Source of the DNA: Bacillus sp. OxB-1
GTDB lineage: Bacteria > Bacillota > Bacilli > Bacillales_A > Planococcaceae
Direction: 5' to 3'
Length of the DNA stretch: 64,000 bases
Assembly (NCBI RefSeq): GCF_000829195.1
Contig: NZ_AP013294.1
Coordinates: 496,001 to 560,000, forward strand
Notes under the pieces: generated by a model
The model's database searches: none
What the model was told of the DNA's origin: nothing
The model's input: the letters and a program-made list of their open reading frames with translations, nothing else
In this document: piece by piece, positions 1 to 64,000 of the stretch
Position numbering within the stretch: the stretch's first letter is position 1
Layout of the letters: each line of letters starts with the position of its first letter
Program-made: the position numbers and the translations under genes

Positions 1-1
1 C

Positions 2-148
2 CAACTGTTGCCGATTACCGGAATCCCCTTGCCTTTCATTAGTTATGGCGGGAGCTCGTTGTTCAGTAATATGCTGGCAATCGGGCTAGTCTTCAGCATG
101 AAATTCCATCATCGGACGTATATGTTCAGTACGGATGAAGATGAGTGA
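2..148 (+). CDS. SEDS family glycosyltransferase (RodA/FtsW-like), 3' end only
   Basis: Only the last 48 codons lie in the window; the gene runs off the left edge. The visible C-terminus carries the SEDS signature ending PFISYGGSS and then a short tail ending in acidic residues. It is almost identical to the C-terminus of the complete gene that follows ([19 protein letters not shown] is shared), so the two are tandem paralogs of the peptidoglycan polymerase family that builds glycan strands during elongation, division or sporulation. The stop is TGA at 146-148. Which of RodA, FtsW or SpoVE it is cannot be decided from this fragment. Confidence 0.9.
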
Positions 149-181
149 ATTCGCTTTAAAAACATTTGTAACAATTGACAC

Positions 182-212
182 TTGCGCGGCACTGTAACGA
201 CTCCGGTATAAT
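182..212 (+). promoter_or_regulatory. probable sigma-A promoter of the rodA-like gene
   Basis: A perfect -10 box TATAAT lies at 207-212, about 40 bases before the ATG. The best-spaced -35 is the weak TTGCGC at 182-187 (19 bp). A consensus TTGACA at 175-180 is 26 bp away and too distant. The -10 is seen; the -35 assignment is inference. Confidence 0.5.
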
Positions 213-253
213 AGAGTCTGCACTATCTTACAGTAAGGATAAAGGTGACACCT

Positions 254-1435
254 ATGAAAACAGATCAAAAGCCGATGGAGCGTTTCGACTGGACGCTTGC
301 TTTCATCCTGCTGCTATTCGGGATTGTCAGTCTGATCGCCATCGCCTCCGCGCAGACAACCGGGCAGTATAACCGGAACTTCATCCCGTCTCAGATTCAA
401 TGGTATTTCGTCGGGGCCGTCATTATCGCAATCGCGATGTACTTGGACCCCGAACAATATAAAAAAGCCGCCTGGGCGATTTATGGCGGCGGTGTGTTAC
501 TGTTGGCCCTTCTCTTCATATTGCCTGAAAGCATGGAACTCGTTGCCAGACGGAATAGCGCGAAGAGCTGGTTCCATTTGCCCGGCATCGGAAGCATCCA
601 GCCTGCCGAGTTCATGAAGACGTTTTTCATCATCGGCATGGCGAGGATGATCACGCAGCACCATGAAAAGTTTGTCGAAAAGACGATCAAATCCGATTTT
701 TATTTACTCGGGAAGATCGGACTCGTGCTCATTATCCCGCTGACATTCATTCTACTACAGCCGGACCTTGGGACCGCCCTCGTCTTTTTGGCGATCACTG
801 TCGCCATGGTCATCGTCGGTGGAATTACGTGGCGCATATTGTTGCCGTTGTTTTCAGGAGCGGTCGGTCTAGGCGGCCTCCTCCTCTGGATGGCGATGTA
901 TGCGCAAGACTTCCTCGTCCAACTCGGTTTTAAACCATACCAGTTTCAGCGGATCTATTCCTGGCTCGATCCCTATTCATATTCGTCAAATGAAGGCCGC
1001 CACCTCATCACCTCCTTAAATGCCATCGGATCCGGAGAAATTTTCGGAAAAGGGTTCCAAGGACGCGAAGTGTATGTAGCGGAAAGCCATACCGACTTCA
1101 TCTTCACGACAATCGGAGAAGATTGGGGTTTCGTCGGCGCCAGCATCGTCATTTGCATGTATTTCTTTCTCATTTACCATTTGACGAAAATTACGCTGGA
1201 ATTAAAAGACCCGTTCAGTACGTATATTTGTGCAGGAATCATCGCCATGATTACCTTCCACGTCATTGAAAACATCGGCATGACGATTCAATTGCTGCCG
1301 ATTACCGGGATTCCCCTTCCGTTCATCAGCTACGGCGGAAGTTCGCTCATGGGGAATATGCTAGCGATCGGACTTGTTTTCAGCATGAAGTTCCATCATC
1401 GCACCTATATGTTCAGTTCGGATGAGGATGACTAA
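254..1435 (+). CDS. rodA: FtsW/RodA/SpoVE family SEDS peptidoglycan glycosyltransferase
   Basis: A 393-residue polytopic membrane protein of the SEDS family, which polymerises lipid II into glycan strands together with a class B PBP. Seen: about ten hydrophobic segments; the central LQPDLGTAL motif holding the conserved Asp; the SIQPAEFMK motif near residue 115; and the C-terminal PFISYGGSS signature. Length is normal for RodA (about 390-400). ATG 254 is chosen because AAAGGTG (241-247) sits six bases upstream; the GTG at 245 overlaps that ribosome site. It is the second of two adjacent near-identical paralogs. The short N-terminus fits RodA better than FtsW, but FtsW or SpoVE cannot be excluded. 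Confidence 0.85.
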   Translation: MKTDQKPMERFDWTLAFILLLFGIVSLIAIASAQTTGQYNRNFIPSQIQWYFVGAVIIAIAMYLDPEQYKKAAWAIYGGGVLLLALLFILPESMELVARRNSAKSWFHLPGIGSIQPAEFMKTFFIIGMARMITQHHEKFVEKTIKSDFYLLGKIGLVLIIPLTFILLQPDLGTALVFLAITVAMVIVGGITWRILLPLFSGAVGLGGLLLWMAMYAQDFLVQLGFKPYQFQRIYSWLDPYSYSSNEGRHLITSLNAIGSGEIFGKGFQGREVYVAESHTDFIFTTIGEDWGFVGASIVICMYFFLIYHLTKITLELKDPFSTYICAGIIAMITFHVIENIGMTIQLLPITGIPLPFISYGGSSLMGNMLAIGLVFSMKFHHRTYMFSSDEDD

Positions 1436-1478
1436 AAAGGACTGCTCTGGCCTCCAAGCCAGCGGCAGTCCTTTGTTC
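1436..1478 (+). terminator. rho-independent terminator after the rodA-like gene
   Basis: A ten-base stem AAAGGACTGC / GCAGTCCTTT (1436-1445 with 1465-1474) encloses a second stem CTGGC/GCCAG and is followed by a T-rich run. Confidence 0.85.
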
Positions 1479-1506
1479 TTGTATGGGAAATGATAACTCT
1501 ATGTTC

Positions 1507-1538
1507 AGGGCTGGGCTTCAGACACCCAGCCCTTTTGT
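1507..1538. terminator. second hairpin between convergent genes
   Basis: The stem AGGGCTGGG / CCCAGCCCT (1507-1515 with 1525-1533) is followed by TTTG on the plus strand. It separates the rodA-like gene from the convergent minus-strand gene. The T-run favours plus-strand termination. Confidence 0.65.
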
Positions 1539-1940
1539 TCATTCTAGAGGCTTCCATATGGTGATTTTAGCCAGCTCTTCCGCTTCCTCTGAGGTCGCAT
1601 CTTGGATTTTTTTCAAGTGGAAGGCGCCGGTTTTCTCGTCAATCACGAGGAACTCCTCCGCTCCCCCTGCAATATAAGTCGTTCCCGCTCCCTGCCAATA
1701 CCCTTTCACATCCGTCAACAGCACGTCGAATCGACCATCCGCGTTGGCCTTTCCGATAACATGCTCTTCATTCAATTTCATCAGTTGATATTGGTTGTTT
1801 GCGAATGCCGGCAAGGGCTCTTCCTTGCTGGAAAATGCCGTGAGGACGAGGGAGAGAGTCAGAAGGAACAGATACAAGATGGCAGTTGTCTGCAACGTAC
1901 CGACAGCGATCCTTTTCGTTCGGGCCAGATGACCGGTCAT
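1539..1940 (-). CDS. unknown protein with one N-terminal membrane segment
   Basis: 133 residues, not recognised. Residues about 15-37 form a hydrophobic segment (LQTTAILYLFLLTLSLVLTA), so the protein is probably anchored in the membrane with the remaining ~95 residues outside. That part is mixed polar sequence with no motif I recognise, so no function is assigned. The start is supported by AGGAGT about eight bases upstream. It stands alone, convergent to the rodA-like gene. Confidence 0.7.
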   Translation of the reverse strand: MTGHLARTKRIAVGTLQTTAILYLFLLTLSLVLTAFSSKEEPLPAFANNQYQLMKLNEEHVIGKANADGRFDVLLTDVKGYWQGAGTTYIAGGAEEFLVIDEKTGAFHLKKIQDATSEEAEELAKITIWKPLE

Positions 1941-1959
1941 TTGTTTTGACTCCTATCAA

Positions 1960-2143
1960 TTATGCTTCGACGTGACGATTTTCAGATTGGAAACCAGGCT
2001 TTCTCGATTTACCCCCCGAATCCGTGACATCCGCCGAAGGCTTGACTTGATTCAGCCGGGGCTGGAACCCCCACTGGATTGAAAACATATTTAGTATTAT
2101 CCCGCCACTTACGGAAGTGCGGAGATCTTGACGGAGGCTAGTT
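1960..2143. other. intergenic stretch with GC-rich inverted segments, function unknown
   Basis: About 180 bases with no convincing gene. It contains TTCAGCC/GGCTGGAA (2050-2066) and CACTT/AAGTG (2107-2120) inverted segments. It lies upstream of the minus-strand 133-residue gene, so it may be its leader. A 65-codon reading frame crosses it without a ribosome site and was not accepted. Confidence 0.35.
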
Positions 2144-2168
2144 AAAAAAAACGCCAAGGAAACGGCGT
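2144..2168 (-). terminator. terminator of the 46-residue gene
   Basis: Read on the minus strand, the stem ACGCC/GGCGT (2151-2155 with 2164-2168) is followed by a run of seven T (2144-2150). Confidence 0.7.
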
Positions 2169-2187
2169 CGTTTTCTTAGCGTACACT

Positions 2188-2328
2188 TCATTGAGATTGG
2201 ATTTGCGGGTCTTGTGCAGGCGGCGCGAGGGCTTTCAGCATGTCTAGACGGGATTTCGTCATTGTTGCCGAAACACCCAACTTCGCCAAGTTGGAAATGA
2301 TCATTTTCAAGTCCACTTCTTTTGCCAT
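2188..2328 (-). CDS. 46-residue protein of unknown function, possibly Fur-regulated
   Basis: A short gene with ATG 2328, ribosome site GAGGTGG six bases upstream, stop TGA at 2188 and a terminator 20 bases beyond, which together make it credible. The protein begins MAKEVDLKMIISNLAKLG and ends with a Pro/Gln-rich tail; it has no membrane segment or cysteine and is slightly basic. It is not recognised. A Fur-box-like sequence lies about 60 bases upstream of its ATG. This recalls the small iron-sparing proteins (FbpABC) of Bacillus, but that parallel rests on size and regulation only, not on sequence. Confidence 0.7.
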   Translation of the reverse strand: MAKEVDLKMIISNLAKLGVSATMTKSRLDMLKALAPPAQDPQIQSQ

Positions 2329-2387
2329 CTATTCCACCTCGACCTTTCTGTAATAATCTGACGCAATGAGCCAAGAAAAGTTCCTTA

Positions 2388-2406
2388 ATTGATAATGAAA
2401 ATCAGT
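2388..2406 (-). promoter_or_regulatory. Fur-box-like sequence
   Basis: The 19-mer ATTGATAATGAAAATCAGT matches the TGATAATnATTATCA core of Bacillus Fur boxes at 13 of 15 positions. It is close to the two boxes at the petrobactin operon in this window. It lies between the 46-residue gene (minus) and the MFS gene (plus, 320 bases away), so the small gene is the likelier target. Confidence 0.55.
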
Positions 2407-2665
2407 CATATTCCGCTTGATTGCAGAATCTAAAATATACCAATATCCAGTCATTCTTATCATACCACCCCTCCCCAATCTTGAATCTTTCATTTCTGTT
2501 ACAAATTTCGCCCTTTTGTAAACGTTTTATACATTTGCTTCTGTTTTTCTTTACGAAGCTATTTGGGAGGAGGGAATTTTGCCGGGATGGCGCGGGATAT
2601 TAAAAAGTTTGATCGATTGCCATGACAGTTCCGCGTCCATCGGTTGGCACCTTTGTCCATTTTCT

Positions 2666-2694
2666 TTGTACGTTTCCGTTCAGACGAGTAAAAT
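2666..2694 (+). promoter_or_regulatory. sigma-A promoter of the MFS transporter gene
   Basis: TTGTAC (2666-2671), a 17-bp spacer and TAAAAT (2689-2694), ending 34 bases before the ATG. From 2407 to 2665 nothing else is evident except an inverted repeat TTACAAA/TTTTGTAA at 2499-2521 of unknown use. Confidence 0.65.
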
Positions 2695-2728
2695 GAGAGT
2701 AGCAATTCATTAGAAAGCAGGTTTTTTT

Positions 2729-3904
2729 ATGAAAAAAGCAATTCTCCTTTTGATGTCCGTTCAATTTTTTGTGTATTTGGGATTCGGCATCGTCATTCCG
2801 ATCTTGCCTGAAGTGGTTCTTCATGAGGGGTATTCCGAGGTGCATGTTGGTGGACTGCTCACTGTGTATGCGCTCGCATCCTTTTTCACTGCCCCGTTTT
2901 GGGGCGCATTCTCCGATCGAACCGGCCGAAAGAAGTTGATTCTGGTCGGGCTCGTCGGTTTCAGCGCAAGTTTCTTTTTATTCGCGTTGTTCATGCAAAA
3001 CTTGGCGCTTCTCTATTTCTCTCGGGTAGTCGGTGGGGTGTTCTCAGGGGCGCTATATACGGCGGTCACCGGGTTTGTCGCGGATATGACGGATGAGGAG
3101 AATCGAAATAAATACATGGGTCTCCTGGGCATGTCCATTGGGCTCGGTTTCATTTTTGGACCGGCTATCGGTGGAATATTGGGCCATATCGATCTTCAAG
3201 CCCCTTATTTGGCATCCGGTATCCTTACCTTGCTTCTCCTAGTCTATGCCCAGTTTGTGTTGAAAGAGCCTGAGCGTCGGGGTGAGGCCAACAAACGGGC
3301 GCTCCTCCCGAAAGGCGGCGCCACGTTATGGCAATACCGGATCCGCTATCTCTTCTTGACCTCGTTCATGGTGACGTTCATCCTGGCAGGAATTGAAGCG
3401 ACGTTCCAGTTGTTTCAAATCAATCAAATCAGCATTACGCCGTTGCAGGTCGGCTACTTGTTCATGGCGAGCGGCTTGGTCGATGCGGCCATCCAGGGCG
3501 GTGTCGTGCGCCGGGTGAAAAACGGGACGGAAACGACATGGATTCTCGTGGCACAATTGATTACAGCAGCCGGCTTGCTGCTCATTCCGTTCACGACAAA
3601 CCTATTTTGGGCCGGATTCGCGCTAAGCGTCTTCACTGCTGGAAACGCATTGGCCCGGACCGTGCTCGTCTCCCTGACAACAAAGGAATCGGGTGGAAAA
3701 TACGGAACAGCTGCCGGCATGACCTACTCGATGGATAATATGGGGCGCATTATCGGGCCGCTGTTGTTCACGTGGATTTTCACGAGAGAAGCGGGGAATA
3801 TGTATTACATCTCCGCCATTCTTGCTGTCCTTTCGATACTCCTGCTTTTCACCTTCCGGAAATCGACCCATTCATTGCGGAATGCGGATGCCGCTGCGAA
3901 CTGA
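2729..3904 (+). CDS. MFS multidrug efflux transporter (DHA1 type)
   Basis: 391 residues with about twelve hydrophobic segments, the size of proton-coupled drug exporters such as NorA, Bmr or YttB. Residues about 65-75 carry the MFS motif A (GAFSDRTGRKK), and the first helix resembles DHA1 exporters (VYLGFGIVIPILPEVV). The start ATG follows AAAGCAGG by seven bases. Single gene with its own promoter and terminator. The substrate cannot be told from sequence. There is no neighbouring regulator gene, unlike many drug-pump loci. Confidence 0.85.
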   Translation: MKKAILLLMSVQFFVYLGFGIVIPILPEVVLHEGYSEVHVGGLLTVYALASFFTAPFWGAFSDRTGRKKLILVGLVGFSASFFLFALFMQNLALLYFSRVVGGVFSGALYTAVTGFVADMTDEENRNKYMGLLGMSIGLGFIFGPAIGGILGHIDLQAPYLASGILTLLLLVYAQFVLKEPERRGEANKRALLPKGGATLWQYRIRYLFLTSFMVTFILAGIEATFQLFQINQISITPLQVGYLFMASGLVDAAIQGGVVRRVKNGTETTWILVAQLITAAGLLLIPFTTNLFWAGFALSVFTAGNALARTVLVSLTTKESGGKYGTAAGMTYSMDNMGRIIGPLLFTWIFTREAGNMYYISAILAVLSILLLFTFRKSTHSLRNADAAAN

Positions 3905-3923
3905 TAATTGGTTTTCAACTAAG

Positions 3924-3962
3924 AAGGTTTCGGCTTTCCATAGTGGAGCACGAAACCTTTTT
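3924..3962 (+). terminator. terminator after the MFS gene
   Basis: The stem AAGGTTTCG / CGAAACCTT (3924-3932 with 3951-3959) is followed by a T run. Confidence 0.85.
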
Positions 3963-4078
3963 CTCTTACGAGCCATATGATAGAGGACTGGGATATCCAT
4001 CCGCGTTGCTCCACTGGCCCATTCCCGGCACACTCCGGTATAATGAACTCATGACGACACTCGGAAGGAGGACGTTTG

Positions 4079-5533
4079 GTGACTCACTTGATTAGTCTGT
4101 CTGTTACGATCATCCTCATCCTGAACATCCTCCTGGCAATCGCCCTAATTTTCTTGGAAAGACGAGACCCCACCGCTACATGGGCTTGGCTTCTCGTTCT
4201 GTTCTTCATCCCGTTTTTCGGGTTTTTCATCTACCTTCTGCTCGGCAGAAGGCTGCGGGAGGATGAACTATTCCGTTGGGAGGGCCGCCATAAAATCGGG
4301 ATTGATCAATTGATTGATTATCAAATCGAAGCAATCGAAGACAGCACGCTCGATTTCCGGTTGGATGATACGGCTCATTACAAAGACATGATTTACATGC
4401 ACTTGCGAAATAACCATGCGGTCTTGACACAGGATAATGATGTACAGATTTTCAATGATGGAAGAGAAAAATTCGCCTCTCTTCTCAAAGACTTGGAGCA
4501 AGCGAAAGATCATATCCATTTCCAATATTATATTTTGCGTTTAGACAACTTGGGTAACCGGATTTTGGATGTGCTTATACGGAAAGCGAAACAAGGCGTC
4601 CGGGTCCGGGTCCTGTTCGACGATATCGGGTCACGCGGCTTGCGCAAAAAGCACCTGAAAGAGCTGGTGGAGGCAGGCGGAGAAGTGGAAGCTTTCTTTC
4701 CCGCCATTCTTCCCCTCATCAACCCCCGCCTGAACTATCGGAACCACCGGAAGATTGTCGTCATCGATGGTCGGATCGGCTATATCGGCGGGTTCAATGT
4801 GGGAGATGAATATTTAGGATTGTCCAAGCGGTTCGGCTACTGGCGGGATACCCATCTCCGGATCGAGGGCAGTGCGCTGCATCCATTGCAAACCCGTTTC
4901 ATCCTGGATTGGAATCAAGCTTCCTCCGAAAAGCATCAAATCGAATATTCGGATCGCTATTTCCCAGCGATTCCGAGGAAAGGCAGCGTCGGGATGCAAA
5001 TCGTCTCGAGCGGGCCCGACTCGGAGTGGGAACATATCAAAGACGGTTATTTGAAGATGATTTTCCTTGCCAAAAAGTATATTTACATCCAGACCCCGTA
5101 CTTCATCCCGGATATCAGCTTCCTGGACGCCCTCCGGATTGCCTGTCTGTCGGGGATTGACGTGCGGATCATGATCCCGAACAAGCCGGATCACATGTTT
5201 GTCTATTGGGCTACCTATTCGAATGTCGGCAAACTGCTGAAGGCGGGCGCACGGGTTTATATTTATGATAACGGATTTATCCATACGAAGCAGATTGTGG
5301 TGGATGATGAATTGTCTACGGTCGGCACCGCCAATATCGATGTGCGGAGTTTTAAATTGAATTTTGAAGTGAATGCGTTCATCTATGATCGGGAAACCTC
5401 CCACGCCCTCGCCGAACTTTTCGAACATGATATGCAGTTGGCGACTGAATTGACGTTTGAACTGTATGAAGAACGCTCCAGGACAATCAAATTAAAAGAG
5501 TCGATATCCAGGCTCCTTTCACCGATTTTATAA
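4079..5533 (+). CDS. cls: cardiolipin synthase
   Basis: 484 residues. It joins two phosphatidylglycerol molecules to make cardiolipin in the membrane. Two N-terminal membrane segments (residues about 5-25 and 35-55) precede two phospholipase-D domains, each with an HxKxxxxD motif: HRKIVVID near residue 222 and HTKQIVVDD near residue 402. Length fits the family (about 480). GTG 4079 is chosen as start because GGAAGGAGG (4063-4071) is seven bases upstream; TTG 4076 is the alternative. A TATAAT at 4039-4044 may be its -10, but no good -35 is seen. Confidence 0.92.
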   Translation: MTHLISLSVTIILILNILLAIALIFLERRDPTATWAWLLVLFFIPFFGFFIYLLLGRRLREDELFRWEGRHKIGIDQLIDYQIEAIEDSTLDFRLDDTAHYKDMIYMHLRNNHAVLTQDNDVQIFNDGREKFASLLKDLEQAKDHIHFQYYILRLDNLGNRILDVLIRKAKQGVRVRVLFDDIGSRGLRKKHLKELVEAGGEVEAFFPAILPLINPRLNYRNHRKIVVIDGRIGYIGGFNVGDEYLGLSKRFGYWRDTHLRIEGSALHPLQTRFILDWNQASSEKHQIEYSDRYFPAIPRKGSVGMQIVSSGPDSEWEHIKDGYLKMIFLAKKYIYIQTPYFIPDISFLDALRIACLSGIDVRIMIPNKPDHMFVYWATYSNVGKLLKAGARVYIYDNGFIHTKQIVVDDELSTVGTANIDVRSFKLNFEVNAFIYDRETSHALAELFEHDMQLATELTFELYEERSRTIKLKESISRLLSPIL

Positions 5534-5537
5534 GAAA

Positions 5538-5570
5538 AACGGACACCCCGATTGCCGGAGTGTCCGTTCT
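5538..5570. terminator. bidirectional terminator between cls and the VanY-like gene
   Basis: The stem AACGGACAC / GTGTCCGTT (5538-5546 with 5560-5568) is flanked by A-rich and T-rich sequence, so it can serve both convergent genes. Confidence 0.85.
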
Positions 5571-5571
5571 T

Positions 5572-6444
5572 TCATTCAATCCCCAAGTATTCTTCCAACG
5601 TACTGTTTTGCTGATAGATCTCATTTGCTATTTTTTCTCCGACATAGCGGAAATGCCAAGATTCGTACATATAGCCGGTGATCGCTTCCTTGCCTTTCGG
5701 ATAGCGCATGATGAAGCCGTAACGGTGTGCATTGGCAGCCACCCATTTCCCGGCTTCCGTCTCTTCGAAGGTCGGCGAGGCCCAATGCTTTTCAAAGTTC
5801 ACTTCCCCGATGTCGAAGGCAAGGCCCGTCTGATGCTCGGAATATCCTGGGCGTGCGCTATACCGGTCCGCAGCTTCCTTGCCATCCCGCGCGACATATC
5901 GCTCATACAGCGTCGTCTGGTACTCAAACGACCGGTATGTGCTGAAGGCAGTCAGGTTGAAACCGGACAGTTTCGCTTCTGCGGCCATTTTATTGAACGC
6001 GGCGCGGGCTTCCGGGCTTTCTCCTGGATCATGGTCCTTCGGCAACGGATATTTCTTGCTCGCTATGAGCACGCCTTTGATATACGTCGGCTCGGTCGGA
6101 AGCTCCTGCCCTTCGATATAACCCCCTGCATCCACTGTCGGCGGCGCCTCTACTTCAGAAGCCTTTTCCTCCGGTTCGGACGTAGATGGCGCAGCGGGCT
6201 CCTCTGGTGTCCCTTCTTCCACCTCTCCGCCTGTCGGCAATAAAATCCCCGACTCCCCACCGGGCACTGTTTCTTCCGCCGGTCCTGCGCTTCCCTTCAA
6301 CCGATTGATACTTTCCTCAATATCCCAATCGTTCATCCCTATCCAAGCGACAGCTCCCGTCATGACAATACCGGATAGGATCAAGGCAATGGTCAACCCA
6401 TTCCCTCTCTTTTTCCTCCGATCGCGATAATTTCTTTTTTTCAT
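5572..6444 (-). CDS. VanY/LdcB-type D-alanyl-D-alanine carboxypeptidase
   Basis: 290 residues. An N-terminal basic stretch and membrane anchor (about residues 12-35) are followed by a low-complexity Pro/Glu/Thr-rich linker (about 50-110). A C-terminal VanY peptidase domain follows, with the zinc motif SEHQTGLAFD and the later WHFRYVG. The family trims terminal D-Ala or the peptide stem of peptidoglycan outside the cell. ATG 6444 is preferred because AGAAGGAAGG lies nine bases upstream; a TTG eight codons earlier lacks a ribosome site. It stands alone. Whether it acts on pentapeptides (DD) or tetrapeptides (LD) cannot be told. Confidence 0.88.
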   Translation of the reverse strand: MKKRNYRDRRKKRGNGLTIALILSGIVMTGAVAWIGMNDWDIEESINRLKGSAGPAEETVPGGESGILLPTGGEVEEGTPEEPAAPSTSEPEEKASEVEAPPTVDAGGYIEGQELPTEPTYIKGVLIASKKYPLPKDHDPGESPEARAAFNKMAAEAKLSGFNLTAFSTYRSFEYQTTLYERYVARDGKEAADRYSARPGYSEHQTGLAFDIGEVNFEKHWASPTFEETEAGKWVAANAHRYGFIMRYPKGKEAITGYMYESWHFRYVGEKIANEIYQQNSTLEEYLGIE

Positions 6445-6555
6445 TCCTGCTAGCCTTCCTTCTGCCAAAAATCTCGCTTCTCTGCTGCGTTCTCATTCTA
6501 TCATTATGTGTCCATATTCATAACTAGAATACGGCCATCCTCGTCTGGAGCAAAC

Positions 6556-6605
6556 GGAACAGTTTTCGCCCTGCCAATAGGACGGTTTAGCGAAAGTTCT
6601 GTTCC
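6556..6605 (-). terminator. long hairpin after the small membrane protein gene
   Basis: GGAACAG/CTGTTCC (6556-6562 with 6599-6605) with an inner TTTCGC/GCGAAA stem just downstream of the stop at 6611. The T-run is weak, so its role as terminator is likely but not certain. Confidence 0.5.
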
Positions 6606-6610
6606 TTCAT

Positions 6611-6862
6611 CTACTGGCCCCAGACAATATAAATCAGGATGCCAATGAAGGCAATCCCGAAAAACGAGGCCATGCCGGCCATCCACTTCGATTGCCGTTC
6701 AAATCCCTGTTCACGGAAGGATTTCGCACGAAAACCGTTCGTCATGGTGAATAAAGCTGTCATCGCCAGCACGGCATAATTCAGATTCCCCTTGACGATG
6801 AAATACAGGGAAGCGACTCCGGCCAGCACGATGGCGATTCCCGAAATCCATTTTAAATTCAT
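6611..6862 (-). CDS. small membrane protein of unknown function
   Basis: 83 residues with three predicted membrane segments (about 5-23, 28-42 and 60-80) joined by a positively charged loop. It is not recognised; several Bacillales have small YtpI-like proteins of this build, but I cannot claim homology. The start has GGAGG eight bases upstream. The gene follows yidC on the same strand, yet a strong terminator lies between them and its U-run touches this gene's ribosome site, so its expression may depend on read-through. Confidence 0.7.
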   Translation of the reverse strand: MNLKWISGIAIVLAGVASLYFIVKGNLNYAVLAMTALFTMTNGFRAKSFREQGFERQSKWMAGMASFFGIAFIGILIYIVWGQ

Positions 6863-6876
6863 ACAAGATCCCCTCC

Positions 6877-6903
6877 AAAAAGGCTGGAGATTGCTCTCCA
6901 GCC
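6877..6903 (-). terminator. terminator of yidC, abutting the next ribosome site
   Basis: On the minus strand the stem GGCTGGAG / CTCCAGCC (6896-6903 with 6882-6889) is followed by five T (6877-6881) and then directly by GGAGGGG, the ribosome site of the downstream small gene. Confidence 0.85.
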
Positions 6904-6910
6904 TGTTCTG

Positions 6911-7771
6911 TCACTTTTTCTTCTTATCATCCGCTTTTTTGATGTCCTCTTCCAACTCTTCTTCAATTTTCTGGACGTCTTCCTTCACTTCGGTCAAATC
7001 TACGTTGGCAGCCGTCACTTCTTTATAATAGAACTTCCGGCCTAAGTATGTTTGGAATATGAGGAGCAGACCACCGACAGCCCAATACAACGGCAAGGCA
7101 GCCATCGCTTTGAAGGAAATGAACATGATCATGATCGGCGACATGTAGATGAACATCTTCATTTGCTGCTTTTGCTGTTCCGGCATCGTCCAGAGAGACA
7201 CACGGGCTTGGACAAAGTACACGAGACCCGCCAAGAGCATCATGATTATATCCGGCTCACCGAGACTGAACCATAGGAATGGGTGTGTCTTCACATCCGG
7301 CGAGTACAGGATGGCAAAATAGAGCCCCATGATGAACGGCATCTGGATTAATAACGGCAAGCATCCCATGTTCAACGGATTGACGCCATGCTTTGAATAG
7401 AGCCCCATCATTTCTTGCTGAATTTTCATCTGCTCTTCTTTTGGCAGATTTTTTTCCCGGGCCTCTTTCATCCGTTTCTGGATGTCTTCCATTTCAGGAC
7501 GCAACGCATCCATTTTCACTTTCATCTCTTGCTGAGCCTTATAGTTTTTCAACATCAACGGCATCAGTACAAGCCGGATGAGGACAGTGATCAAAATGAT
7601 CGCCAGACCGTAACTTCCATTGAATTTATCGGCGAAGAAATGCAGCAGGGAGTCCATCGGTTTTACAAAAAAGCTGTAAAACGTGCCCTCTTTGTTCTCC
7701 ACTCCGGCACATCCGCTTAACAATATGGCGGCTGTCATCAATAAGGTCAATAGACCAATCTTTTTCCTCAA
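6911..7771 (-). CDS. yidC: membrane protein insertase YidC/SpoIIIJ (OxaA)
   Basis: 286 residues. It inserts proteins into the membrane with or without SecYEG. Residues 1-21 form a lipoprotein signal ending in LLSGC (lipid-modified Cys21). The first core helix carries the conserved hydrophilic-groove arginine (VLIRLVLMP, Arg66), followed by the charged coiled-coil hairpin and four more membrane helices, and a Lys/Asp-rich tail. The start is taken as TTG 7771, which has GGGTGA upstream; GTG 7780 has no ribosome site. The jag/khpB gene that often follows spoIIIJ is absent, so this may be the second, YqjG-type copy. Confidence 0.9.
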   Translation of the reverse strand: MRKKIGLLTLLMTAAILLSGCAGVENKEGTFYSFFVKPMDSLLHFFADKFNGSYGLAIILITVLIRLVLMPLMLKNYKAQQEMKVKMDALRPEMEDIQKRMKEAREKNLPKEEQMKIQQEMMGLYSKHGVNPLNMGCLPLLIQMPFIMGLYFAILYSPDVKTHPFLWFSLGEPDIIMMLLAGLVYFVQARVSLWTMPEQQKQQMKMFIYMSPIMIMFISFKAMAALPLYWAVGGLLLIFQTYLGRKFYYKEVTAANVDLTEVKEDVQKIEEELEEDIKKADDKKKK

Positions 7772-7862
7772 TACATTCACCCACTATTAATCAATTGCGC
7801 CTCGTCGGAATTGCATCCGGAGGCATCCATTCGTCCAACTTGCTATGACACGACTACTAAAA

Positions 7863-7892
7863 AGTATACATCAAAAGGCTAGCGCATTACAA
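7863..7892 (-). promoter_or_regulatory. sigma-A promoter of yidC
   Basis: On the minus strand TTGTAA (7887-7892), an 18-bp spacer and TATACT (7863-7868). The transcript would have a leader of about 80 bases with a small CCTCCGG-type hairpin. Confidence 0.6.
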
Positions 7893-7910
7893 TGAATGTC
7901 CTACACAAAA

Positions 7911-7940
7911 GAAAACACGCCTCCCAAGTCAGGAAGCGTG
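7911..7940 (-). terminator. terminator of the YtxH-like gene
   Basis: On the minus strand the stem CACGCTTCC / GGAGGCGTG (within 7916-7940) is followed by TTTTCTTTT. Confidence 0.85.
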
Positions 7941-7946
7941 CAGTCA

Positions 7947-8294
7947 TTATGGAGTCGTGTTTTCCATCGGTGTATCGCCAGTGGGCTTTTTATGGTAGAG
8001 GCCATCGTCTTCAGATGTCGACTTTGTGTCCTGGACCTCTTCATTGTAGTAATGGACACTCGTCTGAGCCCCTTCACTCACCATTTTGTTGTCCTGTAAA
8101 TCATATGGATCCGAATGGCCGGCCTTCGTATCTGGCGAACGGTTCAATTTTTGTGATTGGACGAGCGAATCGAGTTTCGTCCTCATATTGTTGAATGCGA
8201 CTTGCGCCTTGTCTCTGTTCTCTTTCTTACTAAAATACGCGTATGCACCGGTTGCCAAAGTAGCAAGCAATAAAGTATTTCGTTTACGTGCCAT
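7947..8294 (-). CDS. YtxH-like membrane-anchored general stress protein
   Basis: 115 residues: an N-terminal Lys/Arg stretch and hydrophobic segment (about residues 6-20, TLLLATLATGAYAYF), then a charged region (KKENRDKAQ) and a disordered, polar C-terminal half ending in Thr/Pro. This is the build of YtxH-type proteins; homology is likely but the C-terminal half is unlike any I recognise. ATG 8294 is chosen as start since GGAAGG is nine bases upstream. A sigma-B-type promoter lies 49 bases upstream, which agrees with a general-stress role. Confidence 0.7.
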   Translation of the reverse strand: MARKRNTLLLATLATGAYAYFSKKENRDKAQVAFNNMRTKLDSLVQSQKLNRSPDTKAGHSDPYDLQDNKMVSEGAQTSVHYYNEEVQDTKSTSEDDGLYHKKPTGDTPMENTTP

Positions 8295-8342
8295 CTCCAT
8301 CATCCTTCCAAAAGTGAATTTATATTGGATTGTACAGGGAGT

Positions 8343-8368
8343 ATACCCTTTAATCCAGAATTAGAAAC
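8343..8368 (-). promoter_or_regulatory. sigma-B-type promoter of the YtxH-like gene
   Basis: On the minus strand GTTTCT (8363-8368), a 14-bp spacer and GGGTAT (8343-8348). The consensus for sigma-B is GTTTAA-N13-15-GGGWAW. Confidence 0.75.
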
Positions 8369-8571
8369 TTCTAGTTAGCAAACGGCGACAGTCGGCACAC
8401 CTCGAACCTTTTCCTGATAAAACCCTTCAACCCGCGGATTTCACAAACATTCACCAGCCAACTAGCCAAGTCTTCCAAGTTCATTTCGAATATATCAATT
8501 TGATTACAACCGTAGTCTTTACCCGGTTTCTTTGCTATGATAACAAAAAGGATTGCTGAGGTGATAGCGCA

Positions 8572-9066
8572 ATGATTCGACCTATGACAGAAACAGATAT
8601 CATTCATGTTCAACACATCGCTCGAGAAACATGGAGCGCTACGTATGATGGAATCATACCCGAAGAAATTCAAACGGAATTTATCGACCGATCCTACTCA
8701 GAAGCCATGTTACGGAAACGGATGGAAAAGACCTGCATGCTTATCGCAGAACACAATGGAGTGCCGGTCGGCTTTGCGAACTTCACGAAGAAAGACGAAG
8801 ACGGAGACTCCGAACTGACAGCACTTTATATCCTCCCGTCCCATCAACAATACGGGTTTGGACGGAAACTATTCGAATATGCGCTATCCGAATTACAAGA
8901 TGCACTGCAATTGTTCGTCTATGTGGATCGCCATAACAAAAACGGACGAGCTTTCTATGAAAAACAAGGATTTGAACTCTTAGATGTATTTGATGAATTT
9001 TTCGAAGGGCATCCTGTCGAAACAGCCCAATATGTATATTATATCCAAGAGCCTGTGTTGGCTTGA
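8572..9066 (+). CDS. GNAT family N-acetyltransferase
   Basis: 164 residues. The GNAT fold is shown by the central ALYILPSHQQYGFGRKL segment (acetyl-CoA pyrophosphate loop, Q/RxxGxG/A type) and the C-terminal NGRAFYEKQGFE motif near residue 125. It would transfer acetyl from acetyl-CoA to an unknown amine. The start has GAGGTGA seven bases upstream. Single gene with its own terminator; TGCTATGAT just upstream could be an extended -10. Confidence 0.88.
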   Translation: MIRPMTETDIIHVQHIARETWSATYDGIIPEEIQTEFIDRSYSEAMLRKRMEKTCMLIAEHNGVPVGFANFTKKDEDGDSELTALYILPSHQQYGFGRKLFEYALSELQDALQLFVYVDRHNKNGRAFYEKQGFELLDVFDEFFEGHPVETAQYVYYIQEPVLA

Positions 9067-9073
9067 GGGATAG

Positions 9074-9106
9074 AACGCTGCCTAATTCGCTAGGGAGCGT
9101 TTTTTT
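9074..9106 (+). terminator. terminator after the GNAT gene
   Basis: AACGCT with CC and GG...AGCGTT (9074-9082 with 9093-9101), followed by T residues. Confidence 0.85.
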
Positions 9107-9159
9107 GCAGAAAATTTTCGATGGAACGGACGCTGAAATAGGTTTTCTCGCTTTACCAT

Positions 9160-9185
9160 GTTTATCCTGAACGACGCGCGGGTAT
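9160..9185 (+). promoter_or_regulatory. sigma-B-type promoter of a 33-residue peptide gene
   Basis: GTTTAT (9160-9165), a 14-bp spacer and GGGTAT (9180-9185), about 48 bases before the ATG. Confidence 0.8.
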
Positions 9186-9233
9186 TTATGATGATATACA
9201 GATACACCATCTTAAGAAATGGGGACGATACAA

Positions 9234-9335
9234 ATGAAGAAAGAGCTAATTTTCAACTCTGCCGACATGCTGTATACTGTCGCCGGCGCATCCACGTTAA
9301 CGACGATTGTGTACTTCATCATGCTATCATTGTGA
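9234..9335 (+). CDS. 33-residue membrane peptide, sigma-B-type control
   Basis: A very short gene with ATG 9234 and TGA 9333-9335. The peptide starts MKKELIFNSADMLYTVAG and its second half (about residues 18-33, TLTTIVYFIMLSL) is hydrophobic enough for one membrane segment. A GGGG ribosome site is nine bases upstream. It is framed by a near-consensus sigma-B promoter and a strong terminator, so it looks like a complete transcription unit whose only product can be this peptide. No homolog is recognised; role unknown, probably stress-related. Confidence 0.65.
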   Translation: MKKELIFNSADMLYTVAGASTLTTIVYFIMLSL

Positions 9336-9360
9336 GGGATTTACATGACAGGTTTCAAAT

Positions 9361-9398
9361 AAAAGGCAATCCACCTAAGCTGGGGGATTGCCTTTTAT
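9361..9398. terminator. strong terminator after the 33-residue gene, shared with the convergent GNAT gene
   Basis: A twelve-base stem AAAAGGCAATCC / GGATTGCCTTTT (9361-9372 with 9385-9396), symmetric enough to serve both strands. Confidence 0.9.
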
Positions 9399-9403
9399 CA
9401 TGT

Positions 9404-9685
9404 TCACGCTATGACATCTTCATAGTCCGAATAGCGATCAAATGCCGTCACGACGTAGGAACAGACGGCCTCCATCTTCAGCTCGTTTTCCCGTGCATAT
9501 TCAGCCGCCCGATCGAGTAATTGCTTGGCAACCCCTTGGCCTCGCAATGTTGGGGAAACGAAAGTATGGTCCATGACCATGACGTCCCCTAGCAAAGTCC
9601 ATGTAATTTCCGCAATCGTCTTACCATCCTCTTGTTTGCGGAATGCAAACGCGTCACCGCCGAGTTCCACTAATTCGAATTCCAT
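9404..9685 (-). CDS. small GNAT-type N-acetyltransferase (YjdJ/Gtt1-like)
   Basis: 93 residues, the size of the short GNAT subfamily. Residues about 35-50 hold the acetyl-CoA binding segment (MDHTFVSPTLRGQGVAKQ), with the RGQGVA loop intact. A GGGG ribosome site is seven bases upstream of the ATG. It probably acetylates a small amine or protein; the substrate is unknown. It stands alone. Confidence 0.85.
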   Translation of the reverse strand: MEFELVELGGDAFAFRKQEDGKTIAEITWTLLGDVMVMDHTFVSPTLRGQGVAKQLLDRAAEYARENELKMEAVCSYVVTAFDRYSDYEDVIA

Positions 9686-9712
9686 AGTAACTGCCCCTTT
9701 CTAAACTGCACT

Positions 9713-9749
9713 CCATCCGACACGGCGTTCACCCGCCGGATGGTTTTTT
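9713..9749 (+). terminator. hairpin with T-run in the 5' region of the small GNAT gene
   Basis: CCATCCG / CGGATGG (9713-9719 with 9737-9743) followed by six T on the plus strand. No plus-strand gene precedes it, so it may instead be a leader hairpin of the minus-strand gene. Confidence 0.45.
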
Positions 9750-9827
9750 ATTACTTTATCACAAATTGTACAATTCAGGTTGCGTTAATGTTTCGATTTT
9801 TCGGCGATTTGGTTACGATTCTTCCGG

Positions 9828-10790
9828 TCAAATGTCCAATGGCCGCAGGGAAGCTTCGATTTGTTCCCGACGCGGCTCCAAAAATGGCGGGAGAGCCAGC
9901 GATTCGCCCAATGATTCTAGCGGCTCATCTGTCGCAAAGCCTGGTTCATCGGTCGCCAGTTCAAAGAGGATGCCATTCGGCTCCCGGAAATAAATTGATT
10001 TGAAATAAAACCTGTCGACTAATCCGCTCGTCATGAAGCCTTGGCTCCGCAACCATTCTTCCCAGCGATCATAGTCGTCCATCGATTTAATGCGGAACGC
10101 CACATGATGCACGCTGCCCCGCCCCGGCCTTTCCGCCGGAAGATCCGTTCTCGTTTCGACATGGACCTCCCCGGCCGGACCACCTTCACCTGTCGAGAAC
10201 ACCCGGATGTCCGGCATGCCTGCCACGGTTGATGGATACGAGCCGATTTCCTTGAAATGAAGAACCGACGTCAACACATCCACTGTTGATCCGGCACGGC
10301 GAACCGTCAGCGTGACCGGGCCTAATCCGACAATCGCATACTGTTCCGGAATATCTTCGCGAACCCATGGAACACCGTACGGAATTCCCTTGCCATCGTC
10401 GACGACCAATTGAAGCCGAGACCCTTCCTGATCCCGGAATGTCAACGTCTTGCGACCGAATCGGTCTTCTATCGCATCCTGCTCAATGCCAAGCTCTGTA
10501 AACCGCTGCTGCCAGAAATCCAGCGCCTCTTCGGACATGATCCGGAACGCCGTGTTGCTAATACTCGAGACGCCCGGGTATGTTCTTCCCGCCATCGGGA
10601 TATCGAAATACGTCATATCCGTCCCCGGAGTCCCGACCGCATCCGCGTAAAACAAATGATACGATGACGTCGAATCTTGGTTCACGGTCTTCTTCACCAG
10701 CCGCATACCGAGGACCTTCGTAAAGAAATTGAAATTTTTCTCTGCATCCGCTGTAATGGCGGATACATGATGGATTCCCTCTAATCGCAT
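9828..10790 (-). CDS. mhqO: ring-cleaving dioxygenase MhqO/MhqA type (VOC superfamily)
   Basis: 320 residues with two vicinal-oxygen-chelate halves. The first begins LEGIHHVSAITADAEKN and the second holds SVHHVAFRIKS near residue 210; the iron ligands are expected to be the His in HHV, the His in VHHV, and a Glu near residue 260 (NGILFELATD). This family detoxifies hydroquinones and related electrophiles. The start has GGGAGGGG nine bases upstream. An 18-bp palindrome matching the MhqR operator lies just upstream, which supports the MhqO assignment over other VOC dioxygenases. Confidence 0.85.
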   Translation of the reverse strand: MRLEGIHHVSAITADAEKNFNFFTKVLGMRLVKKTVNQDSTSSYHLFYADAVGTPGTDMTYFDIPMAGRTYPGVSSISNTAFRIMSEEALDFWQQRFTELGIEQDAIEDRFGRKTLTFRDQEGSRLQLVVDDGKGIPYGVPWVREDIPEQYAIVGLGPVTLTVRRAGSTVDVLTSVLHFKEIGSYPSTVAGMPDIRVFSTGEGGPAGEVHVETRTDLPAERPGRGSVHHVAFRIKSMDDYDRWEEWLRSQGFMTSGLVDRFYFKSIYFREPNGILFELATDEPGFATDEPLESLGESLALPPFLEPRREQIEASLRPLDI

Positions 10791-10810
10791 TGAAATAACC
10801 CCTCCCTAAT

Positions 10811-10828
10811 TATCTTGAATTCAAGGTA
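10811..10828 (-). promoter_or_regulatory. MhqR-type operator upstream of mhqO
   Basis: TATCTTGAATTCAAGGTA is an almost perfect palindrome around GAATTC and agrees with the Bacillus MhqR operator pattern (tATCTcgAaTTCgAGATa, from memory). It lies 21 bases before the mhqO ATG, just after a likely -10 TAAGAT. The mhqR gene itself is not in the window. Confidence 0.7.
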
Positions 10829-10902
10829 ATTTCATCTTATCATGCTTCTTAAAGGATTACAAAGAATCTGTTTGCGAATAAAAGGAGGATTGACCTAAGA
10901 TA

Positions 10903-10931
10903 AAAGGCCGCCCGGTTGCCGGACAGCCTTT
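10903..10931 (-). terminator. terminator of the DUF1002 gene
   Basis: AAAGGC...GCCTTT with inner CCGG/CCGG pairs (10903-10931); on the minus strand it is followed by TTTATC. Confidence 0.8.
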
Positions 10932-10945
10932 CATTTCTATAGTTA

Positions 10946-11839
10946 TCAATTGAACCAGGATTTTATCGATTCGAACAGGTCCGCGAAAAATTGTTTCACC
11001 TTTTCCCAGAAACCGGGATCGATTTCACCGAATTTGTCTTTTATTTTCGTAGCCATATCATTCAGCTGGTCGGAAAACTTGGAGAAATCGATGTCCAAGT
11101 TCCGAATCCTGTCCATCAAATCGATGAGTAATTGGCGGTCAGCCTCATTCAGCTCGATATTGAGTTTAGACAATTGTTCCTTGACAATCCGTTCGACATC
11201 TTCCTTTGTCGCCGGATTTTGTTCAGCGATCTGCTTTTTGATTTCCGTCAGGAGGGTTGACACTTTCTCCTGATCGATACCGGAATCCTTTGCAAATTTC
11301 GTTGCCAGATTCAGCTCATCATTCGCCACGTCAGTACGTTCCGTGTCGAGTGTTTCCCCCGTCACTTCATATGCTTTGTAAATGCCGACAAGCGCGGAGT
11401 GTCCTGATACTTTTTTCGGCGACGCCACTTCGACGATCGCGTCCTCGATTCCTGCCGTCAGCATGGCATTTGCATACATTTCGGGTGTCACTTCTGTAAT
11501 ATTCTCTTCTGTGACGATGGAAATGACGAGCCCTTTCCCTTCTTCCTGCCGGGTGATTTTGGCGGATGAATACATTCTCGCCTGGCTATTGCCGTTCTTA
11601 ATATATTTGACTAGGTCATTGCCGTCGACCGTGATTTCTTCGACTTCGGTCTCTTGGTCAACTCCCAAGCTTTTCTTCATCGTCTCTTTTTCAGTTTCCG
11701 ATAAGTTGGCGCCATACACTACAATGGGGACGCCAAGTTTTTCATCGATCGCCTTTTCAGCTGTGGTGCTCTGGGGGAACAGCACTCCAACCGCCAGCAA
11801 AAGGGCCGCTAGTGTCGTGATGATCCGTCTCATAATCAT
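10946..11839 (-). CDS. ypuA: secreted DUF1002 protein (YpuA-like)
   Basis: 297 residues. An N-terminal signal peptide (about 1-27, cut after STTA) is followed by the DUF1002 domain, recognised by VVYGANLSETEKETMKKSLG and the later charged, largely helical second half. The YpuA family is exported and associated with the cell envelope; its biochemical role is not known. ATG 11839 has AGGAGAGGAGA upstream; an in-frame ATG at 11833 is an equally good start. It follows cvfB on the same strand after 60 bases without a visible terminator, so co-transcription is possible. Confidence 0.85.
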   Translation of the reverse strand: MIMRRIITTLAALLLAVGVLFPQSTTAEKAIDEKLGVPIVVYGANLSETEKETMKKSLGVDQETEVEEITVDGNDLVKYIKNGNSQARMYSSAKITRQEEGKGLVISIVTEENITEVTPEMYANAMLTAGIEDAIVEVASPKKVSGHSALVGIYKAYEVTGETLDTERTDVANDELNLATKFAKDSGIDQEKVSTLLTEIKKQIAEQNPATKEDVERIVKEQLSKLNIELNEADRQLLIDLMDRIRNLDIDFSKFSDQLNDMATKIKDKFGEIDPGFWEKVKQFFADLFESIKSWFN

Positions 11840-11898
11840 TCTCCTCTCCTATACGGATTAATACGTTGGGAGGACCCGAAAAGTTCCCGATAGAGAAT

Positions 11899-12747
11899 TC
11901 ATTTCAAAGTTGTCCATCCATCTTCCTGGGTGATCTTCCCTTCCTTCATCAGCCTGCCGAGTGCCCGTTTGAAGGCCCCCTTGCTCATCGTGAACATTTC
12001 CTGGATCTCCTCCGGATTTGATTTATCGGTGAACGGCATTTGGCCGCCGCTATCCTGTAAATAACGGAGAATCACTTCCGAATCATCCGCCAGACGCTCC
12101 TGTTTCCGCGGAAGCAAAGAACCATTCAACGTTCCGTCATCACGGACCCCGATAACCCGGACGTCCAATTCTTCGCCTAAGCGCGGCTCTTTCTCCCGTT
12201 CCGATTGGTGGATGAAAATCCGGTAATTTTCCGGAATGCTTAATAGAAACGTACCGACAGGCAATAAACGATACGCCCTCGCTTTCAAATTGGCATTCGT
12301 CAAGGAAGCGGGCGCCGCCGCAATTTGCTCGAGCGCTCTTTCTTCCGTCACCAACCTGCCAAAAAGAGTGCCTCCCAAATCGGTGCGCAGCGTCATATAT
12401 AGCATATCGTCCGTCTGAGGCCAAAGGGCACGGACCCTTGGCATATCTGCTTTATTCACAAGCACTTCCACAGGAGCCCCAATATCGACGTAGACCCCTT
12501 CCTTGGCATCGATGCGGATGACCCGGGCCCAGCCATACGATCCGATTGTCACCCGAGGGAGCTGCGTCGTGGCGGACAGCTCCTTCCGCCGGTTGACATA
12601 GAGGAACACGGTTACACGATCCGCTACTTCTAGCGTCTCATCCGCATCCGAAGCATTCATTTGAACATCGCCTTCCAAGATCCATCGAGATCCTTCTTTT
12701 GCGATCACTTCCAGTTCGGTCATCGTACCAGGTTGCAATTCTTTCAT
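11899..12747 (-). CDS. cvfB: CvfB-family S1-domain RNA-binding protein (YitL)
   Basis: 282 residues. The N-terminal half contains S1-like OB-fold segments ([19 protein letters not shown] is typical) and the C-terminus a winged-helix segment ([18 protein letters not shown]), as in CvfB of Staphylococcus, which binds RNA and affects virulence-factor expression. ATG 12747 is chosen because GGAAGG is nine bases upstream; it overlaps the mntR stop codon (ATGA), so the two genes are probably translationally coupled. The pairing of cvfB with mntR suggests a joint transcript but not a shared function. Confidence 0.88.
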
Positions 12748-13169
12748 TCCCAATCGCCTTCCTTTTCTCTTCCCATATTCAATTTCCGGACGAACTCCTC
12801 GTCTTGTTTCAGCGCCTCGACCAGGTCGGTGATCCGATCCATCGCATTCCAGCTCAAATGGTGTTCAATCCCTTCTACGTCTCCATAAATATTCTTCTCT
12901 TCTACTCCAATAATACGGAGAAACTGCTCCAGCAAATCATGGCGCCGCACGAGCTTCTCGCCGAAGTGCATTCCTTTTTCTGTCAACTCGAGTCCTCTAT
13001 ACCGTTCATAGACCACATAGCCTTCTCGATGCAAGCGTTGCGCCATTTTCGTGACGGAGGAAGGAAGGACGGCAAGTGATTCCGCGACATCCGATACCCG
13101 CGCCTCCCCCTTCGCTTCGATATGCAAATAAATCTGTTCGATATAATCTTCCATCCCCGGTGTAGCCAA
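12744..13169 (-). CDS. mntR: manganese-responsive transcriptional regulator MntR
   Basis: 141 residues of the DtxR family: an N-terminal winged helix (about 1-70) and a dimerisation domain. With the TTG start at 13169 every Bacillus metal ligand falls in register: Asp8, Glu11, His77, Glu99, Glu102, His103. AGGAGG lies eight bases before this TTG, so the GTG ten codons upstream is rejected. MntR represses manganese importers when Mn(II) is sufficient. No importer of the MntH or MntABC type is adjacent, but an MntR-box-like sequence lies in the ZIP transporter promoter at 38.2 kb. Confidence 0.95.
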
Positions 13170-13230
13170 TCGGAACGCCTCCTGTTTATATTCCCGCACG
13201 GCACCTTCTCTACTCCTTTAGCCCCCTCAT

Positions 13231-13256
13231 GTTTAGCCGAACTTTTTGCAGGGTAA
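13231..13256 (+). promoter_or_regulatory. sigma-B-type promoter of the Lmo0937-like gene
   Basis: GTTTAG (13231-13236), a 14-bp spacer and GGGTAA (13251-13256), 38 bases before the ATG. Confidence 0.8.
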
Positions 13257-13294
13257 AATTGAGGTAAGACATGATCAGGAAAGAGGTGATCTGC

Positions 13295-13450
13295 ATGGGC
13301 CGAATTATTTGGTTGCTTATCGTTGCCCTGATCGTATTTTGGGTATTAGGGCTTGTCTTCAAAATTGGCGGTGGACTGATCCACCTCCTGCTCGTAGTTG
13401 CCGGAATCATTTTTGTCATCCAGCTCTTTACGGGAAAACGGACCGTGTAA
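13295..13450 (+). CDS. Lmo0937-family small membrane protein
   Basis: 51 residues, almost entirely two membrane segments (about 3-22 and 26-45) with a short Gly-rich turn (KIGGGLIHLL) and a basic tail. Size and pattern fit the Lmo0937/DUF5670 family of small hydrophobic proteins, whose function is unknown. AGAGGTG is the ribosome site. It has its own sigma-B-type promoter and terminator, so it is probably a general-stress membrane protein. Confidence 0.8.
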   Translation: MGRIIWLLIVALIVFWVLGLVFKIGGGLIHLLLVVAGIIFVIQLFTGKRTV

Positions 13451-13451
13451 C

Positions 13452-13486
13452 GAAAGGGATGTCGACAACATGTCGGCATCCCTTTC
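13452..13486 (+). terminator. terminator after the Lmo0937-like gene
   Basis: GAAAGGGATG / CATCCCTTTC (13452-13461 with 13477-13486). Confidence 0.85.
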
Positions 13487-13506
13487 TCAGTCATGCTCCA
13501 TCCTCT

Positions 13507-14619
13507 TCAGTCTATTTTCGCATAGATGCATGTATTCCGTAAAACATTTCCATCAGGCGACAAGCTATCCTGTTTCAAAACGCCTTCCAGGACGAAGCCC
13601 GCCCGCTCCGCAACCCGGCGACTTTTCATATTCGCCTCATCACAACGGATCTCCACCCGCCTTGCTCCCAGTCGTTCAAAAGCAAACTGTTCAATTCTAA
13701 CAACGGCCTCCGTCATATAGCCATTTCCTTGAAAATCCTTTGACAGCCAATACCCAATTTCGAATTTCGGGATGGACCAATCGATCCGGTGGAGACCGGA
13801 AGAACCGATGAATTCCCCTGTTTCTTTATGGTAAATATGAAACCGCAAGTCTTGCCTCGTAATAAAGTTCGCCATTGCCTTTCGCAAACTTTCCTCCGTC
13901 ATATGTAGCTCGGGTTCCGGTTGCGCCCACGGCATCCATTTCCGCAGCCCTTCCAATGAGCGTTGGATCGCATGTAGCGCATCGGGTGCATCCTCTATTC
14001 TAGGAGCCCGGATTAGAAGACGTTCCGATTCAAATGATTCCGGAAAATCCGGAATGCGCCGTGGCGACACAAAGGCCTTAGGCTTGTCCCCATCTTCCCA
14101 AATAACAGGCGTCGTCGTTCCCATGATGAAGTCTTCTCGGGTGATTCCATATGTAACGGCATCATAATACTTATTTTCCTTTGGCGAGAACCAAGCATTC
14201 CGTAAATGAGCCTCCTTAACAAACCCGGCCCGTTCGAATGTTTTTCTCATAGCTAGATTGTCTTGGCGGGTATGGCCTTCCAATCGGATTTTCTTCTCTT
14301 TCAATCCGAATACATACTCCGCGACGAGCCGGAGCGCTTTCGGACCATAGCCAAAACCGCGCGAGGCATCCCCGATTCGCAGATCGAAGAGCGGAATCTC
14401 ATCTTGCAAGTCGTAGATTTTCACGATGCCGACTTTTTCCCCTTCTTCATTTTCCACCCAGAAGGTTTTCACTTCATCCGATTCATAACCGCCTTCTTCA
14501 ATTGCCTTTTCAATCATATCGCGGCCAGGGCGTGGAATTCCATGATAGGGCCATGTGTTCGTCGTCATGAAATGGATCAGCTGCTCCTGCTCTTCCATCG
14601 TCCATTCTTCCAAGTGCAT
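13507..14619 (-). CDS. fusion of two GNAT acetyltransferase domains (RimJ/RimL-like)
   Basis: 370 residues, about twice a normal GNAT protein. The N-terminal domain (about 1-165) shows SRGFGYGPKALRLV and NLAMRKTFERAGF; the C-terminal domain (about 190-370) starts FESERLLIRAPRIEDAPDAL and shows QGNGYMTEAVVR and NMKSRRVAERAGF. Both keep the acetyl-CoA loop and the helix that packs on it, so both may be active. The RimJ/RimL class acetylates N-termini or small molecules; the substrates here are unknown. GGAGGCGG precedes the ATG by about seven bases. Confidence 0.85.
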   Translation of the reverse strand: MHLEEWTMEEQEQLIHFMTTNTWPYHGIPRPGRDMIEKAIEEGGYESDEVKTFWVENEEGEKVGIVKIYDLQDEIPLFDLRIGDASRGFGYGPKALRLVAEYVFGLKEKKIRLEGHTRQDNLAMRKTFERAGFVKEAHLRNAWFSPKENKYYDAVTYGITREDFIMGTTTPVIWEDGDKPKAFVSPRRIPDFPESFESERLLIRAPRIEDAPDALHAIQRSLEGLRKWMPWAQPEPELHMTEESLRKAMANFITRQDLRFHIYHKETGEFIGSSGLHRIDWSIPKFEIGYWLSKDFQGNGYMTEAVVRIEQFAFERLGARRVEIRCDEANMKSRRVAERAGFVLEGVLKQDSLSPDGNVLRNTCIYAKID

Positions 14620-14655
14620 CTTGTACCGCCTCCATTCTATTTCACATACATGTCT

Positions 14656-14687
14656 AAAAGAGCTGGTATGCTAAACCAGCTCTTTTT
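14656..14687. terminator. terminator between cadA and the double-GNAT gene
   Basis: AAAAGAGCTGG / CCAGCTCTTTT (14656-14666 with 14676-14686). It lies downstream of cadA on the minus strand and can work in both directions. Confidence 0.85.
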
Positions 14688-14729
14688 ATTGTGACGGGCC
14701 CGCCAATCAAAGTGGCGGAATGGTGTTGT

Positions 14730-16844
14730 CTACTTTTGAACACGCAAGAGTCGTAAGGAATTCAGTACGACCAATAAAGTCGCTCCCATATCCGCAAAAA
14801 TGGCGATCCAGAGGGTAAGCCATCCGGGAATGATGAGAAGCAGCGCTATAATTTTAAGCCCTAATGCAAACATAATGTTTTCTTTTATGATTCGCAACGT
14901 TTTTCTACTTAATTTCATCGTATACGGCAAATTCCGTAAATCATCTGCCATCAATGCGATATCCGCCGTCTCGAGTGCGGCGTCCGTTCCCGCTCCACCC
15001 ATTGCAATGCCGATGGAAGATGCAGCGAGTGCAGGCGCGTCATTGATGCCGTCTCCGACCATCGCGACACGGCCGTATTGATCTTTCAATTGTTTAATGG
15101 CCGTCAGTTTATCTTCCGGCATCAGGCTTGCACGGACATCGGTGACGCCAAGCCTATCGGCGATGGCGGCTGCGGTGCCGGGATGGTCTCCTGTTAACAT
15201 GACCGTATGCCGGATGCCGATTTCTTTCAGTTTCGCAAGAACCGTCCGGCTTTCTTCCCGCTCCGGATCGGCCACGGCAAGCAATCCACCGTATTGAGCG
15301 TCCAGCACGATCGCCATGACGGTTTTTCCTTCTTGCTGAAGAGTGGCGGCTTGCTCTGAGACAGATGACGGCAAGTGGGTCAGTTCATTCGCCCAATCGA
15401 GGCTTCCGATTGAAACCATGACGCCGTCAACCTTGCCGTATGCCCCTTTTCCTGTTACCGATTGGAAATCGGATACTTCAGCGGCGCCCGCCCCGTTAGC
15501 CCTTGCGAAGTTGACAATCGCTTTGCCAAGAGGGTGTTGGGACAGTGATTCCACCGCGGCGGCCATGCCAAGCAAACGGCGGGCTTCCATCCCCTCTGCT
15601 GCAATGAAATCCGTCACTTCCGGATATCCCTTCGTCAATGTACCGGTTTTATCGAAGGCAATCGCATTCAGACGGCCTGTTTCCTCCAAGTGGACGCCGC
15701 CTTTGATGAGCACGCCTTGACGGGCAGCATTGCCGATTGCGGTAACAATGGCGACGGGAGTCGAGACAACAAGTGCACATGGACAGCCGACAACAAGAAC
15801 AGCGAGCCCTTGGTAAATCCATGCATTCCAGTCCCCTCCGAACAACGGCGGGACGACGGCTACTAAAATGGCGATGCCGATAATGATCGGCGTGTAGTAC
15901 TTGGCAAATTTATCGACGAACTTTTGAGAGGGCGCCTTTTCCGCTTGCGCATCCTCTACGAGATGGATAATTTTTGCGATGGTCGTGTCGCCGACCAATT
16001 TGGTCACTTGGACCTCGAGCGCTCCCTCTTCATTCAGCGTTCCGGCAAATACTTCATCCCCCTGTTCTTTCAAAACCGGGACGGACTCGCCTGTGATAGC
16101 AGCTTGGTTGATGGTCGTCTTCCCGGATAGGACAGTCCCGTCCATCGCAATCTTTTGTCCGGGCTGGACGACGAGAATATCTCCAACGACGATATCTTCG
16201 GTCAATAGTTCAACTAGCTCGCCATCCCGTCTGACCAATGCGGAAGGTGGTGCAATATCCATCAGTTGCCGTATGGACTGACGCGCTTTGTCCATTGAAT
16301 ACGCTTCGAGGGCTTCGCTGACCGCGAATAGGAATACGACAACCGCTCCTTCGCGCCACTCTCCGATGAGGGCCGCCCCGATGATGGCAATCGTCATGAG
16401 CGTTTTCATGTCGAATTCTAACCGGACAAGATTGGCCAAGCCCGTTCGGAACATGCCAACCCCTCCGACTACGATGGAGACAGCAAAGAGTGCGATGGCC
16501 GCAGGATGCGCTTCACCCATTTGAGAGGAGACGATCGAACCGATTATTAAGAATATCAGTGAAATGAAAGAAACTACGTTTTCTTTTTTCTTAAAAAATG
16601 GGGTCCTTGGTGCAACATCACGCTTGCTCTGTTGCAGTGGAACGACCTTGATGCCGTCAAAGGCGCCCGCAGCTTCAAGTTCCTCGATTGTGGCATTGCC
16701 GCTGAATCGCAATTTGGAAGCGCCGAAGTTGACTTGGGCCTCTTCAATAGAGGGAAGGTTCTTTACGTTCTGTTCGAATTTCAGCGCACAATTGGCGCAT
16801 GATAAGTTTTCCAATCGATATTCAGTTTCATTAACTGTTGTCAT
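14730..16844 (-). CDS. cadA: heavy-metal P1B-type ATPase CadA (Cd/Zn/Pb exporter)
   Basis: 704 residues. An N-terminal metal-binding HMA domain (LSCANCALKFEQNV, Cys16/Cys19) precedes the membrane region with the CPC motif (VVGCPCALV, about residue 350). The phosphorylation site DKTGTLT and the hinge GDGINDAPAL follow. This set is typical for Cd(II)/Zn(II)/Pb(II) exporters. ATG 16844 is chosen (AAGGTG upstream); it overlaps the end of cadC by 14 bases, so the two form one operon, induced by metal through CadC. Confidence 0.93.
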   Translation of the reverse strand: MTTVNETEYRLENLSCANCALKFEQNVKNLPSIEEAQVNFGASKLRFSGNATIEELEAAGAFDGIKVVPLQQSKRDVAPRTPFFKKKENVVSFISLIFLIIGSIVSSQMGEAHPAAIALFAVSIVVGGVGMFRTGLANLVRLEFDMKTLMTIAIIGAALIGEWREGAVVVFLFAVSEALEAYSMDKARQSIRQLMDIAPPSALVRRDGELVELLTEDIVVGDILVVQPGQKIAMDGTVLSGKTTINQAAITGESVPVLKEQGDEVFAGTLNEEGALEVQVTKLVGDTTIAKIIHLVEDAQAEKAPSQKFVDKFAKYYTPIIIGIAILVAVVPPLFGGDWNAWIYQGLAVLVVGCPCALVVSTPVAIVTAIGNAARQGVLIKGGVHLEETGRLNAIAFDKTGTLTKGYPEVTDFIAAEGMEARRLLGMAAAVESLSQHPLGKAIVNFARANGAGAAEVSDFQSVTGKGAYGKVDGVMVSIGSLDWANELTHLPSSVSEQAATLQQEGKTVMAIVLDAQYGGLLAVADPEREESRTVLAKLKEIGIRHTVMLTGDHPGTAAAIADRLGVTDVRASLMPEDKLTAIKQLKDQYGRVAMVGDGINDAPALAASSIGIAMGGAGTDAALETADIALMADDLRNLPYTMKLSRKTLRIIKENIMFALGLKIIALLLIIPGWLTLWIAIFADMGATLLVVLNSLRLLRVQK

Positions 16845-17202
16845 GATGATCACCTTCTTCGACGGCATGGTCATACGCGATTTTCACAAGTTGATGGACA
16901 TGGTCATCGGCCAGTGAATAGTAGACCATCTTGCCTTTGCGCATTGATTTTGCGAGGGCATGGTCCCGCAAGTACCGGAGATGGTGAGAAGCGGTGGCAG
17001 CCGATCCTCCGATAACCGCTGCTACATCGCACACACACATCTCTTCTTCCAGTGTTAACGAGTACGCGATCTTCAAACGTGTTTCATCCGCCAACGCTTT
17101 AAAAATTTGAACCATACCGCCCAACTCCGGGAGCACACCTTGAATCCGCTCTACGACCTCTTCATGGACAACTGTAATGTCACAAACATCTTTCAACGTC
17201 AT
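16831..17202 (-). CDS. cadC: ArsR/SmtB-type metal sensor repressor CadC
   Basis: 123 residues with the winged-helix DNA-binding region (GGSAATASHHLRYLRDH, about 66-82). It keeps Cys7 and the ELCVCD-like pair (Cys56 and Cys58, motif CVCD), but where staphylococcal CadC has Cys11 this protein has Val, so its sensing site has three rather than four thiols. ATG 17202 has GAGGTG eight bases upstream; the TTG 17220 has none. It represses cadCA until metal binds. Two operator copies lie upstream. Confidence 0.9.
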   Translation of the reverse strand: MTLKDVCDITVVHEEVVERIQGVLPELGGMVQIFKALADETRLKIAYSLTLEEEMCVCDVAAVIGGSAATASHHLRYLRDHALAKSMRKGKMVYYSLADDHVHQLVKIAYDHAVEEGDHHDNS

Positions 17203-17216
17203 TCTGGACACCTCAT

Positions 17217-17232
17217 TCAAATGTTGGTTTGA
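17217..17232 (-). promoter_or_regulatory. CadC operator 1
   Basis: TCAAA-N6-TTTGA, a perfect inverted repeat of the cadO type, just downstream of the cad promoter and directly before cadC. Confidence 0.75.
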
Positions 17233-17240
17233 TTAATCTT

Positions 17241-17269
17241 AGTATATACAATTAATTTCCAAGGTACAA
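17241..17269 (-). promoter_or_regulatory. sigma-A promoter of cadCA
   Basis: On the minus strand TTGTAC (17264-17269), a 17-bp spacer and TATACT (17241-17246). It sits between the two CadC operators. Confidence 0.8.
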
Positions 17270-17275
17270 GGATAA

Positions 17276-17291
17276 TCAAACAGACATTTGA
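17276..17291 (-). promoter_or_regulatory. CadC operator 2
   Basis: TCAAACAGACATTTGA, again TCAAA-N6-TTTGA, centred 59 bp from operator 1 and just upstream of the -35 box. The staphylococcal cadO (TCAAATAAATATTTGA, from memory) has the same layout. Confidence 0.75.
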
Positions 17292-17449
17292 ATGTTATTT
17301 CAAGTAAGTGCCGATGACTCCTGTCAAATGCTGATAACCTCTCATAAGCAACGAACTCCGAAAAAACCGCCGACCCCAAAAATCCAACAAAGGTTTCTGT
17401 TAGAGATTTACTACACTTTTTCATATACTAAAAGAAAAGGAGGGATTCG

Positions 17450-17869
17450 ATGTATAACAGAATATTATTGGCGGTTGATGGGTCGGAGAACTCGAAACGA
17501 GCTGCACAGCAGGCCGCCCATTTGGCTTCGTTGGTCCCCGGTGCAACTGTGGAATTGATTTATATCTTGGACTACGATCGAATCCGGGCGGATGTCATCC
17601 TGGATGCCAGCGCAGACGACTTGCACATTGACCGGAAAAATCGGATCGCTCCGATCGAGGACTTATTCAAGGAACAGGATATTTCATATAAAATGGTCAT
17701 CAAACATGGCGAACCCGGCCCGACCATTGTCAACTATGCCAATGAAGGCCATTTCGATCTGGTCATTCTCGGAAGCCGTGGATTGAATGCGTTTCAAGAG
17801 ATGGTGCTCGGCAGCGTCAGTCATAAAGTGGCAAAACGGGTGAAAGCACCTGTTTTGATCGTAAAATAA
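17450..17869 (+). CDS. universal stress protein (UspA family)
   Basis: 139 residues, a single Usp domain. It begins YNRILLAVDGSENSKRA and ends with the ATP-binding loop GSRGLNAFQEMVLGSVS, in which the G-x2-G-x9-G-S pattern is intact, so it should bind ATP. Such proteins act in the cytoplasm in stress and growth arrest; partners are unknown. AGGAGGG is the ribosome site. It is next to, and convergent with, the mrp operon. Confidence 0.92.
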   Translation: MYNRILLAVDGSENSKRAAQQAAHLASLVPGATVELIYILDYDRIRADVILDASADDLHIDRKNRIAPIEDLFKEQDISYKMVIKHGEPGPTIVNYANEGHFDLVILGSRGLNAFQEMVLGSVSHKVAKRVKAPVLIVK

Positions 17870-17871
17870 GA

Positions 17872-17908
17872 AAAAGGCTGTTACCCCGTCCATCGGTAAC
17901 AGCCTTTT
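17872..17908. terminator. bidirectional terminator between the usp gene and mrpG
   Basis: AAAAGGCTGTTACC / GGTAACAGCCTTTT (17872-17885 with 17895-17908). Confidence 0.9.
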
Positions 17909-17910
17909 CC

Positions 17911-18288
17911 TCATTTCACGCTTTCTTCTTCCTTCTCCTCGCCATGCAGCACCTCATACAGTTCATCCTCAGCAGAGATGTCAGCCAATTTCACTTTCGA
18001 TCGATAGGCCGCCCGAATGATGAGATGTCCTGCGACGGGTGCTGTCAAAAACACGAACACGATTCCCAACAGCAACCGGACACTGATGAAATGTTCGCTG
18101 AATAAAAAATATAGAAAAGCCCCGGATAAGGTCAGCAATACCGCCAGTGTGGAGCTTTTCGTCGCGGCATGGGACCTCGTATACACATCCGGTAATCGGA
18201 TAAGCCCGAACACACTAATCACACTGGCAATCCCGCCTGTTAAAATTAAGACCGCGCCTATAAATTTACCGATCTCGTCTACGCTCAA
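17911..18288 (-). CDS. mrpG: Mrp-type Na+/H+ antiporter subunit G
   Basis: 125 residues with three membrane helices and a charged cytoplasmic tail (last ~30 residues). The PhaG/MnhG core is seen in FGLIRLPDVYTRSHAATKSST. It is the last gene of the seven-gene operon. The start is uncertain: TTG 18288 is best placed behind AGAGGGG and overlaps mrpF by 23 bases; TTG 18306 and GTG 18297 lie upstream. MrpG belongs to the outer part of the antiporter complex and is needed for function. Confidence 0.9.
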   Translation of the reverse strand: MSVDEIGKFIGAVLILTGGIASVISVFGLIRLPDVYTRSHAATKSSTLAVLLTLSGAFLYFLFSEHFISVRLLLGIVFVFLTAPVAGHLIIRAAYRSKVKLADISAEDELYEVLHGEEKEEESVK

Positions 18289-18553
18289 CGATAACACCCC
18301 TCTCAATAGATTTAGAGAAAGCGATCGTTCCGATAAACGACAAAATTCCTAAGATCAGAATGACTTCCAAAAAAGCTTTCGTGTTCATAATGACTGATAT
18401 GACCGCAATCGTTGCAATCAGGTTGACTCCGATGACATCCAAGGCAATGACCCGGTCCGGCATGGATGGCCCAAGGATAATGCGCAAAACCGCAATCGCA
18501 ATGGTAATCGAAAATAGCACAACGGATATTTTCAGCATGAGCTCAATCATCAT
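18266..18553 (-). CDS. mrpF: Mrp-type Na+/H+ antiporter subunit F
   Basis: 95 residues with three membrane helices; GPSMPDRVIALDVIGVNL is the family signature, with the conserved Asp-Arg. GGAGGTGA precedes the ATG, which overlaps the mrpE stop. In Bacillus MrpF has also been linked to cholate resistance; here only the antiporter role is inferred. Confidence 0.93.
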   Translation of the reverse strand: MMIELMLKISVVLFSITIAIAVLRIILGPSMPDRVIALDVIGVNLIATIAVISVIMNTKAFLEVILILGILSFIGTIAFSKSIERGVIVERRRDR

Positions 18554-19032
18554 CGAGTCACCTCCATAATCGCCTTTTCAAAATTCTTCAACTGTTTAAT
18601 CAGTCCTTCGCGAGACTGTTCAACGTCCATCGCATGGATATAAAGCAAATTCCCTTCCGGCGCAACTTCCATCACGACCGATCCTGGGGTCAGCGTTAAG
18701 AGAAGCGAAAGCATCGTCACTTCCACATCACTTTGCAAAATCGTTTCATATTTGAAGATACCCGGTTTTATTTTCAACTTTGGGCTTAATATCTGTTTTA
18801 ACACGATAATACTCGACTGCGTAAGCTCGGAAATGAAAATGAGCAGCAGTTTGAAAGATGAAAACAACCGACGCAAATAAAACTGAGTGCCGAAAAAACG
18901 GTGCATGAAAAAAATGATTCCAATCCCGACAAGAAAGCCGGCAAAGAAAGTCGTAAAATTTAGCTCGTCTTCATCCATTAAGGTCATCCAAAGAAATGCG
19001 ATGAATAAATTTAATAGCAGCTGGGCTGGCAA
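18550..19032 (-). CDS. mrpE: Mrp-type Na+/H+ antiporter subunit E
   Basis: 160 residues: two N-terminal membrane segments, then a soluble part with MLSLLLTLTPGSVVMEV, the conserved MrpE stretch. The start is TTG 19032 (AGAGGTGA six bases upstream). It lies between mrpD and mrpF in the standard order, with 58 bases to mrpD, the largest gap of the operon. Confidence 0.92.
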   Translation of the reverse strand: MPAQLLLNLFIAFLWMTLMDEDELNFTTFFAGFLVGIGIIFFMHRFFGTQFYLRRLFSSFKLLLIFISELTQSSIIVLKQILSPKLKIKPGIFKYETILQSDVEVTMLSLLLTLTPGSVVMEVAPEGNLLYIHAMDVEQSREGLIKQLKNFEKAIMEVTR

Positions 19033-19090
19033 GATCCGTCACCTCTTCTTTCCTGTCGTTTGGGGAAAACGTCACTTTCCGTGAACCATC

Positions 19091-20566
19091 TCAATCCAAA
19101 ATGGCCTCGATATAAATCTCGGGGTTCATCAATGTTCTGGCGGCATCACTTACATACGGGGCAAGACCTTCCGCCCCGATCCCCAATGCGATGGTGAATA
19201 CACCTAAAATCACCGCGGGAACTAGCAACCCTTTTCGAAGAGGCACATCATCATCTTCACTAATGATCGTTTCGCCCCAAAAACAGTTCAGAAAGATTCG
19301 CAGTAACGAATACAGGACAAAAATGCTTGATATGTAAGCAACGGCAAGCAAGACAAAAGAGCCTGCTTCAATTGCTCCTTGGCCGACGTACATCTTTCCA
19401 ATGAAGCCGCTAAATGGCGGAATTCCGGTCAGGGATAACGTGGTGATAAAAAACAACCATCCCAGAACCGGATAGTTCCGGATCAGCCCACTCATTTCCT
19501 CTATTTTCGCAGTACCCGTCAAAGACACCAGTGTACCTGCAATAAGGAACAACAACGCTTTGATGATCATATCGTGGATGAGGTAATAAATAGATCCCTG
19601 GAAAGCCGCTTCCGTTGAAACAGCAAGACCTACTAGGATGAACCCGACGGAAATGACTACATTATAAGAAACAATCTGCCGGATGTCGTTATAGGCAATT
19701 GCTCCAATACTTCCGCCAATCATCGTCAACACCGCCATAATGCCAATAATCGTATGGGTAACTTCAGGTTCATGATAAAAAATCAGCGTGAAAACCCGAA
19801 TCATCGCGTAAATTCCGACTTTCGTCAACAAAGCCCCGAACAAAGCGGCCACCGCTGTCGGAGGCGCACTATAGGAACCTGGCAACCAGAAGTAAAGAAG
19901 CAGTCCGGCTTTCAAACTAAAGACGATCAGGAAAATAATGCTGATCACGGTCAGCAGGGGGCCTTGTCCCACTTCTGCGATACGTACTGACAAATGTGCC
20001 ATATTCAGTGTACCCACCGTACCGTAGAGATACGCAATCCCTAGAAGGAAGAACCAAGAGGATAGAACGTTGATGGCGACATATTTAATGGATTCGATTA
20101 GTTGTACTTTTCTTCCCCCAAGCGTAATAAGCACATAAGATGAGAGAAGCATAACTTCGAAACAGACAAAAAGGTTAAAGAGATCACCTGTCAAAAATGA
20201 CCCATTGACACCTGCAAGCAGGAAAAAGATAAAGGGGTAAAAAAACATATGCTCATGCTTTTTGCCGATTGAAAAGAAAGCATGAAGAAGAATCGTTCCC
20301 GTCACAATAGCGGATGTTAACACCAACAGGACGGAAAATGAATCCGCTACAAATAGAATTCCGTACGGCGGCAACCATCCACCGAAATCTAGCCGTAAAA
20401 TCCCTTCGGACTGGATACGGTCCAATACATACAGACTGACACCGACTACTGAGAGAATGGAAACAATGCTAAACACCCGTTGAACTTTCACATTCGATCG
20501 GAGGAAAACGAGTACGATTCCCGTCAGCAATGGAATGATCATAGGCAGAACAATACTGTTATTCAT
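19091..20566 (-). CDS. mrpD: Mrp-type Na+/H+ antiporter subunit D
   Basis: 491 residues, a 14-helix NuoN/NuoM-like proton-translocating subunit. Conserved stretches include NLFVCFEVMLLSSYVLI and SYNVVISVGFILVGLA. Length matches Bacillus MrpD. Its start overlaps mrpC by eight bases. MrpD and MrpA are the two subunits related to complex I. Confidence 0.94.
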   Translation of the reverse strand: MNNSIVLPMIIPLLTGIVLVFLRSNVKVQRVFSIVSILSVVGVSLYVLDRIQSEGILRLDFGGWLPPYGILFVADSFSVLLVLTSAIVTGTILLHAFFSIGKKHEHMFFYPFIFFLLAGVNGSFLTGDLFNLFVCFEVMLLSSYVLITLGGRKVQLIESIKYVAINVLSSWFFLLGIAYLYGTVGTLNMAHLSVRIAEVGQGPLLTVISIIFLIVFSLKAGLLLYFWLPGSYSAPPTAVAALFGALLTKVGIYAMIRVFTLIFYHEPEVTHTIIGIMAVLTMIGGSIGAIAYNDIRQIVSYNVVISVGFILVGLAVSTEAAFQGSIYYLIHDMIIKALLFLIAGTLVSLTGTAKIEEMSGLIRNYPVLGWLFFITTLSLTGIPPFSGFIGKMYVGQGAIEAGSFVLLAVAYISSIFVLYSLLRIFLNCFWGETIISEDDDVPLRKGLLVPAVILGVFTIALGIGAEGLAPYVSDAARTLMNPEIYIEAILD

Positions 20567-20897
20567 CTTTGAACCCTCTCAATGCATCGAGTTCGTCAAA
20601 ACCAGTTTCTTTATATGTACGATACGCGAGTACAAGTAAAAAGGCCGTTACGGCGAAACTGATCACGATTGCCGTCAAAATCAGCGCCTGCGGAAGAGCG
20701 TCTGTATAACTATCGGCATTTTCACCCAACAGGGGGACACTCCCTTTCTTCAGTCCGCCCATCGTTATTAATAATAAATGAACAGCATGGGATAAAAGAG
20801 CAGTGCCTAGGATCACCCGAATTAAATTTTTGGATAGCAGCAAATAGACCGCAACTGTGACGAGCACTCCAACCAGTATCGTTATTAACGTTTCCAT
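20559..20897 (-). CDS. mrpC: Mrp-type Na+/H+ antiporter subunit C
   Basis: 112 residues, three membrane helices, NuoK-like (LLSHAVHLLLITMGG and DALPQALILTAIVISFA, with the conserved LPQALILTAIVI). It starts three bases after the mrpB stop. Confidence 0.94.
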   Translation of the reverse strand: METLITILVGVLVTVAVYLLLSKNLIRVILGTALLSHAVHLLLITMGGLKKGSVPLLGENADSYTDALPQALILTAIVISFAVTAFLLVLAYRTYKETGFDELDALRGFKDE

Positions 20898-20900
20898 CTG

Positions 20901-21326
20901 CTACACATCCTCACTTATACTTAAAATAATGGTTACGACCACGCCCACGACCGTTAACGCTACCCCTGCTTCAAACAAAATAACAGTCGCCAGTTCCGTT
21001 TCCCCGAAAACCGGTAAATGGAAATGATCAAACGTCTGCGTCAGGAAAGGCGCGCCGAACAAGAGCGACCCGACACCTGTTCCGACTGCCAGGAAGACGC
21101 CAAATGCGGCAATCTTTTTGAAATCGAACGGAATCCCTTTATGGACTGTTTCTATATCATGCACCAGATAAAGCAGGACGAACGCGGAAGATAGGACAAG
21201 TCCGCCAATGAAGCCCCCACCCGGATTATTATGTCCGGATAAGAAGAGCTCCACCCCGAATGTCAAAATAATGAATACGACAATCTTTGTGACAGTCCGT
21301 AAAATGACATCATTGATCTTCAACAT
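20901..21326 (-). CDS. mrpB: Mrp-type Na+/H+ antiporter subunit B
   Basis: 141 residues with four membrane helices; GHNNPGGGFIGGLV is the MnhB signature. ATG 21326 follows AAAGGGGGG; it overlaps the end of mrpA by 17 bases. Confidence 0.94.
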   Translation of the reverse strand: MLKINDVILRTVTKIVVFIILTFGVELFLSGHNNPGGGFIGGLVLSSAFVLLYLVHDIETVHKGIPFDFKKIAAFGVFLAVGTGVGSLLFGAPFLTQTFDHFHLPVFGETELATVILFEAGVALTVVGVVVTIILSISEDV

Positions 21327-23709
21327 CACGCCCCCCTTTACCGGCTTTCAGCTTGATTAATGTAAAAACACCGATCCCTGCAAGGAATAGTACTACGACT
21401 TCAAGCATCGTATCGAACGCACGGAAGTCTCCCAATATCGTATTGACAATATTCTTACCCCCTGCAAGATCATACGCATCTTCAAAGTAAACCGATATCG
21501 ACTCGAACATTTTATTGCCCTGTACGACAAGCGCTAGAACTGTGACGACAGTCCCCACTGAAATGGCGATCAAGCCATTGACCACTTTAGTGGCCCGGGC
21601 AGAGTTCTCCTTCTTCCAATCTGGCAGGAAATAAAAGCAAAGGAGGAACAATGCAGTCGTTACCGTCTCTACGACGATTTGAGTCAAAGCCAGATCCGGT
21701 GCACGGAATACAACAAACAAGATGGCGATAGAATAGCCAAGCACTCCATTCAAAATAATCGCGGTCTTGCGGGATTTTGCAAAAAGTATTGCGACTGCCG
21801 CAACCATCATGACACAGACGATAATGTATTCATTGACAGTAATGGAAGCATCATTCGATAGATCGATCGTCACCGACCCTGTCCAAAACAAGCCTCCGCC
21901 GATTGCAATGATGAAGAAAATGAAAATATAGGCGAAGTAGTCCCGGAGGTAACCAGTCATATACCTTCCGGTCAGGATCAACGCTCCCTGTTCACTTCGG
22001 TTCAACAGGCCATTGTATATTGAATCAAGGCTCCATCGCCTCGGCGCAATATTGTATATGCCCTTCCAATAATGGAGAAAGAAATAAAGGAGAAAGCCGA
22101 CAGTGACGACACCGACCGTCATCCAAAACGCAGGATTCAAACCGTGCCACGCTGCGATTTCCGGTACCAATCCCGAGGCGTCCGCAAATGCCGGGAAAAC
22201 CGCCATCATCGCAGGACGTAACAAATAAGAACCGATCAGATTTGGGAAAAAGAAAATACCGAGGACGAGCATCGCAAGGATAGAAGGTGCTATTAACATG
22301 CCAATCGGCGCTTCATGCGCTGGCCGGTCCAGCTTGTCCGGCTGGTGCTTCCCGAGAAAGGTTTGAAAGACGATGATCATGGAGTAGACAAACGTAAATA
22401 CACTCGCAATCCAAGCAATGACAGGAAATAACATCCCCATTGAAAATATATCAAGATTTCGCACTTGTAAAACAGCTTCAAAAAACATTTCCTTACTCAG
22501 GAAACCATTGAACGGAGGTAGCCCAGCCATTGAGAAGCTGCCGATCATGGCAATGGTAAACGTCGCAGGCATAACTGACATGAGTCCGCCAAGCCTCCGG
22601 ATATCTCGCGTGCCGAGCTCATGGTCCACAATCCCGACAACCATGAAGAGGGCCCCTTTAAACGTCGAATGATTGATGAGATGGAAAAGAGCCGCAAAAG
22701 TTGCCTGCGTATAAATAATGGAATCCGCACTGTAGCCTTCCCGAAGCGCTATAGAGCCGAAGCCCAGAAGACTCATGATCAGACCAAGTTGACTGATGGT
22801 GGAATACGCAAGCAATGCTTTCAAATCGGTCTGCTTCACCGCGTTAAGCGATCCCCAAAACAACGTGAAGATCCCGACACAGCTAACAGCATAAAGCCAT
22901 GCCGCTTCCCCGCCGAATATAGGCGTAAAGCGAGCCACTAAATAAATGCCTGCCTTGACCATGGTCGCAGAGTGCAAATAGGCGCTGACCGGTGTGGGAG
23001 CTTCCATGGCGTCTGGAAGCCAAATATGGAAAGGAAATTGAGCCGACTTGGTAAAAGCGCCGAGTAAAACGAGGACCATTGCTGGCAAGAACAAACGATC
23101 ATCGGTATATTGACCGATCGATGCAATAATCTCACGAACACTGAAGGAACCGGTCATCACAAAGAGCATGATAAAGCCGGCGAACATCCCAACCCCGCCA
23201 GTTACCGTGATGAGCATCGATTTTTGTGCACCGTAGCGGGATTTTTTTCGATGGTACCAGAAAGCGATCAACAGGAAAGAGGAAATACTCGTCAATTCCC
23301 AGAAGACATAGAGAACCATTAGGTTGTCCGAAAAGACAACGCCAAGCATCGCACCCATGAACATGAGTAAATAAACGTAAAAACGCCCTAATGATTCACG
23401 TTCCGATAAATAATATATGGAGTAAAGGATAACAAGCGCTCCCACCCCAGTAATCAGTAGGCCGAAAATGATACTGAGACCATCCAAATAGGTTGTAAAA
23501 TTTATCCCGGCCGAATCTATCCAGTGAATCGTATGTATATATGCTTTTCCAGAAGCAACCTTAGGTATGAAACTGGACAACAAAAGGAATAACAGAAGCG
23601 GGACAATCAGAACAAACCAGCCGATATTCCGATTGTGGATCTGTTTATATATGAAAGGGACCAAAACTGCAGCTAAAAAAGGAGCAAAGATAGCCATCGT
23701 AATAATCAA
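21310..23709 (-). CDS. mrpA: Mrp-type Na+/H+ antiporter subunit A
   Basis: 799 residues (Bacillus subtilis about 801). The first ~500 residues are a NuoL-like proton-translocating module (FWELTSISSFLLIAFW, HIWLPDAMEAPTPVSAYLHS, GLPPFNGFLSKEMFFEA). The rest is the extra helices plus an MrpB-like C-terminal domain (ALTQIVVETVTTALFLL). The start is TTG 23709, seven bases after GGAGG; the ATG four codons later is 19 bases away from it. The complete seven-subunit complex expels Na+ in exchange for H+ and supports growth at high pH and salt. A 200-base leader precedes the gene. Confidence 0.95.
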   Translation of the reverse strand: MIITMAIFAPFLAAVLVPFIYKQIHNRNIGWFVLIVPLLLFLLLSSFIPKVASGKAYIHTIHWIDSAGINFTTYLDGLSIIFGLLITGVGALVILYSIYYLSERESLGRFYVYLLMFMGAMLGVVFSDNLMVLYVFWELTSISSFLLIAFWYHRKKSRYGAQKSMLITVTGGVGMFAGFIMLFVMTGSFSVREIIASIGQYTDDRLFLPAMVLVLLGAFTKSAQFPFHIWLPDAMEAPTPVSAYLHSATMVKAGIYLVARFTPIFGGEAAWLYAVSCVGIFTLFWGSLNAVKQTDLKALLAYSTISQLGLIMSLLGFGSIALREGYSADSIIYTQATFAALFHLINHSTFKGALFMVVGIVDHELGTRDIRRLGGLMSVMPATFTIAMIGSFSMAGLPPFNGFLSKEMFFEAVLQVRNLDIFSMGMLFPVIAWIASVFTFVYSMIIVFQTFLGKHQPDKLDRPAHEAPIGMLIAPSILAMLVLGIFFFPNLIGSYLLRPAMMAVFPAFADASGLVPEIAAWHGLNPAFWMTVGVVTVGFLLYFFLHYWKGIYNIAPRRWSLDSIYNGLLNRSEQGALILTGRYMTGYLRDYFAYIFIFFIIAIGGGLFWTGSVTIDLSNDASITVNEYIIVCVMMVAAVAILFAKSRKTAIILNGVLGYSIAILFVVFRAPDLALTQIVVETVTTALFLLCFYFLPDWKKENSARATKVVNGLIAISVGTVVTVLALVVQGNKMFESISVYFEDAYDLAGGKNIVNTILGDFRAFDTMLEVVVLFLAGIGVFTLIKLKAGKGGRDVEDQ

Positions 23710-23741
23710 ATTTAAACCTCCAATATGGAAAGGACATGGAA

Positions 23742-23879
23742 TTAGATAGGGGTACGAAAAGTAAATCCAAAAGGGTATTGAACCCATTTGGCGATAGAGT
23801 TAGAATAGAATCTATCCAAATCATGGCATGCTTGACTCACAGCGCCACTGACGAGATAATAGGTAGCCATAGGTACCAT
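23742..23879 (-). CDS. possible 45-residue leader peptide of the mrp operon
   Basis: An open frame lies wholly in the mrpA leader: ATG 23879, stop 23742, about 30 bases before the mrpA start. It encodes MVPMATYYLVSGAVSQACHD and 25 more residues, with no recognised similarity. A GGAG ten bases upstream is a fair ribosome site. It could be a regulatory upstream frame or chance; codon use gives no clear answer. Confidence 0.3.
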   Translation of the reverse strand: MVPMATYYLVSGAVSQACHDLDRFYSNSIAKWVQYPFGFTFRTPI

Positions 23880-23911
23880 TTAAGAGGAACTCCGATGAGT
23901 TTACATTAAAA

Positions 23912-23940
23912 AGTATACACTAATTATCAGTCCGGGCACA
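23912..23940 (-). promoter_or_regulatory. possible promoter of the mrp operon
   Basis: On the minus strand TATACT (23912-23917) with a poor -35, TGTGCC, at 17 bp. The start would lie about 200 bases before mrpA. Confidence 0.4.
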
Positions 23941-23966
23941 GTATACAAGTTCCCATCAATTTCTTC

Positions 23967-23995
23967 TTGTCAAACTCATCGTTATCTTATATACT
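23967..23995 (+). promoter_or_regulatory. sigma-A promoter of the Usp-like gene
   Basis: TTGTCA (23967-23972), a 17-bp spacer and TATACT (23990-23995), about 50 bases before ATG 24046. Confidence 0.8.
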
Positions 23996-24045
23996 TTTAT
24001 GGCTTGAAAAATGAAACTAATACTATTCAAGAGGTGACTACCGTC

Positions 24046-24717
24046 ATGGGCAAAGTGAAAGGCCGTATGGACGAGAGTATTCTCGTCTGTGTCTACTACG
24101 GTCCAAATGGTGAACGTCTCATCCGGCGCGGACATAAAATGGCAAGTATTATGGACTGCCCACTGTATATATTGACTGTCGATCCACTTCCCCTCGATGA
24201 TTTCGATGCCGAAAAATCCGAGTATCTGGAAAGCTGGAAACAATTGGCCGAAGAACTGGAAGTAGAAGAATTCATTGTACGGGACGATGAAAAACGTCCC
24301 ACCGCAAAAGTGATTAAGGAAGTCGCACATCAATATAACATCACTCAAATTATTATCGGGCAAACTGCGCAGAGCAGATGGGAAGAAATCACCAAAGGTT
24401 CCTTCATGAATGTATTGTTACGCGAAATTACTTTTGTCGACTTTCATGTCGTTTCGGTTGCACGTTCCATCCGGGATGAAAGTGAAGGGTTATTCGAAAA
24501 AGGGGTACGGGCTTATTTGGTCGAGGATGGACCCAGCTTTCGCATCAACTTCACTCTTTCCAAGGATGTCCGCTTCGAGGGCATATTCTTCAAAGAGATC
24601 GGAACGGATTTCAACAACGGAATATTTAAATTCATGCACAATAACAAGATGTGCCAAGTGCCAATCATAGACGATCAAGTAGCCGACCCCTCTTTGATTA
24701 GTTGCAAGATCGAATGA
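24046..24717 (+). CDS. Usp-like nucleotide-binding protein divergent from mrp
   Basis: 223 residues. Residues about 8-140 look like the universal-stress domain found in KdpD sensor kinases (SILVCVYYGPNGERLIRRGHK at the start; YNITQIIIGQTAQSRWEE with the KdpD-like Q/R pattern). The C-terminal 80 residues are unrecognised. No kinase or membrane part is present. GAGGTGA nine bases upstream marks ATG 24046. It is divergent from mrpA with 336 bases between the starts, so a role with ion homeostasis is possible but unproven. Confidence 0.7.
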   Translation: MGKVKGRMDESILVCVYYGPNGERLIRRGHKMASIMDCPLYILTVDPLPLDDFDAEKSEYLESWKQLAEELEVEEFIVRDDEKRPTAKVIKEVAHQYNITQIIIGQTAQSRWEEITKGSFMNVLLREITFVDFHVVSVARSIRDESEGLFEKGVRAYLVEDGPSFRINFTLSKDVRFEGIFFKEIGTDFNNGIFKFMHNNKMCQVPIIDDQVADPSLISCKIE

Positions 24718-24725
24718 TACAGATG

Positions 24726-24770
24726 AACAGTCGGACGGCCCATCAGAAGGTCATCCGCCTGTTCTATTTC
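24726..24770 (+). terminator. possible terminator of the Usp-like gene
   Basis: GAACAG / CTGTTC with inner CGG/CCG (about 24726-24764) followed by a weak T-rich stretch. Confidence 0.5.
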
Positions 24771-24792
24771 CACTATCAACTCTCCTCTCCGA

Positions 24793-25710
24793 CTACTCTT
24801 CACCCACGATTTTTACTTCCAACTCCAATTCGATGCCGAATCGTTTCTTCACTTCTTCTTTCACCATGTTAATCGTCCGGATATAATCCGTAGCGGTCGC
24901 ATTGTTTTTATTGATGATAAATCCGGCATGCTTCAAAGAGACTTCTGCGCCCCCATGCCCCTTGCCTTGCAACCCGCTATCTTGGATTAGTTTTCCGGCA
25001 AAGTATCCAGGCGGCCGTTTGAACACACTTCCAGCGGACGGATATTCGAGCGGCTGTTTGGACTCCCGCTGAAATGTCAGATCCGCCACTTTCGCGTCAA
25101 TCTCTTCTTTATTTCCAACTGCGAGTTCAAAATCGGCAGACAACACATAATACCCTTTTTTCGCAATGATGCTTTGTCGGTAGCCGAGTTCAAGTTCATC
25201 TTTCGATAGAATTAACCGTTCTCCGGATTTTGTCAGGACGGTCACTTGCTTGATGACGTCCTTGACCTCGCCGCCATAGGCACCGGCATTCATCACCATG
25301 GCGCCTCCAACCGAGCCTGGGATGCCACAGGCGAACTCTAATCCCGTCAACGATTCTCGGGCCGCTTGCCTGGACACATCAATGATCAGTGCCCCCGCTT
25401 CCGCATGGACCTCCGACCCATCGATGCGGATGGCATTCAATCTGGAAAGATGAAGGACGATTCCTCGTACCCCCCCATCCCGAACGACCATATTCGACCC
25501 GTTACCAAGCAAAAGAAGGGGAATCTCCTGCCGGTGAGCGTATCTGACAATCGCTTCCGCTTCGTCCATCGTCCCGGGTATCGCCAATACATCAGCACAA
25601 CCGCCGAGCTTCGTCATCGTATAATTGCATAATGGTTCATCTATCAAAATGTCGCCTTGTATGATTTCTTTCCGCAGATCAGTTACCCACTGATGCTTTG
25701 CCATCCACAT
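24793..25710 (-). CDS. murB: UDP-N-acetylenolpyruvoylglucosamine reductase
   Basis: 305 residues. It makes UDP-MurNAc with NADPH and FAD in the cytoplasm. FAD-binding features are seen: MTKLGGCADVLAIPG near residue 30, LLLGNGSNMVVRDGG, and GIPGSVGGAMVMNAGAYGGE. The catalytic serine (YPSAGSVFKRP) and C-terminal Glu (ELEVKIVGEE region) are present, as in type II MurB. ATG 25710 has AAAGGA four bases upstream; ATG 25704 is an alternative. It stands alone between two divergent or opposite genes. Confidence 0.94.
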   Translation of the reverse strand: MWMAKHQWVTDLRKEIIQGDILIDEPLCNYTMTKLGGCADVLAIPGTMDEAEAIVRYAHRQEIPLLLLGNGSNMVVRDGGVRGIVLHLSRLNAIRIDGSEVHAEAGALIIDVSRQAARESLTGLEFACGIPGSVGGAMVMNAGAYGGEVKDVIKQVTVLTKSGERLILSKDELELGYRQSIIAKKGYYVLSADFELAVGNKEEIDAKVADLTFQRESKQPLEYPSAGSVFKRPPGYFAGKLIQDSGLQGKGHGGAEVSLKHAGFIINKNNATATDYIRTINMVKEEVKKRFGIELELEVKIVGEE

Positions 25711-25940
25711 ACAGTCCTTTCCAATCAATACCTTTTCCTACTTCACGTGAAGACCCCACAGTCCCATCCAACGCCACACAAAAATAGCCGCAGTCCTCCG
25801 ACACTTCAGCAGAAAATCGGGACACGCCGCGCCACTTGTCACTGTTACCAATCCATATAGGCCATTATACGCGATTCACTTCGGCTTAATCATCAGGTTG
25901 GATAGGGGCAGTATTTATTTTGGGAGATAAAAATCAACGT

Positions 25941-26084
25941 ATGGAACGAACAATTTCAAACCTGGTTCAGGAGAGAGGTCTGCCCGTAAATGAGGAGGAA
26001 AAAGCTTTCACCTTTATAAGTATGCTTGGAATCCACTATTTTGACAAGGCATTATTCATTACAATTTTATCGCAATGGTGTTAA
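25941..26084 (+). pseudogene. 47-codon orphan frame, possibly a gene remnant
   Basis: In a 430-base gap between murB and the DsbA-like gene, an open frame from ATG 25941 to TAA 26084 encodes MERTISNLVQERGLPVNEEE followed by a hydrophobic part. It has no ribosome site and no recognised homolog, but the frame stays open about 18 codons upstream of the ATG too, and its composition looks protein-like. It may be the end of a decayed gene. The rest of the gap (25740-25920 and 26085-26144) shows nothing. Confidence 0.3.
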
Positions 26085-26144
26085 TTCTTCAATTCAAGAC
26101 ATTCGAAATAAAGATGTAAATATTGTTATAGAAGAAAGTGGACA

Positions 26145-26188
26145 TAAAAAAACGGACCTGAAATGGATACATGATCCCTTGGTCCGTT
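26145..26188 (-). terminator. terminator of the FrnE-like gene
   Basis: On the minus strand AACGGACC / GGTCCGTT (26181-26188 with 26151-26158), with an inner GGAT/ATCC hairpin and a run of seven T/A-rich bases. Confidence 0.9.
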
Positions 26189-26198
26189 CGTTTCCGCT

Positions 26199-26849
26199 TT
26201 ATTGACCTGAAGAGGATTCTTCCTCCGCCACTTTCTGCAAAGCGCCGGCAAACGCTTCCGTCGGCTGTGCCCCCGAAATGGCGTATTTCCGATTGATGAC
26301 GAAGAAAGGGACCCCTTGGACTCCCAACTGCCGGGCTTCCATGATATCCGCTTGCACCTCATCCGAAAATTCATCCGATGCAAGCATTTCTGCAGCCCGG
26401 GTCCTTTCGATTCCCGCTTCTTCAGCGATGTTTAGGAGGGCATCTTCCGTACCGATCGCCTCGCCTAATACGAAATGGCCTTTCATCAGGCGTTCGGCCA
26501 CCTCCGCTGCCACCCCTTCCCGCTCAGCAAGCTTGGCCAGTCGATGGGCATTCCACGTATTGGCCGGTCGCATCGCATCCACATCATATTGCAAGCCGAC
26601 CGTCTTTGCCTGTTCGGCTACATTCTGCAACATCTGCTGTGCTTCTTGTTGGCTAATGCCGTATTTTTGCGCAAGTCCCGCCACTACCGATTCATCGGTA
26701 GACTCCGGTGCGTCGGGATCCAACTGATAAGCTTTGAAAACCACTTCAGCTTGAAGCCCCAATCCTGTTTCCTGCAACGCCTCTTCCAGCCGTCGTTTGC
26801 CGATATAGCAAAAAGGACATACATAGTCTGACCAGATTTCTATTTTCAT
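26199..26849 (-). CDS. DsbA-family oxidoreductase, FrnE type
   Basis: 216 residues, no signal peptide, so cytoplasmic. The thioredoxin-fold redox site VCPFC (Cys11/Cys14) is at the N-terminus (IEIWSDYVCPFCYIGKRRL); the helical insert and the cis-Pro stretch GVQGVPFFVINRKYAISGAQ are typical of FrnE/2-hydroxychromene-2-carboxylate isomerase-like proteins. In Bacillales these are linked to disulfide and oxidative stress. AAGGTGG precedes the ATG. Confidence 0.9.
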   Translation of the reverse strand: MKIEIWSDYVCPFCYIGKRRLEEALQETGLGLQAEVVFKAYQLDPDAPESTDESVVAGLAQKYGISQQEAQQMLQNVAEQAKTVGLQYDVDAMRPANTWNAHRLAKLAEREGVAAEVAERLMKGHFVLGEAIGTEDALLNIAEEAGIERTRAAEMLASDEFSDEVQADIMEARQLGVQGVPFFVINRKYAISGAQPTEAFAGALQKVAEEESSSGQ

Positions 26850-27005
26850 TGGAATTCCACCTTTTTATTTCATTTTAAATAGAGACCGCTCGAACAACAA
26901 TGTATATGCCTACCGAGTTGTGTTCAAAATGGGAAGGATCATACAGTTTCAGTTCAAATCTGAACGCTTCTGTTGTGTTCAGTGAAAAGTAAACGGAGGG
27001 TCGCT

Positions 27006-28376
27006 ATGACTTCATTATGGCTGCAAACGGCTTATTCCCGAGATTCCTACCCGCCGCTCAGCAACGATATTGAATGTGATGTCTGTATTATCGGAGGTGG
27101 ATTGAGCGGAATTGCCACAGCGTATTTTCTGGCAATGGCCGGGAAAGATGTCGTATTACTCGAAAAGGACTCCATTCTACAAGGGGCGACGGGCCATTCG
27201 ACCGGAAAATTGACTGTCCAGCATGATCTCGTCTATGCCGATCTGCTGAAAAAGTTCGGAAAGGATAACGCCAGAACCTACTATAATACAAATAAAGAGG
27301 CGGTGGACTTTGGAAGAGCCATTGCCCGGGGGGATGAGTTGGTAGAATCCAATTCCATCCTCTTTGCCCAGACGAAACAAGGGACGTCCCGATTGCGGCG
27401 GGAAATGGAGGCCTACCAAGAACTTGGGTTCCCGGTAGATTTCGGGAAAGACTTCGAGTTGCCGCTTCCTTGCGAAGCCACACTGAAAATTCGAGGGGAG
27501 ACGCAGATCCACCCGGTCCGGTTCGGACAACGGCTCGCCCAACTTGCTGTCGAAGCGGGCGCCCGAATTTACGAGAAGTCCGATGTGTTCGGCATGGATT
27601 TGGATAATCGCTACTTGGTTCTCACGTCACGGGCAGAGGTCCGTTTTCATGAGTTGGTCCTTTGTACACATTACCCTGTAGAAGCGATCCGGGGATTGCA
27701 AATCATGAAGCTGTCTGTCGACCGTTCATACATCGTCGCAACCGAAGCAGCCATGCCGTTGCAAGGGCAATACATTTCCATCGATTCGCCAAAACGGTCG
27801 GTCCGGACTGCCTACATTGACGGAAAATCCTACTTCCTCCTATCCGGGGAAAGCCACACAGCCGGAACGGAGAAAGAAACCGAAACGCATTATGATCGGC
27901 TGTACGAAGAAATCCAGGACGTCTACCAACTGCCCAAGCCGACTCATGCCTGGTCGGCCCAAGATCCGCAAACACCCGATATCATCCCGTACGCAGGAGC
28001 CATTTCTTCCAGCATACCCTATGTATACTTATGTACCGGATTTCGAAAATGGGGGCTTTCCAACTCCCTTGCGAGTGCCCGCATCATCAGCGACCGGATC
28101 CTGGGCCAATCCAATAAGGCGGCGGCCCTGTATTCCCCGGATCGGACCGGCTTCGGCTCTTTCTTCATGCAGGCTTTAAAAGTGAACAGTTTAGTCGTGA
28201 AAGAATTTGCAGGCGGGCATCTGACCCGGATCGGCAACCCGATCTGTACACATATGGGCTGCCGAACCCGCTGGAACGAAGGCGACGAGACCTGGGATTG
28301 CCCATGTCACGGCTCCCGATTCCGGAAAGACGGCTCCGTACTGGAAGGACCTGCGATGAAACCATTGGATTTGTGA
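27006..28376 (+). CDS. yhfW: FAD-dependent oxidoreductase with C-terminal Rieske domain (YhfW-like)
   Basis: 456 residues. The DAO-type FAD domain starts with the dinucleotide fold CIIGGGLSGIATAYFLAMAG (about residues 22-41). The last ~60 residues are a Rieske [2Fe-2S] domain with CTHMGC and CPCHGSRF. The same two-domain protein is YhfW in Bacillus subtilis; its substrate is not known. GGAGGG marks ATG 27006. The Rieske end suggests an electron-transfer step coupled to flavin oxidation. Confidence 0.88.
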   Translation: MTSLWLQTAYSRDSYPPLSNDIECDVCIIGGGLSGIATAYFLAMAGKDVVLLEKDSILQGATGHSTGKLTVQHDLVYADLLKKFGKDNARTYYNTNKEAVDFGRAIARGDELVESNSILFAQTKQGTSRLRREMEAYQELGFPVDFGKDFELPLPCEATLKIRGETQIHPVRFGQRLAQLAVEAGARIYEKSDVFGMDLDNRYLVLTSRAEVRFHELVLCTHYPVEAIRGLQIMKLSVDRSYIVATEAAMPLQGQYISIDSPKRSVRTAYIDGKSYFLLSGESHTAGTEKETETHYDRLYEEIQDVYQLPKPTHAWSAQDPQTPDIIPYAGAISSSIPYVYLCTGFRKWGLSNSLASARIISDRILGQSNKAAALYSPDRTGFGSFFMQALKVNSLVVKEFAGGHLTRIGNPICTHMGCRTRWNEGDETWDCPCHGSRFRKDGSVLEGPAMKPLDL

Positions 28377-28412
28377 TTAATCCGAACTTCTCAAGCGGCG
28401 ATGATCGGTTCA

Positions 28413-28538
28413 AAGATCCCGACTTGCAAGCAATAGTGGCGCGAGTGCAAGCAACCGATCATTGTAGGCAAGCAAAGTGGAATAGCATACAAGCAAACAC
28501 CGAGCGAATGCAAACAATTTCTAGATGAACGCAAGAAA
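28413..28538 (-). repeat. intergenic array of six 21-bp units (TTGCTTGCAYTC core)
   Basis: Read on the minus strand, six consecutive units of exactly 21 bases begin with TTGCTTGC-like cores, followed by variable bases. Unit boundaries on the plus strand are 28413, 28434, 28455, 28476, 28497 and 28518. The last units are degenerate (TTGTTTGC, TTTCTTGC). It lies between the ends of yhfW and ppaC. The same unit and period recur at 61958-62062. Function unknown. Confidence 0.8.
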
Positions 28539-28568
28539 ACCCCAATCCACCCCCGCATATTTAAAAAC

Positions 28569-28612
28569 AAAAAAAGGCCATACCGGTTTTCCAATGGAGC
28601 CGGCATGGCCTT
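28569..28612 (-). terminator. terminator of ppaC
   Basis: AAGGCCAT with CCGG and CCGG with ATGGCCTT (28574-28588 with 28600-28612), followed on the minus strand by a long T run. Confidence 0.9.
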
Positions 28613-28616
28613 CTTC

Positions 28617-29543
28617 TTATTTAAGCGCCTCTGTCAAAACAGGAACGATTTGTTTTTTACGGGAAACAACGCCTTGCAAAGTCGCCTTGTTGTTGACGAG
28701 TTCGACATTGAATGCCGCAGCCGCACGTACGGCAGCATCCCCTAACGCCAAGACAGCGGAATCGTTATTCAGGATATCCGTCACGACGAATAAGAATAGA
28801 TTCAATCCCTTTTCGGCAATGATACCTTCAAGTAATTGCTCCAACTCCGCTTGGCGGTCCATCACATCATTAATGTCGATCGCATTCACTTGGGCAATCT
28901 CCAATTTAATATCGCCGAGCGTGAATTCTTTCGCATCCAGTGTAACGAGATCCTCCAATGATTTATCGGTGAGATCAGCACCGGCTTTCAACATGGCCAG
29001 TCCATATTCTTCCGCATCCACTTCCGCAATGGCCGCCAATTCTTCGACAGCCGCCCGGTCTTCTTCCGTAAAGGTCGGCGATTTGAACAGGAGGGAGTCC
29101 GAAATTAGTGCAGACAGCATCAGACCTGCAATATTCTTCGGAATTTCCACGCCGTTCTCTTTGTACAGCTTGTTCAAGATAGTGGCTGTGCATCCGACCG
29201 GCTCTGCACGGTAATAAAGCGGATCGTTCGTCTGGAAATTCGCAATCCGATGATGGTCAACCACTTCCAATATTTGCACCAAGTCCAAATCATCGACACT
29301 TTGCTGCTTTTCATTGTGGTCAACGAGGATGACTTGATCCGCATAAGGTTTCGCCTTTTCGATTAAACGAGGCTCTTCAAAACCAAAATATTCGAGTGCA
29401 TAAGCCGTTTCGCTTGTAACGGAGCCAAGGCGCACCGCTTCCGCATCCATCCCTAATTGTTGTTTCAGATAAGCATAGCTGATTGCTGAACTAATCGAAT
29501 CCGTGTCCGGGTTCTTATGTCCGAAGACCAATACTTTTCCCAT
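28617..29543 (-). CDS. ppaC: manganese-dependent inorganic pyrophosphatase (family II)
   Basis: 308 residues. It hydrolyses PPi and drives biosynthetic reactions. DHH-superfamily motifs are seen: GHKNPDTDS near residue 8, DHN near 75 and DHH near 97, and the C-terminal DHHA2 part with SRKKQIVP. Length matches Bacillus PpaC (309). ATG 29543 aligns with the family start; the purine-rich AGGGGGAA upstream serves as ribosome site. Confidence 0.95.
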
Positions 29544-29587
29544 GGTACCTGTTCCCCCTACTCCAATATAAGTTCGCATTTATTTTA

Positions 29588-30031
29588 TCACAAAGACGGC
29601 TCGAATAATAAGGCGGCTAACTCATCTTTATTGACGAGTAAATCGGCTATCGTATAACTATCAAGTACCGCCAAGTACGCATTCATCGCCTGGGCCAACG
29701 CGCCTTTCAAACGGCATGCGGGAGCGATGACGCATTTCGTCGACCCGGGTACGAAGCAATCGACCAGATGGAAATCGTCCTCCGTCTTCCGCACCAGTTC
29801 ACCGACATTGATCTGATCCGGTTCGACATTCAAACGGATTCCGCCTCCGCGGCCTCGGATTGTTTCGATGAGACCCATTTTCCCCAATTCATGAGCGACT
29901 TTTGTCAAATGGTTTTTTGAAATCTTATACGCATCCGAAATTTCCTGGACCGTTGACAACTCTCCCGTTTCCTTTGCCCCGAGATAAATCAAGAGTCGCA
30001 ATGAAAAATCTGTATACATGGTCAAACGCAT
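29588..30031 (-). CDS. nsrR: nitric-oxide-sensing repressor NsrR (Rrf2 family)
   Basis: 147 residues. The N-terminal winged helix (about 1-60) is followed by the Fe-S ligand cysteines Cys92, Cys100 and Cys106 (DCFVPGSTKCVIAPAC), exactly the NsrR spacing. ATG 30031 aligns these positions; longer frames upstream lack a ribosome site. NsrR represses hmp until NO destroys its cluster. It is divergent from hmp. Confidence 0.93.
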   Translation of the reverse strand: MRLTMYTDFSLRLLIYLGAKETGELSTVQEISDAYKISKNHLTKVAHELGKMGLIETIRGRGGGIRLNVEPDQINVGELVRKTEDDFHLVDCFVPGSTKCVIAPACRLKGALAQAMNAYLAVLDSYTIADLLVNKDELAALLFEPSL

Positions 30032-30145
30032 AATCTCACCGCACTTTCTAATACTATTATAACGCCTTCCGTCCAGGCATTGAAGGAATGTAGCTCCAAG
30101 ATGTGTCAAAAAATCGAAGGGAATGTGTCAAAGTTTCTAACACTA

Positions 30146-30176
30146 TTTAAAGTTATATATTTTATATAGCTTTAAA
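30146..30176 (+). promoter_or_regulatory. 31-bp palindrome upstream of hmp, probable NsrR operator
   Basis: Arms TTTAAAG-T-TATATA and TATATA-G-CTTTAAA around TTT, an almost perfect inverted repeat, 54 bases before the hmp ATG. AT-rich dyads of this type are bound by NsrR in Bacillus. Confidence 0.7.
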
Positions 30177-30229
30177 CAAAAAAAAGGTTTATTGTTGAAT
30201 CATACAAAACAAGAAAGGTTGTGCACGCA

Positions 30230-31417
30230 ATGTTATCTCAAGAAACAATCGACATTATCAAATCGACTGTGCCTGTATTGGAGCAGCACGGAAAAACGAT
30301 CACAACTGTATTCTACAAAAACATGTTTAATGAACATCCAGAACTTCTGAACATCTTCAACCATGCAAATCAATCTCAAGGCCGTCAACAAACAGCTTTG
30401 GCCAACACGGTCTATGCGGCAGCGGCTAATATTGACAATTTGGGTGCCATCATTCCGGCTGTTGTACAAATTGCACATAAACACAAATCCCTTGGCATTA
30501 CGGCTGACCAATATCCGATTGTCGGCTACCATCTCCTCGGCGCCATTAAAGAAGTGCTCGGGGATGCAGCAACTCCGGAAATCATCGCTGCTTGGGGCGA
30601 AGCGTACGGCGTGATCGCCGACGCATTCATCGGCATCGAAAAAGAAATGTACGACGCAGCGGAACAAGCGGATGGCGGTTGGAGAACATTCAAAGAGTTC
30701 ACGATTGCGGATAAAGTGGAAGAAAGTGACGTCATCACTTCGTTCTACCTCAAACCGGCCGATGGCAAAAAATTACCTTCTTACAAACCAGGCCAATACA
30801 TTACGGTGAAAGTAAAGATTCCTGGTGAGGAATACACATTGAATCGCCAATACAGCTTGTCTCAAGCGGAAAATGAAGAGTATTTCCGCATCTCGGTCAA
30901 ACGGGAAGACGAATGCCAACCAAACGGAAAAGTATCCGTATATTTGCACCGACAAGCAAACGTCGGCGACACATTGGAAGTAAGTGCGCCTGCTGGGGAT
31001 TTCTATCTCGATACGAAAAGCGCAACTCCAGTCACATTGATCAGTGGCGGCGTCGGTGTCACACCGATGATGGCCATGTTCGAAACGATTGCGAAAACAA
31101 CACCGGAACGTCCGGTTGCCTTCCTGCATTCCGCCCGTACACGGAAACACCAAGCTTTTGACACGGATGTCAAACGATTGACCGCTTCTATGAAGGATGC
31201 GAAATACGCTGTTCTTTATTCAGAAGAAGGGGATGGATTCATCAACCGGGCATTCTTGGAAGCGAACGTATTGGAAGGCGGAGACGTCTATGTCTGCGGT
31301 CCGACTGCCTTCATGCAAGCCGTCATTACGGAATTGTACGCGATGGGCATCCCGGAAGAAAAAGTCCACTTCGAATTCTTCGGCCCAGCCGTCCAACTCG
31401 AATTGGCTCACGCATAA
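30230..31417 (+). CDS. hmp: flavohemoprotein (nitric oxide dioxygenase)
   Basis: 395 residues. It turns NO and O2 into nitrate with NAD(P)H. The globin domain (about 1-137) has Tyr29, Gln53 and proximal His85 (IAHKHKSLG). The FAD domain follows (RQYSLSQ) and then the NAD-binding domain ([28 protein letters not shown]). Length is standard. ATG 30230 is chosen as start with AAAGG ten bases upstream. NsrR control is supported by the adjacent gene and the palindrome. Confidence 0.96.
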
Positions 31418-31422
31418 TACGA

Positions 31423-31457
31423 AAAACGCCGTTCCCCAACTCGGAGGACGGCGTTTT
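31423..31457 (+). terminator. terminator of hmp
   Basis: AAAACGCCGT / ACGGCGTTTT (31423-31432 with 31448-31457). Confidence 0.9.
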
Positions 31458-31478
31458 ACTATTTCACTTTTTTTGCAA

Positions 31479-31740
31479 CTACCGGGTAGATTTGTTCGGT
31501 AGCCGGAAAGACGCGAAAATTAATGCTCCGACGAGGAACAATCCCAAATAGCCAATAAGCGGGTAGAAATAAGCAACGAGTTTCGTAAAACCGAAGAAGC
31601 TCAGGGCGAACCCGGTGACAAGTGAGATAAGGACAAAAGGGCGCGCCCCGAACGCGTAGAACATGCTGACGGCCGTATTGAAAATCATGCCGTACAGAAC
31701 GAGCGACATAAGACGGGATACATGGGCCTGTATCAATAAA
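31479..31740 (-). pseudogene. C-terminal remnant of a YkvI-type membrane transporter
   Basis: About 85 codons encode two to three membrane helices (VSRLMSLVLYGMIFNTAVS, then FGFTKLVAYFYPLIGYLG) and stop at 31479. They resemble only the C-terminal quarter of YkvI-family transporters (about 350 residues). The frame runs upstream straight into the terminator of the pfpI-like gene with no start codon or ribosome site, so the rest has been lost. The family assignment is from pattern and moderately sure; that it is truncated is seen directly. Confidence 0.6.
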
Positions 31741-31771
31741 AAAACCTCGACAGCCGCAGCTATCAAGGTTT
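31738..31771 (-). terminator. terminator of the PfpI-like gene
   Basis: On the minus strand AAACCT / AGGTTT with inner AGC/GCT pairs (31742-31771), followed by seven T. It also marks the break-point of the YkvI remnant. Confidence 0.85.
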
Positions 31772-31787
31772 GTCATTTATGCTATTG

Positions 31788-32306
31788 TCATTTTCCTTCC
31801 AATAGTTTCAATGATTCCCGGTTAAACGCCGGGATGTCTTCGGGCGTCCGGCTCGTCACCAATTGATTGGAACAAACGACCACTTCTTTGTCCATATACT
31901 TCGCTCCTGCGTATTCCATATCTACCTGGATCGACTTATATCCTGTGGCTCCCCTGCCTTCCAACGCCTTAGCCGTGATAAGCAGCTGGGGTCCATGACA
32001 AATGGCGAAGACAGGCTTCTTCTCATCCATGAACTGCTTGGCGAACTGAACAAAACGGTCATCCGCCCGCAACTGGTCCGGTGAAAAGCCGCCCGGAATG
32101 AATAGTGCATCGTAATCATCCGGCTTCGCTTCATCAATGCCATGATCGATTTTCACGGTCGCATCACCCTGCTTGCCTTTCACTTCCTTGCCCGCCTCTT
32201 TTTCAATCGTTTCCACTGCATGCCCGGCATCCCGGAATGCTTTCGCAGGCTCCGTAAATTCCGAGTCTTCGAACAGATCTGTAATGAGCGTTGCAATTTT
32301 AGCCAT
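31788..32306 (-). CDS. DJ-1/PfpI family protein (YfkM-like general stress protein)
   Basis: 172 residues. The nucleophile elbow AICHGPQLLITA (Cys near residue 107) with the preceding Glu fits the PfpI/YhbO group, whose members act as glyoxalase-like or deglycase-like stress proteins. Bacillus YfkM (general stress protein 18) is the closest relative I know. A candidate sigma-B promoter lies 44 bases upstream. AAGGAGTG is the ribosome site. Confidence 0.88.
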   Translation of the reverse strand: MAKIATLITDLFEDSEFTEPAKAFRDAGHAVETIEKEAGKEVKGKQGDATVKIDHGIDEAKPDDYDALFIPGGFSPDQLRADDRFVQFAKQFMDEKKPVFAICHGPQLLITAKALEGRGATGYKSIQVDMEYAGAKYMDKEVVVCSNQLVTSRTPEDIPAFNRESLKLLEGK

Positions 32307-32349
32307 GTTGTCGAAACACTCCTTTTCTGAAATGAAGGTCCATTGCTAC

Positions 32350-32375
32350 TATTCCACGGATGGGATTTTCTAAAC
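32350..32375 (-). promoter_or_regulatory. candidate sigma-B promoter of the PfpI-like gene
   Basis: On the minus strand GTTTAG (32370-32375), a 14-bp spacer and GGAATA (32350-32355). The -10 is imperfect. The -35 lies right after the stop codon of the upstream gene. Confidence 0.55.
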
Positions 32376-32969
32376 CTACGGCCGATACTTCGAAACGAAA
32401 GGATTATCTTTTTCATAGAAGCGCCAGGGATAATGGACCGCCTCACCCGAATTTCCAATCCCGACTCGAGGTCCCGCCTCAATTTCCGAAGAGCCCGGCC
32501 CTTCGGCAATGAACAGCGGTTCCTCACCCCAATGATGGCCATAATACCGCATCGTCACGCCAAGCGCCTTCGACAATTTCCCCGGACCATTTGTCCAATC
32601 GGTCATTTTCAGGTGACCGCCCCGTCTATCCTCCATCAGTTCCTGACCTACTACGGGTTCCGCGGCACGCAGGAGGACGGCATGGGGTGTGCCAACCGGT
32701 CCTGCCACCACATTCATCAGCGTATGCGTATGCATTTGATACGTATAGACCAAACCAGGCTCCCCGAACATGATCTCCGTACGCTTCGTCCGGCGATTGC
32801 CGAAACTATGTGCCGCCCGATCTTCCGGACCATGGTACGCCTCCGTCTCTACAATGCGGGCGACAATCAATCCTTCCTCCGATTCATGCACAATATATTG
32901 TCCTACCAAACGATACGCCAACTCCAACACAGGCTCTTTGAAAAATGAATCCGAAACCGGTTTGTACAA
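32376..32969 (-). CDS. 3-methyladenine DNA glycosylase (AAG/MPG family)
   Basis: 197 residues. It removes alkylated purines from DNA. Seen: IVETEAYHGPEDRAAHS (with the catalytic Glu of the AAG family) near residue 40, and TNGPGKLSKALGV near 130. The start is TTG 32969 behind AGGAGGAGG. It is upstream of the PfpI-like gene on the same strand. Confidence 0.93.
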   Translation of the reverse strand: MYKPVSDSFFKEPVLELAYRLVGQYIVHESEEGLIVARIVETEAYHGPEDRAAHSFGNRRTKRTEIMFGEPGLVYTYQMHTHTLMNVVAGPVGTPHAVLLRAAEPVVGQELMEDRRGGHLKMTDWTNGPGKLSKALGVTMRYYGHHWGEEPLFIAEGPGSSEIEAGPRVGIGNSGEAVHYPWRFYEKDNPFVSKYRP

Positions 32970-33025
32970 CGTCCTCCTCCTCTCTCCTTTACTTTATCCG
33001 TAACAAGGACACCCTACACATGAAG

Positions 33026-34759
33026 TTAAGTCAATCCTTGGCCTTGCGCAAATTCCCGATAGAGCGCATGGTGGCGGTACAACTCTTCATGTGTCCCCCT
33101 GCCGGTGATTTCTCCTCTTTCCAAGAAGATCAATTGATCTGCATGGATGATGGTCGCCAGACGATGCGCGATGACGAGAGTCGTTCGCCCTTCCATAAGC
33201 CGGGCGAGCGCTTCTTGTACATGGATTTCCGAACCGCTATCCAAATTGGAGGTCGCTTCGTCCAGTAGCAAAATTTCCGGATTATAGAGCAAAGCACGAG
33301 CGATGGCGACCCGCTGCCGTTGCCCACCTGATAGCTTCATGCCCCGCTCGCCGACCAGCGTTTCAAACTGGTCGGGCATCGCTTCGATAAAATCCAGTGC
33401 GTTCGCCGCTTCCGCTGCATTTCGGACTTCTTCCGCAGAAGGGCGACGTTCCAATCCATATGCAATATTATCGAGAATTGTTCCGCTCAATAGCGGACTC
33501 TCCTGGGAAACGTAACCGATTTTTCTCCGCCATTCCGACAAGGCGATCTTATCAATCGGCATTCCGTCTATCGAAATTACTCCTTCCACGGGAACGTAAA
33601 ACCTTTCCAACAATGAAAAGAGAGTCGTTTTCCCGCCGCCGCTCGGTCCGACAAAGGCCGTAACTGTTCCCGGACGCACTTCAAACGAGACATCCGATAA
33701 CACCGGCCTCCCCGTTTCATAGGAAAATGAGACATGGTCAAATCGGATATTCCCTGACGGAACAGCAGCTTGTCCTTCCGCCCGCTCGCTTGGCAAGCCC
33801 AGAATCGTCTGGATCCGTTCCGTCGCCCCGACCGCTTTCTGGAAAGAAGTGAAAAACTTTGCCATCTGCGCAAACGGCACTATGATCTGAAACATGAAGA
33901 AAATGATCGCCACAAGGGTTCCTGCCGACAGAGCACCCCGCGACACTTGGGCACCGCCATATCCGAGGATCACGACAAGGATGCTCATCATCATCAATGT
34001 CATCACTGGTGAAATGACGGCGTGGATCCTCGCCTCTTTCAAACCGAAGCCGAAAAGCGACCGGATTGCCTTGCTGCCCTTCTCCGCTTCGAACGGCTCC
34101 GCCCGATACGTCTTGACGAGGCGGATATCGCCTAAAACCCGGCCTAGATGGCCCGAAAAGGACGCCATTTCCGCCTGCGTCGCCTTCGCCACTTTGTGCA
34201 TAATCCGGCCAAGCGGAAACATGATCGCCATGCTGACCGGAATGCTGACCAGCATAATCAGGGTCATTTTCCAATCGAGCACGAACAGAATGATGATGGA
34301 ACCGACAATCGAAATCAGCCCGGATATGAAGGTGACGAGATGATTCGTGACCAAGTCTTTCAATGTCGTCGTATCCTGAGTGATCCGGCTCATCGTTTCG
34401 CCCGTTTCATTTGCATCGAAATACGGAACCGGAAGGCGGAGCACTTTATTCCACAACCGACTTCGCAGATCAGCGACAATCGTCTCGCCGATGTACGTCA
34501 ATAAATAATACGAGACACCTCCGGTCACCGCTTGAATGATGAAAATGATGAACAGCAACGCCGCCGTTTTCCAGTTGAACAGGGCGCTGGACAAGGTATC
34601 GACCAAATCCCTCGTAATAAGCGGGATGACAAGTGCAGCCGCCGTTTCCAACAATGAAAGGAGGAGTGCCACAACCGCAACCCCGATCGGCCACTTCAAC
34701 CCTTTCAAGAGACCGAAAAACTGCTTCGTCGCCCCTTTTTGCATCGGTTGGTTTTTCAT
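33026..34759 (-). CDS. bmrA: ABC multidrug exporter, BmrA type (membrane and ATPase fused)
   Basis: 577 residues. Six membrane helices (about 20-320) are followed by an ATPase domain with Walker A GPSGGGKTT, signature LSGGQ, Walker B ILLLDEATS and the H-loop IAHRLAT. Such half-transporters work as homodimers that expel drugs or lipids. ATG 34759 has AGGTGA upstream and lies eight bases after the uracil-DNA glycosylase stop, so the two share a transcript. No terminator is evident after it. Confidence 0.9.
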   Translation of the reverse strand: MKNQPMQKGATKQFFGLLKGLKWPIGVAVVALLLSLLETAAALVIPLITRDLVDTLSSALFNWKTAALLFIIFIIQAVTGGVSYYLLTYIGETIVADLRSRLWNKVLRLPVPYFDANETGETMSRITQDTTTLKDLVTNHLVTFISGLISIVGSIIILFVLDWKMTLIMLVSIPVSMAIMFPLGRIMHKVAKATQAEMASFSGHLGRVLGDIRLVKTYRAEPFEAEKGSKAIRSLFGFGLKEARIHAVISPVMTLMMMSILVVILGYGGAQVSRGALSAGTLVAIIFFMFQIIVPFAQMAKFFTSFQKAVGATERIQTILGLPSERAEGQAAVPSGNIRFDHVSFSYETGRPVLSDVSFEVRPGTVTAFVGPSGGGKTTLFSLLERFYVPVEGVISIDGMPIDKIALSEWRRKIGYVSQESPLLSGTILDNIAYGLERRPSAEEVRNAAEAANALDFIEAMPDQFETLVGERGMKLSGGQRQRVAIARALLYNPEILLLDEATSNLDSGSEIHVQEALARLMEGRTTLVIAHRLATIIHADQLIFLERGEITGRGTHEELYRHHALYREFAQGQGLT

Positions 34760-34767
34760 CGGATCAC

Positions 34768-35424
34768 CTATTCTTTGCTTTTCATTTCTGCTAAAATGCG
34801 CCCGATTTCCAGCCAATCTGCTTCCAAATCCGGCCGATGCGAAGGCCGATAAAAGATGGAAGCCGGATGGAATGTCGGAACGATTTTATAATGTTTCTTC
34901 GTCCACTGGAAAGTGCGGTCCTCAAGTTCATGCAAATATTGGACGGGACGATCCAACAATTGTCCATGAAGCTCGGTCACTTTCGCCGATTTCCCGAGCA
35001 ACCGTTGCAAGCCCACGTTGCCAAGGGTGACAATCAGTTTCGGCTTGACGTTGACGAGTTCATAATCAAGGACAGGAGCATGGGCCAAAATCTCTTTTTG
35101 CGTCGGCGGCCGGTTGTATTTCCGCTCCGTCATGGTCCCGTCCCGCTCTTTCTTTGTCCCCCAGCGATACGGACGGCTCCGGACAGAGCTCGTAATGTAT
35201 ACATCTTCGCGTGTCAATCCGATCGTTCCCAGGGATTTCATCAATTCCTTGCCGGCCCGGCCGATAAACGGGATGCCATCGACAATCTCAAACTCCCCAG
35301 GCGCTTCCCCGATCAACATCAGCTCGGGATGTTCCGGCCCTTCCCCATAGACAAACCCTTCCACCGGAAACCCTTCAATCCGCCGCTTGCCAAGATCTGC
35401 AATCGACTCTGGTATGCGAAACAT
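34768..35424 (-). CDS. uracil-DNA glycosylase family 4/5-like, without Fe-S cysteines
   Basis: 218 residues. Motif A is GEAPGEFE (about residue 40) and motif B is HPAS near residue 190, as in family 4 uracil-DNA glycosylases, which excise uracil from DNA. The protein has no cysteine at all, so it cannot hold the [4Fe-4S] cluster of family 4 enzymes. Insertions with charged residues (RSRPYRWGTKKERDGTMTER) follow motif A. AAAGGGG marks the start. It is the first gene of the bmrA unit. Confidence 0.85.
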   Translation of the reverse strand: MFRIPESIADLGKRRIEGFPVEGFVYGEGPEHPELMLIGEAPGEFEIVDGIPFIGRAGKELMKSLGTIGLTREDVYITSSVRSRPYRWGTKKERDGTMTERKYNRPPTQKEILAHAPVLDYELVNVKPKLIVTLGNVGLQRLLGKSAKVTELHGQLLDRPVQYLHELEDRTFQWTKKHYKIVPTFHPASIFYRPSHRPDLEADWLEIGRILAEMKSKE

Positions 35425-35504
35425 CCGAGCACCCCTTTCTTTTTTTCATTTTAACAAACTATGGCGTTGCGCCTAACAGAAAGGCCTTGTACGCAAGATG
35501 ACAA

Positions 35505-35536
35505 AAAGAGGCCCTCCATATCGGATAGCCCCTCAT
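35505..35536 (-). terminator. possible second terminator downstream of niaP
   Basis: On the minus strand GAGGGGC...GGCCTC (about 35509-35535) followed by TTTTTG. Confidence 0.4.
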
Positions 35537-35605
35537 CATTCTTTTCTTTTAAGCGTCAGCACTGTTCCGCCTTTTATGTTCCTGGCATCCCCTCCGCTCC
35601 ATACC

Positions 35606-35639
35606 TAAAAAATAAACCAATCTTCATAAGAAGACTGGT
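35606..35639 (-). terminator. terminator of niaP
   Basis: ACCAATCTTC / GAAGACTGGT (35616-35625 with 35630-35639) followed on the minus strand by TTTATTTTTT. Confidence 0.85.
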
Positions 35640-35645
35640 CCAATG

Positions 35646-36851
35646 TTATTCCAATTCCATCTGTTTCGTTTCCGTCCCTAAAAACACGACGGCCAACACA
35701 CCAATGACGATGGCGCCGCAGAAGATGCCGAAGATTGTTCCGAAACCGTAATCTGCGGCGAGGAGCCAACCGACGAGCAGCGGTCCGAAAATGCCGCCGA
35801 TTCGACCGACAGCAGCCGCCATGCCGGAGCCAGTCGCGCGGATAGCGGTCGGGTATTGTTCCGGCGAATACGCATAGAGGGCACCCCATGCACCCAAGTT
35901 GAAGAAGGATAGCAATGCCCCTGATAGCAGAAGCATCGCGAGGGTATCCGCATTCCCGAAAGCAAGTGCACTCGCGGCGGTTCCAAGCAGATAGGTCGCC
36001 AAGACGAACTTCCGGCCGACTTTCTCAATGAGCCAAGCCGCGGTAAAGTAGCCCGGCAACTGGGCAAGTGTCATGAGCAGGACATAACCGAAGCTCTTGA
36101 TCATACTAAATCCTTTCAAGACCATGACACTCGGCAGCCAAAGGAACATACCGTAATAAGAGAAGACGACCGTGAACCAGACAATCCACAGCATCATAGT
36201 CCGACGTGCATACTTCTTCGACCAGATGCCTTTCATTTTGGACATGATCGTTTCCTTCGGCTTCCCTTCTTGTTCGAATTTCGGGGAATCAGGTAAGTTC
36301 CGTCGGAGGTAAATGGCGTAAAATGCAGGTAACGCGGTAATGACCAGCGCAATCCGCCAACCGTAATCCGGAATGATGAAATAGGCGATCAACGCCGACA
36401 GCAACCAGCCCGCCGCCCAAAAGCTTTCCAGCAGGACGACAACCCGTCCACGCTCTTTCGCGGAGACGCTTTCCGACACTAATGTGGAAGCGACCGGCAA
36501 TTCACCGCCAAGTCCCGCCCCTACTAAAAATCGCAATACGAGGAAGGCGGCCAATGTAGTCGTGGCCGCTGATAATCCGCTCGCTACCGAAAACAGGACA
36601 AGCGTCAGCATGAAAACCTGTTTTCTCCCAATCCTGTCGGCCAACAAACCGAAACAAAATGCACCGACTGCCATCCCGATCGAGTTCACACTGCCGATCC
36701 AGCCCATTTCGGAAGGCGATAATTGCCAATCGACCGCAATGGCTGCAATGACGAAAGATAAAATCCCAACATCCATTGCATCGAACATCCAGCCTGTCCC
36801 GGCAATCCCTAATAATTTATTGCGAGTAATCGTTTGCTTCCCAGTTGCCAT
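35646..36851 (-). CDS. niaP: MFS transporter NiaP-like (YceI, niacin uptake)
   Basis: 401 residues, twelve membrane helices. The first helix GWMFDAMDVGILSFVIAAI and the motif A GLLADRIGRK match the YceI/NiaP branch of organic-acid transporters, which import nicotinate or nicotinamide. A short TGT-AAAG-ACA dyad (36881-36890) lies 30 bases upstream and could be a NiaR site. The start ATG is preceded by GAGAGG. The nicotinate substrate is inferred from similarity only. Confidence 0.75.
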   Translation of the reverse strand: MATGKQTITRNKLLGIAGTGWMFDAMDVGILSFVIAAIAVDWQLSPSEMGWIGSVNSIGMAVGAFCFGLLADRIGRKQVFMLTLVLFSVASGLSAATTTLAAFLVLRFLVGAGLGGELPVASTLVSESVSAKERGRVVVLLESFWAAGWLLSALIAYFIIPDYGWRIALVITALPAFYAIYLRRNLPDSPKFEQEGKPKETIMSKMKGIWSKKYARRTMMLWIVWFTVVFSYYGMFLWLPSVMVLKGFSMIKSFGYVLLMTLAQLPGYFTAAWLIEKVGRKFVLATYLLGTAASALAFGNADTLAMLLLSGALLSFFNLGAWGALYAYSPEQYPTAIRATGSGMAAAVGRIGGIFGPLLVGWLLAADYGFGTIFGIFCGAIVIGVLAVVFLGTETKQMELE

Positions 36852-36880
36852 ATATATCTGCCTCTCGTTGTATATTCTGA

Positions 36881-36890
36881 TGTAAAGACA
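36881..36890 (-). promoter_or_regulatory. possible NiaR half-conserved operator
   Basis: TGTAAAGACA is a short dyad in the niaP promoter region. NiaR operators contain paired TGTC/GACA elements, so this is suggestive only. Confidence 0.3.
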
Positions 36891-36970
36891 ACTTAACTAT
36901 ACGACAATTGTCGAGTCTTCACAATGCCCACACTGAAAAAAATAATTCTTTTCGTCCTGCGTCGGGGAGT

Positions 36971-37290
36971 GTATCGAGGTTTCGGGGATACTTTGCGAGG
37001 TTTGGAGGAGATGTTGGGAGGTTTTCCGAAAACGTTGGGAGGCTGGGCTAAAACGTTGCGAAGTGAGAGAAGCGTTGAGAAGTTCGACGTGAGTGTTTCG
37101 AGGTGGTGGCATTTTGTTGCTAGGTGGACTTGGAACGTTGGGGACTTCCTTCCAAACGTTTCGAGCTCAGGGGAGAGGAAAAAACGTTGTGCAGTTGGAA
37201 GAAAGCGTTTCGGGGTGGTGACATTTTGTTGTGAGGTGGACTTGGAACGTTGAGGACTCCCTTCCAAACGTTTCGAGCTCGGGAAAAGAC
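36971..37290 (+). repeat. intergenic array of fifteen ~21-bp units (GTTKCGAGGT core)
   Basis: Fifteen consecutive units begin GTT(T/G)cGAgg and most end in AAC, AGC or TTTT; thirteen are exactly 21 bases, one is 19 and one 28. Starts are 36971, 36992, 37013, 37034, 37055, 37074, 37095, 37116, 37137, 37158, 37186, 37207, 37228, 37249 and 37270. Units 7-10 are repeated as 12-15, a 112-base duplication. It lies between the niaP start and the zupT terminator. A 124-codon minus-strand frame crosses it as heptapeptides but has no ribosome site. Confidence 0.85.
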
Positions 37291-37315
37291 TAGAATGACA
37301 TGGCCTTTCGATACA

Positions 37316-37350
37316 AAAAGAGCCGTCCGGTTGTCGGACAGCCCCTTTCT
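37316..37350 (-). terminator. terminator of zupT
   Basis: GTCCG / CGGAC with outer AAAGAG...CCCTTT pairs (37316-37349); on the minus strand T-rich sequence follows. Confidence 0.8.
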
Positions 37351-37362
37351 ATCATTATTCGT

Positions 37363-38172
37363 CTATGCAACGAGTATTAGACTGATGGCCATAACCGCCA
37401 TTCCCGCCATTAATCCGTAAATGGATAAATGGGCTTCATCGTACTTTTGCGCAGCCGGCAACAATTCATCAAGAGAAATGAACACCATGATGCCCGCGAC
37501 TGCTGCGAAGATGACGCCGAACATGATGCCGTTCAAAAATGGCATCAGTATCAAAAATGCCACAATCGCACCGACCGGTTCCGCAAGTCCCGACAAAAAT
37601 GACAGCTTAAAAGCCTGCTTCCGGTTGCCGGTTGCGTAAAAGATCGGGATGGCGACAGCAATTCCTTCCGGGATATTGTGAATAGCGACTGCGATTGCAA
37701 TGGCGACACCGAGTGTCGGGTCTTGCAAGGCCGATGTAAATGTCGCAATTCCTTCAGGAAAGTTGTGGATGGCGATCGCCAACGCTGTAAACATCCCCAT
37801 CTTCTTCAGCTTGGCATACTCATCATTCGAAGGACCCGCATCCACATCCTCAACACTCTTTACTTCATGCGGATTGCCGATGGCCGGGATGAAATGGTCG
37901 ATCAGCGCAATGAGCAGCATTCCGCCGAAAAACCCGGCGACTGTCATCCAATAGCCTTGCGTCATGCCAAGTTCTGCAACTAGCTCATCTTTCGCTTTGA
38001 CAAAAATTTCGATGAGCGAGACATAAATCATGACACCCGCCGAGAACCCCAAGGCTATCGATAAGAATTTAGTATTCGTCCGTTTTGTGAAAAAGGCAAG
38101 TAAACTACCGATGCCCGTCGCCAACCCCGCAAACAGGGTGAGGGCAAAGGCATAAAGAATCGTTCCGTCCAT
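37363..38172 (-). CDS. zupT: ZIP family divalent metal transporter (ZupT)
   Basis: 269 residues, eight membrane helices, with the metal-site helices IHNFPEGIATF and IHNIPEGIAVA and the LAEPVGA helix. ZupT proteins import Zn and also Fe, Mn and Co. The ATG has AAGGA ten bases upstream. The promoter carries an MntR-box-like sequence in its spacer, which would favour manganese as physiological cargo; that is inference. Single gene. Confidence 0.9.
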   Translation of the reverse strand: MDGTILYAFALTLFAGLATGIGSLLAFFTKRTNTKFLSIALGFSAGVMIYVSLIEIFVKAKDELVAELGMTQGYWMTVAGFFGGMLLIALIDHFIPAIGNPHEVKSVEDVDAGPSNDEYAKLKKMGMFTALAIAIHNFPEGIATFTSALQDPTLGVAIAIAVAIHNIPEGIAVAIPIFYATGNRKQAFKLSFLSGLAEPVGAIVAFLILMPFLNGIMFGVIFAAVAGIMVFISLDELLPAAQKYDEAHLSIYGLMAGMAVMAISLILVA

Positions 38173-38205
38173 GCATCCAACATCCTTCTAGTTCTAGATA
38201 GTGTT

Positions 38206-38234
38206 ATTGTATGATGAAAGTTTCCTTTATACAA
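38206..38234 (-). promoter_or_regulatory. sigma-A promoter of zupT
   Basis: On the minus strand TTGTAT (38229-38234), a 17-bp spacer and TACAAT (38206-38211). Confidence 0.75.
38217..38234 (-). promoter_or_regulatory. MntR-box-like sequence in the zupT promoter
   Basis: AAAGTTTCCTTTATACAA lies between -35 and -10. It keeps AGTTTCCTT and the CAA of the Bacillus MntR operators at mntH and mntA (as remembered). Confidence 0.55.
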
Positions 38235-38253
38235 TATTTCGGCCAAAATATTG
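38232..38253. promoter_or_regulatory. 22-bp palindrome upstream of zupT
   Basis: Arms CAATATTT and AAATATTG around CGGCCA. It overlaps the zupT -35 region and follows the end of the DUF342 gene, so it may be an operator or a weak terminator. Confidence 0.45.
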
Positions 38254-38292
38254 ATGTTCTTATCGTATGACCATTCCTATCCAAATGTTCAA

Positions 38293-40323
38293 TTAATCGA
38301 TCAATAATTCTCCTAATCCATTTATTCTTGCAAATACCCCTATTTTCGGACGCATGAAACGATGGCTTTTCACCCCTATTCGTATTTCCGTCCCAGCGTG
38401 AGCCGTGCCAATCGTAATGCTGCCAGTCGGCCCCGTCTTGACGATTGTCTTCACATTATTCTTGGATCCGGTCTCCAACAAGGACACTTTACCGCGGGCA
38501 TTGATTTCCCCGCCTCGTACGAGCCCTTGCACGATGACATCCCTGCCGGCAGTCACTGAACAATGATACAATCCCTTGGATATCACCTCAATGTCACCAT
38601 TGCAATGCAGGACACTGTTGATGGCGTACGGAATTGTCAAAACCGATGTCGGTTCCCGCGTTTCCCCGTACAGCTCCACGAGTGTTCGCGCTTCCAAAAT
38701 CAGTTGCTCGAGCCCTGCCATATCCCGAACATCCTGATTCAATGAGCTGATAAACGTGCCATAACATTTCTGCGCGATTTCCGTCCACTCCGACGTCAAG
38801 TCCTGTGTATGGTTTTTGACGTTTTGAATGAAAACCCGATTCAATTCCTGGAAGGATGTGTATTTCTTCTCAAGCAGCAGGCGGATGAGCAAATTCAATT
38901 CGGCCTCCTCGATGTCATCGCCCGTTTCCCCGCGGACCAACAACACTTGTTGGACGGCAGCCTGGATTTGCTCCATATATACTAGGATCTCTTTCAATTG
39001 GGTCACAAGTTCCCCAATGATCAATTCCTCTCGACCGACGACCACGGTGGATGAAAATAAATTCCCTTTGACGAAGGCGGATTTCATGGCATGGATGGTG
39101 GCCTTTGTCACCGTCCCCCCAACGTGCAGATTGCCGGATGCACGGACGAACATCGATGGATTAATATTGCCGTCGATCCGGACATCCCCTTCAAATCGGA
39201 TATTGCCACTCTCCAAGTTGATCTCACCGCGATGATGCAATTCGTGGTTTACGTCGATTTTCACAAACTTTCCTCTCCAATCCAATGTCGGCCTTCCCGA
39301 AATGATCGCTACAATATCCTGATTGATTTGCATTGCATTCTTTCCGGTCCGGATGATGACGTCTTTCACCGGTTTCACCGGAATCACTTCCCCGAGAAGG
39401 CTCCTTCCCTCTTTGCCAGGTATTGCTGCAATCTTTGTTGCGATAATCTGCCCTGCTTCCACGTTCAAGATGGTCTTCCTTTCACGGTAATCGACCCGCT
39501 CCCTCTCCTCCGGCGTTTTGTCATCATAGCGGATATGCACTTCCAGATCCCCGTCCAATCCAGGTACAGGAGGCTGCCCTTTAGCTACGATTGCTTCAAA
39601 CGGCTCCAGGGCCTCCACCGCTTTTTTGATGATTGGAAAGATGAGCCCTTGCTGGACACCCATTTCTTTCAATCGATCCACGATTTTCTGTGGCTCCAAA
39701 TCATTATACGGTTCAATCTCCTCGTCGGCCTCGATATACAGGACCGATGCAAAATCGGTGTCCGCTAGCGTCCGTTTCACCTTTTTTCCAGGCGTGAACG
39801 AAAGCAAGGCCAACATATCATGCTCAATCAGTTGAATGGCAAATTGCGGAGGGATCCATTCGTCATTGATTCTGACTTTCACTTCGTCTCCCGGTGTGAT
39901 GATGGCACGGTCCGTTGTGCGTTTTTCGTTGACATATAGCCGGACGTTCGATGCCGGCCATAGAACGGGATACGTATCACCATTAAAGACTGTTTCTACC
40001 CGTTTTTGGTAAATTCTCGACTTCGATTCCGTTTTTCCGGTTGCATTGCCGATTCCTGTGTGATGAGGCGCCTCTCCCACCGCAGAGAGCAACACCCGGT
40101 CCACTTCCTCTTCCATGTTCATCATTGCGTGCGGAGTGGTGGATTGTTCTACAATTTGAGAGACATTCACCTCCGCCAGTGTCTTTCGAAGACCAAAAAG
40201 GGTTCTGCCTGGATTGGATATGACTTCGATGTGCACATCTTCCATTTGCAGATCCAGGATGGATAACGCCAGTTGCACGGCTTCTTCAATCGTTTCCGCC
40301 TTGACCGTAATGGACTTCCCCAT
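38293..40323 (-). CDS. DUF342 (FapA-type) protein with N-terminal Jag-like domain
   Basis: 676 residues. Residues about 1-55 resemble the Jag N-terminal domain (SITVKAETIEEAVQLALSIL and GRTLFGLRKTLAEV). The centre and C-terminus form the DUF342/FapA beta-helix region with polymer-forming repeats (RFEGDVRIDGNI, VRASGNLHVGGTV, GDIEVISKGLYH). The family is wide-spread in Firmicutes; links to flagella (FapA) or cell-surface structures have been proposed but no flagellar genes are near. ATG 40323 has GAGGTGG seven bases upstream. Confidence 0.85.
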   Translation of the reverse strand: MGKSITVKAETIEEAVQLALSILDLQMEDVHIEVISNPGRTLFGLRKTLAEVNVSQIVEQSTTPHAMMNMEEEVDRVLLSAVGEAPHHTGIGNATGKTESKSRIYQKRVETVFNGDTYPVLWPASNVRLYVNEKRTTDRAIITPGDEVKVRINDEWIPPQFAIQLIEHDMLALLSFTPGKKVKRTLADTDFASVLYIEADEEIEPYNDLEPQKIVDRLKEMGVQQGLIFPIIKKAVEALEPFEAIVAKGQPPVPGLDGDLEVHIRYDDKTPEERERVDYRERKTILNVEAGQIIATKIAAIPGKEGRSLLGEVIPVKPVKDVIIRTGKNAMQINQDIVAIISGRPTLDWRGKFVKIDVNHELHHRGEINLESGNIRFEGDVRIDGNINPSMFVRASGNLHVGGTVTKATIHAMKSAFVKGNLFSSTVVVGREELIIGELVTQLKEILVYMEQIQAAVQQVLLVRGETGDDIEEAELNLLIRLLLEKKYTSFQELNRVFIQNVKNHTQDLTSEWTEIAQKCYGTFISSLNQDVRDMAGLEQLILEARTLVELYGETREPTSVLTIPYAINSVLHCNGDIEVISKGLYHCSVTAGRDVIVQGLVRGGEINARGKVSLLETGSKNNVKTIVKTGPTGSITIGTAHAGTEIRIGVKSHRFMRPKIGVFARINGLGELLID

Positions 40324-40436
40324 GTCTTCCCACCTCACTTCTACGCTAATCTGAACACACCTTTCATTCTTTTCTATGTATTTTCATTCTATCATATCCT
40401 ATGCACTTTTCTAATTATTAGCACAACTTTCATCCT

Positions 40437-40478
40437 AAAAAAGAACCATTCTGCATAATTGCAGAATGGTTCTTTTTT
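40437..40478 (-). terminator. terminator of the petrobactin operon
   Basis: A perfect stem AAGAACCATTCTGC / GCAGAATGGTTCTT (40441-40454 with 40461-40474) with A- and T-runs on both sides. Confidence 0.92.
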
Positions 40479-40484
40479 CCTTCA

Positions 40485-41453
40485 TCATAGAGCTGCTTCG
40501 ACTTCTTTAACCATTTCTTTCATGGATTTCAAGCCGCCGCCGGATAGGTACCAATAATCGCCATCCAAATAAATCATTTTATCATTTTGGAACGCATTGG
40601 TCTTTTTCACAAGGTCGTTTTCGATGGAATCCTTGGCGCTAGCACCTTCGCTGATCGCAGCGTCACGGTCGATTACAAAAAGGACATCCGGATTTTGTTC
40701 TAAAATGTACTCAAACGTAATGTTTTGTCCGTGAGTGGAAACTTCGATTTTCTCATCAGCCGGCTTGAAACCGAACACATCGTGGATGATGCCGAAACGG
40801 GAATTCGGACCATATGCACTTACCTTTCCTTCTGTGCCAAGAACGATCAATGCTTTTTTATCAGACTCTGCAGTTTTTTCGCTAATGGCAGCAATTTGCT
40901 CATCAATCTCTGCAAGCTCTGCATTCATTTCATCTTCTTTATCGAAGATTTCAGCAAGAGTTCCCATGTTCTTTTTGAATGAATCCATGTAATGTGCTGT
41001 GTCGACTCCAACGAAGATGGTCGGCGCAATTTCAGTGAATTGATCGTATAGTTCCATTTGACGTCCGGAAATCAAAATCAGATCAGGTTTCATCGCATGG
41101 ATCGCTTCAAAATCCGGCTCTTTCAAGCTGCCTACATTCACATATTTGTCATCATCGTATTTTGAAAGGTATCCAGGGACGTTGGTGCGTGGCAAACCAG
41201 CCACTTCCACTCCAAGCTCATCCAATGTATCTAGTGCTCCGAAATCAAAGACGACCACTTTTTCAGGATTTTGGGCAACAACTGTTTCTCCCAATTCGTG
41301 AGTGATGGTCAATGTTTCATTTTCTGCAGCCGGCTCACTTTGTTCATTATTTTCGTTGGCTGTTGAGCCTTCCGGTTTTTCTTCCTTTGACCCGCAAGCT
41401 ACAAGTAGAACCATAAGGGCGAACATCATTAAGGCGATTGAAAATTTCTTCAT
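40485..41453 (-). CDS. yclQ: petrobactin-type siderophore-binding lipoprotein
   Basis: 322 residues. A lipoprotein signal (MKKFSIALMMFALMVLLVAC) is followed by an acidic linker and a FecCD-type binding-protein fold (EKVVVFDFGALDTLDELG, IHAMKPDLILISGRQ). It is the last gene of a four-gene operon in the order of yclNOPQ, whose product imports petrobactin in Bacillus subtilis. ATG 41453 is chosen with AAGGATGG upstream. Control by Fur is inferred from the operon promoter. Confidence 0.9.
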   Translation of the reverse strand: MKKFSIALMMFALMVLLVACGSKEEKPEGSTANENNEQSEPAAENETLTITHELGETVVAQNPEKVVVFDFGALDTLDELGVEVAGLPRTNVPGYLSKYDDDKYVNVGSLKEPDFEAIHAMKPDLILISGRQMELYDQFTEIAPTIFVGVDTAHYMDSFKKNMGTLAEIFDKEDEMNAELAEIDEQIAAISEKTAESDKKALIVLGTEGKVSAYGPNSRFGIIHDVFGFKPADEKIEVSTHGQNITFEYILEQNPDVLFVIDRDAAISEGASAKDSIENDLVKKTNAFQNDKMIYLDGDYWYLSGGGLKSMKEMVKEVEAAL

Positions 41454-41518
41454 CGGATTCCATCCTTTTTCTTTTAAAATTAGTTTCACTTCTCAGTTAT
41501 TCTCTTGATATACATTAC

Positions 41519-42280
41519 TTACGAATTAAAATACACACAAATTCGACAGTCATTCATTTTTTTGATTGGAATTTCCATGTCATAGATCTCTCTCAAGGCA
41601 TCCGAGTTGATGATTTCATGCGTCAGACCATCTTTGACGACGCGCCCGTCTTTCAGCGCAACGATCCGATCCGAATAAACGGAAGCGAAGTTGATGTCAT
41701 GCAGGACGATGACGACCGTTTTTCCTAAGTCATCCACCAGCCTTCTCAAGATTTTCATGATTTGCACGGAATGCTTCATATCCAGGTTGTTGAGCGGTTC
41801 ATCCAATAGAATATAATCGGTGTCCTGAGCGATTGTCATAGCAATGAATGCGCGCTGACGCTGCCCGCCCGACAATTCATCCAAATAGCTATGCTGCATA
41901 TCCATCAATTCCATATAATCCATCGCCTGATCGATGATGCGGATATCTTCTGCCGTCAATCTCCCTTTCGAGTGCGGGAAGCGCCCGAAGGAAACGAGCT
42001 CCCGGATCGTCAGGCGGACATTCATGAAGTTAGACTGCTTCAAAATCGAAACCCTTTTGGAAAAGTCGTTTGATTTCATTTTCTGAACATTGTCGTTGTC
42101 CACCAACACTTCCCCGGTATCCGCATCCAGAAGGCGGCTGACCATTGAAAGGAGTGTCGACTTCCCTGCCCCATTCGGTCCGATGAAAGACGTGATCTTC
42201 CCTCGGTGGATATTGACGGACACCTTTTCAACGACCGCTTTTTTTCCATAAAACTTTGATAGTTCCCGGACTTGGATCAT
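41519..42280 (-). CDS. yclP: petrobactin-type ABC transporter ATPase
   Basis: 253 residues. Walker A GPNGAGKST, signature LSGGQRQRAF, Walker B YILLDEP and the H-loop VIVLHD are present. ATG 42280 overlaps the yclO stop (ATGA); AAGGAGAG is upstream. It powers the YclNO permease. Confidence 0.93.
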   Translation of the reverse strand: MIQVRELSKFYGKKAVVEKVSVNIHRGKITSFIGPNGAGKSTLLSMVSRLLDADTGEVLVDNDNVQKMKSNDFSKRVSILKQSNFMNVRLTIRELVSFGRFPHSKGRLTAEDIRIIDQAMDYMELMDMQHSYLDELSGGQRQRAFIAMTIAQDTDYILLDEPLNNLDMKHSVQIMKILRRLVDDLGKTVVIVLHDINFASVYSDRIVALKDGRVVKDGLTHEIINSDALREIYDMEIPIKKMNDCRICVYFNS

Positions 42281-43227
42281 GTGGATCGACTCTCCTTCAA
42301 TAATAAGTAGATAAAATAAACGCCGCCGATGAAGTTGATGATGACACTGAGCGTCGTAGAGAAAGTGAAGACCCGTTCGACGACCCATTGCCCACCGACT
42401 AAGGCGATGACACTCATGACAGATGCTCCGATAATGAGAATGGAATGCTTATATGTTTTGAAAAATTGATAAGACAGATTCGCGACGATCAAACCGAAAA
42501 ATGTGATCGGACCGACTAGCGCAGTGGATACCGATATGAGCACTGCGGATAGGATGAGCATCATCTTAACGACTTTGTCATAGGAAACGCCAAGATTGAT
42601 GGCCGTATCTCTTCCAAGGGAAAGAACATCAAGTTCATCCATCGAACGCCATCCGATGACAAGGGCGATCGCCACAAAGCCAAGTGCCCACCAGACCAGC
42701 TCTCCGCTGACGTTGTTGAAGCTCGCAAACATTTTATCTTGTACGCGCAAAAACTCATTCGGATCAATTAATACTTGCAGAAACGTCGAGATACTGCCGA
42801 AGAACGTTCCGACGATGATGCCGACCAACAGCAAGAAGTAGATCGGCTGTCTGCCCGACTTGAACAGGAAACGATACAAGAGAAGCGCAAATACGATCAT
42901 GGTCGCCACGGACAAGATGAAATTCACGTGTTTATTGACGACCGTCACATGCCCCGAACCGAGGAAGAAGATGACGACGGTTTGCAATAAAAGGTAGAGT
43001 GAATCGAGTCCCATGATGCTCGGCGTCAAGATCCGATTATGAGTGATCGTCTGGAAGATGACGGTCGAGTAGGCTATCGCGACACCTGTGATAACCATCG
43101 CTAACACCTTGATGCCCCGACGCGGTAACGCATAGTCAAAGCTTCCATTCAATCCCTGAAACAGGTATAGACTACAAAAGATAGCAGCCAAAATCGCTAA
43201 TATTAGTATTTTCGTTGAGTTACGCAT
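42277..43227 (-). CDS. yclO: petrobactin-type ABC transporter permease 2
   Basis: 316 residues, FecCD family, about nine membrane helices; GPITFFGLIVANLSYQFF is the conserved coupling region. ATG 43227 follows AGGAGGAAGG and overlaps yclN by eight bases. Confidence 0.92.
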   Translation of the reverse strand: MRNSTKILILAILAAIFCSLYLFQGLNGSFDYALPRRGIKVLAMVITGVAIAYSTVIFQTITHNRILTPSIMGLDSLYLLLQTVVIFFLGSGHVTVVNKHVNFILSVATMIVFALLLYRFLFKSGRQPIYFLLLVGIIVGTFFGSISTFLQVLIDPNEFLRVQDKMFASFNNVSGELVWWALGFVAIALVIGWRSMDELDVLSLGRDTAINLGVSYDKVVKMMLILSAVLISVSTALVGPITFFGLIVANLSYQFFKTYKHSILIIGASVMSVIALVGGQWVVERVFTFSTTLSVIINFIGGVYFIYLLLKESRST

Positions 43228-44170
43228 ACGCCTTCCTCCTAAACAGCAAGTAGAGGAAGATCGCGCTGCCGATGACACCGACCATCAAGCTGATGGAAAT
43301 CTCGTACGGATAAATGAGGATCCGTCCAAGTATGTCGCAGATGAGCAAGAAGATTGCGCCGAGCAACGCTGTATGCGGCAAGGTTTTCTGTAAGTGATCT
43401 CCTTTGAAAATCGAAACGATATTCGGAATGATCAGCCCTAAAAACGGAATCATGCCGACGGTCAACACAACAGTAGTCGTAATGAGCGCCACCAAAATCA
43501 ATCCTATATTGACAATCCGTTTATAAGCGAGGCCGAGGTTTTTGGAAAAGTCCTCTCCCATCCCCGCAACCGTGAAACGGTTCGCATACAAATACGTAAT
43601 GATAAGCACCGGTACACTTATGTAAAGAAGTTCGTAACGTCCCTTCATGATCATCGAGAAATCGCCCTGCAGCCAAGCCGACATGTTTTGGATCACATTC
43701 GCTTTATAAGCGAAGAACGTAGTGATCGACGACAAGATATTCCCGAACATCAACCCGACGAGTGGAATGAAAATCGCGTCCTTGAACTTGATACGGTCCA
43801 AGATTTGCATAAACAACAGCGTGCCGGCAAGCGCAAATGCAAAGGCGACAACCATTTTCTCAAGTGTTGAGGCGTTCGCGAACAATAGCATCGAAACCAA
43901 AATTCCGAGCCTTGTCGCGTCCAATGTACCAGCTGTTGTCGGTGAAACGAACTTATTTCGGCTCAACTGCTGCATAATAAGACCTGCGATACTCATCCCC
44001 GCTCCGGCGAGCAGAATGGCAACAAGCCTTGGCAAACGGCTGATTAAAAAAATCTCCGTCTCTTCCGACTGGAAATCTAGCAGATCCATCGGTGAAATAT
44101 GGCTCACTCCTACAAATAGAGATAGGAATGATAGGATGATTAAAGCGATGATCAAGTAACGTTTCTTCAT
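43220..44170 (-). CDS. yclN: petrobactin-type ABC transporter permease 1
   Basis: 316 residues, FecCD family; MSIAGLIMQQLSRNKFVSPTT and GMIPFLGLIIPNIVSIF are family signatures. First gene of the operon. ATG 44170 has GGGGATC upstream. With yclO it forms the membrane channel. Confidence 0.92.
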   Translation of the reverse strand: MKKRYLIIALIILSFLSLFVGVSHISPMDLLDFQSEETEIFLISRLPRLVAILLAGAGMSIAGLIMQQLSRNKFVSPTTAGTLDATRLGILVSMLLFANASTLEKMVVAFAFALAGTLLFMQILDRIKFKDAIFIPLVGLMFGNILSSITTFFAYKANVIQNMSAWLQGDFSMIMKGRYELLYISVPVLIITYLYANRFTVAGMGEDFSKNLGLAYKRIVNIGLILVALITTTVVLTVGMIPFLGLIIPNIVSIFKGDHLQKTLPHTALLGAIFLLICDILGRILIYPYEISISLMVGVIGSAIFLYLLFRRKAYA

Positions 44171-44210
44171 AAGATCCCCGGTATCGTTTATTTGCACCCG
44201 ACTTCAATAA

Positions 44211-44229
44211 ATGAAAATGATTATCAGTC
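44211..44229 (-). promoter_or_regulatory. Fur box 1 of the petrobactin operon
   Basis: ATGAAAATGATTATCAGTC, a Fur-box-type 19-mer, lies about 12 bases downstream of the -10 and so over the start of transcription. Confidence 0.8.
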
Positions 44230-44241
44230 GGCTGCAACCTA

Positions 44242-44269
44242 ATTATATCATGTGAGATAAACGTGTCAA
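44242..44269 (-). promoter_or_regulatory. sigma-A promoter of the petrobactin operon
   Basis: On the minus strand TTGACA (44264-44269), a 16-bp spacer and TATAAT (44242-44247); both hexamers are perfect. Confidence 0.9.
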
Positions 44270-44275
44270 TCTATA

Positions 44276-44294
44276 ATTGAAAATGATTATCAAT
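44276..44294 (-). promoter_or_regulatory. Fur box 2 of the petrobactin operon
   Basis: ATTGAAAATGATTATCAAT, almost a perfect palindrome, directly upstream of the -35. With box 1 it brackets the promoter. From here to 44489 nothing else is evident. Confidence 0.8.
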
Positions 44295-44489
44295 GACTAT
44301 GGCATTGATTTGTTCCTGGTGAAGATGGAAGCGCTTCAGGTCGGGGCTATTGGAGTGGGGTACGAAGATGAGAACAATCCTGCCAAGTTCATGACATTTG
44401 TTGGGGGACATTGTAGCGGCCTGCATGAGGCTAGGAACGCCGCCTCATCCTATGAGCTCCTAATCTTTTATGAATATACTTGCATGGAA

Positions 44490-44681
44490 AAGGGGCTGTC
44501 TTTTCCGGTTAAACACGCAAAAAGCAAGGGCTCTGGTCGCTTTCCGCGGGCCAGCCGACGAGCCTCCTCCGGCTTACAGCCGTGCGGGGTCTCGTCGGCC
44601 GGCTTTCCCGCAGGAGTCTCCCGGCGCCCTTGCTTTTTGCTGGTATCCAACTCTGTGCCTGGACTTTTCGGACAGCCCCTT
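44490..44681. repeat. palindromic intergenic repeat nested in a terminator
   Basis: Core 44517-44640 (124 bases) has 15-base perfect arms GCAAAAAGCAAGGGC / GCCCTTGCTTTTTGC and an inner 13-base stem around GCCGACGAG / CTCGTCGGC with a CGGCT/AGCCG tip. Outer arms AAGGGGCTGTC / GACAGCCCCTT (44490-44500 with 44671-44681) lie 170 bases apart. The core (CTTTCCGCGGGC ... CCGCAGGAGTCTC) resembles a repeat abundant in Bacillales genomes. On the minus strand the outer arms end in TTTTCC and may terminate the lipoprotein gene. Confidence 0.8.
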
Positions 44682-44689
44682 CATTTCAT

Positions 44690-45625
44690 TTATTGTGCGA
44701 CTTCTTGTGATTCCATCGCTTCCGTAATGTCTACGGCATTGTCCAGGACATCTTGGGGAACATCGATCTTTTCAACTTCATTGATTTGGCTGATGATCGA
44801 CTTCATCTGTTGGATAATGTGCATTTCTTGTCCTTCAATGGACATTGTCATGTCCATATCCATATTGAATGCATTCGTTTGGAATGTTTCCTTGTCGATG
44901 AAAATCTCGAAATTCAAACTTTTGACGTTCATGTTTTCCATCATTTCTGCTTCTTCCTCACCCATTTCCATACCCGCCGGCATGCTGTCCGCGATTGCTT
45001 TCTTCATCAAGTTGTTGAATTTCTCGCCTTCCGCGGATAGAGTCAAGATGAACTCATCGTCGGTCTGCTCGAACTGGAAGTCTTCCGTGAACTCTTTGAA
45101 CATTTCCATGTCCGGAGTCGGATCCGTTCCGCCCCCCATTTGCTCCATCATGTCGTCCGACATTTCTTTCGGGAATTTCAGCCATTGCTCAGATTCAGGA
45201 TCAAACATGAAGAATCCTGCATCTGTAATGTAAATTTCCGTATCCATGGCACCTTGCTCTCCCATATCCATGTTCATCTTTTGATACATCGCAAGCGGCT
45301 CCATGATCATGTCCATGTCCATCTTGAATTTGCTGTCCATGTTCAAGTCTTCGCTAGGGACCTCAATTTTCTGCTGGATGTCCATTTTGGCGTGCATGCT
45401 CTTCAAATCTTCGGAAGCTTCCATCGCCTTCTCGTAGACTTCCATTGCCGTCAGCTCGCTTTGCTCATCGGCCTCCTCATTCGCTTTCGTGTCAGTTTCC
45501 TCATTTGTATTCGGCTCCGCATCCGAAGGCGTCTCCGTTTTCGGCGTCGCTGTCGAGTTACAAGCGCTTAAAGCTAGCGCCAACATGACGATAGCTAACC
45601 CTTTCAACCAATTCTTCAAATTCAT
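44690..45625 (-). CDS. methionine-rich lipoprotein (DUF6612-like)
   Basis: 311 residues. A lipoprotein signal with LALSAC (Cys22) is followed by a Thr/Glu linker and a domain with many Met residues (MDMDMIMEP, MEMGEEEAEMMENM, MDMDMTMSIEG). The layout, with MEVYEKAMEASEDLKSMHAK near residue 60, fits the DUF6612 / LolA-like outer-surface lipoproteins of Bacillales, function unknown. The start has AAAGGG upstream. Methionine clusters might bind copper or resist oxidation; that is speculation. Confidence 0.8.
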   Translation of the reverse strand: MNLKNWLKGLAIVMLALALSACNSTATPKTETPSDAEPNTNEETDTKANEEADEQSELTAMEVYEKAMEASEDLKSMHAKMDIQQKIEVPSEDLNMDSKFKMDMDMIMEPLAMYQKMNMDMGEQGAMDTEIYITDAGFFMFDPESEQWLKFPKEMSDDMMEQMGGGTDPTPDMEMFKEFTEDFQFEQTDDEFILTLSAEGEKFNNLMKKAIADSMPAGMEMGEEEAEMMENMNVKSLNFEIFIDKETFQTNAFNMDMDMTMSIEGQEMHIIQQMKSIISQINEVEKIDVPQDVLDNAVDITEAMESQEVAQ

Positions 45626-45778
45626 TCAACCCTTTCTAAACTATTTACTGCTCCCTCATTCATACGGTCCTGCCAGCGAAGAGTTCCATCTTTTTTGCAG
45701 AATTTCATTTTTGAATCAAATGTCTTATTCCTGTTCCTTGAGTCAATCGGCACGCTTTCTCCACTTTAGGGAAGGCTG

Positions 45779-45804
45779 GTTTAGCCCCGAAAAGGATTGG
45801 GTAT
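45779..45804 (+). promoter_or_regulatory. sigma-B-type promoter of a putative small RNA
   Basis: GTTTAG (45779-45784), a 14-bp spacer and GGGTAT (45799-45804). No gene follows on the plus strand before the terminator at 45843. Confidence 0.75.
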
Positions 45805-45811
45805 ACTTCTA

Positions 45812-45876
45812 TCATCCCACCACCTTTCTCTTTAAGTGAAAACTGCACCCCATCTAAAACGGGGTGCAGCTTTTTT
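45812..45876 (+). ncRNA. putative sigma-B-dependent small RNA (about 65 nt)
   Basis: A transcript starting about eight bases after GGGTAT would run through a C-rich single-stranded stretch (ATCATCCCACCACC at 45820-45833) into the strong terminator at 45843-45876. No reading frame longer than a few codons is present. C-rich unpaired segments that can pair with ribosome binding sites are typical of Gram-positive regulatory RNAs. Alternatively the promoter could give antisense RNA to the 3' end of hflX by read-through. Existence of the transcript is inference. Confidence 0.5.
45843..45876. terminator. terminator of hflX and of the putative small RNA
   Basis: CTGCACCCC / GGGGTGCAG (45843-45851 with 45861-45869), T-runs on both strands. 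Confidence 0.9.
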
Positions 45877-47146
45877 AATGGCTGATGATAAATTCCTCGA
45901 AACGCTCTCGTTCCATAATATCCATCTCCACGGTCAACAATGTGCCGTCCTCTTCGTATTCCGTGTTTTTCACAGTCGCTTTGTCGTTCAAATAGGCGAC
46001 GACATCTCCCCGTTCAAACGGAACGAGCAATTTACAGGTGACGTATTGTTCAAAAATCTTTTTCTTGATCAAACTGATCAGCTCTTCCAGACCCGCTTCC
46101 TCTTTCGCCGAAATCCAAACGCTATCGCCCCGGATTTCCGGATAGGGAACATTGGCTAAATCCGCTTTATTGTACACCTTCAACGTTTCCACATTTTCCA
46201 CTCCGACATCATGAAGTGTGTCATTCGTCACATTCATCATGAATTGGTACTCCGCATTCGATACATCCACGACATGTAAAAGCAAATCGGCGTCTCGCGC
46301 TTCCTCCAATGTCGAGCGGAATGCTTTCACAAGATGATGCGGCAATTTCGAAACGAATCCGACCGTATCCGTCAAGATGAATTGCTTGTTATCAATAAGC
46401 TTCACTCTCCGGACGGATGTATCCAGTGTGGCAAAGAGCATGTCTTCCTCAAATACTTGTTTCGCATGCTCCGGATCCATTTCGGCGAGCAGTTTGTTCA
46501 TCAACGTGGATTTTCCTGCGTTCGTATAGCCGACGATGGAGACGACCGGCGTTCCGCTCTTTTTCCTCTGCTTGCGCTGCGTCTCACGCTGGTCCTTCAT
46601 ATGCTCCAAATCCCGGCGTAGTTTGGCAATTTGGTCTTCGATTTTCCGGCGGTCGAGCTCGAGTTTTGTCTCCCCAGCCCCTTTGTTCTGGAAACCGCCG
46701 CCCGTTCCGCCCCCTTGCCGGCTTAGGGATGCGCGCAACCCGACCAGACGCGGCAACGTATATTGCAGCTGCGCCAACTCGACTTGCATCCGGGATTCTT
46801 TCGTCCGAGCCCGTCTCGCGAAAATGTCAAGGATGAGCATCGTCCGGTCAATCACTTTACATTCCAGTTCCTGTTCCATATTACGGATTTGGGATGGTGT
46901 CAGCTCGTCGTTGAAAATAACAAGGTTTGCATCGGTTTCTTCATATAAACGCCGAATCTCTCCAACTTTCCCCTTTCCGACGTATAAAGAAGGATGGCGT
47001 CTTTCTAAATTTTGCGTCACCATCCCGACGACCTCTACATCGATCGCCTCCGCCAAATTTTTCAATTCTTCCATCGTATAATCGAAATGCTCGTCGGTTT
47101 GCTCATGGACTCCGACGAGGATTGCGTATTCCACCAATATATCCAT
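45875..47146 (-). CDS. hflX: ribosome-associated GTPase HflX
   Basis: 423 residues. The N-terminal HflX domain (MVTQNLERRHPSLYVGKGKVGE; RTMLILDIFARRARTKESR) and Gly-rich linker (SRQGGGTGGG) precede the GTPase with G1 GYTNAGKST, G3 DTVGF and G4 NKAD. HflX splits stalled 70S ribosomes. ATG 47146 has GGAAGGGG seven bases upstream. Single gene, convergent with the putative small RNA. Confidence 0.94.
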   Translation of the reverse strand: MDILVEYAILVGVHEQTDEHFDYTMEELKNLAEAIDVEVVGMVTQNLERRHPSLYVGKGKVGEIRRLYEETDANLVIFNDELTPSQIRNMEQELECKVIDRTMLILDIFARRARTKESRMQVELAQLQYTLPRLVGLRASLSRQGGGTGGGFQNKGAGETKLELDRRKIEDQIAKLRRDLEHMKDQRETQRKQRKKSGTPVVSIVGYTNAGKSTLMNKLLAEMDPEHAKQVFEEDMLFATLDTSVRRVKLIDNKQFILTDTVGFVSKLPHHLVKAFRSTLEEARDADLLLHVVDVSNAEYQFMMNVTNDTLHDVGVENVETLKVYNKADLANVPYPEIRGDSVWISAKEEAGLEELISLIKKKIFEQYVTCKLLVPFERGDVVAYLNDKATVKNTEYEEDGTLLTVEMDIMERERFEEFIISH

Positions 47147-47208
47147 CCTACGACCCCTTCCGACAGAAATACTTATCCCCTATCTTACCATACCCGCTCA
47201 AAACGCCC

Positions 47209-47895
47209 CTATCCGTAGATGACCTCTTTCAATCGTTCTCTTCCGCTCGTCTGCTCAACAAACTTCAAAACGACATTCGGCAAACGGATGTCATCGGCCG
47301 CCCCCACCTTTTGGGATAATAAAACCGCCCATTCGCCCGTCTCTTTCAAAGGGTCTCGGACGCCAAAGATACATTCCTTGATTTCCAGCTCTTCATTTTT
47401 CGGATCGATCATCCCATCTGCCCGCAATTTGGTAAAACGGATGTCCTCCGGCTCTTCCCATTCGATGAAGAACGGATACGGCAGTTCCTCCGAAATCGGT
47501 TGGTCGATAAAGAGCATTTTCCATTTCCGCAATTGGCCTTCTATCGTACGGCGTTCCGCTTCCAAAACGCCCGATGTGGCGAATCCTTTGTTTTCTATGT
47601 CTTCATTGAATTGCTCAATTCCCTCGACTGACAGGCAAAGCGTCCCCCAGCCTTCGCCATCTTCCAAATCATGCAATAGCAATTGGGTGAGTGGATGCTT
47701 GATTGACCTGGCGATATCGGGCCGCTCGACTGACAGCCATTCGATATACGCATTCTTTACATACCGCAGCGCATTATGAGTTCCCCATTTCTCATGGCGA
47801 CCCCCGATAACGGTTGGACGGCCCGACTCCGTTTGTTCCTTTACCACTTCTTCCGGGGATTTATTCGTAAAATACACGACGTGGTCCAATTTCAT
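47209..47895 (-). CDS. VOC superfamily (glyoxalase-like) protein
   Basis: 228 residues. The N-terminus MKLDHVVYFTNKSPEEVV and the internal repeat pattern fit a two-module glyoxalase-like protein of the VOC_3/DUF type; metal ligands are not evident except the first His. Function unknown. ATG 47895 has GGAGGT upstream. It lies next to the insertion sequence and shows no damage; its promoter region may have been altered by the insertion. Confidence 0.75.
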   Translation of the reverse strand: MKLDHVVYFTNKSPEEVVKEQTESGRPTVIGGRHEKWGTHNALRYVKNAYIEWLSVERPDIARSIKHPLTQLLLHDLEDGEGWGTLCLSVEGIEQFNEDIENKGFATSGVLEAERRTIEGQLRKWKMLFIDQPISEELPYPFFIEWEEPEDIRFTKLRADGMIDPKNEELEIKECIFGVRDPLKETGEWAVLLSQKVGAADDIRLPNVVLKFVEQTSGRERLKEVIYG

Positions 47896-47987
47896 TTGTG
47901 CGCGACCTCCTACTAATTGAATGATAGCATGTTTCAAAAGAGTACATGAGCATGAAAGAAATTTTTATATACAACCGAACAAAAGCG

Positions 47988-48275
47988 CTAAAGCGCCTCT
48001 GTCCCCGTCCCAGGTGAAATCGATTCACTTGGGATTTTTTTCGCTCTATGCATGGTCCCACCACAAAAAGGACATTCAATCTCGACTTCTTCGTTCTGTT
48101 TTAAGTCGACCTGAAAGTCTGCCACTACAAAATCGGGAACGTCATCTAATTCCTGACAATCCCGACACTTAAATTCAATCGTACTTATTTTTTCGTTCAA
48201 TCCGAACGGGTCATCCTCTTCTAATGATTGTAAAAATGCCCGATTCAGTTCATCCAGCTCTTCGTCTGTTGGCAT
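47988..48275 (-). CDS. zinc-ribbon accessory protein of the IS91-like element
   Basis: 95 residues, acidic N-terminus (MPTDEELDELNRAFLQSLEE), two CxxC knuckles (CRDC and CPFC) that could hold one zinc, and a Ser/Thr tail. It overlaps the transposase end by 26 bases and its stop codon lies within the origin hairpin, so it is part of the element. Not recognised otherwise; it may bind DNA or the transposase. Confidence 0.7.
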   Translation of the reverse strand: MPTDEELDELNRAFLQSLEEDDPFGLNEKISTIEFKCRDCQELDDVPDFVVADFQVDLKQNEEVEIECPFCGGTMHRAKKIPSESISPGTGTEAL

Positions 48276-49488
48276 CCTCCGACTTCTCCCATCTTTTAAT
48301 AATTTTCATGCCCTCCATATAATGATACAGGATTCCATAATCAGCATGCCAAATCTCCACCAAGTCCATCTCCCGATGGCAACACGGGCAAATAAACGGA
48401 TCCTGATCAAAAGCCTCTCTCATCCGTTCCCGATATGTTTTTCTCTTTTTCCTTCTTTCCAAAAGCATGGAAAGTTGTTTTGTCCGCATGAAGGCATAAA
48501 GGCTTAGAATTTGATTTGCCTTCTGATACGATCTTCTGCTATACAACCCAAAACGGCCCACCATTCTGAAGTGTTTTGGTGGGATGTGCTGTAAAATATT
48601 GAACAGGAATCGATAGACCGACTGCTTCACGTCCACCCGTTTCCCTGTTTTATGATCTTCATACCAGAACTCGACTTCCTTCCCATCGTATCCGACAATG
48701 CGATATTCGGCGATGGCCGGTCTCGCCAAGTATCTGCCTATGTATTTGGCTGCCCCTTTGGCATCCTTCATTTTCTGTTCTGCGTTCACATAGAATCCTT
48801 TCGGATATCGCCTATATAAATCATTGATTAATTCCTGGGCCTTTGGGTGATCGGGAAACCACTTCTTCATTAAATCGAGTAGCACCTTTTGCCAGGATTT
48901 CCGTAAGAATTCATAGGGAATGAAATCACTTGAACACCATTCATTCCGATTATCAATCGCCCCTTCCGTCACTAGGGCATGTATATGTGGATTGAACTTC
49001 AGATCCCTTCCGAACGTATGGATGACCGTGATCACCCCGGCTTGTAGGTTGCGCTTCCTGCTTTTACGACGATAATAGAATTGGAAGACCCCGGCTACCT
49101 GTCTACTCAACTCATTCAATTTTTTGCGGTCGTGGAAAAAGATATTCCGAAGTTCCTCGGGAATGGTGAATACCATGTGGCGATGCGGCACATTAAAGAT
49201 TAAGTCCTGCTGTTTGGTGGACCAGTCATCCGTATATTTCTTTCCACACTTATTACAAAAGCGGCTCTTGCATGTGAAACAGACAATGACAGGAGATGGA
49301 TTCCCTTCACAACCCAGACATTCATATCTCGCATATCCGACATCCGAGGATCCACAACGGATTGTTTTCAGGACGGTTTCTTTTATATCCTCTCGATAAG
49401 CTTCTGGAAACAAGGTAGAGTGCATTTGCCAAAACCCATCGAAATGGTCTTTCAGTATTCTTTTGATGACTCCACTAGTCCCTCTCAT
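48250..49488 (-). CDS. IS91 family transposase (HUH, Y2)
   Basis: 412 residues. An N-terminal zinc-binding domain (CLGCEG, CFTCKSRFCNKCGKK), the HUH motif HIHALVTEG near residue 176, and the paired catalytic tyrosines YIGRY near residue 242 identify a rolling-circle transposase. A further CPCC knuckle is near the C-terminus (PFICPCCHREMDLVEIW). The frame is intact, so it could be active. The start ATG has AAGGGA upstream at a loose distance. Confidence 0.92.
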   Translation of the reverse strand: MRGTSGVIKRILKDHFDGFWQMHSTLFPEAYREDIKETVLKTIRCGSSDVGYARYECLGCEGNPSPVIVCFTCKSRFCNKCGKKYTDDWSTKQQDLIFNVPHRHMVFTIPEELRNIFFHDRKKLNELSRQVAGVFQFYYRRKSRKRNLQAGVITVIHTFGRDLKFNPHIHALVTEGAIDNRNEWCSSDFIPYEFLRKSWQKVLLDLMKKWFPDHPKAQELINDLYRRYPKGFYVNAEQKMKDAKGAAKYIGRYLARPAIAEYRIVGYDGKEVEFWYEDHKTGKRVDVKQSVYRFLFNILQHIPPKHFRMVGRFGLYSRRSYQKANQILSLYAFMRTKQLSMLLERRKKRKTYRERMREAFDQDPFICPCCHREMDLVEIWHADYGILYHYMEGMKIIKRWEKSEDANRRRAG

Positions 49489-49571
49489 CGCGTCTCAGTC
49501 CCTTCGAGTATACGAACATTTTATCGAACAGTTATCCACAGGTCAAAATTTTATAATTTCCTAAGCAAGAA

Positions 49572-49606
49572 CAAAAAGGCCACCCTGATGTCCGGAGTGC
49601 CCCTCC
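49572..49606 (-). terminator. terminator of putP
   Basis: On the minus strand GGgCACtCC...GGgTGgCC pairs (about 49577-49604) followed by TTTTTG; the stem is imperfect. Confidence 0.55.
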
Positions 49607-49608
49607 CC

Positions 49609-51096
49609 TTATGACCTTTCCTTTTCCAACAGCTCCAACGTCTCATTGAACTCTCTCTCGATTTCCGGGTCCGGGCGGTATGTTGCCAAGCTGACAAAGT
49701 AGGTGACGACTAGGCAGATCAGGAATCCTGGGACAATTTCATAAAGTGTATCCGTCAACACCTTAATATTCCCCCAAACGCCGACCGTGATTGCGCCCGC
49801 CACCATTCCCCAAAGCGCTCCTTTTGCCGTAATTTTACGCCAGTATAGGGATAGGAGGATGATGGGACCGAATGCCCCGCCAAACCCCGCCCAAGCAAAG
49901 GACACCAGTTTCAAGATAGATTCTTTATTAGGCCAAGCCAAGATGAGTGCAACAATGGAAACGACCAGAACAGCCATCCTCCCTAGAAAGACGTAGTGCT
50001 GGTCCGATGCGTCCGACTTGTAGACCGCTTTGTATAAATCTTCGATTAATGCAGACGAAGTGACGATCAACTGAGATGAAATTGTACTCATGACGGCGGC
50101 CAAAACGGCAGCCAGCATAATCCCCGAAATGAACGGATGGAAAATGACCTGGCCGAGCGCGATGAACACCGTTTCCCTATCCACTAAATTCGCATCCAAA
50201 TGTTGGCGGTAATAGGCGATTCCGACAAGCGCTGTCGCAATTGCTCCGACAAGACTAAGTAGCATCCAACTGATTCCAATTCGACGCGCACTCTTGGTCT
50301 CTTTTACTGAACTGATTGCCATGAAACGGACGATGATATGAGGTTGTCCGAAATATCCGAGCCCCCACGCTATAGAAGATAAAATTCCAAAAAACGTAGC
50401 TCCGGACACTAGATTTAATAATTGCGGGTTCACTTCACGTATCGTGGCAGCTGTTTCAGAAAATCCGCCTGTCAGAAAGACTCCGACAACCGGGACGAGG
50501 ATTAAAGCAAAAAACATAATAAACCCTTGAACCGCGTCGGTGTAACTAACTGCCAAAAACCCCCCGAATAATGTGTACGCGATTACAACGGCTGCTACGA
50601 TTAGCACGCCTGCATGATAGCTTAAACCGAAAGAGCTCAGAAAAAATTTCCCGCCTGCTACCATGCCGGAGGATACATAAAATGTAAAGAAAACAAGGAT
50701 AATAATTCCGGAAGCGATGCGTAAAAAACGGGATTTATCCTTGAGCCGATTTTCCAAATAACTTGGAATGGTGATCGAGTTATTGGAAACTTGCGTATAG
50801 ACACGGAGTCGCGGTGCGATAAGCAACCAGTTCAAATACGCCCCAATTGTCAAACCGATCGCAATCCAAGCTTCGACAAGACCCTTAAGATAAATGGCCC
50901 CTGGAAGCCCCATCAATAGCCAGCCTGACATATCGGCTGCCCCCGCACTAAGTGCCGTTACCGCAGGGCCTAGAGAACGGCCCCCTAGCATATAATCCGT
51001 CAAATTGGATGTACGCCTGAACGCATACCAACCAATGAAGAGCATGGCGGCCATATATAAGACAATGGCAATCAGTTGATACATCTCATTCGTCAA
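49609..51096 (-). CDS. putP: sodium/proline symporter PutP/OpuE
   Basis: 495 residues with 13 membrane helices of the SSS family. Signatures include GGRSLGPAVTALSAGAADMSGW (motif of PutP), and the later GYFGQPHIIVRFMA. TTG 51096 follows GGAGGAG by six bases. It imports proline as nutrient or osmoprotectant. A GGGTAT (minus strand) lies about 40 bases upstream with only a weak sigma-B -35, so the OpuE-like stress control is possible but not shown. Confidence 0.93.
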   Translation of the reverse strand: MTNEMYQLIAIVLYMAAMLFIGWYAFRRTSNLTDYMLGGRSLGPAVTALSAGAADMSGWLLMGLPGAIYLKGLVEAWIAIGLTIGAYLNWLLIAPRLRVYTQVSNNSITIPSYLENRLKDKSRFLRIASGIIILVFFTFYVSSGMVAGGKFFLSSFGLSYHAGVLIVAAVVIAYTLFGGFLAVSYTDAVQGFIMFFALILVPVVGVFLTGGFSETAATIREVNPQLLNLVSGATFFGILSSIAWGLGYFGQPHIIVRFMAISSVKETKSARRIGISWMLLSLVGAIATALVGIAYYRQHLDANLVDRETVFIALGQVIFHPFISGIMLAAVLAAVMSTISSQLIVTSSALIEDLYKAVYKSDASDQHYVFLGRMAVLVVSIVALILAWPNKESILKLVSFAWAGFGGAFGPIILLSLYWRKITAKGALWGMVAGAITVGVWGNIKVLTDTLYEIVPGFLICLVVTYFVSLATYRPDPEIEREFNETLELLEKERS

Positions 51097-51264
51097 ATCG
51101 ATCTCCTCCTGACTACTGCTTATAACAATCTATACCCATATCAATTATCGCGAAAGCCCATTTGCCCTTTAACATGTTGTATGATGGACATGAAACGACA
51201 AATTGATTCTAACCCCGCGGAATTTCCCGGGAAATAAACCCTATTCGACAAGGAGGAAACATTA

Positions 51265-51741
51265 TTGCGTCATGAAGAATGGTTATATGAAACGATTGAT
51301 ATGGCAGTGGAGAATGTAAGAAAAGGGGGCGGTCCGTTCGCAGCAATCATTGTAAAAGACGGGGAAATCATCGGCCGTGGCACCAATCGCGTACATATTG
51401 AAAACGATCCTTCTGCACATGCTGAATTGCTCGCCATCCGGGAAGCCTGCGCTTTTCTCGGCACTATCGATTTATCCGATTGCACCCTTTATGCCAGCGG
51501 CGAACCTTGCCCGATGTGCCTCGGCGCCGCTTACTGGTCCACCGTCGGAACGATATATTATGCTTGCAGCAAAGCGGAGGCGTTAGACGAAGCCCAATTC
51601 ACGAATCCGCTCGCCGCTTATTTCCCGGACCAATCGAAGGCCCCGGAAGACCGCCAAGTTCCGTTTATCCAATTAAAAACGACCAACGCCCTCTCTCCCT
51701 TCCATGAATGGAATCACTTTCATCGGAATTCGGACGTTTAA
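51265..51741 (+). CDS. guaD: guanine deaminase
   Basis: 158 residues. Cytidine-deaminase-like zinc motifs HAELLAIREAC and PCPMCLGAAYW are present, and the sequence matches Bacillus GuaD along its length, including the C-terminal LSPFHEWNHF. It turns guanine into xanthine. TTG 51265 follows AAGGAGG by about eight bases. Confidence 0.9.
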   Translation: MRHEEWLYETIDMAVENVRKGGGPFAAIIVKDGEIIGRGTNRVHIENDPSAHAELLAIREACAFLGTIDLSDCTLYASGEPCPMCLGAAYWSTVGTIYYACSKAEALDEAQFTNPLAAYFPDQSKAPEDRQVPFIQLKTTNALSPFHEWNHFHRNSDV

Positions 51742-51761
51742 TTTGGAAATGAGAAGGGAAA
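51736..51761 (+). promoter_or_regulatory. sigma-B-type promoter of ydaT
   Basis: GTTTAA (51736-51741), a 14-bp spacer and GGGAAA (51756-51761). The -35 includes the guaD stop codon. Confidence 0.85.
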
Positions 51762-51786
51762 TGAATTCGTAAGGAGGCGATATGAA

Positions 51787-52152
51787 ATGCCTTGGAACGA
51801 TCGGGACTATCCCGCTTCCTTTAAGAACCTGGAGTCGGAAGTCCGAGAAAAGGCGATTGAAATTGCCAATGCCTTGTTAAAAGAAAACTACGAGGAAAGC
51901 CGGGCGATTGCAATTGCTACGGCCAAAGCTAGGGAATATATCCACGGTGAAAATGGCGACCGTCCAGAATATGAAGTGAAACCACGGCAAAATGACTGGA
52001 TTTTAATAAAAGCTGACGGGGCACGTGCCATTTTTAAAGAAACTAGTAAGCAAGAGCTATTGGAGAAAGCAAAACCGTACGTCAATGATCAAAACGGCGT
52101 GTTATCCATTTATCATGAAGATGGCTCATTCGAAAATAAGCTATATGAATGA
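51787..52152 (+). CDS. ydaT: general stress protein YdaT-like (DUF2188)
   Basis: 121 residues. The N-terminus MPWNDRDYPASFKNL and a C-terminal DUF2188 domain (NDWILIKADGARAIFKETSK) match YdaT of Bacillus subtilis, a sigma-B-controlled protein of unknown function. AAGGAGG is nine bases upstream. The sigma-B promoter here agrees with that. Confidence 0.9.
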   Translation: MPWNDRDYPASFKNLESEVREKAIEIANALLKENYEESRAIAIATAKAREYIHGENGDRPEYEVKPRQNDWILIKADGARAIFKETSKQELLEKAKPYVNDQNGVLSIYHEDGSFENKLYE

Positions 52153-52158
52153 GAAAGA

Positions 52159-52201
52159 GCGTATTCCTTGAGGTTGGCAAGGAATACGCTTCTTCTTTTT
52201 T
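52159..52201. terminator. terminator of ydaT and of the acyl-CoA synthetase gene
   Basis: GCGTATTCCTTG / CAAGGAATACGC (52159-52170 with 52178-52189) followed by TTCTTCTTTTTT. Confidence 0.92.
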
Positions 52202-53843
52202 AAGATTGGGCTTGTGTCACTTTCTCCTCGGACATTTCACGAAGTTTGAACTTTTGAATTTTCCCGGAAGCGGTCATCGGGAATTCGTTGGTGAATTCAA
52301 TATATCTCGGAATTTTGTGGTAGGAAATATTCCCTTTACAAAACTCGCGGACGGATTCCTCGTCAATATCTGCGCCTTCTTTCGGAATGATCCAAGCCAT
52401 CATCTCTTCCCCATACTTCGGATCTGGTACACCGACGATTTGGACATCCAAAATGCCTTGATGCTTATAGAGAAACTCTTCCACTTCGCGAGGATAGATG
52501 TTTTCTCCCCCTCGGATGATCATATCTTTAAGTCGTCCGGTAATATCGATATAACCGTCCTCGTCCATGATTGCGATATCTCCCGTATGAAGCCATCCTT
52601 CCGAATCAATCGCTTGGCGGGTCGCTTCTTCATTATTGTAATACCCTTTCATGACATGATAGCCGCGTGTGCACAGTTCGCCTGGTTGTCCGACGGGCAC
52701 TTCTTCTCCTGTTTCCGGATCGATGATTTTCACTTCTACAAGAGGATGCGGTCGGCCGACAGTGGACACCCGTTTTTCGATGGGGTCATCTGTCCTCGTT
52801 TGTGTGAAGACCGGAGACGATTCGGTCTGCCCATAACAGATTGTAATCTCGTGGGCCCCCATCTCTTCTATGACTCTCTTCATCACTTCGATTGGACAAG
52901 TAGAGCCTGCCATGATGCCCGTCCGCAATGACGACGTGTCGAAGTTTTTGAATTCCGGATGATTGAGTTCCGCGATGAACATCGTCGGAACTCCGAGAAG
53001 AGCCGTACATTTCTCGTCCTGTACCGCACGAAGCACACGCAACGCTTCAAACTGCTCCACCAAAACCATGGTTGACGCATGAGTAACGGCTGAAAGCGTT
53101 CCCAAAACGCATCCGAAACAGTGGAAGAACGGTACTGGGATGCAGACCCGATCCTTTTCTGTCAATTTCTGAAAGTCCCCAATCAATTTTCCGTTATTCA
53201 CCACGTTATTATGTGTCAGCATGACACCTTTCGGAAAACCGGTCGTTCCGGACGTATACTGGATGTTAATGACGTCATCGGGATCAAGGGACTTGAATTG
53301 CTCTTCCAACTGTTCATCCGTCACACTATCCCCATGTGCTAGGAATTCGGACCACTTGTACATCCCTTTTTCTTCTTTTTCCGTCATTAGGATGACCCGC
53401 TTGAAATGTGGAAGTTTTTCACAGGAAATAACCCCGCCTTGCGCATCCACCAACTCCGGGCAAATCTTTTGAATGATATCTATATAACTAGTACCTTTAA
53501 ATCCTTCATCTAAAATAAGCGTTGTCGAATCGGATTGTTTTAGCAAATATTCCAATTCAGCAGCCTGATAATTCGTATTTACTGTGACAAGGACTGCCCC
53601 CATTTTCCCTGTCGCATATTGACTTAAGAGCCATTGTCTCTTATTATCCGACCAAATGGCGACATGCTCTCCCTTTTGGATGCCCATTCCCATGAATGCT
53701 TTTGCCAATTGATCCGTCTCTTCGTCGAACTCCTTATATGTCTTCCGGATGCCGTGTTCCGGATAGACATAGGCTTCGTTCTCAGGAAAACGTGATGCCT
53801 GTTCTCTTACAATCTCCCCAACCGTTTTGCTCAGTAATGCCAT
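52200..53843 (-). CDS. AMP-dependent acyl-CoA synthetase (YngI/FadD-like)
   Basis: 547 residues. The AMP-binding signature [11 protein letters not shown] (about residue 188), the GYGQTE-like CYGQTESSP, and the C-terminal [16 protein letters not shown] and [10 protein letters not shown] (catalytic Lys) are present. It activates a carboxylic acid, probably a medium-chain fatty acid as in YngI. ATG 53843 is used, with AAGGGG upstream. It stands alone. Confidence 0.92.
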
Positions 53844-54056
53844 TTTGCAAGTCCCCTTCCCCTGAAAATTCATACTCTACGGCTAATTTTATCATAAAAT
53901 TCAGAACAACGTACAGAAGATTTTTATTTTTTTGGAGAAAAAGCCCAGTTTTTTTCACAGAAACCTCTCTTTTTCCTATCGAGATGCTTCCCAGTGGAGC
54001 CTCCTCTCAAAAATCTGGTACGCTGAAGCTATGTTAGCAATTCAAAGGAGGATCTT

Positions 54057-54788
54057 ATGGTTATCGAATTATTGACATCGCATGCGTCGGTCCGCAAATA
54101 TAAAGATATCCAGCTGTCAAAAGAAGAAGTGCACGAACTGATTCATGCCGGGCAACATGCAGCGAGCTCCCATTTTGTTCAGGCCTATTCAGTCATCCAT
54201 GTGACTGATAAAGAAAAGCGGAGGAAATTGGCAGAGCTCAGCAAAAATCCACGCCAGTTTTCGACAGCCGGAGCAGCGCTCGTTTTTTGTACCGATTATT
54301 GCCGCCTGGAAAAAGCAGCAGCATTAGCCGGCAAGGAAATTGATTATTCCTACGCGGAAAACATGCTGGTCGGTGCCATTGATGTCGCCTTATTTGCGCA
54401 GAATGTCGTTGTTGCTGCGGAGTCCAAAGGGTACGGCATCTGTTATATCGGCGGCGTCCGCAATGCACCACAGGAAATAAGCGACCTGCTCGGATTGCCC
54501 GATGGCGTCGCCCCCATGTTCGCCGTGACGATCGGCATTCCGGACGAATCAAATGAAGTGAAACCACGCTTGCCAGTCGAAGCGATCATTCACGAAGATA
54601 CGTACGACGCCGAAAAATACGACGAACTCCTACCCGCCTACGATGAGACGATGAATGCATATTATCAAAATCGCGGCACCAATCAAAAGGACGTCAAATG
54701 GTCCAATCAGATGGCGGATTTCCTATCCAGCCCGCGGCGGACCTATATGAAGGAATTCCTCGCGAAACGAGGATTTAAATTCAATTAA
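54057..54788 (+). CDS. nfrA: NADPH-dependent nitro/flavin reductase (NfrA/NfsA-like)
   Basis: 243 residues. The nitroreductase fold is shown by HASVRKYKDIQLS (FMN-binding Arg/Ser/Arg region), SKGYGICYIGGVRNAP near residue 125, and the length. It reduces flavins or quinones, possibly in redox stress. AAAGGAGG precedes the ATG. Single gene. Confidence 0.9.
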   Translation: MVIELLTSHASVRKYKDIQLSKEEVHELIHAGQHAASSHFVQAYSVIHVTDKEKRRKLAELSKNPRQFSTAGAALVFCTDYCRLEKAAALAGKEIDYSYAENMLVGAIDVALFAQNVVVAAESKGYGICYIGGVRNAPQEISDLLGLPDGVAPMFAVTIGIPDESNEVKPRLPVEAIIHEDTYDAEKYDELLPAYDETMNAYYQNRGTNQKDVKWSNQMADFLSSPRRTYMKEFLAKRGFKFN

Positions 54789-54885
54789 ATCGTTATTTTA
54801 GGCCAGTCCATATGCTGGCTTTTTTCATCCCATAATTGGAGCCTTTTTGATATGCTGTAAGGAATAATTAGAAGGAGCGATGGTC

Positions 54886-56073
54886 ATGCAATTTGAAGAA
54901 TTGGTGGACGAACTGGCACGGCGGATGACCGATGGTTCTTTCATCAGCGGGACAATCAGCCAGTCCCGCACGAAGTCGGATGAAGTGAAGCGAGTCAAGG
55001 TGAAGCCGATCGAATTGAAAAACGGATTGCATATACAGTTTGAATATCAATATGAGCGTGTCCTGCAACACGAAAACATCCATTCACGTGATGTTCGCGG
55101 GAAGCTGGAAGACTTGTTGAATCGCTTCAAACAAGTGCATGCCGAGTTCCTCGACGAAAAAATCCATGTCCAACTTTCGAAAAAATTCAAAGTGATGTGG
55201 AAATCCGATCAAGTGCACTCCAAAAAAGTCGTCGATCTATCCCATAATAGAAAAAAACAATATTTGCTCGATGAAACGACACCGTACCCTTTCCTTGTCC
55301 GGTTAGGCGTCCAATCCCCCGACGGCAAAGTGAAAAAGCAGAAGTACGACAAATTCAGGCAGATCAATCGATTCATCGAGTTTATCGACGATTCACTCGC
55401 CCACTTGCCGAAAGACCGGACAATCCGCATTTTGGACTTCGGCTCCGGGAAGTCGTATTTGACGTTTGCCCTCTATCATTATTTGCGGATTGAAAAAGGA
55501 CTGGATATTTATGTGACCGGCCTCGACTTAAAAAAAGAAGTCATTGAAGAATGCCAGCATATCGCAAAAGACTTGGAATACGACAAACTGGAATTCCTTG
55601 TCGGGGATATTAATGAATATGACAAGGAAAATGCCGTCGACATGGTCGTCACCCTTCACGCTTGTGATGTCGCGACCGATATGGCGCTCGCCCGGGCGGT
55701 CCGCTGGGGAGCCAGCGTCATCTTGAGTGTGCCGTGCTGCCAACATGAGCTGTTCAGCCAAATCCAATCTCCCGAGCTTCAAGTCATGTTGAAACACGGA
55801 CTGATCAAGGAACGCTTCTCTTCCCTTGCCACTGATTCCATCCGTGCGGAACTGCTCACTCTCGTCGGATACGAAACCCAGTTGCTCGAATTCATTGATA
55901 TGGAGCATACGCCAAAGAATATCTTGATCCGCGCATACCAAACAGGCAAACAGGCATCATCGGAAGCTGTCCAGACATACGAAGCCTTTCGGGACATGCT
56001 CGGGGCCAAACCTTTTTTGGAAAAGGAGCTTTTACAAAGCCGCCACCTATCCCTTAACGAGCAGAAAAACTGA
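54886..56073 (+). CDS. class I SAM-dependent methyltransferase of unknown target
   Basis: 395 residues. The SAM-binding motif ILDFGSGKSYLTFALY is near residue 185, followed by the acidic GLDLKKEVIEEC and VVTLHACDVATDMALA; CQHELF comes later. This order fits the Methyltransf_32 family (related to GSTCD-type proteins); its substrate is unknown. The first 150 residues are not recognised. AAGGAGCG lies ten bases before ATG 54886. No partner gene is adjacent. Confidence 0.85.
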   Translation: MQFEELVDELARRMTDGSFISGTISQSRTKSDEVKRVKVKPIELKNGLHIQFEYQYERVLQHENIHSRDVRGKLEDLLNRFKQVHAEFLDEKIHVQLSKKFKVMWKSDQVHSKKVVDLSHNRKKQYLLDETTPYPFLVRLGVQSPDGKVKKQKYDKFRQINRFIEFIDDSLAHLPKDRTIRILDFGSGKSYLTFALYHYLRIEKGLDIYVTGLDLKKEVIEECQHIAKDLEYDKLEFLVGDINEYDKENAVDMVVTLHACDVATDMALARAVRWGASVILSVPCCQHELFSQIQSPELQVMLKHGLIKERFSSLATDSIRAELLTLVGYETQLLEFIDMEHTPKNILIRAYQTGKQASSEAVQTYEAFRDMLGAKPFLEKELLQSRHLSLNEQKN

Positions 56074-56194
56074 AAGCTTGCTAGTTTATTCTTAATCCCA
56101 TACAATTTAGTATATCTTATCGGAATTGTATCTGTTATAATCAATCCATCGCGATTACGCTAAGGCGTAATTGATCAGGAAAGGATGAGTCGTT

Positions 56195-57124
56195 TTGCGC
56201 GTTGTGAACAACATAGCGGACCTAATCGGGGACACGCCGCTTGTGAAGTTGAATCGGCTGCCAGATCCAAGCGGTGCGCAAGTGTATGTGAAACTTGAAT
56301 ATTTCAATCCCAGTCGGAGCGTCAAAGACCGGGCTGCCTATAATATGATTGTCGAAGCGGAGAAGGCGGGTTTATTGGAACCGGGGGCTACGATCATCGA
56401 GCCGACCTCCGGGAATACGGGGATCGGTCTAGCGATGAGCGCTGCGGCCCGTGGATACAAAACGATCATTGTCATGCCGGATTCCTCTACAATGGAACGC
56501 ATCAACATATTGAAAGCGTACGGGGCGGAAGTCGTGCTGACACCAAGCGACCAAAAAATGCCCGGTGCCATTCAAAAAGCGGAGGAGATTGCGGCGGAAA
56601 CGCCCAATAGCTATATTCCAATGCAGTTTGAAAATGAAGCCAATTCGGACATTCATCGGACAACAACCGCGCCGGAAATCATCTCAGCCATGGAATCCAT
56701 AGGCCGAAAGCTTTCCGCATTCGTCGGGACGGCGGGAACGGGCGGTACCATTACCGGTACAGGTGAAACCTTGAAGGAATATGATAAGAACATTACCGTT
56801 CATGTTGTGGAACCCGCGGGATCCCCTGTCCTTTCAGGCGGGAAACCCGGAAAACATAAATTGGTCGGCACTAGCCCAGGATTCATCCCTCCGATTTTGA
56901 ATACATCGGTCTATGATGAAATCTTGAAAATCGAAGATGAAGAAGCATATGAAACCGTGCGGAACTTGGCCGCCCGCGAAGGGATTCTGCTCGGACCAAG
57001 CGGTGGAGCCTCGGTTTATGCAGCTTTACAAGTGGCAAAACGGCTGACGCCGGAAGAGTCGGTTGTCTGTATAGCGCCCGATACCGGTGAACGTTATTTA
57101 TCCAGTGATTTATTCACTTCTTGA
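56195..57124 (+). CDS. cysK: cysteine synthase (O-acetylserine sulfhydrylase)
   Basis: 309 residues. The PLP lysine is in SRSVKDRAA (about residue 45), and the loops EPTSGNTGIGL and GTAGTGGTITG bind the cofactor phosphate. It makes cysteine from O-acetylserine and sulfide. TTG 56195 is used; GTG 56204 is an alternative. TATAAT (56136-56141) with an upstream TG lies 53 bases away. It sits just before a sulfonate/taurine-type ABC transporter, so the two are probably one sulfur-acquisition unit. Confidence 0.93.
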   Translation: MRVVNNIADLIGDTPLVKLNRLPDPSGAQVYVKLEYFNPSRSVKDRAAYNMIVEAEKAGLLEPGATIIEPTSGNTGIGLAMSAAARGYKTIIVMPDSSTMERINILKAYGAEVVLTPSDQKMPGAIQKAEEIAAETPNSYIPMQFENEANSDIHRTTTAPEIISAMESIGRKLSAFVGTAGTGGTITGTGETLKEYDKNITVHVVEPAGSPVLSGGKPGKHKLVGTSPGFIPPILNTSVYDEILKIEDEEAYETVRNLAAREGILLGPSGGASVYAALQVAKRLTPEESVVCIAPDTGERYLSSDLFTS

Positions 57125-57198
57125 TAGGAAAGTACAAAGCTTGTACTTCCTTTTGCATAATCCCGACTAAATTGATTAGAAAAGTTTGAGGTGAGGAA

Positions 57199-58041
57199 AT
57201 GTATTTGACGATTGACAGTATCGAAAAGAGCTTTACGAATGAAAATAAAGAACGAGTCAAAGTGCTCGACCATATCAACATGAATATTGAAAAAGGGAGC
57301 TTCGTCTCGATCGTCGGACCGTCCGGATGCGGGAAGTCGACTCTCCTTTATATGATTGCAGGTCTGGAGAAACCGGATGCAGGCAGTATTAGTATCTCCG
57401 GGAAACAGATCGAGAGACCCGGACCGGATCGTGTCGTTGTTTTCCAAGAAGCCGGCTTGTTCCCTTGGTTGACTGTATTGGAAAACGTCACCTATGGTTT
57501 ATTGCTAAAAAAGATGCCGAAACAAGAGGCGGAAGCCAAGGCGATCGATATTTTAAAAATGGTCCATCTCAGCAAATATATCCATTCTTATCCGCATCAA
57601 CTCTCAGGTGGAATGAAACAACGGGTCTCCATAGCTCGTGCGCTGGTCATGGAACCCGATATCCTGCTAATGGATGAACCCTTCTCTGCGTTGGATGAGC
57701 AAACGAGGATGGTGTTGCATAAAGAACTGATCGAAATCTGGAAAAAGACGAAAGTGACAATCTTTTTCGTCACTCACAACATCCGGGAAGCGGTACTCCT
57801 TTCCGAAAAAGTTGTCGTATTTGCCACGCGGCCCGGGAAGATCAAGGAAATCATTACCGTTCCCACTTCGACGGATGGCGTGATGGCAGATAGTGTGACG
57901 CTTCATACCGAACAGAGAGTGCTATCCATTTTAGAAGAAGAAATCGAGAAAGTGTTGAAGGAGGAGATGGGCGATGACTACAGCTTTAAGACGAATCATC
58001 TTCATCGCAATGATAGCGGCGATATGGGAAGTCACATCTAG
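57199..58041 (+). CDS. ssuB: ABC transporter ATPase, nitrate/sulfonate/taurine type
   Basis: 280 residues. Walker A GPSGCGKST, signature LSGGMKQRV, Walker B ILLMDEP. Its 3' end overlaps the permease gene by 68 bases. GAGGTGAGG is the ribosome site. The SsuB name reflects family level only. Confidence 0.85.
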   Translation: MYLTIDSIEKSFTNENKERVKVLDHINMNIEKGSFVSIVGPSGCGKSTLLYMIAGLEKPDAGSISISGKQIERPGPDRVVVFQEAGLFPWLTVLENVTYGLLLKKMPKQEAEAKAIDILKMVHLSKYIHSYPHQLSGGMKQRVSIARALVMEPDILLMDEPFSALDEQTRMVLHKELIEIWKKTKVTIFFVTHNIREAVLLSEKVVVFATRPGKIKEIITVPTSTDGVMADSVTLHTEQRVLSILEEEIEKVLKEEMGDDYSFKTNHLHRNDSGDMGSHI

Positions 58042-58726
58042 ATTTTCAGGATTGCCGGATTTCATGTTCCCCCGTTTGACGCAGGTTCTCGAAACGTTGG
58101 TCAACGGCATTATCAACGGGCAAATCTTGGCGGCCATCGGGAAAAGTATGAGCCGGTTGCTCATCGGTTTCACCATAGCGATCGTTTTAGGTTTGATCAT
58201 GGGCTATTTGATCTGGCGGTTTAAATTGGTGGAAGATACGCTCGGTTTCCTAGTCACCGCCTTGCAATCCATTCCGAGCATCGTTTGGTTCCCTCTGGCG
58301 ATTATCTGGTTTGGCCTGAATGACTTCTCCATTTTATTCATCGTCACCATTGGGGCCACCTGGACAATGACCGTTAGCGCAACGAGTGGATTCCGGAATG
58401 TGCCGACGCTTTACCAGAGGGTCGCCAAGACGTTCGGATCGACTGGTCTGCATTTCATTCGCACCGTTATTTTACCGGCGTCCGTCCCCCAATTATTGTC
58501 CGGTTTACGGATTGCCTGGGCCTTTTCATGGAGGGCATTGATGGCGGGGGAACTTCTCGGTTCCGGCGGTGGTCTCGGCCAGCTGCTTGAAACCGGTAGA
58601 TCGCTTGGACAAATGGATCTAGTCATTTCCGTCATGATCATCATTGCCATTATCGGAACTATCATGGATAACGTTGTATTCTTACGTTTGGAACGGTCGG
58701 TTCAGAAAAAATGGGGTCTCGCTTGA
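57974..58726 (+). CDS. ssuC: ABC transporter permease, nitrate/sulfonate/taurine type
   Basis: 250 residues, about six membrane helices, with the coupling motif SWRALMAGELLGSGGGLG. AAGGAGGAG precedes the ATG. The start lies within the ATPase gene, a common arrangement in this family. Confidence 0.85.
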   Translation: MTTALRRIIFIAMIAAIWEVTSRFSGLPDFMFPRLTQVLETLVNGIINGQILAAIGKSMSRLLIGFTIAIVLGLIMGYLIWRFKLVEDTLGFLVTALQSIPSIVWFPLAIIWFGLNDFSILFIVTIGATWTMTVSATSGFRNVPTLYQRVAKTFGSTGLHFIRTVILPASVPQLLSGLRIAWAFSWRALMAGELLGSGGGLGQLLETGRSLGQMDLVISVMIIIAIIGTIMDNVVFLRLERSVQKKWGLA

Positions 58727-58749
58727 TCCACAGAAAAGGGGAAAATGAT

Positions 58750-59745
58750 ATGAAAAAGACATGGATATTCGCACTTATTTCCGTTTTGGTGCTAGGCGTC
58801 TTAAGCGCCTGCTCGGGAGGCGGGGAGGACTCCTCCTCTTCGTCAAATTCCAGCACGGTGAAAATCGGGTATTTCCCGAACTTGACGCATATCGCTACTA
58901 TCGTAGGACTGGAACAAGGCTATTTTCAAGAAGAATTTGGCGACGATGTGAAAATTGAAACGAAAACGGTCAGCAATGGCGGTCTCTTCATGGAAGCGAT
59001 GACGACAAAATCGATTGATGTCGGGACAGTCGGCCCCGGCCCGCTACTTAACTTTTACGTGAAAAACCCGACATTCCGCCTGATTTCCGGCGCAGTCAAC
59101 GGAGGCGCGGTTCTCGTTGCCAGTGAAGGCGGCGGTGTTTCCGAGCTGGCTGATCTAGATGGCAAAAAAGTGGCCATTCCTGTCATCGGCAGTACGCAGG
59201 ATGTCATGCTTCGGAAAGCATTGAAAGAAGTAAAGTTGGAAACAACGAATAATGGTGGAACGGTGGAATTATTCGCTGCGGCTCCAGCCGATACAGCTAC
59301 CCTATTTGTTCAAAACTCCGTCGATGCTGCAGCCACTCAGGAACCTTGGGGCAATATTCTCGAATCTCAAGCGAATGGTAAACTGATTCTGGACTGGGAT
59401 CAATTTGCTTGGGGCAAAGACTCCACGAATACGGTTGTCGCGGCGAGTGATGAGTTCCTGAAAAATAAGGACCGGGCCTCCGCTTACATTCGAGCACATC
59501 AAAAAGCAGTCGAATTCATCCAGCAGAATCCGGAAGATGCACAAGACTTAGTCATCAAACATATTAAAGACCTGACAGGCAAGGAAATCAATAAAGAAGA
59601 AACAGCCGCCGCATTCCAAAGATTGGAAGTCACGACTGACGTGAATGAGCAAGTCATTCAGGAAATGGCGGATATTAGTAAAGAAGCTGGCTACATCGAC
59701 AGCAACGATATTGATGGATTAATCGATCTATCTTTATTGAAATGA
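58750..59745 (+). CDS. ssuA: substrate-binding lipoprotein, SsuA/NrtA type
   Basis: 331 residues. A lipoprotein signal with VLSAC (Cys20) and a Gly/Ser linker precede the SsuA/TauA/NMT1-type fold (KIGYFPNLTHIATIVGLEQG; SIDVGTVGPGPLLNFYVK). The cargo may be sulfonate, taurine or a related anion; the adjacent cysK favours sulfur, but no ssuD or tauD oxygenase is seen here. ATG 58750 follows AAGGGG. Confidence 0.85.
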   Translation: MKKTWIFALISVLVLGVLSACSGGGEDSSSSSNSSTVKIGYFPNLTHIATIVGLEQGYFQEEFGDDVKIETKTVSNGGLFMEAMTTKSIDVGTVGPGPLLNFYVKNPTFRLISGAVNGGAVLVASEGGGVSELADLDGKKVAIPVIGSTQDVMLRKALKEVKLETTNNGGTVELFAAAPADTATLFVQNSVDAAATQEPWGNILESQANGKLILDWDQFAWGKDSTNTVVAASDEFLKNKDRASAYIRAHQKAVEFIQQNPEDAQDLVIKHIKDLTGKEINKEETAAAFQRLEVTTDVNEQVIQEMADISKEAGYIDSNDIDGLIDLSLLK

Positions 59746-59789
59746 AAAAGCACGTGGCGGAAGATATTGCCTTCCCTCACGTGCTTTTT
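59746..59789. terminator. terminator after the ssu-like operon
   Basis: AAAAGCACGTG / CACGTGCTTTT (59746-59756 with 59778-59788) with an inner GGAAG/CTTCC stem. Confidence 0.9.
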
Positions 59790-59818
59790 ATCTTTCACGA
59801 CCCATCTTAATAATAAAA

Positions 59819-60151
59819 TTATATCTTTTTCACAAACTCCGATTTCAATTGCATAGCGCCAAAGCCGTCGATTTTGCAATCGATGTCATGGTCGCCGTCC
59901 ACGAGTTTTATATTTTTCACTTTCGTCCCCATTTTGACAGGGTTTGAGCTGCCTTTTACTTTCAAGTCTTTAATGACCGTCACGGTATCCCCGTCGCTGA
60001 GGATATTCCCATTCGCATCACGCCAGACTTTCTCCTCTTCGACCGTTTCCTCTTGTGGGTTCCATTCATGTGCACATTCCGGACAGACTAACATGTTCCC
60101 GTCCTCGTACGTATATTCTGAATTACATTTTGGGCAATTTGGTAGTTCCAT
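59819..60151 (-). CDS. yjdM: YjdM (PhnA-like) zinc-ribbon protein
   Basis: 110 residues. An N-terminal zinc ribbon (CPKC and CPEC) is followed by the PhnA-type SH3-like domain ([20 protein letters not shown], ending [10 protein letters not shown]). The family was linked to alkylphosphonate use, but true function is unclear. ATG 60151 has GGAGG ten bases upstream. Confidence 0.92.
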
Positions 60152-60339
60152 GTTCCATTTCCTCCTCTTTAATACTTCCGATGGCAAGCAAGCTCTCCGC
60201 TTCTATACTGGCATAGTCTGCCGGTATTGACAAGCCTCTTCCAACTTGCAGCATCCCGTATACTAATGGTAGGAAATTTGTTGAATCGTTTCATCCCCCT
60301 ATTTACTCTAATAAGTAAGCGGGAAAGGAGGAGGGTCGG

Positions 60340-60888
60340 TTGACCACGAAATTGAAGTTGGTGGCACGGGCAAAGAAAGGCGATACAGAGGCTTTTCAAG
60401 CGCTCATTCATGAAGAAAAAGAGAAGTTGTACAAGATGGCATTTGTGTATATGAAAAACGAGGAAGAAGCGCTGGAAGTATTCCAAGACACCATTTATAA
60501 AGCGTTGAAGTCAATTGCTTCATTAAAGCAGGATGCGTATTTCTCGACTTGGATTACCCGAATTTTAATCAATACGGCGATTGCATCCTTGAGAACAAAG
60601 CAGAAAGTCGTTCCATTGAGCCCGGAGATAATGGAGAGCTTGGGAGAGTCAAGTTCGCCGGAATCGGAAGACCATATGGATCTTTTGCAGGCGATGGATG
60701 AAATCGAAGAGAAGTATAAAACCGTACTGCTTTTGCGATATTACCAGGATTATACGGTCAGTCAGATTGCGATGTTACTCGACTGTCCCGAAGGCACCGT
60801 GAAAACGAATATCCGGCGGGGATTAACGATCTTGCGGACAAAATTGAAAGGGGTGTATTTGGATGACAGACAACATTCCAGCATTTAA
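60340..60888 (+). CDS. ECF-type RNA polymerase sigma factor
   Basis: 182 residues. Region 2 (KMAFVYMKNEEEALEVFQDTI) and region 4 (LLRYYQDYTVSQIAMLLDCP, EGTVKTNIRRGL) are present and nothing else, as in ECF sigma factors. TTG 60340 follows AAGGAGGAGG. It is co-transcribed with the DUF4179 gene, with a 26-base overlap. The promoter recognised is unknown; a TATACT at 60259-60264 upstream has no good -35. Confidence 0.9.
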   Translation: MTTKLKLVARAKKGDTEAFQALIHEEKEKLYKMAFVYMKNEEEALEVFQDTIYKALKSIASLKQDAYFSTWITRILINTAIASLRTKQKVVPLSPEIMESLGESSSPESEDHMDLLQAMDEIEEKYKTVLLLRYYQDYTVSQIAMLLDCPEGTVKTNIRRGLTILRTKLKGVYLDDRQHSSI

Positions 60889-61927
60889 AAAGGAGATTGA
60901 CGAAATCCCGGTGCCCATGGATAAACTGGATGCGATCATCGCAACGACGGTTGCAGAACATGCGCCGAAACGGAAGAACTCATTTCGGAAAAAGATGGTG
61001 TATTCAGCCGGCGCAGCCGCAGTTGCGTTTGGGTTGCTGATCGGATCGGCCTCTGTTTCACCGGCCATGGCCAACATCGTATCGCAGATTCCACTGATCG
61101 GATCCATTTTCAGTGAGTCGGGGGACGCCGGCTTGGTGCAGGTGAGTGATCTCGGCATGACCCAGATTGTCGGTGCTTCCGAGACAGTGAAAGGCGATAC
61201 ACTTACGATCAATGAAGTCTTTTACGATGAAACGCGGTTGACCGTCAGTTATTCATTGGAAACAAAAGAACCGATGGACGAGTCTTATTTTACAAATGGG
61301 TTTCCTGATATATACGTAAATGGCAGGAGCCCGAGCAGTTATGGCGGCAGTTTGGAAGAAAAGGACATCACACCGACCTATCGGACCGGCCTGTTCAGCA
61401 TCGATGCCATGACAGATTTGCCCGATGAATTCACCTTAGGACTGAAGTTCGAAAGCGAGGAAGGACAACGATGGAAGTTCAAAATTCCGGTCAAGGCCCA
61501 ATCGAATGTGGATGTGTTGGCTATTGACGAAACACAGCAAGCCGGCGACGTCAGTTTGTCCGTCACCGAATTGAAAAGCAGTCCGGCGGGCTTGCTCATC
61601 CATTTCGATGCGGAAGCGGACGAAGACTTCTTCCTGATGAGCAACATTGAATTCAAGGTCATCGACGATATGGGTCATGAACTCGGCATCCACTCCGGCG
61701 GAAGCCAAGGCACAGTAAAAGACGGAAGGGAATTCTTTTCCGGGAATCGGCTATTTGATCCGATCGGAGATGACGTGAAGAAGTTGACGATTACGCCAGT
61801 GGTCGAACATGCGTCTGAAGGGGGCGGAGTCTCTATCGAAGGGGACGGCACCGAGACGCAATTTGAGCTCGAACCGTATTCAGGGGAACCGATTGAATTT
61901 GAGAGCTTTACTGTGGAATTGCCATAA
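60863..61927 (+). CDS. DUF4179 protein, probable anti-sigma factor of the ECF pair
   Basis: 354 residues. A cytoplasmic N-terminus of about 45 residues, one membrane helix (about 48-70) and a large outer DUF4179 domain with beta-rich sequence. The gene overlaps the ECF sigma gene, and this build and position are those of membrane-bound anti-sigma factors. GGGGTG is seven bases before the ATG. Which signal it senses is unknown; no cognate regulon is visible here. Confidence 0.85.
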   Translation: MTDNIPAFKKEIDEIPVPMDKLDAIIATTVAEHAPKRKNSFRKKMVYSAGAAAVAFGLLIGSASVSPAMANIVSQIPLIGSIFSESGDAGLVQVSDLGMTQIVGASETVKGDTLTINEVFYDETRLTVSYSLETKEPMDESYFTNGFPDIYVNGRSPSSYGGSLEEKDITPTYRTGLFSIDAMTDLPDEFTLGLKFESEEGQRWKFKIPVKAQSNVDVLAIDETQQAGDVSLSVTELKSSPAGLLIHFDAEADEDFFLMSNIEFKVIDDMGHELGIHSGGSQGTVKDGREFFSGNRLFDPIGDDVKKLTITPVVEHASEGGGVSIEGDGTETQFELEPYSGEPIEFESFTVELP

Positions 61928-61957
61928 ATTAAGTTACTTCAGAGGGCGGATATGGTT

Positions 61958-62062
61958 TTGATTGCACTCTGAGTCAGATTGCTTGCACTCCTGCCTCACT
62001 TGCTTGCACTCCAATACCGGTAGCTTGCACTCATGCCAAGTTTACTTGCGCCCAACCGCCAT
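61958..62062 (+). repeat. intergenic array of five 21-bp units (TTGCTTGCAYTC core)
   Basis: Five units of exactly 21 bases start at 61958, 61979, 62000, 62021 and 62042, each beginning TTG(C/A)TTGCACTC or close (TAGCTTGCACTC, TTACTTGCGCCC) plus nine variable bases. They lie after the DUF4179 gene and before the terminator at 62089. The same unit recurs inverted at 28413-28538. A stop in the first unit excludes translation in that frame. Confidence 0.85.
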
Positions 62063-62088
62063 TTTCTTACAATAGAGGCCTGAAGACC

Positions 62089-62129
62089 AAAAAAACTGTC
62101 CACCTCATTCGAGGACGGACAGTTTTTTT
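62089..62129. terminator. bidirectional terminator after the DUF4179 gene
   Basis: AACTGTCC / GGACAGTT (about 62094-62101 with 62117-62124) flanked by A- and T-runs. Confidence 0.9.
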
Positions 62130-62688
62130 ATCCAGCAACCGGGACGCTTGCTGCTTCCACTAATCGGTGATATGAGTGCAAATCCCGCTCATAGCAAGCT
62201 TTATATGTCGAAAGACTATGCTCTTTCACATTATAGAAATCGTTCCAGTCCACGATGCCATAGAGACGGTTCATCTTTTCGGCGTTATCCCAAGCCGTTT
62301 CCTCGAAAGTGATGTTCATCTCATGCTCTTCGATCAGCATGGCAAATGTATCGGGATTTCGGCGCTGTTCCGCGGCGGAATAGTTTTTTTTCATCTTGAA
62401 AATTTCAACCGTTCTATCGAATGAGGCCAGCAATGCCTTGCGGTCTACCGCATGGCCAAGTTCATGCATCGTCAGCGTGCGGACATAGGTCTCCAGCGAA
62501 ACCGGTTGCTTCATTTCCCGTCGCGCTTTTTGCAATCGCTCCAAGTCATAGCCGACCATGTCCTGTATGAAGTCATACGTCATATTGACTCCAGTCTGTT
62601 GACGTTTCATGACAGTGTCCATTTGGACGGCATCCGCCGTGGAACGAATCCATTGTTTAATGCGCTTCATCATTATTCTTTTTTTCAT
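62128..62688 (-). CDS. unknown protein with HExxH zinc-peptidase motif
   Basis: 186 residues. MHELGHAVDRKALL near residue 74 has the HExxH zinc motif of many metallopeptidases. There is no signal peptide or membrane helix. The gene stands alone and no partner is visible. AAGGGAAA precedes the ATG. It resembles proteins annotated only as hypothetical in Bacillales; peptidase activity is an inference from the motif. Confidence 0.7.
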   Translation of the reverse strand: MKKRIMMKRIKQWIRSTADAVQMDTVMKRQQTGVNMTYDFIQDMVGYDLERLQKARREMKQPVSLETYVRTLTMHELGHAVDRKALLASFDRTVEIFKMKKNYSAAEQRRNPDTFAMLIEEHEMNITFEETAWDNAEKMNRLYGIVDWNDFYNVKEHSLSTYKACYERDLHSYHRLVEAASVPVAG

Positions 62689-62710
62689 TCACATTTCCCT
62701 TACTCTCTTA

Positions 62711-62739
62711 TCTATATTTTACACATGGCAGGTTTGCAA
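62711..62739 (-). promoter_or_regulatory. sigma-A promoter of the HExxH protein gene
   Basis: On the minus strand TTGCAA (62734-62739), a 17-bp spacer and TATAGA (62711-62716). Confidence 0.65.
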
Positions 62740-62849
62740 TTCATAAAGACGGGAATATAACAGGGTAAATGGTATAAGTACGTTCTTTTCTATTTATTAT
62801 TATGCAAGAAAAATAGATTGAATTCAAGGGAGATAAACTATATTAGAAT

Positions 62850-62886
62850 AAAAAAACTGTCCTTTATGTCAAAATTATGGACAGTT
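62850..62886 (-). terminator. terminator of the 31-residue lipoprotein gene
   Basis: On the minus strand ACTGTCC / GGACAGT (within 62855-62886) followed by seven T. Confidence 0.85.
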
Positions 62887-62893
62887 GTTTTAC

Positions 62894-62989
62894 TTATTCC
62901 GATATCTCGATATGTTCGAATACTTCGGGCTTGCTGCAAGCATCGAGCAGGAGAAGAGAGAGAAGGAGGAAGACCTTGCCGTGCTTCAT
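62894..62989 (-). CDS. 31-residue lipoprotein or secreted lipopeptide
   Basis: A very short gene, ATG 62989 to TAA 62894. The N-terminus MKHGKVFLLLSLLLLDAC has a lipobox-like LDAC (Cys18), leaving a mature part of only 14 residues. GGAGG is nine bases upstream, and it starts three bases after the stop of the larger lipoprotein gene, ending at a strong terminator. It could be a real tiny lipoprotein, a pheromone-like peptide precursor, or a decayed gene. Confidence 0.6.
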   Translation of the reverse strand: MKHGKVFLLLSLLLLDACSKPEVFEHIEISE

Positions 62990-62992
62990 GAA

Positions 62993-63559
62993 TCATTCCT
63001 CCCTCAACTCGGCTTTTAATAAGATGGCGCGGTCATACGATTTTATCTCCGCCAACGCTTCTTCGTCGAGCGAAGCGAATCCGCGGATGGACCCATCTTC
63101 TGAAGCAATCCAATCGGCGAGATAAACGGAATCACCCGGTTGCAGCATCACTTTTTCACCAATCAACGAACCTTGAGCGGATGCCCCGCCAATCGGTTCC
63201 AAGTCCATTCGGAGCAATCCGCTTGGCGAACCAAAAATGAGTTCATCATTATGATCTCCATGGCCTAGCCGAACACCGAAGCCAATATTCCGATCAGCCA
63301 GATCCTCTTTAAAAAGCGCAGGCTCATTTTCCGAAATCAATTCCCCTTTTTCATAAACCTCTACTGAAATCCCTAATTGATGCCCTTTCGGCAGATTGCC
63401 GTTAATGACGAAATACTCCATATCAGCGCCACCTGAATTGGCGACAAGGATTCGCTCATCTTCCGTCAGAGCCCTCGTGGAGATGGACAACTCCTTTGAT
63501 GTACAGGCCGACAATACCAAAGTGCAGAAAATTGCGCCGAGCGCCAATTTCCATTTCAT
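62993..63559 (-). CDS. unknown lipoprotein
   Basis: 188 residues. The lipoprotein signal (KLALGAIFCTLVLSAC) is clear; the mature part starts TSKELSIST and is not recognised. It has no repeats or membrane helix beyond the signal. ATG 63559 is chosen, nine bases after GGAGGT; TTG 63565 overlaps the previous stop by four bases (TTGA). It follows the Dph6-like gene in one unit with the 31-residue lipoprotein. Confidence 0.75.
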   Translation of the reverse strand: MKWKLALGAIFCTLVLSACTSKELSISTRALTEDERILVANSGGADMEYFVINGNLPKGHQLGISVEVYEKGELISENEPALFKEDLADRNIGFGVRLGHGDHNDELIFGSPSGLLRMDLEPIGGASAQGSLIGEKVMLQPGDSVYLADWIASEDGSIRGFASLDEEALAEIKSYDRAILLKAELREE

Positions 63560-63561
63560 TT

Positions 63562-64000
63562 TCAACGGACCTCCTCCTGCAAACCGGCTTTGACAAAAAC
63601 ATAGTGGTCCCGCTCATACGGGCTGGAAAACTCGATCGGCACCCGTTTGCTAAATATCGGACCGTCGACGACGACGGTATGGAATTCACCGGATTCCCCG
63701 CACGAATCGATGCCGAGCGCTTCGAGTTCATCCATCAACTCGACTGTGAACCGGCGGCCGACGAAACGGGGCGGCATCATCTTCGTATTGACCACAACAA
63801 GATATGCTTCAAATCCCGCCTCGATGAACTCTTCCAAAATTTTTCGACGAGACTCCTTCCAAAGAGGATGCACCGCCTCCAATCCCACTTTGGCACATGA
63901 ATGACGGACCCATTCCAGATGGTCCTCCAGATCGATATCGCCAAAAACACCGATATCGATCCCTGCTTCTTTGCATTCCCGCATCGCGTCCAAAAACTGT
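63562..64000 (-). CDS. Dph6-like ATP-pyrophosphatase family protein, 3' part
   Basis: At least 145 residues are visible; the gene continues past the right edge. VGLEAVHPLWKESRRKILEEF and the C-terminal GESGEFHTVVVDGPIF are signatures of the diphthine-ammonia-ligase-like (MJ0570/TIGR00290) family. Bacteria lack diphthamide, so the true substrate is unknown. It is the first visible gene of the lipoprotein unit. Confidence 0.85.
   Translation of the reverse strand, partial: QFLDAMRECKEAGIDIGVFGDIDLEDHLEWVRHSCAKVGLEAVHPLWKESRRKILEEFIEAGFEAYLVVVNTKMMPPRFVGRRFTVELMDELEALGIDSCGESGEFHTVVVDGPIFSKRVPIEFSSPYERDHYVFVKAGLQEEVR

Follow-up and report, generated by a model that had tools for sequence, protein, structure and literature searches.

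Bacterial minisatellites, or VNTRs, are tandem repeats in which the number of units varies between relatives, and direct repeats of protein sites at about two helical turns occur in the iterons of plasmid origins and in centromere arrays such as parC. The BIME/REP elements of Enterobacteria, Pseudomonas and Stenotrophomonas are extragenic, lie at gene ends, are species-specific and bind proteins (PMC2817692, PMC1525189). In the marine Beggiatoaceae, TAACTGA repeats form contiguous 7-bp units, located mostly just upstream of start codons (PMC4679880). Interspersed repeats in bacteria are old knowledge, and what would be new here is the architecture. The initial annotation of this DNA knew of no named family with such a unit, and we likewise found no description of such arrays in the open-access literature, an earlier description outside open access being possible.

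The window analysed here is a stretch of 64,000 nucleotides from the genome of Bacillus sp. OxB-1 (G000), a bacterium that is a Sporosarcina. It contains an array of short direct repeats that belongs to a family spread over the chromosome. Our analyses suggest, with a probability of about one half, that these arrays, which lie at transcription-unit borders, are helically phased sites for a putative DNA-binding protein specific to the lineage.

The array between niaP and zupT

The array and its surroundings comprise the following features.

35646..36851, minus strand: niaP-like transporter gene, downstream neighbour of the array (open reading frame list)
36852..36969, minus strand: niaP upstream region, retained in relatives without the array (comparison with relatives)
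36970..37289, plus strand: 15-unit array with the core YGTTKNGARGT (unit table, lag-21 statistic, sequence)
36970, 36991, 37012, 37033 and 37054, plus strand: starts of units 1 to 5, the unit at 37054 being 19 bp long (unit table)
37073, 37094, 37115, 37136 and 37157, plus strand: starts of units 6 to 10, the unit at 37157 being 28 bp long (unit table)
37185, 37206, 37227, 37248 and 37269, plus strand: starts of units 11 to 15 (unit table)
37094..37178, plus strand: internal duplication, first copy, about 85 bp (about 83% identity at a 112-bp offset)
37206..37290, plus strand: internal duplication, second copy (about 83% identity at a 112-bp offset)
37315..37345, minus strand: terminator-like hairpin with a T-run, just past the zupT stop and directed at the array (by eye, conserved in the sister species G035; the consensus terminator scan gave only a T-run-poor plus-strand reading)
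37363..38172, minus strand: zupT-like transporter gene, upstream neighbour of the array (open reading frame list, orthologues)

The initial annotation had described an intergenic array of fifteen units, thirteen of them exactly 21 bases long, each with a conserved start and a variable rest. This description holds. The array sits between niaP and zupT, and the unit table gives 21 bp for 13 of the 15 units, with one unit of 19 bp and one of 28 bp. The identity at lag 21 across the array is 0.463, as compared with 0.272 ± 0.024 in shuffles (maximum of 5000, 0.361); among the other lags from 15 to 27, lag 19 reaches 0.33, lag 20 reaches 0.32 and the remainder stay at or below 0.30. The 112-base block that had been reported as duplicated is indeed a duplication, although of a different length: 112 bp is the offset between the copies, over which only about 85 bp recur. 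This offset amounts to five units plus 7 bp, because of the 28-bp unit. The core motif alone is not enriched within the window (56 matches against 54 expected), and the special feature of the array is its spacing, not the core motif by itself.

Related arrays in the genome and the family

The window genome is a single contig of 3.59 Mb, in which a two-core pattern with at most 3 mismatches matched 166 times in the forward and 221 times in the reverse direction, against 3 and 9 matches for the backwards control. A four-unit profile built from sequence only was searched genome-wide and combined with a unit scan of the fetched regions, yielding 41 raw calls. Three or four of these are doubtful, leaving about 38 arrays with a total length of 13.8 kb, and nearly all of them are intergenic. 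Beyond what the initial annotation had read, the window array is one of many.

To avoid self-selection, the unit profile was compiled from 386 units, each recognised solely by its neighbours at a distance of ±21 bp. The first 11 positions spell Y G T T K N G A R G T, with an information content of about 13 bits; positions 12 to 19 hold little information, and positions 19 to 21 are A-rich. The strand of the core contains 12% C and 35% G, and the minus strand is thus C-rich and G-poor. Neither the core nor the variable spacer contributes inverted symmetry to the profile, and all units within any one array share one orientation. Single-unit steps measure 21 bp in 222 of about 245 cases, the rest being mostly 17–20 or 22–23 bp. 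The arrays are concentrated between 1.36 and 2.04 Mb, about a fifth of the chromosome, where 23 of 37 are located; the origin and terminus themselves were placed only roughly, from sparse GC skew. A different tandem repeat of about 21 bp, GGAACTGTCATGGCACCGGT, was observed 0.8 kb from one array of this family (L046, 1085–1271; G000:C1, about 1456085–1456271).

Their placement relative to genes bears on what the arrays might do. The neighbouring genes, as read from sequence, look like ordinary housekeeping genes with no common theme. For the 40 arrays with two called neighbours, 25 gaps are co-directional, 12 are convergent and 3 appear divergent, some of these last involving doubtful short open reading frames. 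Of 37 arrays, 21 have an intrinsic terminator directed at them within 110 bp, compared with 7% of random placements; since random placements include positions inside genes, the fairer control is the number of terminators pointing away from an array, which is 4. In the co-directional gaps, the G-rich strand is sense in 14 cases and antisense in 11, a random orientation to the genes.

The location just past terminators would also suit an RNA element, in which readthrough of the neighbouring terminator transcribes the array and the repeated word binds a protein or loads Rho on the C-rich strand; the minus strand, C-rich and poor in G, has little structure. We nevertheless regard such an element as unlikely, considering that the orientation to neighbouring genes is random, that Rfam gives no match across the window array, and that it is hard to see what a spacing of two DNA turns would mean for an RNA. 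A Rho-dependent terminator (rut) on the C-rich strand is not favoured, for the same reason of orientation. Folding of the window array differs little from that of shuffles, with z scores of -1.84 and -0.48 for the two strands, neither much better.

The window genome harbours a second 21-bp family with the core GCTTGCACTC, which gave 147 two-core matches and none for the backwards control, and which is also present in G003, G005 and G013. Two short arrays of this family lie in the window.

28421..28540, minus strand: short GCTTGCACTC array beside a terminator-like hairpin (period scan, sequence, pattern)
61960..62066, plus strand: short GCTTGCACTC array beside a terminator-like hairpin (tandem repeat finder, sequence, pattern)

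By eye, the orientation of this second family in G000 seems to follow the GC-skew arms, being mostly plus below 1.27 Mb and above 3.3 Mb and mostly minus between 1.27 and 2.3 Mb, unlike that of the YGTTKNGARGT family. For the latter, we rejected replication-oriented marks such as KOPS, as its orientation does not track GC skew in a by-eye comparison. A search for dif with the B. subtilis consensus found nothing.

Among relatives, the architecture recurs with other cores. A first, narrower pattern gave no matches in the genome collection; a broader one matched in Filibacter tadaridae, Sporosarcina sp. BP05, E16_8 and ACRSM and picked up numerous tandem repeats of 21 bp from distantly related taxa (Nostoc, Treponema, Sinomonas), which we took as chance. 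No relatives of the arrays were found in phage and plasmid collections; ten viral contigs each gave a single pattern match. Other Sporosarcina species carry drifting versions of the core (AACGTTGTTAAGTTAGG..., GTGTTGTTAAGTTTG...), arrays of TAGTCGTTT are found in three species (80, 81 and 35 triple matches), and CGGACTTCA arrays occur in another genus of Planococcaceae. Certain cores are alike (TATGAGCG, TATGATCGG, TATGCGCG), a likeness that may reflect drift from one ancestor. In Filibacter tadaridae (G082), several such arrays lie within about 90 kb of contig C54 (71–163 kb; L082 and L083). The GGACTTCA pattern read backwards, used as a control, gave 50 matches in G061, which probably indicates that this genome has a 21-bp family of its own, with a core like ACTTCAGG.

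A sequence-blind scan for any period between 10 and 60 bp, covering the window together with roughly 2.0 Mb drawn from 14 other genomes of the Planococcaceae, revealed 61 intergenic periodic events. The periods of 20–22, 40–42 or 60 bp account for 42 of them and each other period for at most 5; a few of the 42 are doubtful by eye, and some of the events at other periods are coding repeats or N runs. The sole outgroup control, 100 kb of E. coli, gave one event, with a period of 18. Of 39 arrays in these other Planococcaceae, 21 have a terminator directed at them, compared with 5% of random placements. Some arrays have a period of 20 or 20.5 bp (G066, G063, G068), so what the arrays have in common is a spacing close to two helical turns and not a fixed 21 bp. 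The initial annotation had equated its 21-bp unit with two helical turns and saw it as suiting a periodic protein-binding platform, a reading that is partly supported: the lock to about two turns stands, and, given these relatives, the figure of 21 bp is better taken as an approximation. It had also named a lack of the 21-bp spacing in other copies as a finding that would speak against the array, and the spacing is present in them.

The periods of 20 and 20.5 bp cannot keep a reading frame, and they exclude a coding reason for the spacing. Open frames of 71–124 codons do cross the window array, as a gene for a heptapeptide-repeat protein would demand. The deviations from the regular spacing are mostly not multiples of 3, and in the sister species no frame of the array has fewer than two stops and the long minus-strand open reading frame has no intact counterpart. 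A conserved protein of this kind, the other finding that had been named as adverse, is hardly credible, and we reject it on the grounds of the frame-breaking indels and these stops. Together with the random orientation to genes, the indels argue that the array acts as DNA and not as protein or, most likely, as RNA.

Growth and possible function of the arrays

Orthologous arrays were located in the sister species G035 through their flanking genes for about 30 arrays, and 25 of them were compared in detail. Between G000 and G035, the substitution rate is 0.093 (0.068–0.118) in the core, 0.201 (0.149–0.254) in the spacer and 0.089 in the nearby flanks, the core and spacer values being taken from units of orthologous arrays defined by their neighbours only. 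The core differs about half as much as the spacer, which indicates that it is held back relative to the spacer. As a whole, orthologous arrays are more diverged than their flanks (0.84 versus 0.91 identity), and they differ between the two species in length and unit number.

Growth has left a trace in the spacers. At odd unit lags they are no more similar than spacers of different arrays (0.33–0.35; 0.345 at lag 1), and at even lags, up to lag 16, the similarity amounts to 0.39–0.59. The even-lag similarity suggests that the arrays of G000 were enlarged mostly by blocks of 2, 4 or 6 units (42n bp). A strict rule of even units only was rejected, and we regard the pattern as a tendency, since the window duplication spans five units plus 7 bp and odd expansions are seen in other lineages, some genomes having single-unit expansions.

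At the niaP–zupT locus, eight relatives (L202–L209) have zupT adjoining niaP (whose orthologues are 84–86% identical) across a gap of about 95 bp, in which the niaP upstream region is present and the array is absent, whereas the gap measures about 510 bp in the window genome and in G035. Most simply, the array was gained in the window lineage, loss elsewhere being the alternative.

The main rival to a protein-binding platform is a selfish or neutral repeat of the minisatellite type, which grows by recombination or slippage, is harmless at gene ends, and has a core that promotes its own duplication. The differences in unit number and higher-order blocks between the sister species agree with such a repeat, as do the faster divergence of the arrays than of their flanks and the empty niaP–zupT site in relatives. 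An extreme case is seen in G014, where 44 near-identical copies of another 21-bp unit, GCTAGTACATTGCGCGCGGTG, lie beside a more degenerate array (L033, 395–1316). However, the spacers of adjacent units are no more alike than those of different arrays, unlike the products of slippage, the core is constrained, a single period dominates unrelated arrays in many genomes, and the loci are independent in sequence. We consider this explanation a serious possibility, though not a probable one.

The independence of the loci also bears on the idea that a transposase-like enzyme spreads arrays or units among intergenic sites in the way that REPs are mobilised by RAYTs. Co-evolution of RAYT and REP is documented elsewhere among bacteria (PMC2817692), and a similar process would fit words that are specific to a lineage and sites that are new in one of them. 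Nevertheless, only 13 pairs of loci share at least 18 identical bases, against 4–15 under the null from the unit profile, and the lack of excess sharing indicates that the common core does not stem from recent copying between loci. Such copying was rejected as an explanation because the sharing is no greater than the core profile predicts. Moreover, by eye, neither conserved element ends nor target-site duplications were seen, and the units contain no palindrome, so mobilisation appears very improbable.

We therefore return to helically phased sites for a DNA-binding protein. The architecture, the distribution, the constraint on the core, the loss of frame, the absence from the niaP–zupT gap of relatives and the family-wide spacing are computed, and from them we infer protein binding, the protein and its role. 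The 11-bp core of about 13 bits has the typical size of a protein site, and one site would be present per unit. As the cores repeat at two helical turns, bound molecules would share one face of the DNA, where they could touch one another or introduce a bend. About 38 platforms of this kind would be distributed over transcription-unit borders, for the most part past a terminator and with no fixed orientation. Their likely role would be to keep the DNA between units organised or insulated, through a roadblock, contact with the nucleoid or control of supercoiling. The arrays would grow and shrink through multi-unit duplication, mostly of even unit numbers (42n bp) in the window genome, with selection on core and spacing preserving the sites as the spacer drifts. 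The protein and the core would have changed together in other lineages.

Several observations count against a platform. The core words differ strongly between lineages, requiring the protein to change too; the fast-evolving spacer and the changing unit number are satellite-like; part of the core conservation could stem from conversion between the units of one array; and 9–10% of the steps deviate from 21 bp, shifting the helical phase.

On a broader scale, it is conceivable, albeit rather doubtful, that the Planococcaceae share an undescribed chromosome-organising system, in which a fast-evolving putative DNA-binding protein and a lineage-specific core word at two turns would mark transcription-unit borders at dozens of sites, the spacing being conserved while protein and word co-evolve. 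If the arrays are protein platforms, they would constitute a widespread and unnoticed class of Gram-positive chromosomal sites in which the spacing is conserved and the sequence is not, and which sequence-similarity searches would miss. They would also provide a test case for the joint change of a DNA-binding protein and its hundreds of sites, and might show how adjoining transcription units are insulated in Gram-positive bacteria. Even as mere selfish DNA, they would represent a class of repeats whose two-turn period calls for an explanation.

Comparison with known systems

The arrays share with minisatellites a unit number that differs between G000 and G035 at orthologous loci. In contrast to minisatellites, neighbouring units are not the most alike except in the core, and the period is common to dozens of unrelated arrays. 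In CRISPR loci, nearly identical repeats of some 20 bp or more are separated by longer unique spacers, whereas an 11-bp degenerate core alternates here with a 10-bp spacer. Iterons, which lie at a replication origin with a cognate Rep protein, and parC differ in their setting: the present arrays occupy about 38 chromosomal intergenic sites among housekeeping genes and are without relatives in plasmid and phage collections.

The TAACTGA repeats resemble the arrays in being direct repeats of a short word that are abundant between genes and have been proposed as protein-binding sites, and in that their mechanism of spread is not known. Here, however, the unit is 21 bp long with a variable spacer, the arrays lie mostly past gene ends, and TAACTGA is absent from the core.

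The closest analogue is the BIME/REP elements, to which the arrays do not belong but which may work alike. Both are extragenic, present in many copies, built of lineage-specific words and often arrayed; both are found at gene ends and in convergent gaps, with suggested roles in chromosome organisation and termination. The units of BIME/REP are imperfect palindromes of alternating orientation, whereas those described here are direct and non-palindromic, with one orientation and a two-turn period, and are not known to have a cognate transposase; lacking both the palindrome and the alternation, the arrays are not members of that family. The DNA-organising role that we propose for the arrays is nevertheless similar to the one that has been suggested for BIMEs.

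What the first reader, a model, noticed from the sequence alone, without database searches (positions are those of the whole stretch)
45779..45876. Candidate sigma-B-dependent small RNA of about 65 nt
A near-consensus sigma-B promoter (GTTTAG-N14-GGGTAT) faces a strong terminator only about 40 bases after the expected start, with no gene between. The transcript would carry a C-rich unpaired segment (CCCACCACC) that can pair with ribosome binding sites, as in known Gram-positive regulatory RNAs. It also overlaps the hflX 3' end.
Basis: partly seen in the sequence, partly recalled or inferred. Interest (0 to 1): 0.78.

Follow-up and report, generated by a model that had tools for sequence, protein, structure and literature searches.

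The report
Genus-specific C-rich stress small RNA
A very short RNA gene next to hflX is conserved in nearly every Sporosarcina genome but in no other genus tested. It probably switches off messenger RNAs by covering their ribosome-binding sites, and its recent birth between two older genes can be read step by step in the genomes.

Summary
In detail: GTTTAG-N14-GGGTAT at 45779-45804, an unstructured C-rich stretch, then a strong terminator with no gene between. It is very probably a real, unannotated, genus-specific small RNA of about 65 nt.

The same cassette (promoter, AUCCCACCCCCUUUCUCUU core, terminator) sits near hflX in 67 of 68 Sporosarcina genomes: full core in 59, a shorter AUCCCCCUUUCU-like core in 8 basal ones. 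I found no match carrying both promoter and core in other genera of the family, and the core occurs almost only in Sporosarcina among about 85,000 genomes. Terminator stems vary freely while the core stays nearly invariant.

Best reading: a trans-acting repressor whose 5' C-rich tail pairs with G-rich Shine-Dalgarno sequences, like RsaE/RoxS. Each Sporosarcina genome checked also has a separate RoxS gene.

Sigma-B control is likely but not proven: the -35 matches the genus' own sigma-B promoter, while the -10 (GGG[C/G/T]A[T/A]ACTA) also carries the ACTA of its sigma-F promoter. The hflX overlap is not conserved, so it is not an antisense RNA. Targets are unresolved; Hol_Tox toxin mRNAs are leads. 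Outgroups keep the neighbouring gene and hflX but lack the -10 and core, so the RNA probably arose in this genus.

The parts
45779..45784 (+). -35 element GTTTAG (GTTTA[AG] in 60 of 66 relatives, GTATA[AT] in 6)
   Evidence: one base from the usual -35 (GTTTAA) of the genus' own rsbV/sigB promoter
45799..45808 (+). -10 region GGGTATACTT (genus pattern GGG[C/G/T]A[T/A]ACTA), 13-14 nt from the -35
45811..45876 (+). predicted small RNA, about 65 nt; start inferred from the -10 position, end from the T-run
   Evidence: inference from promoter and terminator; conservation; fold
45814..45832 (+). C-rich single-stranded core AUCCCACCACCUUUCUCUU; AUCCCACCCCCUUUCUCUU in most relatives, complementary to SD-like AAGAGAAAGGGGGUGGGAU
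   Evidence: alignment, fold, genus-specificity
45843..45876 (+). intrinsic terminator: 9-bp stem CTGCACCCC/GGGGTGCAG, 9-nt loop, T6; stem sequence replaced freely among relatives; may also serve hflX from the other strand (inference)
45875..47146 (-). hflX (ribosome-associated GTPase), convergent neighbour; its stop codon overlaps the T-run
44690..45625 (-). divergent DUF6612 lipoprotein gene upstream; an ABC transporter gene stands there in 41 relatives; context, not part of the RNA gene

Best explanation
This is a Sporosarcina-specific small RNA gene. A promoter of the sigma-B/sigma-F class, most likely read by sigma-B under general stress, makes an RNA of about 65 nt that consists of a 5' single-stranded pyrimidine tail (AUCCCACCmCCUUUCUCUU) and a terminator hairpin. 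The tail pairs in trans with G-rich Shine-Dalgarno sequences of the type AGAAAGGGGG(UG) and blocks translation of a set of mRNAs, as RsaE/RoxS does. Shown here: promoter, core and terminator and their conservation. Inferred: transcription, sigma factor, pairing and target choice.
For: The core is nearly invariant in 59 genomes and the promoter pattern is kept in 66 aligned elements, while terminator stems change freely but still fold. Between the window and its sister species (86% identical over the 201-nt region), core and -10 are 97-100% identical against 75% just upstream. The cassette persists in two upstream contexts, ABC transporter in 41 genomes and a divergent gene in the genomes without it, and when displaced from hflX. 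A second copy lies about 1.1 kb away in four genomes. In the one genome that lacks it, G015, the -35 and core are missing together although the ABC gene and a terminator hairpin remain. The tail is unpaired in the minimum-energy fold. RsaE/RoxS C-rich regions act by pairing with SD sequences (PMC4409812).
Against: No transcript data. The -10 pattern is a hybrid of the genus' sigma-B and sigma-F promoters. The only recurrent strongly complementary mRNAs (Hol_Tox toxins) were found among the 30 of 68 genomes that have the exact SD-ATG pattern; most of the S. ureae clade, with an intact core, lacks the pattern. A search of four genomes for AGAAAGGGGG before ATG showed no other shared target. In the window's own RNA the A in CCACCACC breaks perfect pairing with GGGGG-type sites.
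Confidence: 0.7

Rival explanations
1. The same small RNA, but made in the forespore by sigma-F (perhaps sigma-G) rather than by sigma-B in stressed vegetative cells, as for CsfG of Bacillus; or made by both.
For: The -10 GGnnAnACTA fits the genus' spoIIIG promoter (GGA[CT]A[AGC]ACTA), and 13 elements read GGGCAA, with GGGCAAACTA one base from GGACAAACTA. sigG is present in 67 of 68 genomes. Six elements have GTATA as -35.
Against: The -35 is GGTTTA[AG], as in the rsbV promoters, and not CGCATATT as in spoIIIG; the third base of the -10 is G in 59 of 66, and the sixth is T in 48, both as in the sigma-B promoters. The window's own copy matches GTTTaa / GGG(A/T)A(A/T), the published sigma-B recognition (PMC7824861), at all but one base.
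Confidence: 0.3
2. No regulatory RNA: only a shared bidirectional terminator between convergent genes, with a promoter-like string by chance.
For: The terminator sits between hflX and, in 41 genomes, a convergent ABC transporter gene; outgroup genera have that arrangement without the core.
Against: A terminator does not need a nearly invariant 19-nt unstructured core and a promoter pattern kept in 66 elements; the cassette persists where the ABC gene is absent.
Confidence: 0.06
3. A cis-antisense RNA that controls hflX.
For: In the window the T-run overlaps the hflX stop codon by two bases.
Against: Distance to hflX varies from about 55 to 480 nt, with repeats inserted between, and in G085 the element is about 3 kb from hflX.
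Confidence: 0.03
4. A decoy rather than a repressor of mRNAs: the tail, which resembles the 16S rRNA anti-Shine-Dalgarno end and shares UCCCAYYCCCUUU with RoxS, competes with the ribosome or with RoxS for the same sites.
For: CACCxCCUUUCU of the core resembles the 16S 3' end (GAUCACCUCCUUUCU, from memory, not checked in this genome); the RoxS orthologue in the same genome carries UCCCAUUCCCUUU, and weak RsaE covariance hits fall on the element.
Against: At the centre of the anti-SD the RNA has C or A where 16S has U, so pairing with canonical GGAGG sites is weakened; nothing shows competition.
Confidence: 0.1

Closest known systems
RsaE/RoxS (RF01820)
   Same: Single-stranded C-rich segment (UCCCAYYCCCUUU) just before a terminator; expected to pair with Shine-Dalgarno sequences; weak covariance matches of 20-33 bits.
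   Different: About 65 nt instead of about 110, no 5' half, different promoter class; every one of the 25 Sporosarcina genomes searched has a separate RoxS-like gene at 61-79 bits elsewhere.
sigma-B-inducible RsaA, RsaD, RsaF of Staphylococcus aureus (PMC3861533)
   Same: sigma-B-linked small RNAs; RsaA has a conserved sigma-B promoter; C-rich boxes are common in Gram-positive regulatory RNAs.
   Different: No Rfam match at gathering threshold; another genus and locus; not compared by sequence beyond Rfam.
CsfG, forespore small RNA of Bacillus (sigma-F and sigma-G; described in PMC9147052 and PMC3574147)
   Same: CU-rich conserved segments; sigma-F class of control is a possibility here.
   Different: CsfG is 136 nt in PMC3574147, lies at ylbG-ylbH and is widely conserved; this one is at hflX and confined to Sporosarcina.
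RnaC/S1022 of Bacillus subtilis (PMC4366234)
   Same: Trans-acting small RNA of the Bacillales; recalled as sigma-B-linked, which the paper's text did not confirm.
   Different: Acts on AbrB; not compared by sequence here.

Membership tests
RsaE/RoxS (RF01820) | Covariance score at or above the gathering score of 79 bits | tested here: not met
   20.4 bits in the window, at most 33 bits in relatives
RsaE/RoxS (RF01820) | Being the orthologous RoxS gene of its genome | tested here: not met
   A separate RoxS-like locus exists in the same genome, G000:C1:1893377-1893484, 76.8 bits
RsaE/RoxS (RF01820) | C-rich single-stranded region next to the terminator | tested here: met
   UCCCACCMCCUUU against UCCCAUUCCCUUU of the genus' RoxS
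C-rich Gram-positive trans-acting small RNAs (functional class) | Own promoter, no conserved ORF, accessible C-rich box, intrinsic terminator, conserved | tested here: met
C-rich Gram-positive trans-acting small RNAs (functional class) | Shown transcript and shown pairing with target SD sequences | not testable with these tools
   needs RNA-seq or Northern and target assays
sigma-B regulon | -35 GTTTAA and -10 GGG(A/T)A(A/T), spacing 13-15 | tested here: inconclusive
   Window copy fits at all but one base (GTTTAG); across the genus the -35 is GTTTA[AG] in 60 of 66, but the fourth base of the -10 is C or G in 54 of 66
sigma-B regulon | sigB operon in the genome | tested here: met
   rsbR-S-T-U-V-W-sigB at about G000:C1:478-483 kb; sigB in 68 of 68 genomes
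sigma-F regulon | -10 GGnnAnAnTA with -35 as in the genus' spoIIIG promoter (CGCATATT) | tested here: inconclusive
   -10 extension fits, -35 does not
Antisense RNA of hflX | Conserved overlap with hflX | tested here: not met
   distance to hflX from about 55 to 480 nt

The most novel reading that the evidence does not exclude
A young small RNA whose birth can be read from genomes: in the Sporosarcina ancestor the end of an ABC transporter gene (codons GAG GTT TAA) supplied a ready-made sigma-B -35 (GGTTTAA), a pre-existing terminator between that gene and hflX supplied the 3' end, and a new -10 plus a short C-rich tail between them made a stress-controlled anti-Shine-Dalgarno RNA, which then lengthened to AUCCCACCCCCUUUCUCUU in the larger clade and outlived the ABC gene in about 20 species.
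Probability: 0.45. Interest if true: 0.65.

Novelty: new member of a known kind. Interest (0 to 1): 0.52.

Why it matters
Small RNAs of Sporosarcina appear little described (one literature search combining the genus, small RNA and sigma B gave nothing), and this one has no Rfam match. It is short, well bounded, and conserved through one genus with clear outgroups, so it is a clean case for two questions: how a bacterial small RNA gene is born (stop codon as -35, shared terminator as 3' end), and how a second RoxS-like seed under a different signal is used in a genome that already has RoxS.

Tried and rejected
Rfam at gathering threshold: no hit in the window. Matches outside the genus with the RNA-only covariance model (G274, G195, G210 and others): twenty selected loci were read; those outside the genus lack promoter and core and look like chance terminators. 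Reverse-strand ORF (a GAGAAAGGTGGTGGGATG ribosome-site look-alike, 36 aa): the ATG is not kept in the sister species or others, rejected. sigB or sigG absence as a discriminator: both are near-universal in the genus, so it gave nothing. Target search: own genome with up to 3 mismatches gave 128 sites against 91 for the reversed-pattern control; the best site was one mismatch before a putative lipoprotein gene (L189), not followed up; SD-ATG pattern searches gave Hol_Tox toxins plus scattered genes. Hits of the core in Lokiarchaeota, Flavonifractor and Akkermansia contigs are about the number expected by chance (about 4 by my estimate).

Full report
Observation. The window shows GTTTAG-N14-GGGTAT at 45779-45804, the C-rich stretch ATCCCACCACCTTTCTCTT at 45814-45832, and a terminator with a 9-bp stem, 9-nt loop and T6 at 45843-45876. 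hflX (45875-47146, minus strand) ends in the T-run. The tight promoter pattern occurs once in 64 kb and not at all in 40 Markov random sequences, but the looser pattern is not enriched in the genome, so the promoter string by itself would be weak evidence. The predicted RNA folds with z = -4.6 and its C-rich 5' part is single-stranded in the minimum-energy fold.

Conservation. hflX was found in 68 of 68 genomes of the genus and its downstream region was read in all of them. An RNA-only covariance model built from 32 aligned elements found the element in 65 of 68 genomes; two more (G070, G091) carry a short form seen by eye, so 67 of 68 have it. In G085 and G064 it is displaced from hflX, and in G002 it is on another contig. 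Only G015 lacks it. In 66 aligned elements the -35 is GTTTA[AG] in 60 and GTATA[AT] in 6, the spacer is 13 or 14 nt, and in the -10 region G, G, A and T at positions 1, 2, 5 and 9 are invariant. The core (CCCAC(3-6)TTTCT with few variants) is nearly invariant in 59 genomes, whereas terminator stems are replaced almost freely and still fold. Against the sister species G035, identity is 97-100% in core and -10 and 75% in the 79 nt just upstream.

Distribution. An exact scan of about 85,000 species genomes for ATCCCACCMCCTTTCTCTT found 29 contigs, 26 of them Sporosarcina or Filibacter, the other three about as many as chance gives by my estimate. Family-wide matches outside the genus that were inspected lack promoter and core. 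hflX loci of 22 genomes in other genera of the family were found, and none of those read has the cassette near hflX (one locus, G159, had only 93 nt available).

Origin. In 41 genomes the -35 is the end of an ABC transporter gene...QFQEV* is written GAG GTT TAA, or the like. Outgroup genomes G216, G169, G195, G107 and G108 keep the ABC gene beside and convergent with hflX without the -10 and the core; G216 even ends in GAGGTTTAA. A tree of HflX puts the 59 full-core genomes in one clade (97/92) and the 8 short-core genomes plus G015 in its sister clade (100/99), with all outgroups outside. The simplest history is one gain in the genus ancestor and one loss in G015, where GTTTAA reads GTCATC and the core is gone while a terminator hairpin remains. 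Whether the short or the full core is ancestral is not settled. In the genomes without the ABC end, including the window, a divergent gene stands there instead (DUF6612 lipoprotein in the window) and the element persists, which argues that it has its own function.

Sigma factor. A complete rsbRSTUVW-sigB operon lies about 17 kb before the start of the window. As yardsticks from the same genus I read the region upstream of rsbV (sigma-B autoregulation) in 31 genomes, with a clear promoter in 29, and upstream of spoIIIG (sigma-F type) in 30, with a clear promoter in 27. rsbV: A-GGTTTAA and GGGTAT, with no ACTA after it. spoIIIG: CGCATATT and GGA[CT]A[AGC]ACTA. The element has GGTTTA[AG] and GGG[C/G/T]A[T/A]ACTA: the -35 and the GGG.AT part agree with sigma-B, the fourth base and ACTA with sigma-F. 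The window's copy is among the closest to sigma-B. I give sigma-B, alone or with sigma-F, about two chances in three.

Mechanism. The RNA is little more than a pyrimidine tail and a terminator. The genus-consensus tail is complementary to AAGAGAAAGGGGGUGGGAU, that is, to G-rich Shine-Dalgarno sites, and C-rich boxes of RsaE/RoxS are known to act that way (PMC4409812; PMC3861533). The core shares UCCCAYYCCCUUU with the RoxS of the same genomes, which is a separate gene at G000:C1:1893377-1893484 in the window's genome, so this is not RoxS but may overlap its target set. It also resembles the 16S rRNA anti-Shine-Dalgarno end (from memory), except at its centre.

Targets. SD-ATG pattern searches most often returned Hol_Tox (PF16935) toxin-like genes with a 12-13-nt perfect match to the genus-consensus tail (-26 kcal/mol duplex). 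Their SD can also form a hairpin of its own, only 30 of 68 genomes carry the exact pattern, and the window's own tail has an A that breaks the match. This is a lead, not a finding.

Verdict.

Noticed in passing
L265 1500 and 1877 (G000:C1:2657061 and 2657438): Two tandem 27-aa Hol_Tox (PF16935) ORFs with the unusual SD AGAAAGGGGGTG; similar 36-aa ORFs in about 20 other Sporosarcina have their SD inside a potential hairpin CACTCCCTTGAGAAAGGGGGTG.
   Followed up: partly
L224 1501-1608 (G000:C1:1893377-1893484): RoxS/RsaE orthologue of Sporosarcina scoring 61-79 bits in 25 genomes, just under the Rfam gathering score of 79, so threshold-based annotation misses it in this genus.
   Followed up: partly
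L054, L059, L062, L063, L069 between the element and hflX: Repeats ending in GGCGCC...CGCTTTTC inserted between the element and hflX in several species, and also beside hflX in G108 of another genus.
   Followed up: no
window 48250-49488, minus strand: IS91-type transposase gene (Y2_Tnp with Zn_Tnp_IS91 domains).
   Followed up: no
L067, L070, L071, L072 (G062, G011, G078, G017): Two copies of the small RNA cassette about 1.1 kb apart, with a divergent gene like the window's lipoprotein gene between them; the hflX-proximal copy has a GTATA -35.
   Followed up: partly
L187 2025-2043: One IMG/VR contig of 3.8 kb carries the 19-nt core.
   Followed up: no
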